Assembly (NCBI GenBank): GCA_002789915.1
Contig: PFUD01000082.1
Location: 1-42,166, forward strand
Reading direction: 5' to 3'
DNA length: 42,166 bases
Source: Comamonadaceae bacterium CG_4_9_14_3_um_filter_60_33
GTDB lineage: Bacteria > Pseudomonadota > Gammaproteobacteria > Burkholderiales > Burkholderiaceae_C
This document shows positions 1 to 42,166 of the stretch, piece after piece (positions within the stretch are counted from its first letter, which is position 1; every line of letters begins with the position of its first letter). The translations under genes were made by a program, and so were the position numbers. The notes under the pieces were generated by a model. It searched no databases. It had not been told where the DNA came from and worked only from the letters and a program-made list of their open reading frames with translations.

Positions 1-2
1 TG

Positions 3-1076
3 GTGACCGAAGGCTACATGGACGTGGTGGCACTGGCGCAACTGGGCTTTCCCAATGCCGTCGCGTCGCTGGGCACGGCCTGCACGGCGGAGCATGTGCA
101 CAAGCTGTTTCGCTTCACCGATGCGGTGGTTTTCAGCTTTGACGGCGACAGCGCGGGCCGGCGCGCGGCGCGCAAGGCGCTCGATGCCGCGCTGCCGCTG
201 GCCACCGACGTGCGCTCGGTCAAGTTTTTGTTTTTGCCGCCTGAACACGACCCTGACAGCTTTATACGCGAGCACGGCAAGGATGCCTTTGCCCGCTACG
301 TCAGCGAGGCCGTGCCGCTGAGCCGTTTTTTGATCGACGCCGCGCGCGATGGCTGCGACCTGCACAGCGCCGAGGGCCGCGCGCACTTGGCCAGCAACGC
401 CAAACCGCTGTGGGAACTGCTGCCCGCGGGCGCCCTCAAGCAACAGCTGCTGACCGAGATTGCCGATCTGGTGCAGCTCAACGCGCGCGAGCTCAATGAC
501 ATCTGGCACCCTGCGCTGGCCAGGGCCAAGGTCAAACGCGAGCGTTATGATCTAAACTTCAATGAAAGTCGCCCCGCTGAAGCGTACAAAGGCTACCGCG
601 CCAAAACGCCCAGAGGCCAAAACAGTCAACACATCTCTGGCAGCCGACTGCCAGCCAGCCGCGCCGACCATGCCGCGCGCATCCTGCTCGACAACATGGC
701 GGCGCTGGCGTCGCTGTCAGCCGAAGACCATACCCTGCTGTGCGGCTTGGCGGCGCCGCATGGGCCGCTTTTTTCGTGGCTTGAGGGCCAACTCCATGAA
801 CACGGCCCTATGCCTTGGGCAGCTTTGCGCGAGGGACTGCGCGGACACGAGAGCGAGAACTTCGCCTGCAAGCTCATGGCTGGCTATGAGTTGGGTGCAG
901 AAGAGGACAACGGCGAAGAGCGTGTTGAACTGCGTCATTTGATTAACCGCATGCTGATCGAACACCTCAAAACCGAAGAAACCGGGGCGATCGAAGCTGC
1001 CAAAACGGACCCCAGTGCCCTGCAACGCTACCGCGAACTGCAGGCGCGGCGCTTGCTGTTGGAGTCGGCCACCTGA
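3..1076 (+). CDS. dnaG: DNA primase DnaG, C-terminal part (truncated by window start)
   Basis: Toprim-like EGYMDVVALAQLGFPNAVASLGTA and FSFDGDSAGRRAA motifs; lies directly upstream of rpoD, as in the dnaG-rpoD arrangement. Confidence 0.93.
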   Translation: MTEGYMDVVALAQLGFPNAVASLGTACTAEHVHKLFRFTDAVVFSFDGDSAGRRAARKALDAALPLATDVRSVKFLFLPPEHDPDSFIREHGKDAFARYVSEAVPLSRFLIDAARDGCDLHSAEGRAHLASNAKPLWELLPAGALKQQLLTEIADLVQLNARELNDIWHPALARAKVKRERYDLNFNESRPAEAYKGYRAKTPRGQNSQHISGSRLPASRADHAARILLDNMAALASLSAEDHTLLCGLAAPHGPLFSWLEGQLHEHGPMPWAALREGLRGHESENFACKLMAGYELGAEEDNGEERVELRHLINRMLIEHLKTEETGAIEAAKTDPSALQRYRELQARRLLLESAT

Positions 1077-1320
1077 ATCCCCAGCGCCTGTCGGGTTGAT
1101 CGCAAAATGTATAATCCGATTTTTGTTGACAAGCGCGACAGCAACACCTCCGGGCCCGGCCAATCGATGACACATTTTTCATCCGGCCAACTTACCGCAA
1201 GGACTGCATTCCAAATGTTCGCCCACCTTGCTTGTCCGACCAGGTTCACCCCTCGTCCTGCCCAACGCTGGCTGCAAAAGCGTAAGCCCACTCTGCTGTT
1301 ACTGTTTTTGAGGTGCCATC

Positions 1321-3657
1321 ATGACTGCTGCCAAGCCAACCAAACCTGCCGCATCCGAAACGCAGGCCAGCGTTGCTGCCAAACCTGCCAAATCTGTGAT
1401 CGCGGCCAACCCCGCCATTTCCACTGCCAAACCGAAAGCCGCACCTGTGACCGTCTCCAAAAGCAAACCCAAAGCCATTTCCGAAGATAAAAAAGACGCC
1501 GTCAAAACGGTTGAACCTGTCGAGAAAAAGAAAACTGTAAAAGCAGCGGCAACCGCCGCTCCCGCCAAGGCTGCGGCAAAGCGCGCACCCAAAGCGAAAG
1601 CTGTCAAGGCGGGTAAAAAAGGCGAGGACAACGATGTCGACATGAGCGACATCGAAGACGACCTGGTCGGTGAACCCGAAGTGGTGGAAGTCACAGCCGA
1701 AAAGGTCAAGCCGCTGCGCATGAAAATCAGCAAGGCCAAAGAACGCGCCTTGATGAAAGAGTTTGGCCTGGACGAGACCGTGTTGTCCGAAGACGATCTG
1801 AACAAGCGCCGCCTGAGCCTCAAGGCACTGATCAAGCTCGGCAAAACTCGCGGCTACCTGACGCACGGCGAGATTTCCGATCACCTGCCCGACAAGCTGG
1901 TTGACGCCGAAACCATGGAAGTGGTGGTGTCCATGCTCAACGACATGGGTGTGGCCGTGTACGAACACACGCCCGATGCCGAAACCTTGCTACTCAACCA
2001 GAATGGCCCCACCGCCGCCACTGAAGAGGAGGCTGAAGAAGAAGCCGAAGCTGCCCTGAGCACGGTGGACAGCGAATTTGGCCGTACCACCGACCCGGTG
2101 CGCATGTACATGCGCGAGATGGGTACGGTCGAACTGCTCACGCGTGAGGGTGAAATCGAGATCGCCAAGCGCATTGAAGGCGGTCTGATGGCCATGATGG
2201 AGGCCATTTCGGCCTCACCCGCAAGCGTTGTTGAAATCCTCCAGCTGGGTGAAGACATCCGCAGCGACAAGGTGGTGATCACCACCATCGTCGATGGCTT
2301 CACCAACCCCAACGAGGCCGACGACTACGTGGCCGAAGAAGACTTTGACGAATTTGACGCCGACGATGACGACGACGGCAACGGCGGCTCCAAGGCCCTG
2401 ACCAGGAAGCTCGAAGAACTCAAAAAAGAAGCCATGAGTCGCTTTGACCGCTTGCGCGAGTACCACGAAAAAATTCTCAAGACCTACGAGAAGGAAGGAT
2501 ATGGCACGCCGGTCTACCTAAAAACACAAAAGCTGTTGTCAGATGAGCTGATGTCGATCCGCTTCACTGCCAAAACCATCGAAAAACTGTGCGACATGGT
2601 GCGTGGTCAGGTCGATGAAGTGCGCAAAAAAGAGCGCGAACTGCGCCGCATCATTGTCGACAAATGCGGCTACCCGCATGAGCAGTTCATTGCCGAGTTC
2701 AGCGGCCGCGACAAGCACCATCACAAGGTACCCAGCCATTTGCTCGACCTGAAGTGGATCGAAAAGCATGCCGCCGCAGGCAAGTCGTGGAGCGCGGTGA
2801 TGGGTCGCAACATCCCGCCAGTGCAGGAGTTGCAGCAGGGTCTGATGAACTTGCAAACCAAGGTAGTGGTGCCACTGGATCAGCTCAAGGACATCAACAA
2901 ACGCATGAACGAGGGCGAATACGCTTCACGCGCAGCTAAAAAGGAAATGATCGAGGCCAACCTGCGGCTGGTCATTTCCATCGCCAAGAAATACACCAAC
3001 CGCGGCCTGCAATTCCTCGATTTGATTCAAGAAGGCAACATCGGCCTGATGAAGGCGGTGGACAAATTCGAATACCGGCGCGGCTACAAATTCTCGACCT
3101 ACGCCACCTGGTGGATTCGTCAGGCCATCACGCGCTCAATTGCTGACCAGGCGCGCACCATTCGCATCCCGGTGCACATGATCGAAACCATCAATAAGAT
3201 GAACCGCATCAGCCGCCAGCACTTGCAAGAGTTTGGCTTTGAGCCCGATGCCTCGGTACTCGCCGAGCGCATGGAAATCCCTGAGGACAAGATCCGCAAG
3301 ATCATGAAGATAGCCAAAGAGCCGATCTCGATGGAAACGCCCATCGGCGACGACGACGACAGCCACCTGGGCGACTTCATCGAAGATGGCGCCAACACGG
3401 CACCCATGGAAGCCGCCATGCAGGCTGGCCTGCGCGACGTGGTCAAGGATATTCTTGACAGTCTGACGCCGCGCGAAGCCAAGGTGCTGCGCATGCGTTT
3501 TGGCATCGAAATGACCAACGATCACACCTTGGAAGAAGTGGGCAAGCAGTTTGACGTGACGCGTGAGCGTATTCGTCAAATTGAAGCCAAGGCGCTGCGC
3601 AAACTCAAGCACCCGAGCCGCTCCGACAAGCTGCGCAGTTTTACTGACAACTTGTAA
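1321..3657 (+). CDS. rpoD: RNA polymerase primary sigma factor RpoD (sigma70)
   Basis: Conserved sigma70 regions: [105 protein letters not shown]. Confidence 0.98.
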
Positions 3658-3671
3658 GCTGCGCGGACGAG

Positions 3672-4205
3672 GTGGCAGCGGTGCGCGTCAAACGTCGTGG
3701 CCTGCTGCTGGGTGCAAGTGCTGGTGCCGCCGCAACCGCCATTGGGCTCACTAACTGGTGGCAGACCGGGCAGGCCGATGGCGTGCCGCGGGGTTCGCCC
3801 GTGGCCGTCGATCTGCAAGACCTGCCCACAGGCAAACTGCTGACCCTGAACTGGCAAGACAAGCCAGTCTGGGTGCTGCGTCGCTCGCCAACTGAGCTTG
3901 CTGCGCTGGCCGGTCATGAGGCGCTGCTGACCGATGCTGACTCACAACACTCGGTGCAGCCGCCAGCTTGCCGCAACCGGCACCGCTCGCTCAAGCCAGA
4001 TATTTTTGTTGCCGTGGGCCTGTGCACGCATCTGGGCTGCACACCGCAGTTGCGCGGTGCCGACGGCTTCACCTGCCCTTGCCATGCGTCGCACTACGAC
4101 CTGGCCGGACGCGTTTTCAGGGTCGGCCCGGCACCGGCCAACCTGGTGATTCCGGCTTACCACTTTGCCTCGGATAACCGTCTGATGATCGGCACCAGCG
4201 CCTGA
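3672..4205 (+). CDS. Rieske [2Fe-2S] protein, ubiquinol-cytochrome c reductase iron-sulfur subunit-like, with Tat-like N-terminus
   Basis: Rieske motifs CTHLGC...CPCHASHYD; N-terminal KRRGLLLGASAGAAATAIGL; no petB/petC next to it. Confidence 0.85.
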   Translation: MAAVRVKRRGLLLGASAGAAATAIGLTNWWQTGQADGVPRGSPVAVDLQDLPTGKLLTLNWQDKPVWVLRRSPTELAALAGHEALLTDADSQHSVQPPACRNRHRSLKPDIFVAVGLCTHLGCTPQLRGADGFTCPCHASHYDLAGRVFRVGPAPANLVIPAYHFASDNRLMIGTSA

Positions 4206-4313
4206 AAACCGTGTTGCCAGGCTGAAATTTGCACCCTCGATTTTCAACAAGTCATACAATTTAAAAAATCTTCATACGATCAGCTCCAAACCCTATCCAA
4301 TCGAGATGTCCTC

Positions 4314-5384
4314 ATGCACATGGCCGATGCCCTACTCTCACCCGCCGTCGGCGCGGCATTTTGGTTGGTCTCGGGGACCACGCTGGCATGGAGCGCGCAC
4401 CGCCTGAAATCTTCTGAACGCGACGACCTGGTGCCGCTGATGGGCGTGCTGGGTGCTTTTGTTTTTGCCGCACAAATGATCAACTTCAGCATTCCTGGCA
4501 CCGGCTCCAGTGGCCACATGGTGGGTGGGCTGCTCCTTTCTATTTTGCTGGGTTCACCGGCGGCATTGATCGTGATTGCATCGGTGCTGACGGTGCAATC
4601 ACTGTTTTTTGCCGATGGCGGCCTGCTGGCGCTGGGTGCCAATCTGTTCAACATGGGGGTGATGAGTTGCCTGGTGGCTTACCCCCTGATTTACCGCACG
4701 CTGATGCCGCGCTCCAGTGTTCTGCCCAGCGCCAGACGCATGGCGTGGGCGGCCGTCATCACCAGTGTGGTGGGGCTGCAATTGGGTGCTTTGGGCGTGG
4801 TGTTGCAAACCCAGCTGTCGGGCATCAGCAGCTTGCCTTTGGGTGCGTTTTTGTGGCTGATGCAGCCGATTCATCTGGCCATTGGACTTGGTGAAGGGCT
4901 GGCTACCGCTGCGTTGTTGGTCTTCATCCGGCAAGCCCGGCCCGATTTGCTGATGTCCGGCGCAGCAATAGGCGCAGCGTGTGCCTCAAAGGCTGTGGCT
5001 GCAGGCTTTGGTGCTGCAGCAGTGGTGGTGGCGGGTGCGCTGTCGTGGTTTGCATCGAGCCAACCGGATGGACTGGAGTGGTCGATTGAACACGTCACCG
5101 GCCAAACCCAAGTGGTAAACAACGCATCAGACCTGCACCAGCGGCTCTCAAACTGGCAGACGGCTACCGCATTGTTCAAGGACTACACCCTCAATTTTCA
5201 AGAGAAATCGGCTGCTAGCCCAGGTGAATCCTCCATCACTTCATCAAAATCAATAGCAGAGTCGGCCTGGCCAGCGGTTGATGCTGGCACGTCCCTGGCT
5301 GGGGTGGTGGGCGGCCTGTTGACGCTGTGTCTGGTCTGGGCGGTGGCTTACTGGCTGCGCCGTCGTGTCGCCCGTGTCAAGTGA
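4314..5384 (+). CDS. ECF-type nickel/cobalt transporter substrate-capture protein, CbiM/NikM with a C-terminal NikN/CbiN-like extension
   Basis: N-terminal MHMADALLSPAVG (conserved Met-His-Met metal-binding start), hydrophobic segments, C-terminal PDGLEWSIE (CbiN/NikN-like PDGLE); followed by CbiQ- and CbiO-like genes. Confidence 0.9.
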   Translation: MHMADALLSPAVGAAFWLVSGTTLAWSAHRLKSSERDDLVPLMGVLGAFVFAAQMINFSIPGTGSSGHMVGGLLLSILLGSPAALIVIASVLTVQSLFFADGGLLALGANLFNMGVMSCLVAYPLIYRTLMPRSSVLPSARRMAWAAVITSVVGLQLGALGVVLQTQLSGISSLPLGAFLWLMQPIHLAIGLGEGLATAALLVFIRQARPDLLMSGAAIGAACASKAVAAGFGAAAVVVAGALSWFASSQPDGLEWSIEHVTGQTQVVNNASDLHQRLSNWQTATALFKDYTLNFQEKSAASPGESSITSSKSIAESAWPAVDAGTSLAGVVGGLLTLCLVWAVAYWLRRRVARVK

Positions 5385-6190
5385 GCCACATTCGCACCGC
5401 GCTGCATGATTGGGAGTCGCTGGACGCACTGGCGAGCCAAACCTCGTGGCTATCGAAGCTGGACGCGCGCGCCAAAGTTCTGGTGACCTTGGCGTTCATC
5501 GTCTGCGTGGTGTCGTTTGACCGCTACACGGTAGCAGCCCTGCTGCCGCTGGCGCTGTTTCCGGTGCTTATGGCGAACTTGGGCGACCTTCCCGGGCCGC
5601 TGATCCTGCGCGGGGTCATGCTGGCTTGCCCCTTTGCGGTGATGCTGGGCATGTTCAACCCCGTATTTGACCAGCGCGTCATGGTCACCGTGGCAGGGCT
5701 GGGCATCAGCGGCGGCTGGGTGTCGTTTGCTTCCATTCTGATCCGCTTTACCCTGACCGTGGCAGCCGGGCTGATTCTGGTAGCCAGCACAGGGTTCGCT
5801 CCCCTGTGTGCGGCCCTGCGCCGCATGGGCGTTCCAGAATTGTTCACCACCCAGTTGCTACTGCTGCACCGCTACGCACGGGTGTTGGCCGATGAAGCGT
5901 CACGCATGAGTTTGGCACGTGAACTGCGCGCCAACGGTCAGGCCATGGCGCTGCCCGTTTATGGCGCGCTGCTTGGGCACTTGCTGTTGCGCAGCCTGCA
6001 GCGCGCACAGCGCATACATCAGGCCATGCTGGCACGCGGCTTCAATGGCCAACTGACTCAACACGCCTCTCACCTTTGGCAGACGCGCGACACCTGGTTC
6101 ACCCTCACTTGCCTCAGTGGCTTGGTGCTGGCGCGGTGGTTGGACCTGCCATACGCTTTGGGACAACTTGTGTTGGGCATCTGGCAATGA
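5381..6190 (+). CDS. ECF transporter transmembrane protein CbiQ/NikQ
   Basis: Polytopic protein with LDARAKVLVTLAFIV and LARELRANG motifs of the CbiQ family; GTG start overlaps the stop of the upstream gene. Confidence 0.88.
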   Translation: MSHIRTALHDWESLDALASQTSWLSKLDARAKVLVTLAFIVCVVSFDRYTVAALLPLALFPVLMANLGDLPGPLILRGVMLACPFAVMLGMFNPVFDQRVMVTVAGLGISGGWVSFASILIRFTLTVAAGLILVASTGFAPLCAALRRMGVPELFTTQLLLLHRYARVLADEASRMSLARELRANGQAMALPVYGALLGHLLLRSLQRAQRIHQAMLARGFNGQLTQHASHLWQTRDTWFTLTCLSGLVLARWLDLPYALGQLVLGIWQ

Positions 6191-6924
6191 GCACGGCAGC
6201 CATCGAAGTCGAGGCACTGGTCTACGCTTACCCTGACGGTCAGAGCGCCTTGCAGGGCGTGAACTTCTGCTTGCAAGTCGGTGAAACCGTGGGCTTGATC
6301 GGCAGCAACGGCGCAGGCAAGTCGACCTTGCTGCTGCATCTCAATGGTGTGCTCAAAGGCAGCTCGGGTGAAGTCCGGGTGCACGGCTTGAGCGTCAATG
6401 CGGCGCATTTGCTGGAAGTGCGCCGCCAGGTGGGCATGGTGTTTCAAGACCCGGACGACCAGTTGTTCATGCCCACCGTGCAGGAGGATGTGGCGTTTGG
6501 ACCGCTCAACCTGGGCTGGCCACAAGACCAAGTGCAAAGCAGCGTGCTGCAAGCACTGGCCACCGTCGGCGCGGCGCACCTGGCCGCGCGCGCACCCTAC
6601 CGTCTTTCGGGTGGCGAAAAACGCGCTGTGGCCATTGCCGGTGTGTTGGCCATGATGCCTCGAGTGATCGTGATGGATGAACCCAGCGCCGGTCTGGACC
6701 CGGCCGCACGGCGGCGCTTGATACACCTGTTGAGAGGCCTTGAACTGACCCAGCTGATTGCCACCCACGACCTCGATTTGGTACAGGACTTGTGCAGCCG
6801 GGTGCTGGTGATGCGTGAAGGCCTAGTAGTGGCGGACGGCTCACCCGATGCAATTTTTGCCGATGCCGAGCTTCTGAAACGCTGCCACCTTGAGTTACCA
6901 CTGAGTATGCAGCGGCGCACATGA
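6187..6924 (+). CDS. ECF transporter ATPase CbiO/NikO
   Basis: Walker A GSNGAGKSTL, signature LSGGEKRAVAIAGVLAM, Walker B VIVMDEPSAGLDP; ATG overlaps the cbiQ stop. Confidence 0.93.
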   Translation: MSTAAIEVEALVYAYPDGQSALQGVNFCLQVGETVGLIGSNGAGKSTLLLHLNGVLKGSSGEVRVHGLSVNAAHLLEVRRQVGMVFQDPDDQLFMPTVQEDVAFGPLNLGWPQDQVQSSVLQALATVGAAHLAARAPYRLSGGEKRAVAIAGVLAMMPRVIVMDEPSAGLDPAARRRLIHLLRGLELTQLIATHDLDLVQDLCSRVLVMREGLVVADGSPDAIFADAELLKRCHLELPLSMQRRT

Positions 6925-6941
6925 ATTCTGTGCCAGTCAAC

Positions 6942-7436
6942 TCAGGTTTTGGGCTTGAGGTGAACATGTGCTGCATCCACCGGATCACGCCCCTGTGAAT
7001 AAACACGATCGTGCGGGTGCGCATGGCCACCCTGCAGGTCAACCGCCACCACATTGAGTTGCCCATGGCGCACGCCACGCTGCGCCATCAAGGCGTCTGA
7101 AAAGATGCGCACTGCTTTTGTTTCACCCCGCAAAATCACACTCTCCAGGCAATTGTCATGATCCAGGTGCGCATGCAGGGTGGCCACGGTCAGGTCATGC
7201 TGGTCATGTTGCAAAGCGGTTAGTCGCTCGGCCAAATCGCGCTCATGGTGGTTGTACACATACGACAAATTGGCGACGCAATGCCCGTCGGGGCTCCGGG
7301 CGGTACGCGCAGCCTCCAGGTGCGAGCGCACCAGATCGCGCACCGCCTCCGAGCGATTTTTGTAACCGCGCTCGGCAATCAGGCGGTCAAATTCGAGCGC
7401 CAGCGCGCTGTCAATGGAAATGGTGATGCGCTCCAT
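6942..7436 (-). CDS. nikR: Nickel-responsive transcriptional regulator NikR
   Basis: Ribbon-helix-helix N-terminus MERITISIDSALALEFDRLIAERGYKNRSEAVRDLVR and ACT-like metal domain (HHERDL, HAHLDHDNCLE); start chosen at the internal Met that matches the family. Confidence 0.93.
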   Translation of the reverse strand: MERITISIDSALALEFDRLIAERGYKNRSEAVRDLVRSHLEAARTARSPDGHCVANLSYVYNHHERDLAERLTALQHDQHDLTVATLHAHLDHDNCLESVILRGETKAVRIFSDALMAQRGVRHGQLNVVAVDLQGGHAHPHDRVYSQGRDPVDAAHVHLKPKT

Positions 7437-7473
7437 GCGGCTCTCCTGTGGACTAAGACGTGAACGTGCCATT

Positions 7474-7500
7474 GGTTAGTTGACTGGCTATTTACTAACC
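7474..7500. promoter_or_regulatory. Candidate NikR-type (or HoxA-type) operator: GGTTAGT-N13-ACTAACC
   Basis: Perfect 7-bp inverted repeat with 13-bp spacer in the nikR/hybO divergent intergenic region; spacing resembles the GTGTTAC-N13/14-GTAACAC NikR consensus described for non-enteric bacteria. Confidence 0.5.
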
Positions 7501-7574
7501 GATTGAAAGCTTGACTTGCCTCAAAAAATTCGGGTTAACCCTTGAATTCAAGCCCAAAACAAGTCTTTTCAGGT

Positions 7575-7590
7575 TGGCCCGCAACTTGCA
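7575..7590 (+). promoter_or_regulatory. Candidate sigma54 (-24/-12) promoter of the hydrogenase operon
   Basis: TGGCCC-gcaac-TTGCA matches TGGCAC-N5-TTGCW with GG-N10-GC spacing; about 52 bp upstream of the hybO ATG; an NtrC-family HoxA is encoded in the same locus. Confidence 0.75.
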
Positions 7591-7641
7591 AAACATCATG
7601 GGATTGGGTCACTGCATGGCCTGACTATACGAGGAGACAAC

Positions 7642-8823
7642 ATGGGTAATATGAGCGACATTTTTGAGCTTGGACGCGATGCCTTGCAAGGCATTGAAAG
7701 CCGTCTTGGCATGACACGACGCGACTACCTGCAGTTTTGCGCCACGCTAGCGGTCACCATGGGCTTGCCCAAGGGGGCAGACGCCGCGGTGGCCAAAGCC
7801 ATTGAGTCGGCCCAGCGGCCGTCGGTGATCTGGCTGCACTTTCAGGAGTGCACCGGTTGCTCAGAATCGCTGTTGCGCGCCGAGCACCCGACGCTTGAAA
7901 AGCTCATCCTCGATGTGATCTCACTCGATTACCACGAGACCCTCATGGCCGCCGCAGGCCACCAGGCCGAAGCCGCCCGCAAGTCGGCCATGGCTGCCCA
8001 CAAGGGTAAATATGTGCTGGTGGTTGAGGGCGCGATTCCGGTCAAGGACAACGGTATTTACTGCAAGATTGGCGGCACCAGCGCCATCGATCTGCTCAAG
8101 GAATGTGCTGCCGATGCCGCCGCCGTGATTGCCATTGGCTCGTGTTCGTCATGGGGTGGTATGCCGTCATCCGGCGGCAACCCAACCGGCGCCTCCAGCG
8201 TGGGTGAGGTGTTGGGCAAACCAGTGGTCACCATCCCCGGTTGCCCACCCAACCCCTACAACTTTTTGGCGACCGTAGTGCACTTTTTGACCTTTGGCAA
8301 GCTGCCCGATGTCGACAAATTGGGCCGTCCCAAGTTTGCCTATTCGCGCCTGATCCACGAGCACTGCGAGCGCCGCGCCCACTTTGATGCAGGCCGCTTT
8401 GCCATGCAGTTTGGCGATGCCGGTCACCGTCAGGGCTATTGCCTGTACAAGCTGGGCTGCAAGGGGCCAGAGACCTACGCCAACTGCTCCACCATCGGCT
8501 TTGGCGATGCGGGTGAAAACAATTGGCCCGTGGGCTGCGGTCACCCCTGCATTGGCTGCACCGAAAAGGGCGTGGGCTTTACCAAACCGATTCACCAGGT
8601 AGCCACCGTCATCAACATCGTGCCGCCGCAGCAATACCCGCGCATCGTCGAAGAAAACGGCAAAGGGGCGAGCTTTGCGGCTGCCGCCGCGCTGGCGGCG
8701 TTGGCCGGGGCAGCAGCAGGCGGCGCGGCGATGTTGGCGCGCAATTTGGGCGCATCACACAAAATGGCCGAGGCAGAACAGGCCAATGCTGGCAGCACGA
8801 CCACAGACAAGAGTGAGGTCTGA
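7642..8823 (+). CDS. hybO: [NiFe] hydrogenase small subunit (HybO-like, group 1c type)
   Basis: Tat-like TRRDYLQF, WLHFQECTGCSESLLRAEHPT, IGSCSSWGGMPSSGGNPTGA, LIHEHCERRAHFDAGRFA, GCKGPETYANCST, C-terminal hydrophobic anchor. Confidence 0.95.
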   Translation: MGNMSDIFELGRDALQGIESRLGMTRRDYLQFCATLAVTMGLPKGADAAVAKAIESAQRPSVIWLHFQECTGCSESLLRAEHPTLEKLILDVISLDYHETLMAAAGHQAEAARKSAMAAHKGKYVLVVEGAIPVKDNGIYCKIGGTSAIDLLKECAADAAAVIAIGSCSSWGGMPSSGGNPTGASSVGEVLGKPVVTIPGCPPNPYNFLATVVHFLTFGKLPDVDKLGRPKFAYSRLIHEHCERRAHFDAGRFAMQFGDAGHRQGYCLYKLGCKGPETYANCSTIGFGDAGENNWPVGCGHPCIGCTEKGVGFTKPIHQVATVINIVPPQQYPRIVEENGKGASFAAAAALAALAGAAAGGAAMLARNLGASHKMAEAEQANAGSTTTDKSEV

Positions 8824-8825
8824 CC

Positions 8826-9821
8826 ATGGCCTCGCGTCGTCACTTTCTCAAGGGTGCGCTGGCCGGTGGGGCCGCCTTGGCGGGTGCCACATTGGCCCCA
8901 GAAGCCTGCGCCCGCGACACCCACACCCGCCCGGCCGAGGGCTTAGGTCTGCTTTACGATGCCACTTTGTGCATTGGCTGCAAAGCCTGCGTGGCCGCCT
9001 GCAAAGAGGCCAACGGCAATCCACCTGAGTTTTCAACTGAAGACCAGCTCTGGGACACGCCGCTTGACACCTCAGGCTACACCTTCAACATCATCAAGAT
9101 GTACCGCAACGGCACCATGCAAACCAAAGACGCCGAGGTCAATGGCTTCTCGTTCATGAAGACCTCGTGCATGCACTGTGCCGATCCGTCGTGCGTGTCA
9201 GCCTGCCCGGTCTCGGCCATGGTCAAAGACCCGATCACCGGCATCGTGTCGTATGACCCTGCCATCTGTGTCGGTTGCCGCTACTGCGTGGTGGCCTGTC
9301 CGTTTGGCATCCCCAAGTACCAATACGACTCGCCCACTGGCAAGATCGGCAAGTGCGAGCTGTGCCGCCACCGCTATGCCGACGGCCATTATTCAGCCTG
9401 TGCCGAGGTCTGCCCAACCGGCGCCACGCTGTACGGCAAAACCGCAGACTTGCTGGCCGAGGCCAAGCGCCGCATCGCCCTGGCGCCTGGCAGCCGCACC
9501 AGCTATCCGCGCGGCAAAATTGGCGGGCCGGACCAAAGCTATGAAGCGCCGGTGGGCAACTACCTGCAGCATGTGTATGGCGAGCACGAATACGGCGGCA
9601 CCCAGGTGCTCAAACTCTCTGCGGTCAACTTTCAAAAAGTCGGCATGCCCGACCTGCCCGCCAAGTCATCGGCGGCCACGTCCGAGACCATTCAGCATTC
9701 GCTCTACGGCGGACTGGTGCTGCCGGTGGTGGCTCTGGGAGCGCTGAGCTTTATCGCCAAACGAAATGTCAAACCTGATGACGATGCAGCCGCAAGTGAT
9801 CACAAGGAGGAGCAATCATGA
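8826..9821 (+). CDS. hybA: Hydrogenase 2 ferredoxin-type subunit HybA-like (4Fe-4S, Tat signal)
   Basis: Tat signal SRRHFLKGALAGGAALAGA; multiple CxxCxxC clusters (CIGCKACVAAC, CMHCADPSCVSACP, CVGCRYCVVACPFG); C-terminal hydrophobic segment. Confidence 0.93.
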   Translation: MASRRHFLKGALAGGAALAGATLAPEACARDTHTRPAEGLGLLYDATLCIGCKACVAACKEANGNPPEFSTEDQLWDTPLDTSGYTFNIIKMYRNGTMQTKDAEVNGFSFMKTSCMHCADPSCVSACPVSAMVKDPITGIVSYDPAICVGCRYCVVACPFGIPKYQYDSPTGKIGKCELCRHRYADGHYSACAEVCPTGATLYGKTADLLAEAKRRIALAPGSRTSYPRGKIGGPDQSYEAPVGNYLQHVYGEHEYGGTQVLKLSAVNFQKVGMPDLPAKSSAATSETIQHSLYGGLVLPVVALGALSFIAKRNVKPDDDAAASDHKEEQS

Positions 9822-10984
9822 GTGCACATGCCCACGCCGTACCCGCACCGGTCGGCGGTAATTTACTCAACGCTGTCACCCTGGTGTGCGGTGTGTTGAT
9901 CGCCATCATGGCGGCCATCTTGCTCACCCGTTTTATTTTTGGCTTGGGCAGTGTCACCAACATCAACGACGGCTACTCCTGGGGCATCTGGGTGGTGGTT
10001 GATGTGATGATCGGCTCGGCGCTTGCCTGCGGCGGCTTTTCGGTGGCGCTGCTGGTCTATATCTTTAATAAAGGCCAATACCATCCGCTGGTACGACCCG
10101 CGTTGCTGGCCAGCCTGTTTGGCTACACCCTGGCCGGCACCGGCATCTTTGTCGACTTGGGGCGCTGGTGGAATTTTTGGCACATCTTCTGGCCCAGCTA
10201 TTCCAACCCCAACTCGGTGATGTTTGAGGTGGCGGTGTGCGTCACGGCTTACATCGTGGTCATGTGGATTGAGTTCTCGCCCGTGTTCCTTGAAAAGCTC
10301 GGCATGAAAGACGTGCGCCAAAAGCTCAACAAGCTGCTGTTTTTCTTCATCGCTCTGGGCGTGTTGTTGCCCATGATGCACCAGTCGTCGTTGGGCACCA
10401 TGCTGGTGGTGATGGGCAGCCAGGTTAACCCGCTGTGGCAAACCCCGCTGCAACCGGTCATCTACCTGCTCACGGCCATCGTGATTGGCTATGGTGTGGT
10501 GCTGTTTGAGTCGTGTGTGGCGGCCGCGTCTTACCGGCGCAGCATCGAGGTGCATTTGCTTGACCCACTGGCCAAAATCATGCTGGGTGTACTGGCGCTG
10601 TACTTGGTGGTGCGGCTGGTCGACTTGACGGTGCGCGGTGCCTGGGGTGGCGCATTTGAATTCAGCGGCATCGCGGTCTCGTTCTGGATCGAAAACCTGG
10701 CATTTCTGGCCCCGTTCATCCTGATTGGCAGCACCCAAGCCCGACGCAACCCGGCCAACCTGTTTCTAGCGGGTATTGCCATCATGGTCGGTGGCGTGTT
10801 GCTTCGGCTCAACGGTTTTTTGATCGGCTACGGGCATCACACCGGCACGGGTTGGAGCTACTTTCCGTCGATCTACGAAATCATGGTGACTACGGGCTTT
10901 TTTGCCATCGAGGTACTGGGCTACATCATCATCACCCGGCGTTTTCCCGTATTGCCGCGTGAAGACGCACGCGCAACAATTTAA
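9818..10984 (+). CDS. hybB: Hydrogenase 2 integral membrane subunit HybB-like (NrfD/PsrC family)
   Basis: Polytopic protein, WGIWVVVDVMIGSALACGGF, position between hybA and hybC. Confidence 0.92.
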   Translation: MSAHAHAVPAPVGGNLLNAVTLVCGVLIAIMAAILLTRFIFGLGSVTNINDGYSWGIWVVVDVMIGSALACGGFSVALLVYIFNKGQYHPLVRPALLASLFGYTLAGTGIFVDLGRWWNFWHIFWPSYSNPNSVMFEVAVCVTAYIVVMWIEFSPVFLEKLGMKDVRQKLNKLLFFFIALGVLLPMMHQSSLGTMLVVMGSQVNPLWQTPLQPVIYLLTAIVIGYGVVLFESCVAAASYRRSIEVHLLDPLAKIMLGVLALYLVVRLVDLTVRGAWGGAFEFSGIAVSFWIENLAFLAPFILIGSTQARRNPANLFLAGIAIMVGGVLLRLNGFLIGYGHHTGTGWSYFPSIYEIMVTTGFFAIEVLGYIIITRRFPVLPREDARATI

Positions 10985-11030
10985 AGCGTTGTGAACAACG
11001 CTCATTCAAGAATTATCTAGGAGACATTAC

Positions 11031-12737
11031 ATGGCACAACGCATCACCATCGACCCCATCACCCGCATTGAGGGGCATCTGCGCATTGACGTGGACATCA
11101 ACGGCGGCAAGGTCAACAAGGCCTGGTCGTCTGGCCAGATGTGGCGTGGGGTAGAGCTGATCTTGCTGGGCCGCGACCCGCGCGATGCCTGGACCATCAC
11201 CCAGCGCATTTGCGGCGTCTGCACCACGGTGCACGCCATCTGCTCGGTGCGCGCCGTTGAGAACGCGCTCAACCTGGAGATTCCGCTTAACGCCCAGTAC
11301 ATCCGCAATATCATCATCACGGCGCACGCGGTACACGATGCCATCGTGCATTTTTATCACCTCTCCGCGCTGGACTGGGTCGATGTGGTGTCTGCCCTCA
11401 AGGCCGACCCGGACAAAACCGCCGTGCTGGGCGAGAGTCTGTCAAGCTGGCACCTCAACAGCAAACACGAGATGCGCCGCGTGCACGAACGCCTGAAAGG
11501 CTTTGTCAACGGCGGTCAGCTTGGCATCTTTACCAACGGCTACTGGGGTCACCCGGCCATGAAGCTCTCGCCCGAAGTGAACCTGCTGGCGGTATCGCAC
11601 TACCTGCAAGCGCTGGAAGTGCAGCGCAAGGCCAACAAGATTGTGGCCATTTTGGGCTCCAAAACGCCGCATATTCAGAATGTGGCGGTGGGCGGCGTCG
11701 CCAACCCGCTGGCCACGGACTCTGAAGCCGTGTTAACGGTCGAACGCCTGATGGCGATCAAGGGCTACATCGACGACCTGGCCGACTTTGTCAAAAACGT
11801 TTACCTGGTCGATGTAGCCGCCGTGGGCGCTTTCTACCCCGAGTGGACCAAAATTGGCAAAGGCATTACCAACTACCTGTCAGTGCCTGACATTCCCCTG
11901 GACACCAAGGGCACGCAGTTTGCCTTCCCCGGCGGTTACATCCCCGGCGGCGATTTGAGCAAGCGCAAAGCCATTACCAGTTTCCATGACGAATATTGGC
12001 AAAAAGGCGTTGAGGAATCGGTCAAGCACTCTTGGTACAACTACGCGGATGCCAAGTCGCTGCACCCGTACAAAGGAGAGACCACGCCCAACTACACCGA
12101 CTTCAAGGACGATGCCAAATACTCCTGGCTCAAGTCGCCCACCTTTTATGGCGAGGTGGCGCAGGTTGGGCCACTGGCGCGCGTGTTGAACGGCCTGGCT
12201 GCCGGGCATGAACCCACCACCAAATACGCCACCGCCGCGCTCGACACCGTGTCAGCCCTGGCCAAGACCAAGATCGGCCTGGACGCGATGCACTCCACCA
12301 TTGGCCGCCACGCCGCCCGTGCCATCACCTGCTGCATGAATGTCGATACCCTGGCCGACCAGTGGACGCTCTTGCTGACCAACATGGGCAAGGGCGACAT
12401 GGCAACCTTCAATGCGCCAGTGTTCCCCAAAGGCGAGTCGATGGGCGTGGGTTTTCATGAGGCACCGCGCGGCGCGCTGTCGCACTGGGTGGTGATTGAC
12501 AACGGCAAGATCAAAAACTACCAATGCGTGGTGCCCTCCACCTGGAACGCCTGCCCGCGCAACGACAAAGACGAGCCCGGGCCGTACGAAGCCTCACTGG
12601 TGGACACCCCCATTGCCGATCCGGAAAAGCCACTGGAAGTGCTGCGCACCATCCACTCGTTTGACCCCTGTATCGCTTGCGCCATCCACCTGACCGACCC
12701 AAAAAGCGGCGCAGCGTTTTCAGTCAAGGCGGTCTAG
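11031..12737 (+). CDS. hybC: [NiFe] hydrogenase large subunit (HybC-like)
   Basis: L1 motif RICGVCTTVHA, L2 motif SFDPCIACAIH followed by the cleavable C-terminal tail LTDPKSGAAFSVKAV. Confidence 0.96.
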   Translation: MAQRITIDPITRIEGHLRIDVDINGGKVNKAWSSGQMWRGVELILLGRDPRDAWTITQRICGVCTTVHAICSVRAVENALNLEIPLNAQYIRNIIITAHAVHDAIVHFYHLSALDWVDVVSALKADPDKTAVLGESLSSWHLNSKHEMRRVHERLKGFVNGGQLGIFTNGYWGHPAMKLSPEVNLLAVSHYLQALEVQRKANKIVAILGSKTPHIQNVAVGGVANPLATDSEAVLTVERLMAIKGYIDDLADFVKNVYLVDVAAVGAFYPEWTKIGKGITNYLSVPDIPLDTKGTQFAFPGGYIPGGDLSKRKAITSFHDEYWQKGVEESVKHSWYNYADAKSLHPYKGETTPNYTDFKDDAKYSWLKSPTFYGEVAQVGPLARVLNGLAAGHEPTTKYATAALDTVSALAKTKIGLDAMHSTIGRHAARAITCCMNVDTLADQWTLLLTNMGKGDMATFNAPVFPKGESMGVGFHEAPRGALSHWVVIDNGKIKNYQCVVPSTWNACPRNDKDEPGPYEASLVDTPIADPEKPLEVLRTIHSFDPCIACAIHLTDPKSGAAFSVKAV

Positions 12738-13277
12738 GTGGGCGCTGTCGTTTTAGGCATCGGCAACACCATTCTGAGCGATGAAGCGGCCGGAGTGCGC
12801 GCTGTCGAGGCGCTGGAAAAGGCTTGCCGCATGCCCGCTGATGTGCTGCTGATCGACGGCGGCACCTCGGGCATGGAGATGATCGAAGACCTCTCAAACC
12901 TTGACTTTTTGCTGGTGCTGGACGTGGTGTTGACCGATGCCGCACCCGGCACGCTGGTCAAAATTGCTGGCGATGAGATTCCGGTTTTTTTCCGCGACAA
13001 GCTCTCGCCGCACCAGATCGGTCTGCCCGATGTATTGGCCAGCCTGGAGCTGCTCGGCACTATGCCCAAAGAAATTGTGGTGCTGGGCGTAGAGCCGGTC
13101 TCGCTTGAATTGGGCCTGGACATGACGCCCACCGTGGCGGCAGCCGTACCCCAACTGGCGGCCATGGCATTGGCTGAATTGAGCGCGCGCGGCTATGTGC
13201 TGGAGCCACTGGAGGCGTCTGACAAATTGAGTTCGCACGGCCATGTGCTGGAGCCACTGGTGGCTGTGGCTGCTTGA
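12738..13277 (+). CDS. hybD: Hydrogenase maturation endopeptidase HybD-like
   Basis: VLGIGNTILSDEAAGVRAVEAL and VLLIDGGTSGMEMI, typical of HybD/HyaD peptidases; located directly after the large subunit. Confidence 0.93.
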   Translation: MGAVVLGIGNTILSDEAAGVRAVEALEKACRMPADVLLIDGGTSGMEMIEDLSNLDFLLVLDVVLTDAAPGTLVKIAGDEIPVFFRDKLSPHQIGLPDVLASLELLGTMPKEIVVLGVEPVSLELGLDMTPTVAAAVPQLAAMALAELSARGYVLEPLEASDKLSSHGHVLEPLVAVAA

Positions 13278-13289
13278 AGGGTAAAAACG

Positions 13290-13556
13290 ATGTGTCTGGC
13301 GGCTCCCTCCCTGGTGCTTGAAGTCTCTGATGGCATGGCGCTGACTGAGTGCTTTGGTCAAACGCGTCATGTCAGTCTGCTGCTGATGGACGAGGACGTA
13401 CAAGTGGGCGACTATGTGCTGATTCAGGCCGGCGGCTTTGCCTTTGAACGCGTCGAGCCCGCGCGCGCGCTGGAGGCGCTGGCCTTGATGCAAAGCCTGA
13501 TGACCCAGCCCGACGACGCTCGGCGCTGGGGCACCACCGAGATCGCGCCGACATGA
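13290..13556 (+). CDS. HypC/HybG-type hydrogenase assembly chaperone (first of two)
   Basis: Starts MCLAAPSLVLEV; VQVGDYVLIQAGGFAFERVEP typical of HypC/HupF. Confidence 0.9.
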   Translation: MCLAAPSLVLEVSDGMALTECFGQTRHVSLLLMDEDVQVGDYVLIQAGGFAFERVEPARALEALALMQSLMTQPDDARRWGTTEIAPT

Positions 13557-14092
13557 CGCAGCGCTGGCACACAGTCAACCCTGAAGAAGCTGTGACTGCT
13601 GCGTTTTTTCGCATCTGGCAGACCCGCATGGTGGATGTACCGATTTTGAATCCTGCCCTGTCGGTTGAAGCCATTGATTTCCAGCGTTGGCAAGGCCATT
13701 GGCTGGGCATGGTGGTCACGCCCTGGTGCATGAGCCTCACGCTGCTGCCCGGCACGGCGCAGGGCTGGGATTCGGTGGGCGTGAACAAGCGCCGCTTTGT
13801 GCATTTTCCAGCGGGCGATTTTGCTTTTCTAGGGGGGCAGGAAGATGAACTGGGCGAGTACCAGAGCTGTTCTCTGTTTTCACCGATGAACAAGTTTGGC
13901 AGCCAGTTTGAGGCAGTGCAAACGGCGCGGGCTGCACTGATTGGGCTATTGACTGCGCCAGCTGCTGCCACTGCGGCTGCTACCACGGCGCCTGCGTCTG
14001 TTCAGGGTAAGGCGGGGGCACCTGCTGCCAAAGTGACTTCGCAACACAAGGTCATGTCGCGTCGTGGCTTTTTTGCGCTGCGCAAGCCATAG
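13553..14092 (+). CDS. hybE: [NiFe]-hydrogenase assembly chaperone HybE-like
   Basis: VDVPILNPALSVEAIDFQRWQGHWLGMVVTPWCMSLTLLPG and LGEYQSCSLFSPM, typical of the HybE family; ATG overlaps the hypC stop. Confidence 0.9.
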   Translation: MTQRWHTVNPEEAVTAAFFRIWQTRMVDVPILNPALSVEAIDFQRWQGHWLGMVVTPWCMSLTLLPGTAQGWDSVGVNKRRFVHFPAGDFAFLGGQEDELGEYQSCSLFSPMNKFGSQFEAVQTARAALIGLLTAPAAATAAATTAPASVQGKAGAPAAKVTSQHKVMSRRGFFALRKP

Positions 14093-14184
14093 ACTTTGGT
14101 TGCCTTGAAGTCCCCACCTGAATCGCTTTTTGACATGCCTACGCCGTACTCTTTGATCCGCAGCCCGCGTTGTTTAACCCGCAA

Positions 14185-14272
14185 CGTGCATTGGGCGTCC
14201 GACTCCGCGAATGTCCCCCGCCTTGATTTGGCAAAACCCCAAGTCCACGCTACGTCGGACACCCAATGCACG
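14185..14272. repeat. Element bounded by 19-bp imperfect inverted repeats
   Basis: CGTGCATTGGGCGTCCGAC (14185-14203) versus GTCGGACACCCAATGCACG (14254-14272), one mismatch, in a non-coding gap. Confidence 0.7.
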
Positions 14273-14330
14273 CTGCTAGTCGCTGCTCGTCGTTGGTGGA
14301 TGCATTCGTTTCGGGTTCATGAGCCTGTTA

Positions 14331-14358
14331 GCCATTAGCCATTAGCCATTAGCCATTA
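14331..14358. repeat. Short tandem repeat (GCCATTA)x4
   Basis: Four exact 7-bp copies read directly upstream of the hemerythrin gene. Confidence 0.95.
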
Positions 14359-14388
14359 ACTTTTACCCGCCACCCAAAGAGACCATCC

Positions 14389-14784
14389 ATGACTGCGATC
14401 AAAACATTCAACCAATCTGCCAATGCTGACACCGACCGCGAGCATCAGGTGCAGCTTGATCTGCTTGAAAAGCTCTGCGTTGCGTTGGAATCTGGCACGG
14501 ATGCCAGCCAAAGCACCGCCTTGCTCACTGAGCTGATCGACTACAGCGAAGCGCATTTCATGTCTGAGGAGTTGCTCATGCGCATGAAAAGCTATGACGA
14601 CTACGAAGACCATCAAGACGATCACGTGCAAATGCTGGAGGTGCTGCGCGGCTTGGCGACCCAGCTCAACAGCGGTCAGACGGCCCAGGCAACGGGCAAG
14701 GCGCGCGATATGCTGGGATTTATCAGCCAGCACATTGCCACCCGCGACAAAAGGCTGGCCGACCATGTGCGGCTTGGACTTTGA
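14389..14784 (+). CDS. Bacteriohemerythrin family protein
   Basis: Hemerythrin-type motifs HFMSEELLMRMKSYDDYEDHQDDHVQML and HIATRDKRLADHVR. Confidence 0.9.
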   Translation: MTAIKTFNQSANADTDREHQVQLDLLEKLCVALESGTDASQSTALLTELIDYSEAHFMSEELLMRMKSYDDYEDHQDDHVQMLEVLRGLATQLNSGQTAQATGKARDMLGFISQHIATRDKRLADHVRLGL

Positions 14785-14805
14785 AACCATCTGGCTTTAG
14801 TTGAT

Positions 14806-15147
14806 ATGCATGAAATGTCGCTGGCCGAGGGCGTGCTACAGCTCATTGAAGATGCCGCGCGCAAAGATGCATTTACCAAGGTGACCACCGTCTGGCTGGA
14901 AATTGGTCAGCTCTCGGGGGTCGAGCCACAAGCCATGACCTTTTGCTTTGATGCCGTTACACGCGACAGCGTGGCCGAGGGGGCCAAGTTGGAAATCATC
15001 GCCACTCCCGGTCAAGGCTGGTGCATGGCCTGCGCCAAAACCGTGCCAATGACGGAGGTCTTTGGCGAGTGCCCGGATTGCGGTGGCTACCAGTTGCAAG
15101 TGACCGGCGGCACCGAAATGCGGGTGAAAGAGTTGGAAGTAACATGA
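14806..15147 (+). CDS. hypA: Hydrogenase nickel incorporation protein HypA
   Basis: MHEMSLAEGVLQLIEDAA; zinc motif CMACAKTVPM...CPDCGG. Confidence 0.95.
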   Translation: MHEMSLAEGVLQLIEDAARKDAFTKVTTVWLEIGQLSGVEPQAMTFCFDAVTRDSVAEGAKLEIIATPGQGWCMACAKTVPMTEVFGECPDCGGYQLQVTGGTEMRVKELEVT

Positions 15148-15207
15148 TGTCGCTGCAAACCATCTGCACCCAGCCCGATACCGCACGCCAACCATGAACA
15201 AAGACTT

Positions 15208-15280
15208 CGTCACTGCGAGCGAAGCGCGGCAGTCCATGCAGTTTGGGGTCATGGATTGCTTCACTGCGTTCGCAATGACG
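15208..15280. repeat. REP-like imperfect palindrome
   Basis: CGTCACTGCGAGCGAAGCGCGGCAGTCCATG pairs with CATGGATTGCTTCACTGCGTTCGCAATGACG in the hypA-hypB gap. Confidence 0.8.
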
Positions 15281-15353
15281 GAATCTGCTGATAGAAAGAC
15301 AGACCGCAACGTACAAGCGCTGTCCCCAACGGATTAAAACGAGGAGAAATACG

Positions 15354-16361
15354 ATGTGTGTAACCTGTGGTTGTGGTGAAGGTGAAGTCAAAATCGGTGG
15401 CGAAGCAGCGCCGCATGCGCATGAGCACGTCCATGCCGATGGCACGCGCCATTCTCATGAGCACCCCCATGATCAAGCGCAGGAACAAATCCATCCGCAT
15501 ACGCACGATCACGATCACGATCACGATCACGAGCAAGAGCAAGAGCACAGGCACGAACACACGCATAACGCTGCACCGGCGAATTCGCACGCTCCCGGCA
15601 TGGCACCCAGTCGCATGGTGCAGATCGAACAAGACATTCTGGCCAAGAACAACGCCTATGCCAGTGCCAACCGGCAAACCTTGGCCGAGCGCGGCATCTT
15701 TGCGCTGAACCTGGTTTCCAGCCCCGGCTCTGGCAAAACAACGCTCTTGTGCAAAACCATTGCGCTGCTGGGGTCGCAGCCGGTCGCGGTGATAGAGGGC
15801 GACCAGCAGACCAGCCAGGACGCTGACCGCATTCGTGCCACGGGCGCGCAGGCAATCCAGATCAACACCGGCAAAGGTTGTCACCTGGATGCGCACATGG
15901 TGGGTCATGCCATGGGCCAGCTCACGCTGGTGGACGACTCGCTCTTGATGATCGAAAACGTGGGAAACCTGGTGTGCCCGGCCGCCTTTGACCTGGGCGA
16001 AGCACACAAGGTGGTGATTCTGTCGGTCACCGAGGGTGAAGACAAGCCGATCAAATACCCCGACATGTTCCGCGCTGCCAGCGTGATGCTGCTCAACAAA
16101 ATCGACCTGCTGCCGCATCTGAGCTATGACGTGGCGGCAGCCATCGCCTATGCGCGCCGCGTTAACCCGCAGATCAAGGTGATCCAGCTCAGCGCCACCA
16201 GCGGCGCAGGCATGGACGAATGGCTGGCCTATCTGCGCGCTGGCATGGCGCAAGCCCATGCAGCCAAAGCCCAAACCGTGGCCAGCCTGCAAGCCGAAAT
16301 CGCGCACCTCAAGGCGCAGCTGCAAGGTCAGGCGCAGACCAGTTCAAGCGCAGCAGCTTGA
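15354..16361 (+). CDS. hypB: Hydrogenase nickel incorporation GTPase HypB with extended His-rich N-terminus
   Basis: [11 protein letters not shown], His-rich [16 protein letters not shown]-loop [35 protein letters not shown]. Confidence 0.97.
15504..15527 (+). repeat. In-frame hexanucleotide repeat (CACGAT)x4 encoding His-Asp repeats in HypB
   Basis: Exact tandem copies in the sequence. Confidence 0.9.
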
Positions 16362-18808
16362 TGGCGGAAGCCAACTTGCTTTCGCAGCGCGTGCGTGTCA
16401 CCGGCGTTGTGCAGGGCGTGGGGTTCAGGCCGTTTGTCTGGCATCTGGCGCAGAAGTTGGGGCTGAGCGGCTGGGTGCGCAACGATGCCCAAGGGGTTGA
16501 AATTCTGGCCCAAGGCAGCGCCACGGCCTTGGCTGAATTGCTGACACACCTGCGCACCGACGCGCCGCCGCTGGCACGGGTAGACGGCGTGCAGGTGCTT
16601 GGCATGGTGGCGCAATCCACAACAAGCCACCCCAACACTTGTGAAAATTTGCAGCCAACCACAACTCGCACGGTATTCACCACTTTCAACATCATCCCAA
16701 GCCAGTCCGGCCAAGCTGCCAGTGCCATCGGCCCGGATGTAGCGGTGTGCGATGCCTGTCTAAGTGAGCTGTTTGACCCGGCCAACCGAAGCTATCGCCA
16801 CGGCTTCATCACCTGCACCCATTGCGGCCCGCGCTATACCGTGACCCGCGCCCTGCCCTACGACCGGCCACAGACCAGCATGGCCAACTTTCCGTTTTGC
16901 CCAGCCTGCGGCCAGGACTACATCGACCCCGCCAACCGGCGTTTTCATGCCGAAACCACCTGTTGCCCGCAGTGCGGCCCGCACCTGCACCTGTCCGATG
17001 CGCTGGGCCTGCCCATCGCAGGCGACTCCATCGCCTGCACGCTGGCGCTACTGCGAAGCGGCCAGATTGTGGCCATCAAAGGCCTGGGCGGCTTCCACCT
17101 GGCCTGCGATGCGCGCAATGCCGCAGCGGTGGCTAGATTGCGCCTGCGCAAAAGCCGCGATGCCAAACCCTTTGCCGTTATGCTAGCCAACGCTGCCAGC
17201 GTGGCGCCTTTTGCCCAAGCAGCCGATACCGAGCGCACCTTGCTCCAAAGCCGCGAGCGCCCCATCGTGCTGCTGCCCACCACGCCAGATTGCGCGGCCG
17301 CCCTGCCCGGCATCGCTCCGGGTTTGCATAAATTGGGCGTGATGCTGCCCATCACACCCATCCACTTTTTGCTGTTTCACGAGGCCGCTGGCCGCCCTAA
17401 CGGCACGGCCTGGCTGGATGAGCCGCAAGCTCTGGTGCTGGTGATGACCAGCGCCAATCCGGGCGGTGAGCCCATCGTGCGCGATACGGCTGAGGCACAC
17501 ACCCGACTGGCAGGTATTGCCGATGCGTTTTTAGACCACAACCGCGACATCCTGGCGCGCTGCGACGACAGCGTGTTGCAGTTGGTAGCCGGCACCAGTC
17601 AATTTATCCGCCGCAGCCGTGGCTTCGCACCAGCGGCGATCGCCCTGGCGCAGACCGGGCCGTCGGTGCTGGCCTTTGGCAGCCACCTGAAAAACACCAT
17701 CTGCGTCACACGCGGCGCTGAGGCCTTTTTGTCGCCCCACATCGGCAGCCTGGACAACGCGGCAAGTTGCCAGTTTCAGGATGAAACCGTGCAGAGCTTG
17801 TGCGATTTGCTCGACGTGAAGCCGCACTGGGTGGCGCACGACCTGCACCCTGACGACTACAGCACGCGCGCTGCCATCAACTATGCTGAGCGCCACGGCC
17901 TGCCCACGGTGGCGGTGCAACACCACCACGCCCACATCGCCGCCGTGTGTGCCGAACATAACTGGCAACGCCCGCTGCTCGGCTTGGCACTCGATGGTTT
18001 TGGCCTGGGCAGCGACGGCACGGCTTGGGGCGGTGAACTGCTGCAAGTGACGGGCGCGCAATGCCAGCGTCTGGGCCATTTGCGTCCGCTACCCCTGCCC
18101 GGCGGCGACCGCGCCGCCCGCGAGCCCTGGCGCATGGCCGCAGCCGTGCTGCACGCGCTGGGCCGCCACGCCGAGATTGTTGAAAGGTTTCAAGACCCCG
18201 CCGCCAGCACCGTGGCCGCCATGCTGGCACGCTCATTCAACAGCCCGCCCACATCCAGTCTGGGCCGGGTATTTGATGCCGCCGCAGGAATGCTGGGCAT
18301 CAGCCACACCCAAGCCTACGAGGCCCAAGCCGCCATCCTGTTAGAGCAAGCGGCCACCCAGCACATCCAAACCCACGGCTGGCCCAGCCCGATGCCGGGT
18401 GGCTATGTGATCAGCAGCAACGCTGGCATCAGCGCCAGCGCCAGCATCAGCCAGCTTGACCTGCTGCCCGTGCTGGCTGCGCTGAGCAACATGGCCGATC
18501 ACCAAGCAAACGGCCATATTGGCCAAATCGATCACATCAACCACGCCGCCGCCCTGTTCCATGCCACGCTGCTGGCAGCCCTGACCGAATGGGTGCTACA
18601 AGCAGCCAAAACCACAGGGCTGCGCACCCTGGCCTGCGGCGGTGGTTGCTTCCTCAACGCGCTGCTCGCCGGATCATTGCAACAAAACCTGGAACAAAAT
18701 GGCATCCAGGTGCTGCTGCCGCGACGCACCTCACCCGGGGACGCCAGTATCGCCTTAGGGCAAGCCTGGGTCGCCCTGCATTCTTTGGAGACAACAACAT
18801 GTGTTTAG
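16361..18808 (+). CDS. hypF: Carbamoyltransferase HypF
   Basis: Acylphosphatase domain RVRVTGVVQGVGFRPFVWHLA; zinc motifs CDAC/CTHC/CPAC/CPQC; YrdC-like KGLGGFHLACDA; Kae1-like HHHAHIAAVCAEH; ATG overlaps the hypB stop (ATGA-type). Confidence 0.97.
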   Translation: MAEANLLSQRVRVTGVVQGVGFRPFVWHLAQKLGLSGWVRNDAQGVEILAQGSATALAELLTHLRTDAPPLARVDGVQVLGMVAQSTTSHPNTCENLQPTTTRTVFTTFNIIPSQSGQAASAIGPDVAVCDACLSELFDPANRSYRHGFITCTHCGPRYTVTRALPYDRPQTSMANFPFCPACGQDYIDPANRRFHAETTCCPQCGPHLHLSDALGLPIAGDSIACTLALLRSGQIVAIKGLGGFHLACDARNAAAVARLRLRKSRDAKPFAVMLANAASVAPFAQAADTERTLLQSRERPIVLLPTTPDCAAALPGIAPGLHKLGVMLPITPIHFLLFHEAAGRPNGTAWLDEPQALVLVMTSANPGGEPIVRDTAEAHTRLAGIADAFLDHNRDILARCDDSVLQLVAGTSQFIRRSRGFAPAAIALAQTGPSVLAFGSHLKNTICVTRGAEAFLSPHIGSLDNAASCQFQDETVQSLCDLLDVKPHWVAHDLHPDDYSTRAAINYAERHGLPTVAVQHHHAHIAAVCAEHNWQRPLLGLALDGFGLGSDGTAWGGELLQVTGAQCQRLGHLRPLPLPGGDRAAREPWRMAAAVLHALGRHAEIVERFQDPAASTVAAMLARSFNSPPTSSLGRVFDAAAGMLGISHTQAYEAQAAILLEQAATQHIQTHGWPSPMPGGYVISSNAGISASASISQLDLLPVLAALSNMADHQANGHIGQIDHINHAAALFHATLLAALTEWVLQAAKTTGLRTLACGGGCFLNALLAGSLQQNLEQNGIQVLLPRRTSPGDASIALGQAWVALHSLETTTCV

Positions 18809-19041
18809 CGCTACCCGTCAAAGTGATTGAAGTGGGCTGCGGCCCGGACGGCGAACACGCCATGGTTGACTTAGTGGGAGTCAAAAAAGAGATCTCGCTG
18901 GCGCTGCTCGACGACGTGCAAGTGGGGGATTACGTCATCTTGCATGTCGGCTACGCCCTGTCCAAGCTCGACCCCGAAGAGGCCGAGCGCACGCTGGCGC
19001 TGTTCTCAGAGATGTCCGAAGCCACTGAGGCCACACTGTGA
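18799..19041 (+). CDS. hypC: Hydrogenase assembly chaperone HypC (second copy)
   Basis: MCLALPVKVIEVGCG..HAMVDLVGVKKEISLALLDDVQVGDYVILHVGYALSKLDPEEAERTL. Confidence 0.96.
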   Translation: MCLALPVKVIEVGCGPDGEHAMVDLVGVKKEISLALLDDVQVGDYVILHVGYALSKLDPEEAERTLALFSEMSEATEATL

Positions 19042-20219
19042 AATACATCGACGAATTCCGCGACGGCGAGGTCGCCAAAACCCTGGCGCTCAAAATCGCC
19101 AAACTGGCGCAACCCGGGCGCAATTACAGCTTTATGGAATTTTGCGGCGGCCACACGCACGCGATTTCGCGCTACGGACTATCTGACCTGCTGCCATCCA
19201 ATGTGCGCATGGTGCACGGCCCCGGCTGCCCGGTGTGCGTGCTGCCCATTGGCCGCATCGACATGGCGATTGACTTGGCGCTAAAGCACAACGTGATTGT
19301 GTGCAGCTACGGCGACACCTTACGCGTGCCCGCGTCTGAAAGCTTGTCGCTGCTCAAAGCCAAAGCGCGCGGCGGCGACATTCGCATGGTCTATTCCACG
19401 CTCGATGCACTGCAAATAGCGCGTGACAACCCGGGCCGTGAGGTGGTGTTTTTTGCCATCGGTTTTGAGACCACCACACCGCCCACGGCGCTGGCCATTT
19501 TGCAAGCCGCCCAAGAAAACTTGAGCAACTTCAGCGTGCTGTGCTGCCATGTGCTCACGCCTGCGGCCATCACCCAGATTTTGGAGTCGCCCGAAGTGCG
19601 GCAATGGGGCACGGTGCCGATCGACGGCTTTATTGGCCCAGCGCATGTCTCCACCGTGATCGGCAGTCGACCCTATGAATTTTTTGCCGAAGAATACCGC
19701 AAGCCGGTGGTCATTGCCGGCTTTGAGCCGCTCGATGTAATGCAGGCCATTTTGATGCTGATCGCCCAGGTCAACGACGGCCGCGCCGAGGTCGAAAATG
19801 AATTTTCCCGAGCCGTGAGCCGCGACGGCAACCGCAAAGCGCAAGATCGCGTGGCCGAAGTGTTTGAGCTGCGCCATGAATTTGAGTGGCGTGGCCTCTC
19901 GGTGGTGCCCTACTCGGCCCTCAAAATCCGCGAAAAATATGGCACTTTCGATGCCGAGCGCCGTTTCAAAATGGACTACCAATCGGTGCCCGACAACAAG
20001 GCCTGCGAATGCGGTGCCATTTTGCGCGGCGTCAAGCGCCCCCAAGACTGCAAGATTTTCGGCACCGTCTGCACCCCAGAAAACCCAATCGGCTCGTGCA
20101 TGGTCAGCAGCGAAGGCGCCTGCGCGGCGTATTACAGTTACGGCCGCTACAAGGATATGGCGCCACCCGTCAGCAACTCTTTGGTCGCCAGCCGACTCAC
20201 AGGCGCCGAGGGAAAATAA
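19038..20219 (+). CDS. hypD: Hydrogenase maturation protein HypD
   Basis: FMEFCGGHTHAI, GPGCPVCVLP, ACECGAILRGVKRPQDCKIFGTVCTPENPIGSCMVSSEGACAAYY. Confidence 0.98.
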   Translation: MKYIDEFRDGEVAKTLALKIAKLAQPGRNYSFMEFCGGHTHAISRYGLSDLLPSNVRMVHGPGCPVCVLPIGRIDMAIDLALKHNVIVCSYGDTLRVPASESLSLLKAKARGGDIRMVYSTLDALQIARDNPGREVVFFAIGFETTTPPTALAILQAAQENLSNFSVLCCHVLTPAAITQILESPEVRQWGTVPIDGFIGPAHVSTVIGSRPYEFFAEEYRKPVVIAGFEPLDVMQAILMLIAQVNDGRAEVENEFSRAVSRDGNRKAQDRVAEVFELRHEFEWRGLSVVPYSALKIREKYGTFDAERRFKMDYQSVPDNKACECGAILRGVKRPQDCKIFGTVCTPENPIGSCMVSSEGACAAYYSYGRYKDMAPPVSNSLVASRLTGAEGK

Positions 20220-20224
20220 TAATA

Positions 20225-22348
20225 ATGAAAGCAACCGAAGCAAACCTGCTCAAGTTCCTCAGGAAATCACCGCAGTTTGCCATTCCCCTCTACCAGAGGA
20301 ATTACGCTTGGACCAGTGCCCAGTGTCGCCAGCTTTGGTCGGACTTGATGCGTGCTGGCCGCGATGCAACGACCACAGCGCACTTTATTGGCGCCATCGT
20401 GTACGTTGAACGTGGTCTGGCTAATGTCACTTGCCCTGAAGCCTTGTTGGTCATTGACGGCCAACAACGTTTAATCACCAGTTCGCTGCTGATTGCAGCC
20501 TTGGCGAAGCACTTTGAATCACAAGGACTAGGCGAACTGCTGGACGCTTTTTCTAGCAAGAAACTCCGAAACTACTACCTGCTAAACCCCGACGAAGATG
20601 GCGAGCGACATTTCAAACTGATCTTGTCCGAGACAGATAAAGACACCCTGCTGGCTATCCTTCAAAACTCGCCTATGCCCGCGGAGGAAAGCAGTCGCAT
20701 CGTAGAAAACTACACGTTGTTTCAAGAGTTGATTGCGGCGCACCACAGCGAGATTGAGGCGATCTGCCAAGGCTTGGCTAAGCTGGTTATCGTTGACGTT
20801 TCGCTGGACCGTGCGCAAGACAATCCTCAGTTAATTTTTGAGAGCATGAATTCCACTGGTCTTGAACTTAGCCAAGCCGACCTGATCCGCAATTTCATCC
20901 TGATGGGACTTGAGACCAAGCTGCAAACCGACCTGTACAAGACGTATTGGCGACCGATGGAAAAAGCCTTTGGTCAATCAGCCTATTTAGTGCACTTTGA
21001 TGCCTTCATGCGCCATTATCTGACAGCAAAAACCGGTGAAATTCCGAACGTTCGTGAGGTCTATGTGGCCTTCAAAAATTTTGCACACGGCTTGAAGGGT
21101 GACACACGCGACCTGGTTTCAGACATCCATGCGTATGCAACGTACTACTGTGCCATGGCACTAGGCACTGAAAAAGTGTCAGCGCTCAAACAAGCCTTTC
21201 ATGACTTGCGTGAATTGAAGGTGGATGTTGCATATCCGTTTCTGCTGGATGTGTATCACGACTATAGCTTGAGTCGTCTCACCGCTGAGGAGGTTTTGTG
21301 CATTGTTCGTCTTGTGGAAAGCTATGTCTTTAGGCGCGCCATATGCGCCATACCAACCAATTCGCTGAACAAGACTTTTGCAGGCATGAGCCGCTTGCTC
21401 AAGAAAGACCGCTATCTGGAGAGCGTTCAAGCAGCACTCCTCATGCTGCCGTCCTACCGCCGATTCCCCACTGATGAAGAATTTTTGCGCGACATCAAGG
21501 TGCGGGACCTCTACAACTTTAGAAGCCGTGGCTATTGGTTGCGCCGTCTGGAGAATCATGGGCGCAAGGAGCGTGTGATGGTGGAGGACTACACCATTGA
21601 ACACATTCTTCCGCAAAACGAGACTCTGTCCAAAGAATGGCAAGCCGAACTGGGGCCTGATTGGCAACGCATTCAACAAGAATGGCTGCACACCCTCGGC
21701 AATCTCACTCTGACGGGCTACAACAGCGAGTACAGTGATCATGCTTTTGCTTTTAAGCGTGACAAAGTAATCGACAAAAGCGGTAGCCCTGTAGGCTTTG
21801 CCCACAGCCCACTCAAACTAAACCTTGGGCTTGGTCAAATTGCAGTATGGAACGAAGCCGCCATCAAAACCCGCGCTGACGGTTTGTCATTAGAAGCTGC
21901 CAAGGTATGGGGTGCACCTCAACTGCCAGCCGACGTACTTGATGCCTACCGTCCTGCTGTAGCTAAGCCTGGCCAACCCTATGCTCTTGCCGACCATCCA
22001 TACCTGGCATTTGGGCAGTTGCGCACGTTATTTGATACCTTTCGCAAAGCGGTTTTGGCATTAGACCCATGCGTCAGCGAAGAATTTTTGAAGCTTTATG
22101 TAGCCTACAAGGCTGAAACCAACTTCGTTGATGTGGTACCGCAAGCCAAGCGCTTGTTGTTGATACTGAATCTCAGCATCGGGGACATAGAAGACCCTAA
22201 AGCTTTATGCCGCGATATCTCAAATATTGGGCGCTGGGGCAATGGCAATGTAGAAGTGGGGCTGTCCTCTACCGATGAAATGCCGTATGTGATGGGTCTT
22301 GTTCGACAGTCGTTTGACCACCAGATGGGTGATCCGCAAAATGCATGA
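20225..22348 (+). CDS. DUF262 + DUF1524 (GmrSD-like) protein; probable type IV restriction or anti-phage nuclease
   Basis: FAIPLYQRNYAWTSAQCRQLW and VIDGQQRLITSSLLI (DUF262 / ParB-like NTPase signature); C-terminal YTIEHILPQNETLSKEW...HTLGNLTLTGYNSEYS (DUF1524 HNH-like); RBS-like GAGGGA at the end of hypD. Confidence 0.88.
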   Translation: MKATEANLLKFLRKSPQFAIPLYQRNYAWTSAQCRQLWSDLMRAGRDATTTAHFIGAIVYVERGLANVTCPEALLVIDGQQRLITSSLLIAALAKHFESQGLGELLDAFSSKKLRNYYLLNPDEDGERHFKLILSETDKDTLLAILQNSPMPAEESSRIVENYTLFQELIAAHHSEIEAICQGLAKLVIVDVSLDRAQDNPQLIFESMNSTGLELSQADLIRNFILMGLETKLQTDLYKTYWRPMEKAFGQSAYLVHFDAFMRHYLTAKTGEIPNVREVYVAFKNFAHGLKGDTRDLVSDIHAYATYYCAMALGTEKVSALKQAFHDLRELKVDVAYPFLLDVYHDYSLSRLTAEEVLCIVRLVESYVFRRAICAIPTNSLNKTFAGMSRLLKKDRYLESVQAALLMLPSYRRFPTDEEFLRDIKVRDLYNFRSRGYWLRRLENHGRKERVMVEDYTIEHILPQNETLSKEWQAELGPDWQRIQQEWLHTLGNLTLTGYNSEYSDHAFAFKRDKVIDKSGSPVGFAHSPLKLNLGLGQIAVWNEAAIKTRADGLSLEAAKVWGAPQLPADVLDAYRPAVAKPGQPYALADHPYLAFGQLRTLFDTFRKAVLALDPCVSEEFLKLYVAYKAETNFVDVVPQAKRLLLILNLSIGDIEDPKALCRDISNIGRWGNGNVEVGLSSTDEMPYVMGLVRQSFDHQMGDPQNA

Positions 22349-22401
22349 TTTAAGAGAAGCACCAATGAACAAAACAGGTTATTTATTTTGCGCGTGTGAG
22401 C

Positions 22402-23448
22402 ATGACTGACTTGACGTCGCGTGTGTCATTACCCAGCGAGTTGCTGGACGCTTTGCGGACGTTGATCCAGCAAGGCCGCCAGAAAGCCTTGCGAGCAGTG
22501 GACCGGGTACAGGTGCAAACCTGTTGGGAAGTTGGTCACCACATTGTCGAATTTGAACAAGGCGGGGAATCTCGGGCGGCTTATGGAAAGCAGTTATTGC
22601 CACGCCTGGCTACCGTCCTGACGCGTGAATTTGGCAAGGGGTTTGATGCCTCCAACCTGCGTTATATGCGCTTGTTTTATCACGAATTGAGCTGGACTCA
22701 CTACCGGTTGCTACTGCGGGTCAGCAGCGTGAAGGCGCGCCAATGGTACATGGACGAGTCTGCCGCACAAAATTGGACTTCGCGTGCACTTGAGCGGCAA
22801 ATTGACACCTTGTATTTTGAGCGTTTGCTGCTCCGCGATGACAAGGCCAGCGTCACGGCAGAGGCCAATGCCAAGGTTGCAGCCCTGCCCCAAACACCCC
22901 GCGAGTTTCTGCGTGACCCGGTCATGCTTGAATTTTTGGGCTTACCCGGCACGGGCAAACTGCTTGAATCCAAACTGGAGCAAGCCTTGATGGACAAGCT
23001 GCAAAATTTTTGGCTTGAACTGGGCAAGGGTTTTGCGTTTGTTGCACGGCAGCAGCGCATCAGTACCGAGTTTCAGGATTTTTATATTGACCTGGTGTTT
23101 TACAACTACCTGCTCAAATGCTTTGTGTTGATCGACCTTAAAACCGGCAAGCTCACGCACCAGAACATCGGCCAGATGGACATGTATGTGCGTATGTACG
23201 ACGACCTGAAACGTGGCCCGGACGACAACCCAACGGTTGGCATCTTGTTATGTGACCAAAAAGACCAGTCGGTTGCACGCTATTCAGTGCTCAAAGACAG
23301 CGAGCAACTGTTCGCCACCAAATACCGTTTGATCTTGCCATCAGAGGACGAATTGCGCAGCCAAATCGAGCTTGAACGTCAGTCGATTGAAGACGCGCTA
23401 CGCCTAGAAAAGTTTAATGAATTCTTTGAGGATCCTAGCGATGACTGA
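22402..23448 (+). CDS. DUF1016/YhcG-like PD-(D/E)XK nuclease domain protein
   Basis: QTCWEVGHHIVEFEQGG..AAYGKQLLPRLATVLTREFGKGFDASNLRYMRLFY (DUF1016 N-domain) and FQDFYIDLVFYNYLLKCFVLIDLKTGKLTHQNIGQMDMYV (nuclease core). Confidence 0.88.
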   Translation: MTDLTSRVSLPSELLDALRTLIQQGRQKALRAVDRVQVQTCWEVGHHIVEFEQGGESRAAYGKQLLPRLATVLTREFGKGFDASNLRYMRLFYHELSWTHYRLLLRVSSVKARQWYMDESAAQNWTSRALERQIDTLYFERLLLRDDKASVTAEANAKVAALPQTPREFLRDPVMLEFLGLPGTGKLLESKLEQALMDKLQNFWLELGKGFAFVARQQRISTEFQDFYIDLVFYNYLLKCFVLIDLKTGKLTHQNIGQMDMYVRMYDDLKRGPDDNPTVGILLCDQKDQSVARYSVLKDSEQLFATKYRLILPSEDELRSQIELERQSIEDALRLEKFNEFFEDPSDD

Positions 23449-24505
23449 CATCCAACGCGGTTACACCCGCCCGCTCGACCTGAAGCACGGCCGGGTCGAT
23501 ATGACGCATGGCTCGGGCGGGCGGGCCATGGTGCAGCTCATTGCTGAGCTGTTTGCCAAGCACCTGGGCAACACCTATCTGGGCCAGGGCAACGATGGTG
23601 CCGTGCTGCCTGCACCCATCATCGACGGACAGCCGGCCCGACTGGTCATGTCCACCGACTGCCATGTGGTGTCACCGCTGTTTTTTCCGGGTGGTGACAT
23701 CGGTTGTTTGTCGGTGCACGGCACGCTCAACGATGTGGCGGTGATGGGCGCCACCCCGCTGTACCTGGCCGCCGGCTTTATTCTGGAAGAAGGCTTGCCG
23801 CTAGCCGACCTGGCGCGCATTGTCGAATCGATGGCGCGCGCTGCCCGTGAGGCGGGGGTGCCGGTGGTCACCGGCGACACCAAAGTGGTGGAGCGCGGCA
23901 AGGGCGACGGCATTTTCATCACCACCACGGGTGTGGGCGTGCTGCCTCACGGGCTGGACTTGGGCGGTGCGCGGGTGCGCCCGGGCGACGCGGTTCTGGT
24001 ATCTGGCACCATGGGCGACCATGGCGTGGCCATCATGAGTCTGCGCGAAAACCTGACGTTTGAGGCCACCATCAACTCCGACACGGCCGCACTGCATGGC
24101 TTGATTGCCGAGCTGCTGGCCACCGGGGCCGACATCCGCTGCCTGCGCGACCCCACGCGTGGCGGGCTTGCCTCGACCTTGAACGAGATTGCCGGGCAGT
24201 CTGGCGTGGGCATGATGCTGCATGAGAAGGCCATTCCAATGAAGCCCGTGGTGGCGGCCGCCTGCGAATTTTTGGGCCTCGACCCGCTGTATGTGGCCAA
24301 CGAAGGCAAGCTGATTGTGATTTGTGCGGCGGCCGACGCAACGCAGTTACTGGCTGTGATGCGCGCCCACCCGCTTGGCCAGGATGCCGCACAAATTGGC
24401 GAGGTGCTGTCCGACGACCACCATTTTGTCCAGCTCACCACCGCCTTTGGCGGCCGACGCATTGTCGATTGGTTGGCCGGTGAACAATTGCCGCGCATTT
24501 GCTAA
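23441..24505 (+). CDS. hypE: Hydrogenase maturation protein HypE
   Basis: DMTHGSGGRAMVQLI, GNDGAVL, C-terminal ending PRIC; start overlaps the upstream stop by 8 nt. Confidence 0.97.
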   Translation: MTDIQRGYTRPLDLKHGRVDMTHGSGGRAMVQLIAELFAKHLGNTYLGQGNDGAVLPAPIIDGQPARLVMSTDCHVVSPLFFPGGDIGCLSVHGTLNDVAVMGATPLYLAAGFILEEGLPLADLARIVESMARAAREAGVPVVTGDTKVVERGKGDGIFITTTGVGVLPHGLDLGGARVRPGDAVLVSGTMGDHGVAIMSLRENLTFEATINSDTAALHGLIAELLATGADIRCLRDPTRGGLASTLNEIAGQSGVGMMLHEKAIPMKPVVAAACEFLGLDPLYVANEGKLIVICAAADATQLLAVMRAHPLGQDAAQIGEVLSDDHHFVQLTTAFGGRRIVDWLAGEQLPRIC

Positions 24506-24517
24506 AGTGCTTCATCC

Positions 24518-26215
24518 ATGCGTATCCTGCTTCTTACCCACGCCTTCAACAGCCTGACCCAGCGCCTGGGCGCCGAACTGCGCCAGCGCGGCCACTTGGT
24601 GTCGGTTGAATTTGACATCAGCGACTCGGTGACCGAAGAGGCCGCCAGCTTGTTTGCGCCGGATTTGATCGTGGCACCTTACCTGCGCCGCGCCATTCCT
24701 GAGTCGGTCTGGCAGCACACGGTGTGCCTGATCGTCCACCCCGGCCTGGAGGGCGACCGCGGGCCGTCGGCGCTGGACTGGGCCATCATGAATCAGCGCA
24801 CCGCATGGGGCGTGACCGTGTTGCAAGCTGAAAGCGAGATGGACGCCGGGCCGGTCTGGGCCAGCGCCAACTTTGCCATGCGTGCCGCCAGTAAGGCCAG
24901 CCTGTACCGTAATGAGACGACGCAAGCTGCCACAGCTGCCGTGTTGCAGGCGGTAGAACACTTTACCGCTGGCAATTTTGTGCCGCAGCGCAAATCAAGC
25001 AGCCAGTGGCAGCCGCTGATCAAACAAGCCGACCGCGTCATCAACTGGCAACGGGATGACACCGCGTCGGTGCTGCGCAAAATCAATGCAGCGGACGGGT
25101 TTCCTGGCGTGGCTGACACGCTGTTTGATCAGCCCTGTCACCTGTTCGATGCCTGGCCTGAAGCCACTTTGCGCGGTGCCCCCGGCGTGGTAATCGCCCA
25201 ACGCGAAACCGCCCTGCTGCGCGCCACCGTCGATGGCGCAGTGTGGCTGGGCCATGTCAAGCGCACGGGCAGCATCAAGCTGCCCGCAACTCTGGCTTTT
25301 GCACAAGAAGCAGCCACCGTGCCACACGCCCCGCTGCCAGACTGGTGGCGCGCGCCAGCACCAACCTGGCAAGACATTGCCTACGAAGAAGCCGGCGATG
25401 TGGGTTATTTGCATTTCGAGTTCTACAACGGCGCCATGTCCACACGCCAATGCGAGCGCTTGCGCACTGCCCTGCTCTGGGCCCAGCAGCGCCCCACGCG
25501 CGTGCTGGTGTTGCTGGGTGGGCATGACTTTTGGTCCAACGGCATCCATCTGAACGTGATCGAAGCTGCCAGCCTGAATGGCGGTTCTGCGGCGGATGAA
25601 TCCTGGCGCAACATCAACGCCATGAACGACCTGGCGCTGGCGTTCATCACCACCACGCAGCAAATCACGGTGGCAGCCATTGGTGGCAACACTGGGGCGG
25701 GCGGCTGCTTTTTGGCGCGCGCGGCCGACCAGGTGTGGGTGCGCGACGGCGTCATGCTCAACCCGCATTACAAAAACATGGGCAACCTGTACGGCTCGGA
25801 ATACTGGACCTACCTGCTGCCGCGCCGCGTTGGGCCAGAAGCGGCGCAAGCCATCATGCACAACCGCCAACCGCTCACGGCGCAGGGTGCGCTGCAAATT
25901 GGTCTGACCGATGCCTGCCTGAGCGGTGACGTAGCGGCCTTTCGCGCCGAGATCGCAAGCATGGCAACCCGGTTGGCAAATGCCCCCGCCTTGCCCGAGC
26001 AACTGGCCGCCAAAGCCGAAGCCCGCGCCAGCGACGAGGCGGCCAAACCACTGTCCGCTTACCGAGATGAGGAGATGGCCCACATGCACCGCAATTTTTA
26101 CGGCTTCGATTCCAGCTACCACATTGCACGGCACCACTTTGTACAAAAGTCGCTTGCCTCCTGGACGCCACGCCACCTGGCGCTGCACCGTGAACTGGGT
26201 TGGAAACTGCCATGA
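24518..26215 (+). CDS. hoxX: Hydrogenase maturation protein HoxX (formyltransferase / enoyl-CoA hydratase-like)
   Basis: N-terminal formyl-transferase-like half (HPGLEGDRGPSALDWAIMN) and C-terminal crotonase-like half (GGHDFWSNGIHLNVIEAA, IGGNTGAGGCFLARAADQVW, PHYKNMGNLYGSEYWTYLLPRRVG). Confidence 0.95.
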   Translation: MRILLLTHAFNSLTQRLGAELRQRGHLVSVEFDISDSVTEEAASLFAPDLIVAPYLRRAIPESVWQHTVCLIVHPGLEGDRGPSALDWAIMNQRTAWGVTVLQAESEMDAGPVWASANFAMRAASKASLYRNETTQAATAAVLQAVEHFTAGNFVPQRKSSSQWQPLIKQADRVINWQRDDTASVLRKINAADGFPGVADTLFDQPCHLFDAWPEATLRGAPGVVIAQRETALLRATVDGAVWLGHVKRTGSIKLPATLAFAQEAATVPHAPLPDWWRAPAPTWQDIAYEEAGDVGYLHFEFYNGAMSTRQCERLRTALLWAQQRPTRVLVLLGGHDFWSNGIHLNVIEAASLNGGSAADESWRNINAMNDLALAFITTTQQITVAAIGGNTGAGGCFLARAADQVWVRDGVMLNPHYKNMGNLYGSEYWTYLLPRRVGPEAAQAIMHNRQPLTAQGALQIGLTDACLSGDVAAFRAEIASMATRLANAPALPEQLAAKAEARASDEAAKPLSAYRDEEMAHMHRNFYGFDSSYHIARHHFVQKSLASWTPRHLALHRELGWKLP

Positions 26216-27675
26216 GCCCAGCGCGCGCGCCCCTGTCAGTCTTGGTGGTCGATGATGAGCAGCGCTCGCTCGAAACACTCAAACGCACGCTGGACGAATA
26301 TTTCACGGTCTTCACCGCCAATTCAGCGGAGGAAGGCATGGCCGTGATGCACAACGAAGCGGTGCAAATTGTGGTGTCCGACCAGCGCATGCCCGGCACC
26401 TCGGGGGTGGCGTTTTTGCGTGCCGTGCGCGACCAGTGGCCTGACACGGTGCGGCTGATTTTGTCGGGCTACACCGAGGCCGAAGACATCATCACCGGCA
26501 TCAATGAGGCTGGCATCTGGCAGTACTTGCTCAAGCCCTGGCACCCCGACCAGTTGCTGCTCACGCTGCAAGGCGCGGGCGAGCTTTGGCGCCTGCAACA
26601 AGAAAACCAGCGCCTCACGCTGGAGCTACGCACCCACCCCGACAGCTTGGCGCTGCGCGTGGCCGGGCTACGCCAACAAGCCAAGGCACTGGCCGGTTTT
26701 GACAAACTGCTGCGCACCCCCAGTAGCCCACTCAATGCGGTGTGCACATTGGCACAGCGTATTGCCGGGCATGATCTGTCGGTGCTCATCACGGGCGAAT
26801 CAGGTACCGGCAAAGAGCTGCTGGCGCGCGCCATGCATTACGCCAGCGCCCGTGCCGAGCAGCCTTTTGTGGTGGAAAACTGCGGTGCCCTGCCCGACAC
26901 GCTGCTTGAGAGCGAGCTGTTTGGCCACAAGCGCGGAGCCTTTACCGGAGCCACCGATGCGCACATCGGCTTGTTTCAGCAGGCTGATGGCGGCACGCTG
27001 TTTCTGGATGAAATTGGCGAGACCTCGTCTGCCTTTCAGGTCAAGCTGCTGCGCGCGCTGCAAGAGGGCGAGATTCGCCCGCTGGGCAGTGCGCGCCCGG
27101 TGGCGGTCGATGTGCGCCTGATTGCCGCCACCAACCGCAACCTCGAAGACGACGTGGCCAGCGGCCGCTTTCGCGAAGACCTGTACTACCGCGTGGCCGG
27201 CATCACACTGTATTTGCCCGCGCTACGCGAGCGCTCCCAAGACATCCCGCTGCTGGTGGCTGACCTTTTGAAAAAATCCCCCTTGATCGGGCGCAGCCTC
27301 TCAGATGAGGCAATGGTCCTGCTGATAAGCCACAGTTGGCCGGGCAATGTGCGCGAGCTGCAAAACGAGATTCGTCGCGCCATGGCGATCAGTGACGGTG
27401 CTGTGCTGGGTGTCGAACTGCTGTCGCCGCGCTTGCTGCGGGCAGCGCTTACGGCACAAAGCACCCACCCTGCCAGCGAGACCAGCGAAGCCTCAAAAGA
27501 TACCTTTGCCGACAGCTCAGGCCAGCTTAAACACCACCTCGAGCGTTTCGAGGCACAGCTAATTCGAGATGCCATGCTGCGCCACAAGTCCAACAAGACC
27601 CATGTCGCCGAAGAACTCGGCTTGACCCGCGTGGGTTTGCGCATGAAGCTGATACGGCTGGGTTTGGTCAGCTAA
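26212..27675 (+). CDS. hoxA: HoxA-type sigma54-dependent response regulator
   Basis: Receiver domain VLVVDDEQRSLETL, AAA+ GESGTGKELLARAMHYAS and FGHKRGAFTGAT, C-terminal Fis-type HTH; located after hoxX. Confidence 0.93.
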   Translation: MSPARAPLSVLVVDDEQRSLETLKRTLDEYFTVFTANSAEEGMAVMHNEAVQIVVSDQRMPGTSGVAFLRAVRDQWPDTVRLILSGYTEAEDIITGINEAGIWQYLLKPWHPDQLLLTLQGAGELWRLQQENQRLTLELRTHPDSLALRVAGLRQQAKALAGFDKLLRTPSSPLNAVCTLAQRIAGHDLSVLITGESGTGKELLARAMHYASARAEQPFVVENCGALPDTLLESELFGHKRGAFTGATDAHIGLFQQADGGTLFLDEIGETSSAFQVKLLRALQEGEIRPLGSARPVAVDVRLIAATNRNLEDDVASGRFREDLYYRVAGITLYLPALRERSQDIPLLVADLLKKSPLIGRSLSDEAMVLLISHSWPGNVRELQNEIRRAMAISDGAVLGVELLSPRLLRAALTAQSTHPASETSEASKDTFADSSGQLKHHLERFEAQLIRDAMLRHKSNKTHVAEELGLTRVGLRMKLIRLGLVS

Positions 27676-30497
27676 GGACGGAGCCTATCGGCAAGACCCT
27701 CAAAATCAGCGAGCGGCACCGGGCGGCTGAAAAGATAGCCCTGGTAAGAATGGCAACCCAGGTCCGCCAGGAATTCTTTTTGCGCTTGCTCTTCAACCCC
27801 TTCGGCAATCACGCCCAGGCACATGGTTTCGGCCAAGGCCATCACCATTTTTGCGATGGCCGCATCGTTGGTATCGGACAAGATATTTTTGACAAAGCCC
27901 TGGTCAATCTTGAGCTGGTCAAGAGGCAACCGTTTGAGGTAGCTCAGCGACGAGTAACCGGTGCCAAAGTCGTCGAGTGAAAAGGCCACACCCTGCCTTT
28001 TCAAAACAGTCATCTTGGCGATGGTGCCCTCCACGTCGTGGACCAACAGGCTCTCGGTCAGCTCCAGCTTGAGCCGCTTCGGGTTGGCACCAGTGCGCTC
28101 CAGAGTGGCTTGCACCTGGGCCACAAAATCGGTTTGTTGAAATTGTTTGACGCTCACGTTGACCGCCAGCGTCATATCTGCCATGGCGGGCTGCCCGGCC
28201 CAAATCGCCAACTGCTCGCAAGCGGTCTCCAACACCCATTGCCCCAGGGGCAGAATCAGGCCGGTTTCTTCGGCCAGCGGAATGAAGTCGGCGGGCGACA
28301 CCAGGCCATGCTGCGGGTGCTGCCAGCGCACCAGCACTTCTGCGCCTGTCAAGCGGCCAGCATCCACCACTTGCGCTTGATAAAACAGCACGAACTGGCG
28401 TTGCACCAGCGCATGGCGCAGATCGTTTTCCAGCGTCGCACGGGCAGACACCACCACCTGCATCTGGTTGTCAAAAAAGCGCAGCAGGTTGCGCCCGGCC
28501 GCCTTGGCCTGGTACATGGCCAGTTCGGCCCGTTTGAGTGGTTCGTCTTTCTCGGAGTCAGTGTGGGCATCACCAAACAGGGCAATGCCAATGCTGGCGG
28601 TGATGTGCTGTTGTGCTTGGCCAAGCGTATAGCTCCGATTGATGTGCTCGCTTATCCGGTTGGCCAGGTTCTCAGCAATGGTAGAGGCTTCAACCTCGTC
28701 GCACACCAGGTCTTCGAGCATGACCACGAATTCATCTCCACCAAGCCGGGCAGCCGTGTCGCCCTCGCGCAAGCAGTCACTCACTCTCCTGGCCACGCAT
28801 TGCAGCAACGCATCGCCCTGCACATGGCCCAGGGTTTCGTTGAGGATTTTGAAATCGTCCAGGTCAATGTACAACAAAGCACCATTTTTGTGATGCCTTG
28901 AACTCGTCACCACAGCCTGCGCCAGGCGGTCCAGCAGCAAGCGGCGGTTGGGCAATTTGGTCAGCGGATCATAAAAAGCCAGGTTGAAAATTTGGTCTTC
29001 GGCGCTCTTGCTGGCGCTGATGTCGGAAAAAGTAGCCACGTAATTCGTGATCCGTCCGGCCGCGTCTTTCACTGAACTGATGCTCAACCATTCGGGGTAA
29101 ACCTCACCATTTTTGCGCCGATTCCAGATTTCGCCTTGCCACGACCCTTGCAGCGCGATGCTCTGCCACATGGCATTGTAAAAAGCCTTGTCGTGACGAC
29201 CGGATGCCAGCAGGTGCGGATTGCGCCCCACCACCTCGGCCGGGCTGTAACCTGTGATTTGGCTGAACGCCTGGTTCACCCGCAGGATCAGGCACTGCGC
29301 ATCTGTGATGGCCATGCCTTGCCGCGACTCGAGCGCGGTGGCGGCAATGCGCAACTCAGCCTCGGCATTTTTGCTTTCGGCCACCATCTTCTTGAGCACC
29401 AACTCGCGCTGATTGAGCTTGCCCAGCAAGCGGTTGAAGCCACCAATGAGCTTGCCAATTTCATCATCGCGCGCAATCGGCAAAGGCGACGGTGGCTGGT
29501 CTGAGGCCGCCAGCCGGGTCAGTGTGTGCACCGTGCTGAGCATGGGCGAAAGCTCACGCCGCAACAGCCACCAGATCAGTCCGCCACCCAACACCCCAAA
29601 CAACAACGCAGTCTGCAGCATACGCATTTGCAACGAGCGAATCGGGGCAAAAGCCTCTTCGGTGGGCAAGACCACCGCCAGCACCCAGCCTGCCGATGGA
29701 ACACCCTTGTCCGCCGCCAGTATGCTTTGCCCCAGCGGACTGATCAAGTTCGCAGTGCCCTCATACCCTTTTAAAAACCGATCCAGCGTCGGATTGATAC
29801 CTAAGGGGGGCAACTGCTCCAGCGAACGGCTTTTGTCGGTCGCTGTCACAACCAGCCGGTGTTGCGCGGCCACCAGCACATAGCCGCCACTGTCACCATA
29901 GCGTTGAGACACATGGTCATCCAGAAAGTTGGATTGAGCCAGGTTGGTCAGACCGGCCAACACCCCAATCACCTCACCCGTAGGACCCGCAATAGGCACC
30001 ATGATGCGAAATTCGGGGACCTTTTTGAGGTTGGAAAAATGGGGCTTTCCAATCATCACCTTGCCCTTGATGGCCCCCTTGAAGTCATCGCGATCGGCGT
30101 GATTTTTGCCTAAATGACCACCGTTTAAAGGCAACTCCGCAATGGCCAGACCATCCGCCTGAAACACAAGGACGCTATCGTTGAACAAAGATAAAAACAC
30201 ACGCCGCTGCTGCAAATGGTTCTGCAGCGCAGGCAAGTCAGCCAGCATGGACGGCTTGATGTCGGTGGCCACGCGCTGCAGCGCCTGGATACGGTTGCTG
30301 ATGTCGCTGTCGATGTTGGCAGCCACCTGGATGGCGGTAGAAAACTGCTGTTTGCCAATATTCCTTTGCAAATCGACACGGAGCGTAACGCTAAGGTAAG
30401 TCGCAAACCCGGCAATGCACAACAGCATCACCACCAATATGAGAACTGTGATTCTGGTTTTGAGCGACTGAGCGCGTAATAAATCAAGCTTAAGCAT
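27672..30497 (-). CDS. dCACHE/HAMP/PAS sensor with GGDEF and EAL domains (c-di-GMP turnover)
   Basis: GGDEF in ARLGGDEFVVML with upstream RxxD (REGD); EAL-domain EVLVRWQHPQHG, DDFGTGYSSLSYLKRLPLDQLKIDQGF; extracytoplasmic sensor region between two TM segments. Confidence 0.95.
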   Translation of the reverse strand: MLKLDLLRAQSLKTRITVLILVVMLLCIAGFATYLSVTLRVDLQRNIGKQQFSTAIQVAANIDSDISNRIQALQRVATDIKPSMLADLPALQNHLQQRRVFLSLFNDSVLVFQADGLAIAELPLNGGHLGKNHADRDDFKGAIKGKVMIGKPHFSNLKKVPEFRIMVPIAGPTGEVIGVLAGLTNLAQSNFLDDHVSQRYGDSGGYVLVAAQHRLVVTATDKSRSLEQLPPLGINPTLDRFLKGYEGTANLISPLGQSILAADKGVPSAGWVLAVVLPTEEAFAPIRSLQMRMLQTALLFGVLGGGLIWWLLRRELSPMLSTVHTLTRLAASDQPPSPLPIARDDEIGKLIGGFNRLLGKLNQRELVLKKMVAESKNAEAELRIAATALESRQGMAITDAQCLILRVNQAFSQITGYSPAEVVGRNPHLLASGRHDKAFYNAMWQSIALQGSWQGEIWNRRKNGEVYPEWLSISSVKDAAGRITNYVATFSDISASKSAEDQIFNLAFYDPLTKLPNRRLLLDRLAQAVVTSSRHHKNGALLYIDLDDFKILNETLGHVQGDALLQCVARRVSDCLREGDTAARLGGDEFVVMLEDLVCDEVEASTIAENLANRISEHINRSYTLGQAQQHITASIGIALFGDAHTDSEKDEPLKRAELAMYQAKAAGRNLLRFFDNQMQVVVSARATLENDLRHALVQRQFVLFYQAQVVDAGRLTGAEVLVRWQHPQHGLVSPADFIPLAEETGLILPLGQWVLETACEQLAIWAGQPAMADMTLAVNVSVKQFQQTDFVAQVQATLERTGANPKRLKLELTESLLVHDVEGTIAKMTVLKRQGVAFSLDDFGTGYSSLSYLKRLPLDQLKIDQGFVKNILSDTNDAAIAKMVMALAETMCLGVIAEGVEEQAQKEFLADLGCHSYQGYLFSRPVPLADFEGLADRLRP

Positions 30498-30558
30498 GGT
30501 GTTTGATATCTGTTAACCTGATTTAGGAGCAGAGTTTAAGCGCAGTCAGGGTTTCATC

Positions 30559-31875
30559 GTGCCGCGCCATAAAATTCAGCCGACTATTTCAAACCGCCTC
30601 ATATCTGTGCCCCACCCCAGCCTTGCCAACACGTCACCCTGGAACGCCATTGCTGGCCAATACCAGCTTCGCCCCGGCACCCAGCCCGGCGTGCTGGGCC
30701 AACGCCCGGTGCTGGGTGATGGTCGGCTTGGGCAATTGCTGCAAGGCCAGCGCGGCGATGCCGTGGTGCGCAACCTAGGCATTATCTTTACGCTGTGTGC
30801 CCATGCCCATCGGCGTGCAGCGACCATGGCCCTGGCTGCTGCTCAGGGCGAAAAACCAATCGACGATGTGGTCAGCCCACCGGCTGCCCTGTGGCTGGAA
30901 ACCGCGCGTGATCACCTGCGCAGCATGGCACTGGACTGGCCACAACGCCTACCTATGACGGGGACCACGGCCAGTGCGCCGCCTGATCTGACATGGCTAC
31001 AGGGCTGCCCGTTGCCCTTGGTTGCCAGAGGCGCGCCCGTCACGACAGCAGCGGCGTTGGACCAGTTGGGGCAATTGCGTGGCTGGCTCGAATCACACAT
31101 TCTGGGCCAGTCCATCGCCCACTGGCGGCAGGCGCATGCCGAACCACTGGCCTTGGCCGACTGGTGCCAGGCACACGCCGGGCATTTGCCACCAGCCCGT
31201 TTTTTACACGCCTGGCAGCCAATGGCCAGCCGCTTGCACATGCCAGCGCGCTGCTTGCGAGTACTGCACCTTGACCCCAGCGTGCAACAGCAGCAACTGA
31301 CTGAACTGGCGCGCGACATGGTGCACCAAAGCGGCTTTGTGCAGCAGCCCACGTGGCACGGCCAATGCGTTGAAAACGGCCCCTGGACGCGGCTGCGCCA
31401 CGGCCCGCAACCAGTCGGCATGCCGCGCAGTGCCTGGTGGCGCCTGAGCGCGCGCTGGCTGGAACTGCTGGCGCTGGCTGAAGCCGGATCAATGGCTGCT
31501 AGCGCCTCGCAAAAAGGAGTCGCCATGCCCGCCTTGATCGCCTCACCTGCCCTGCATGCCGGTGCCTGTGCTGCAAACACTGGCACTGCACCCCTGCTGG
31601 CCACCGGTGCCTTGTGGCTGGCCCCTGGTCAGGCGCTGGCGTGGTGCGAGATGGCACGCGGCCTATTGCTGCACTGGGTGCAGCTGGATGCCCAGGGCGG
31701 CGTGCTCGACTACCGCGTGCTGGCGCCCACCGAGTGGAACTTTCATCCGCAAGGCGCGCTAGCGCAAGCCGTCTCCAAACTGGCCAGCGACGACCACGCC
31801 AGCGCAACCCTGCTGGCCGCCGCGTTTGACCCCTGCGTGAGTTGCACCGTGTTTGGCGCTACAGTGACACCCTGA
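30559..31875 (+). CDS. HupK/HoxV-like hydrogenase maturation scaffold (degenerate large-subunit paralogue)
   Basis: C-terminal VLAPTEWNFHPQGALAQ...AAFDPCVSCTVFG like hydrogenase L2; N-terminal L1 region degenerate (LGIIFTLCAHAHRRAA); located upstream of hoxB. Confidence 0.8.
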   Translation: MPRHKIQPTISNRLISVPHPSLANTSPWNAIAGQYQLRPGTQPGVLGQRPVLGDGRLGQLLQGQRGDAVVRNLGIIFTLCAHAHRRAATMALAAAQGEKPIDDVVSPPAALWLETARDHLRSMALDWPQRLPMTGTTASAPPDLTWLQGCPLPLVARGAPVTTAAALDQLGQLRGWLESHILGQSIAHWRQAHAEPLALADWCQAHAGHLPPARFLHAWQPMASRLHMPARCLRVLHLDPSVQQQQLTELARDMVHQSGFVQQPTWHGQCVENGPWTRLRHGPQPVGMPRSAWWRLSARWLELLALAEAGSMAASASQKGVAMPALIASPALHAGACAANTGTAPLLATGALWLAPGQALAWCEMARGLLLHWVQLDAQGGVLDYRVLAPTEWNFHPQGALAQAVSKLASDDHASATLLAAAFDPCVSCTVFGATVTP

Positions 31876-31886
31876 AAGGGCAAGGT

Positions 31887-32888
31887 ATGAGCTTCAACGT
31901 GTTATGGCTTCAATCGGGCGGCTGCGGCGGCTGTAGCATGTCGCTGCTGTGCGCCGACACAGCAGATTTTCCAGCGCTGCTCAAAGACGGCGGCATCAAT
32001 CTGCTGTGGCATCCCAGCCTGTCGCTGGACAACCAACAAGACCTGCTCGGCCTGTTGCAAGACGTTTTAGGCGGGCACACGCGCATTGACGCGCTGTGCA
32101 TCGAAGGTGCCGTGCTGCGCGGCCCCAACCGCAGCGGGCGCTTTCACCTGCTGGCCGGCACTGATCTGCCCATGATGCGCTGGATCACACAACTCGCAGC
32201 TGTCGCCACCCATGTGCTGGCCGTGGGCAGCTGCGCCGCCTGGGGTGGCATCAGCGCCAGCGGCAGCAACCCTACCGACGCCTGCGGCTTGCAATATGAA
32301 GACGAGCAAATGGGCGGTCTGCTCGGTGCCAATTTTTGCGCTCAGGGTGGCCTGCCGGTGATCAACGTGGCCGGCTGCCCAACGCACCCCGGCTGGGTCA
32401 TCGACACGCTGATGCTGCTGGCCGCCGGGCAATTTGACGCGCAAGACCTTGACCCCTTGGGGCGGCCGCGCTTTTATGCCGACCAACTGGTGCATCATGG
32501 CTGCCCGCGCAATGAGTATTACGAATACAAGGCCAGCGCAGCCCAGCCCACCGACTTGGGCTGCCTGATGGAAAACATGGGCTGCAAAGGCACCCAGGCA
32601 CACGCCGACTGCAACACCCGGCTCTGGAACGGCGACGGCAGTTGCCTGCGCGGCGGCTTTGCCTGCATCAACTGCACTGCGCCTGGTTTTCAGAGCCCGG
32701 GCCATGCCTTTGACCGCACGCCTAAATTAGCCGGCATCCCTGTGGGCCTGCCCACCGACATGCCCAAAGCCTGGTTTGTGGCGCTGGCATCGTTGTCCAA
32801 AAGCGCCACGCCCAAACGCGTCAAAGTGAACTCGCGCAGCGACCATGTGGTGCTGCCACCCGCCTCGCGCAGCACGCGGCTGCGCTAA
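31887..32888 (+). CDS. hoxB: Regulatory (H2-sensing) hydrogenase small subunit HoxB/HupU
   Basis: LWLQSGGCGGCSMSLLCAD without signal peptide; VGSCAAWGGISASGSNPTDACGL; GCPRNEYYEYKASA; CINCTAPGFQSPGHAF. Confidence 0.95.
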   Translation: MSFNVLWLQSGGCGGCSMSLLCADTADFPALLKDGGINLLWHPSLSLDNQQDLLGLLQDVLGGHTRIDALCIEGAVLRGPNRSGRFHLLAGTDLPMMRWITQLAAVATHVLAVGSCAAWGGISASGSNPTDACGLQYEDEQMGGLLGANFCAQGGLPVINVAGCPTHPGWVIDTLMLLAAGQFDAQDLDPLGRPRFYADQLVHHGCPRNEYYEYKASAAQPTDLGCLMENMGCKGTQAHADCNTRLWNGDGSCLRGGFACINCTAPGFQSPGHAFDRTPKLAGIPVGLPTDMPKAWFVALASLSKSATPKRVKVNSRSDHVVLPPASRSTRLR

Positions 32889-32902
32889 ATGAAAGTTTCA
32901 GC

Positions 32903-34456
32903 ATGACTCGCCGCCTGGTTTTAGGCCCCTTCAACCGCGTCGAGGGTGACCTGGAGGTGCAGCTTGACGTAGCCGATGGCCTGGTCAAAGCAGCCCGCGT
33001 CAACGCGCCGATGTTTCGCGGCTTTGAGCTGATGCTGGCTGGGCGCGAGCCGATGGACGCGCTCACCATCGTGCCGCGCATTTGCGGCATCTGCTCGGTG
33101 TCACAGTCGGTGGCAGCAGCGCGGGCGCTGGCCGATGCCTGCGGTGTGGTGGCGCCACCCAACGGCGAACTGGTCACCAACCTGATGCTGGCTTGCGAAA
33201 ACCTGGCCGACCACCTGACGCACTTTTATCTTTTCTTCATGCCCGATTTCACCAGCCCGGTGTATGCCGGGCGCAGATGGTATGCGCAAGCACAGCAGCG
33301 TTTTGCGGCACTGGCGGGCAGCCCTACTGGCGGGGGCTTGCACAGCCGCATGGCGCTGGCCGCGCGGGCACGCTGGTTTGAACTGGTCGGCACACTGGGC
33401 GGCAAATGGCCGCACACCGGCACCATTTTGCCGGGAGGTAGTGCCCGCGCTATCGAAGCCACCGAGCGCGTGCGCCTGCTGGCGCGGGTGCGCGAGATGC
33501 GCGCTTTTCTGGAGCAAACGCTGTTTGGCACACCGCTTGAGGAAGTGGCAGCACTGCACAGTCTGGCCGCACTGGAAGCTTGGCGTCAACGCGCGGCGGG
33601 CAGCGACCTGGCCTTGTTTTTGGACATTGCCGACGACACGGGTCTGGCCGCGCTGGGCCCGGGCCCGGGCCGCTATTTGAGCTACGGTGCCTATGCCCAA
33701 GCCGACGGCACACACGCATTTGCGCGGGGCGTGTGGAGCGCCGCTCAGCAAAGTGTATTGCCGCTAGACACCGATCAAATCACCGAAGACCCACGCCACG
33801 CCTGGTACGCCGAACCCTACGACGTCGATGTTGATGCCGCTGCCGACGCCAATACCTGTGCCAGTCCGAATGCCTTGCATCCCTCTGTGGGCAGCACACA
33901 GCCACAGGCCGACAAAGCCGGTGCCTACACCTGGAACAAAGCGCCACGTCTGGCTGGTCAGGTGCTTGAAACCGGCGCCATCGCCCGCCAACTGGTGGAT
34001 GGCCAGCCGCTGATCCGCGCCGCTGTGGCAGCGCGTGGTGGCTGCGTCAGCACCCGGGTGCTGGCACGGCTGCTGGAGGTGGCGCGCATCGTGCCCTTGA
34101 TGACGCAATGGCTGCAGGCCTTGCAGCCACATGCGCCGTTTTATGCGGCCCACACTTTGCCAGACAACGCCCAGGGCGTGGGCTTGACCGAAGCCGCGCG
34201 CGGTGCGCTGGGCCACTGGTTGCGTATTGAAAACGGGCGCTTGAGCCACTACCAGATCGTCGCCCCCACCAGCTGGAACTTTTCACCGCGCGACGCGGCA
34301 GGCACGCCCGGTGCGTTAGAGGCTGCGCTGGTCGGCGCCCCCTTGGACAACACGCTTGTGGTCAGCGCGTTGGGCGATGCCACCGGCAACACCAGCGTGG
34401 CGGTGCAGCACATCGTGCGTTCGTTCGACCCCTGCATGGTCTGCACCGTGCACTAA
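32903..34456 (+). CDS. hoxC: Regulatory (H2-sensing) hydrogenase large subunit HoxC/HupV
   Basis: RICGICSVSQSVAAARAL; C-terminus ends at SFDPCMVCTVH with no cleavable extension, typical of HoxC/HupV. Confidence 0.95.
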   Translation: MTRRLVLGPFNRVEGDLEVQLDVADGLVKAARVNAPMFRGFELMLAGREPMDALTIVPRICGICSVSQSVAAARALADACGVVAPPNGELVTNLMLACENLADHLTHFYLFFMPDFTSPVYAGRRWYAQAQQRFAALAGSPTGGGLHSRMALAARARWFELVGTLGGKWPHTGTILPGGSARAIEATERVRLLARVREMRAFLEQTLFGTPLEEVAALHSLAALEAWRQRAAGSDLALFLDIADDTGLAALGPGPGRYLSYGAYAQADGTHAFARGVWSAAQQSVLPLDTDQITEDPRHAWYAEPYDVDVDAAADANTCASPNALHPSVGSTQPQADKAGAYTWNKAPRLAGQVLETGAIARQLVDGQPLIRAAVAARGGCVSTRVLARLLEVARIVPLMTQWLQALQPHAPFYAAHTLPDNAQGVGLTEAARGALGHWLRIENGRLSHYQIVAPTSWNFSPRDAAGTPGALEAALVGAPLDNTLVVSALGDATGNTSVAVQHIVRSFDPCMVCTVH

Positions 34457-34475
34457 TTTCAAGACGTCTCAAGCC

Positions 34476-35861
34476 ATGCCAACGCGCTTGCCACCCGACT
34501 TGCAGTTGCCGCCCGAAGACCTCGAAGGCGTGGGTGACGACACCTGGCTCGACGTGATCCACAAGATGGAAGAGGTGTATTCCAAACTGGTCAGCGACGA
34601 GGTTGAGCTGGAACAAAAAAATGCCCAACTCGAACAGTCACAACAGTTCATTTTCAGCCTGCTTTCAAGCATGAGCGACGTGCTCATTGCCTGCAACCAG
34701 GATGGCCTGATTGAAGAGTCAAACGCCGCCCTGTGCGAACTGGTGGGCCGCAGCGAACAAGACCTGCGCGGCACGCCGGTACCCGATTTGCTGGCTGACG
34801 CGCAAAGCGTTCAGCGCTGGCAGTTGGCCATGTTCCACGCAACCACCCGTGAAGTGGCCGTGGTTGAACTCAATTTGCGCGATGCACCGGGCCAGACCGT
34901 GCCGGTGGACATGAGCTGCGCCCCACGCCACAACAGTAGCGGGCGCCAGGTGGGCTGGGTGCTGGTGGGGCGCCCGATGGGTGAACTCAAGCGCGCCTAC
35001 CACCAGCTACGCGAAGCCCACGATGCCCTCAAGTTGGCGCAGCAGCAACTGCTGCACGCTGAAAAAATGGCCTCGCTGGGCCGCCTGGTGGCCGGTGTGG
35101 CGCACGAGCTCAACAACCCAATCAGCTTTGTGCTGGGCAATGTGCATGTGCTACAGCGCTATGGCAGCCGCCTGGAGCGCTACCTGGGCGCTGTGCACCA
35201 GTTGGATTTGCCCGAATCAGTGCAAGCCTTACGCAAAGAATTGCGCATGGATGCCATCGTCAAAGACCTGCCGTCGCTGATGGAAGGCACGCTCGAAGGT
35301 GCTCAGCGCACGGCAGATATCGTCAATGGCCTGAAGCGCTTTTCAACCGCCAGCCAGGGTGAAGTCACCCAGGTCGAACTCAACGCCGTGGTGGAGCGCG
35401 CCATTCACTGGGTGCAAAAAGGCACAGCACCAAATTTTGAAATCCACTGGACGCACGGCCCCGATTGCCTTGTGAGCGGCAACGCCGGGCAACTGCTGCA
35501 AGTGATGATGAATTTGATTCAGAACGCCGCAGATGCTGCCAACAACACCAATGCCAACACGGCCACCGACGCTATCGAAGCCGCCAAGGCCTCCACGGCG
35601 GCGGCACCGCAACTGCGAATCACCCTGACGCTGCACGACGGGCAGGTGCAACTGCGCTTTGCCGACAACGGCCCGGGCATCGCGCCAGAGCACTTGTTGC
35701 GCATTTTTGACCCCTTTTTCACCACCAAAAGTGTCGGCAAAGGCACCGGGCTGGGCTTGTCGATCAGCTACGGCCTGGTCGAGCAGCATGGTGGCCGCCT
35801 GAGCTGCGCCAACCTGCCACAAGGCGGCGCCGAGTTCACCGTGACATTGCCCTGCGCATGA
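34476..35861 (+). CDS. hoxJ: H2-signalling histidine kinase HoxJ (PAS + HisKA + HATPase)
   Basis: H-box LVAGVAHELNNPISFVLGNV; N box NLIQNAADAA; G boxes DNGPGIA and GTGLGLSISYGLVEQHGG; adjacent to hoxBC. Confidence 0.92.
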   Translation: MPTRLPPDLQLPPEDLEGVGDDTWLDVIHKMEEVYSKLVSDEVELEQKNAQLEQSQQFIFSLLSSMSDVLIACNQDGLIEESNAALCELVGRSEQDLRGTPVPDLLADAQSVQRWQLAMFHATTREVAVVELNLRDAPGQTVPVDMSCAPRHNSSGRQVGWVLVGRPMGELKRAYHQLREAHDALKLAQQQLLHAEKMASLGRLVAGVAHELNNPISFVLGNVHVLQRYGSRLERYLGAVHQLDLPESVQALRKELRMDAIVKDLPSLMEGTLEGAQRTADIVNGLKRFSTASQGEVTQVELNAVVERAIHWVQKGTAPNFEIHWTHGPDCLVSGNAGQLLQVMMNLIQNAADAANNTNANTATDAIEAAKASTAAAPQLRITLTLHDGQVQLRFADNGPGIAPEHLLRIFDPFFTTKSVGKGTGLGLSISYGLVEQHGGRLSCANLPQGGAEFTVTLPCA

Positions 35862-35877
35862 GCCGCAGGCATAAAAA

Positions 35878-35906
35878 AACCCCGACAGCCTGCGCACATC
35901 GGGGTT
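35878..35906 (-). terminator. Rho-independent terminator downstream of icd (between hoxJ and icd)
   Basis: AACCCCGA-N13-TCGGGGTT stem with T-tract on the minus strand (TTTTTTTAT). Confidence 0.85.
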
Positions 35907-35939
35907 GTATCAAGCCACCGCAGGTGGCCTGGATCGCTC

Positions 35940-37193
<1,254 letters not shown>

Positions 37194-37374
37194 GGACTTT
37201 GGTCTCCTGGGGTTGATCGATGATCGAGGTTCAGGCCAGCGGTCAAACTGACCCGTGTTTTTTAAACTTTTTTATTCTATTCTCAATAAATTACCAAAAA
37301 CTGTCACGACTGCACCACCAACGATAACATCCGTCGCATTCAGCCCAATGCTTGTTTTGCGTCAAAATCAGGCC

Positions 37375-37827
37375 ATGAGCCAATTACGCGCCTTTTTGCT
37401 GATCGTTGCACTGCTCTTTACGGGCAGCAGTTTTGCCCAGGACGCCCCGCAAATAAACTTGCAGCGGGTCAAGCTCACGGCCGGCATGTACCTGATTGAC
37501 ACCCAGGTGGCGGTCACGCCCGAGCAGCGCAACACTGGCCTCATGCACCGCAGCCAAATGCCGCAGACGGAAGGCATGCTGTTTGTCTTCGAGCAAGCCG
37601 GTCAACAATGCTTCTGGATGAAAAACACCCTGCTGCCCCTGACGGCAGCTTTTGTGGCGGACGATGGCACCATCGTCAACCTGGCCGACATGGCACCGCA
37701 AACCCTGGACTCCCATTGTTCGGCCAAACCGGTGCGTTTTGTGCTGGAAATGAACCAGGGCTGGTTTGCCCAAAAGGGCATCAAGGCGGGCTTCAAGCTC
37801 GCCGGCCCGCCGTTTGCACCCCGCTGA
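37375..37827 (+). CDS. DUF192 family secreted protein
   Basis: Signal peptide LLIVALLFTGSSFAQ; EQRNTGLMHRSQMPQTEGMLFVFE and CFWMKNTLLPL typical of DUF192. Confidence 0.9.
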   Translation: MSQLRAFLLIVALLFTGSSFAQDAPQINLQRVKLTAGMYLIDTQVAVTPEQRNTGLMHRSQMPQTEGMLFVFEQAGQQCFWMKNTLLPLTAAFVADDGTIVNLADMAPQTLDSHCSAKPVRFVLEMNQGWFAQKGIKAGFKLAGPPFAPR

Positions 37828-38243
37828 TGGAACGTCTGCGCATTGACAAATGGTTGTGGGCAGCGCGTTTTTACAAGACGCGCACCTTGGCCAGCGAAGA
37901 AATCGACAAGGGTCGGGTGCAAGTGAATGGCGTGGTCGTCAAGCCCGCACGCGAACTCAAGGCGGGCGACAGCGTGCTGCTGCGCAATGGCCCAGTCAGC
38001 CGCACCGTGACGGTGCAGGCCATCAGCGACAAGCGCGGCCCGGCGCCAGTGGCCGCCCTACTCTACAAAGAAACCGAAGATTCCATCCGGCAGCGCCAAC
38101 AAGCGGCTGAACAGCGTCGTCTGGCACCCGAACCGGCCTTGAGCCTGAGCCAGGGCCGCCCCACCAAACGCGACCGGCGCAACACCGAACAACTGCGCCA
38201 GCATGGCTGGGACGAGCGCTGGAGCGCCAGCCTCAAGCCCTGA
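37827..38243 (+). CDS. hslR: S4 domain RNA-binding protein (Hsp15/HslR-like)
   Basis: MERLRIDKWLWAARFYKTRTLASEEIDKGRVQVNG; ATG overlaps the DUF192 stop. Confidence 0.88.
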   Translation: MERLRIDKWLWAARFYKTRTLASEEIDKGRVQVNGVVVKPARELKAGDSVLLRNGPVSRTVTVQAISDKRGPAPVAALLYKETEDSIRQRQQAAEQRRLAPEPALSLSQGRPTKRDRRNTEQLRQHGWDERWSASLKP

Positions 38244-38294
38244 TGTCTTGTTGCCGTCATGGCAAGTTAGTGATCCGAGATCATGAAAAAAACA

Positions 38295-38771
38295 TCATTG
38301 CGAGCCAAACGTGATGTTCATGATGGCGGTGTCTTTCACTTCTTCCATCACCACATAGCTGTGCGATTGCGAGGGCACCGGGATTTTCTGCAGGATGCTG
38401 CTCAACAACTCACGGTAGTCCGGCATGGCATTGAGCCGCGCTTTCACCAGGTAATCAAAGTTGCCTGACACCAGGTAACACGCCATCACCTCGGGCATGT
38501 GCAGCAGCGCCTTGCGCACTTGGTCAAACACGTCGCCCGACTTGGTGGCGAGCGTGATTTCAACAAACACCAGCAGCGTTTTACCAACCGACTTGGGGTC
38601 AATCTGGGCGTGGTAGCCGGTGATGACGCCGCTGCGCTCCATGCGCCGCACGCGTTCGGCGCAGGGTGAGGTCGAGAGCCCGATCTTCTCGCCCAGTTCA
38701 GTCATCGAAATGCGGCCCTGGCGCTGCAGGATGTCGAGTATTTTTTTGTCGATGCGGTCGAGTTCAGCCAT
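38295..38771 (-). CDS. Lrp/AsnC family transcriptional regulator
   Basis: LDRIDKKILDILQRQGRISMTELGEKIGLSTSPCAERVRRMERSGVITGY; divergent from a dadA-like gene. Confidence 0.95.
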   Translation of the reverse strand: MAELDRIDKKILDILQRQGRISMTELGEKIGLSTSPCAERVRRMERSGVITGYHAQIDPKSVGKTLLVFVEITLATKSGDVFDQVRKALLHMPEVMACYLVSGNFDYLVKARLNAMPDYRELLSSILQKIPVPSQSHSYVVMEEVKDTAIMNITFGSQ

Positions 38772-38900
38772 TTTTTTGGTTTGGGTTGGATTTTTCAGTG
38801 CCAGTTTATATTTTCTGCTGAAATCTCTACTTAAAACAACAAAATTTCCTGCTAATGCTTATCTAAACTGCTCGAATCAACGGTTAACAGTGAGGTTCGC

Positions 38901-40214
38901 ATGAAAGTTATTGTCTTGGGTGCTGGTGTGATCGGTACATCAACGGCTTACGCCCTGGCCCGCGCCGGGGCTGAGGTGACGGTGCTGGAGCGTCAGCCTG
39001 GTGCAGCGCTGGAAACGAGTTTTGCCAATGCCGGCCAGGTCTCGCCCGGCTACTCGACGCCCTGGGCAGCACCCGGCATTCCGCTCAAAGCGCTCAAATG
39101 GCTGTTTCAAAAACATGCGCCGCTGGCCTTGCGCGCTGACGGATCACTGTTCCAGTTGCGCTGGCTGGCAGCCATGCTGGCCAACTGCACGCCGGCGCGC
39201 TACGCCATCAACAAGGAACGCATGATGCGCGTATCAGAGTACAGCCGCGCCTGCCTGCAGCAACTGCGTGCCGACACCGGCATTCAGTACGAGCAGCGCA
39301 CCGGCGGCACGCTACAGGTATTTCGTACGCAGGCGCAGCTTGATGCCGTGACGCGCGACCTGGAGGTGCTGCGCGCCTGCGGTGTAGCCCATGAAGTGCT
39401 CGACCGCGCCGGGCTGGCCCGGGTTGAGCCCGCGCTGGCCCACACGCAAGACCGGTTGCTTGGCGGCTTGTGGCTGCCCCGTGATGAAACCGGCGACTGC
39501 TTTCAATTTACCCAACAGTTGGCAGAGAAGGCACGGCAATTGGGCGTGCAGTTCCGCTACGGCGTTGATGTGAAGCAGTTGCTCAGCGACGGTCAGAGCC
39601 TGCAGGGCGTGCAACTGGCCGGGCCTGAGGCAGAAGTCATCAAGGCCGACAAATATGTGCTGGCGCTGGGCAGCTACACGCGCCAACTGGTGCGGCCGCT
39701 GGGGCTTGACCTGCCGGTGTACCCGGTCAAGGGCTATTCGCTGACTGTGCCTTTGTTGGACGCCAGCCTGGCACCGCAATCGACCGTGCTGGATGAAACC
39801 TACAAGGTGGCAATCACCCGCTTTGACAATCGCATCCGCGTCGGCGGCATGGCTGAGTTGTGCGGTTTTGACCTGACGCTCAACCCCAAGCGCCGCGCCA
39901 CGTTAGAGATGGTCACGGCCGACCTGTTCCCAGGTGGCGACCTGCCCAAAGCCGAGTTCTGGACCGGGCTGCGCCCGCAAACACCCGATGGCACACCCAT
40001 CATCGGCGCTACCCGGCAGTATCCCAACCTGTTTTTGAATACCGGCCACGGCACGCTGGGCTGGACCATGGCCAGCGGCTCCGGGCAATTGTTGGCCGAT
40101 CTGGTCACCGGACGACAGCCCGCCATCAGCACCGAAGGTCTGGCGCTCGACCGCTACAGCGCGTCTGCACCAGTGCGCAGCCCGCCCAAGCGGGCCGTGA
40201 ACGCCTCTGCCTGA
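38901..40214 (+). CDS. dadA: D-amino acid dehydrogenase (small subunit) DadA-like
   Basis: [64 protein letters not shown]-terminal [23 protein letters not shown]. Confidence 0.95.
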
Positions 40215-40278
40215 GTCCATTCAAAGGCAATCGCGGCGAGGGCGCCGCTCCCACGGAAGCACCGCCCAAGCTCAATCG

Positions 40279-42024
40279 CTATTTCTCCAGCACATATGTG
40301 CCCGGCGCATCCGCCAGCGCCGGAAATTGGCGGCTGGTGGTGGCGTAGGCACTCACCATGTCACCGGTGCGCGCATGCAGCCAGGCAGTCCAGTCAGGCC
40401 ACCAGCTTCCGGGCTTTTTCTCGGCTTGGGCAAGCCAGTGCTCTGAATCGTCATTGGCCTCGGGCTCGGCCACCCAGTAACTCCGCTTGGGCGGGCTCAC
40501 CGGCGGATTGACGATGCCCAGAATATGCCCTGAGGTCGAGCGGACAAAGCGCACCGGGGCTTCCGGATGGATATCGCGGCGGATCAGATAACACTGTTGC
40601 CAGGGCGCAATGTGGTCTTCCTCGGCGGTCACCGCGTACAGAGGCTGCGTGATGCGGTTCAGGTCGATCGACTCGCCGCCAATGGTGAGTTGGTCGCGCT
40701 TGACCAGATTATTGTGCAAGTACATCTCGCGCAGGTAGTAAGAATGCATGGCCTCTGGCATGCGCGTGGTGTCGGTGTTCCAGAACAGCACATCGAACGG
40801 CGGCAGTTGCTCGCCCATGAGGTAGCTCTTCACCCAATAATGCCAGATCAGGCTGTTGGAGCGCAGCAAGCGGAACGCACCCGCCATCTCCTCGCCGTCC
40901 AGATAACCTTTTTTGGCCATCAGGTCCTCCAGCGCGCTGATGCAGGGCTCGTCAATGAAGACCTCGATCTCGCCCGGATGCGAAAAATCGGTCAGCGAGG
41001 TCAATAACGTCCAGTGCGCCACCGGCATTTGGTCTGCGCCATAGTGCTTGTTGGACCAGGCCATGTAGGTAGCAGCCAGGGTGCCACCAATGCAATAGCC
41101 CACCAGATGCACCTGTGGCACCTTGCAGAATTCAGCGGTGATGTTGACCAGTTCGTTGATGCCATCTTGCAGGTAGTCGTCAAAACGAACATCACGCATG
41201 TCGGCGGTCGGATTTTTCCAACTGCTGATGAACACCGAAAAGCCCTGGTCGGTCAGGTGTTTGACCATGCTCTTTTGCGCCGTCATGTCAAGAATATAGA
41301 ACTTGTTGATCCATGGCGTGACGATCAAAATAGGCATCTCGCGCACTTGCTTGGTGGTGGGCGCATAGTGGATCAACTCGACCAACCGGTTGCGAAAAAT
41401 CACCTTTCCGGGCGTGATGGCCAGGTCCTTGCCCACGGTAAAGGCATCAGGCTCGACCATCTGGATGTTTTTGGCGGTCACATCACGCAAGAAATTTTTG
41501 AAGCCTTCTTGCAGGCTCGCACCTTGGGTTTCCTTGGCGCGGGCCATGGCCTGCGGGTTGAGCCAGAAGAAATTGGTGGGTGCCAGCATGTTGAGCCAGT
41601 TGCGCTGCCAGAAAGCGGCCTGGCGCCGCGCGTGGCCGGACAAGCCAGGGGTCTCCAACTGGATTGCTTGCAATCGGTGGGAAAACGTCAAATACCATTC
41701 CTTGAGAATATCCCAGGGGGCCGATTCGGTCCAGATCGGATCGGCAAAACGGGCATCTGCCGGGTTCTGCTCAAACACTTCATGGGCAAGCATGCCGAGC
41801 ATGTGCCGGGCAGCGTGGTCATACAGGGCAATCACATCAGCAGAGACGTCATCCACTGCCCGAATGAAGTCCTTCGGGTGCAGCATCAGCGCCACTTGGG
41901 CATTGATTTGCGAGGACACCATGCCGAAAGGATCGGCCTGCTTGTTGATGGCCCGAATGGCCGCTTCAAGCGGTGCCAGGCTGGTGTTTTCAACCCCTTC
42001 AAGGGTAATTTGACGATTGGGCAT
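40279..42024 (-). CDS. phaC: Class I poly(3-hydroxyalkanoate) synthase PhaC
   Basis: NWLNMLAPTNFFWLNPQAM, lipase-like box VGYCIGGTLAATYM, PLYAVTAEEDHIAPWQ, TSGHILGIVNPP. Confidence 0.95.
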   Translation of the reverse strand: MPNRQITLEGVENTSLAPLEAAIRAINKQADPFGMVSSQINAQVALMLHPKDFIRAVDDVSADVIALYDHAARHMLGMLAHEVFEQNPADARFADPIWTESAPWDILKEWYLTFSHRLQAIQLETPGLSGHARRQAAFWQRNWLNMLAPTNFFWLNPQAMARAKETQGASLQEGFKNFLRDVTAKNIQMVEPDAFTVGKDLAITPGKVIFRNRLVELIHYAPTTKQVREMPILIVTPWINKFYILDMTAQKSMVKHLTDQGFSVFISSWKNPTADMRDVRFDDYLQDGINELVNITAEFCKVPQVHLVGYCIGGTLAATYMAWSNKHYGADQMPVAHWTLLTSLTDFSHPGEIEVFIDEPCISALEDLMAKKGYLDGEEMAGAFRLLRSNSLIWHYWVKSYLMGEQLPPFDVLFWNTDTTRMPEAMHSYYLREMYLHNNLVKRDQLTIGGESIDLNRITQPLYAVTAEEDHIAPWQQCYLIRRDIHPEAPVRFVRSTSGHILGIVNPPVSPPKRSYWVAEPEANDDSEHWLAQAEKKPGSWWPDWTAWLHARTGDMVSAYATTSRQFPALADAPGTYVLEK

Positions 42025-42077
42025 GATGGCGAACCTCCGTTGTGATGACAACATATTACTCCGCTCGTCCAAAAGAA

Positions 42078-42107
42078 AAGCCCCACATAAATCAATACAT
42101 GGGGCTT
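42078..42107 (-). terminator. Rho-independent terminator of the tRNA-Ser transcript
   Basis: AAGCCCCA-N14-TGGGGCTT stem; minus strand continues into TTTCTTTT. Confidence 0.8.
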
Positions 42108-42111
42108 ATTT

Positions 42112-42166
42112 TGGCGGAAACGGAGGGATTCGAACCCTCGATGAGGCTCTACACCCCATACTCCCT
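42112..42166 (-). tRNA. tRNA-Ser (probably GCT anticodon), 3' portion including CCA, truncated by window end
   Basis: Reverse complement AGGGAGTATGGGGTGTAGAGCCTCATCGAGGGTTCGAATCCCTCCGTTTCCGCCA: long variable arm, T-arm GAGGGTTCGAATCCCTC, CCA end; the anticodon itself lies outside the window. Confidence 0.85.

Follow-up and report, generated by a model that had tools for sequence, protein, structure and literature searches.

The hydrogenase maturation genes of the window, the whole 42,166-nt stretch analysed here from a Comamonadaceae bacterium, are interrupted between hypD and hypE by two genes of nuclease families, which raises the question of whether these form one cassette or entered the junction separately. 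The hypD, DUF262, DUF1016 and hypE genes lie in one direction and are tightly packed (Table 1). The DUF262 start codon follows the hypD stop after 5 nt and the last 8 nt of DUF1016, stop codon included, are shared with the start of hypE (ATGACTGA), with both hypD and hypE intact, which confirmed the clean placement proposed in the initial annotation, just as profile matches confirmed its identification of the four genes. A foreign composition of the guests had also been proposed. GC3 was 0.56 for the DUF262 gene and 0.63 for the DUF1016 gene in comparison with 0.70–0.77 for hypF, hypC, hypD, hypE and their neighbours, in agreement with this proposal, and, as stated previously, no recombinase, transposase or integrase was seen adjoining either gene in the window.

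Table 1. Features of the hypD–hypE junction in the window.
Feature	Position	Strand	Basis or remarks
hypD, intact	19038..20219	+	TIGR00075, 489 bits
DUF262-DUF1524-DUF5655 gene (GmrSD/RloF-like), 707 aa	20225..22348	+	ATG start; profile search and motifs
DUF1016/YhcG PD-(D/E)XK nuclease gene	22396 (GTG) or 22402 (ATG)..23448	+	Profile search, motifs, model
ATGACTGAC 9-mer, DUF1016 start	22402..22410	+	Same 9 letters at the hypE start (23441-23449), giving a short direct repeat on both sides of DUF1016
30-nt deletion scar	22670..22689	+	Junction ~22679/22680, 3-nt repeat TCA; left arm and centre gone
Leftover right half-arm TCACGAATTG	22680-22689	+	In the window DUF1016 gene
GAGGA, likely hypE ribosome-binding site	23428..23432	+	In the DUF1016 3' end; sequence reading
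hypE, intact	23441..24505	+	TIGR02124, 449 bits

A complete Hyb-type [NiFe] hydrogenase (7642-12737), a CbiQ-type transporter gene, hypB, hypF and a HoxA-type sigma-54 response regulator (26200-27675) are also encoded in the window, and a Formyl_trans/ECH_1 gene fits hypX. A scan of the stretch for promoter-like and terminator-like sequences gave matches between hypD and hypE at chance level. As no convincing promoter of their own was found, the host hyp operon would supply the transcription of the guests, and judging by the layout of the locus the DUF262 and DUF1016 genes are probably co-transcribed with the hydrogenase maturation genes. Control of the guests by hydrogen or nickel would follow from gene order alone. 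The HypD protein of the window has a lineage-specific C-terminal extension of 17-18 aa relative to most relatives. The region of this extension (20160-20224) coincides with the DUF262 insertion point. Neither the 62-nt extension of the hypD tail nor the 53-nt spacer between DUF262 and DUF1016 had a match indicating its source among the relatives' loci compared.

The DUF262 protein matched GmrSD_N (PF03235, 5e-33), GmrSD_C (PF07510, 3e-21) and, at its C-terminus, DUF5655 (1e-10), a third domain that refines the earlier description as DUF262/DUF1524. The GmrSD family is characterized by the motifs (I/V)DGQQR, (E/D)H(I/L/V)xPQ and L(G/A)NLxL..N, and its relatives occur in RM loci (PMC4619093). 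In the window protein, the GmrS motif is intact (VIDGQQRLIT, residues 76-85, matching the (I/V)(I/V)DGQQRLTT pattern), as are the GmrD motifs (IEHILPQ, 458-464, and LGNLTLTGYN, 491-500), whose key residues are invariant across 13 orthologues. The full-length protein is 81-85% identical to several orthologues. With these motifs kept, the natural reading is that of a putative GmrSD-type NTP-stimulated, modification-dependent DNA endonuclease. The best PADLOC model was 'Orf5' (PDLC02693, 2e-180). An identity as SspE was not supported, the PADLOC SspE models matching only weakly (~1e-14) and in the N-terminal part. The AlphaFold model of the protein (pLDDT 49) was too low in confidence for use.

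The DUF1016 protein contains DUF1016_N (PF17761, 8e-36) and YhcG_C (PF06250, 2e-55) domains and the E-D-(D/E)xK catalytic pattern (E206, D230, D245-L-K247). Its AlphaFold model, of low-to-moderate confidence (pLDDT 72), matched NucS/EndoMS (2.4e-6) and Card1/Can2 nucleases (Card1, 4e-4) in Foldseek. YhcG was previously placed in the PD-(D/E)XK superfamily as similar to Holliday-junction resolvases (PMC1189080). No described function of the YhcG family was found in the literature searched, and PADLOC carries DUF1016/YhcG (COG4804) merely as a candidate, PDC-S02. The model and the motifs point to a PD-(D/E)XK DNA nuclease with a presumed defence or selfish role. The assignment of both guests to defence-type families, made initially, was upheld by the domain and PADLOC matches. 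In the alignment with its sister from G313, a genome of another species in the same genus, the window DUF1016 gene showed a 30-nt in-frame deletion, which removed 10 aa (QVFPIRDALR) from DUF1016_N and most of a perfect palindrome (CAATTCGTGACGCACTGCGTCACGAATTG) present in G313.

The initial annotation regarded the two genes as one cassette and functional pair, which was not borne out by the comparison with relatives. The hypD gene directly abuts hypE in 19 other loci of the same genus and about 27 of the same family. The G313 junction is arranged as hypD-DUF1016-hypE and lacks DUF262, the proteins being 94% (hypD), 82% (DUF1016) and 90% (hypE) identical to those from the window. This independent junction argues against an assembly chimera as the origin of the DUF1016 arrangement. 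A clean presence or absence at related junctions was found insofar as most of them are empty, but the guest in G313 is DUF1016 only and not the pair. In G249, from another genus of the family, the ORFs between hypD and hypE (L068, 820-1444) were read as an RHH-antitoxin/RelE-like toxin pair. The junction is the same as in the window and the host genes are intact on both sides, whereas the inserted genes differ and no common mobility machinery was seen.

No DUF1016 gene was located beside the DUF262 orthologues of 72-84% identity (n = 14, L011-L025) and no DUF262 gene beside the closest DUF1016 orthologues. Recurrent DUF262-DUF1016 neighbours were not seen at unrelated loci with one non-orthologous exception, G102 (L003), in which a 62% identical DUF262 and a 29% identical DUF1016 lie upstream of an apparent hsdS. 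The DUF262 orthologues occupy mostly islands resembling type III RM systems (SNF2 helicase, DUF4391, DUF262, N6_N4_Mtase, ResIII) and also other islands. Several are flanked by DUF4391 on one side and a type III-like methyltransferase on the other (L012, L019, L025), and a more distant copy directly precedes thiD (L004). The DUF1016 orthologues of 66-79% identity are solo, in loci of RM or housekeeping genes: they accompany hsdM-like genes (L083 and L086), separate subunit genes of a hydrogenase-4-like operon (G350, L272, 3149-9346, and G317, L271), lie between Mod and Res (G304), before gltD with the gltB tail about 2 kb upstream (G030), after parE (G208) or before ubiD (G142). A relative of 52% identity lies between ABC-transporter genes (G036). 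The G317 copy is broken and without the palindrome region. A type III RM-like island composed of SNF2 helicase, DUF4391, optional DUF262, N6_N4 methylase, optional DUF1016 and Res recurred in L012, L019, L025 and L270. The solo DUF1016 in G313, the toxin–antitoxin pair in G249 and the separate distributions of the two guests indicate that the hypD–hypE junction is a slot into which solo genes of a selfish or defence kind have repeatedly inserted.

The final hypD codons of relatives include AAGGA, the likely ribosome-binding site of hypE, whereas the end of DUF1016 in the window provides GAGGA, 9 nt ahead of the hypE start. The hypD tail is duplicated in degenerate form between DUF1016 and hypE of G313 (ACAAGGACATGACAACATGAG versus ACAAGGATATGACGGCATGAG), and this second copy restores AAGGA and the start of hypE. 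Such arrangements suggest that the hypE ribosome-binding site was likely re-supplied after each insertion. G313 and certain loci adjoining hsdM gave hints that DUF1016 had captured the first codons of its downstream neighbour. A permutation test on 51 loci gave 5.90 matches to the own neighbour versus 5.91 to others, and due to this null result start capture is not claimed as a general rule.

Three other explanations were weighed against two separate arrivals. A genuine GmrSD-YhcG defence module, moving and working as a unit and parked in the hyp operon, would account for the adjacency, common direction and tight packing of the genes, the defence association of both families and their accessory position in type III RM islands of one kind, although in different genomes. 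It is considered improbable, since the G313 junction holds DUF1016 only, no pair was seen among the 14 DUF262 orthologues of 72-84% identity or the closest DUF1016 orthologues, and the neighbouring genes in G102, the one other such pair, include a different DUF1016. Nor does it seem at all likely that a type III RM island (SNF2-DUF4391-(DUF262)-Mod-(DUF1016)-Res) entered the hyp operon and lost its core RM genes. The position of DUF262 between DUF4391 and Mod and that of DUF1016 between Mod and Res would fit such a remnant, but no island with both genes was seen, no trace of Mod, Res or helicase is present between hypD and hypE, and the solo DUF1016 in G313 speaks against it as well. That the guests are decaying functionless passengers, kept because their removal would disturb hypE translation, is rather doubtful. 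The loss of 10 aa and of the palindrome from DUF1016 and the position of the likely hypE ribosome-binding site within its 3' end are consistent with decay; however, both ORFs are open and full length, the nuclease motifs are intact and DUF262 has retained its high identity to orthologues over the whole length.

The explanation considered quite probable is that of two separately mobile single-gene nucleases, inserted successively at the hypD/hypE translational junction and now probably co-transcribed with the hydrogenase maturation genes. DUF1016/YhcG would have entered the junction alone, as in G313, and the DUF262 gene would then have joined upstream of it in the window lineage, the most likely order. 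Against this explanation, neighbouring genes acquired separately could still cooperate, and the absence of DUF262 from G313 might reflect loss there instead of gain in the window. In the hyp tree, G313 groups with the empty G346 and the window with the empty G327, and the DUF1016 proteins of both are sisters (99/95). The divergence between the window and G313 at fourfold sites, where the hyp genes, with their biased codon usage, approach saturation, was 0.54 for DUF1016, 0.31 for hypD and 0.37 for hypE, which hints at separate DUF1016 insertions in the two lineages. One insertion followed by losses, lateral transfer of the locus and two insertions are all possible histories. The separateness of DUF262 from DUF1016 stands whichever applies.

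The palindrome affected by the deletion is about 29 bp long and odd, with the centre 4 codons before an LSW motif, and it was scored over 13 pairs. All 13 pairs are present in the G313 gene versus 2 in the window copy. At the fixed register, at least 9 of 13 pairs were found in 53 of 65 cellular DUF1016 genes and in 1.9% of phase-matched control centres; at least 11 pairs were found in 38 of the 65 genes and in 0.1% of control centres. A search of the IMG/VR viral and prophage set gave no matches with a single-protein query and 45 loci with an alignment query. With the best centre in codons 85-150 taken instead of a single fixed register, at least 10 of 13 pairs were detected in 39 of 42 of these genes, nearly all at codons 99-124, and only 9 of the 42 had an equally good palindrome elsewhere in the gene.

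The stem sequence differs from gene to gene, yet it is self-complementary. Swapping of arms between genes reduced Watson–Crick pairing from 90% to 48%, hence neither the amino acids nor a common sequence explains the palindrome. The core of 42 distinct palindromes (pooled and clustered at 80%) comprised 274 Watson–Crick pairs out of 294, with 3 G-T and 8 A-C pairs. An RNA hairpin was rejected because G-T wobble was not enriched over A-C, and double-stranded DNA is preferred. A dispersed genomic repeat was also rejected, as a sub-clade pattern occurred once each in 9 of 90 genomes of the genus, and every occurrence was within or next to a DUF1016 gene or its relic. No published description of the in-gene palindrome was found in the literature searched.

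The yhcG gene of E. coli K-12 contains three tandem palindromes with a 39-nt period and a related one just after the stop codon (L186, 6142, 6181, 6220 and 6982), all four with a common CAGAC..GTCTG core. E. coli yhcG alleles carry one to three copies, and a compensatory double change distinguishes alleles RS571 and KKa019. Matches to the yhcG region were obtained in 4401 of 5426 complete E. coli genomes. In L243 (1673-1765), yhcG is cut off just after the third palindrome and a transposase ORF comes next; the truncated type (174-nt match) recurs in the E. coli search. Some DUF1016 genes of the same genus have a second palindrome, ATTCGTCACGAGNCTCGTGACGAAT, located about 85 nt upstream of their starts (G350, G304 and G317). 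In G305, this second palindrome terminates what is left of a broken DUF1016 gene. Its sites are L130 4695, L131 4144, L133 5011 and L132 4073.

A symmetric duplex DNA site of about 29 bp would suit a dimeric protein, with YhcG as the simplest candidate, acting as a repressor of its own gene or on an extruded cruciform. A site bound or cut by a symmetric protein, which may be YhcG itself, would best explain the DUF1016-borne palindrome, which the window copy has lost. We tentatively put forward, as a possibility short of even, that DUF1016/YhcG genes are solo guests in the operons of others, each carrying an in-frame palindrome with its own stem that YhcG recognises as double-stranded DNA; this site would serve either as its operator or, in cruciform form, as a substrate suited to its Holliday-junction-resolvase-like nuclease domain. 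Such in-frame placement of the element would be well suited to a gene relying on host-operon promoters. If so, a nuclease gene without the palindrome, such as the hyp-operon copy of the window, would escape this control, and the window copy may therefore be unregulated or decaying. A template-switching bias toward perfect palindromes could keep the stems symmetric, yet their constant position in different phyla would be left unexplained.

The embedded pair is modest news, namely that a metabolic operon can acquire defence nucleases singly and that the hypD–hypE slot is used repeatedly. The palindrome matters more, as an element kept in coding sequence across phyla, in three copies in E. coli K-12 yhcG, and as a concrete handle on what the YhcG family, predicted nucleases of bacteria and prophages, binds or cuts. 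The earlier description of the locus is right; its reading as a module found no support. The palindrome is what merits further attention.

Compared with known systems, the DUF262 protein resembles the GmrSD/RloF type IV restriction family, including Eco94GmrSD, BrxU and SspE, in its fused DUF262-DUF1524 architecture and motifs and in having relatives in RM loci. It differs by the additional C-terminal DUF5655, by its location between hypD and hypE instead of in a defence island, and by being closest to PADLOC Orf5 and to neither the SspE nor the GmrSD model. The DUF1016 protein shares both domains, the catalytic pattern and the NucS/EndoMS- and Can2/Card1-like AF2 model with the YhcG/DUF1016 family, whereas the 10-aa deletion in DUF1016_N, the lost palindrome and the placement between hypD and hypE set the window copy apart from other genes of this family. 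Rickettsia palindromic elements and REP elements are short palindromes in or near genes, tolerated in the reading frame. Unlike them, the DUF1016 palindrome shows no genome-wide repetition, has stems that vary and is tied to one family and one codon position.
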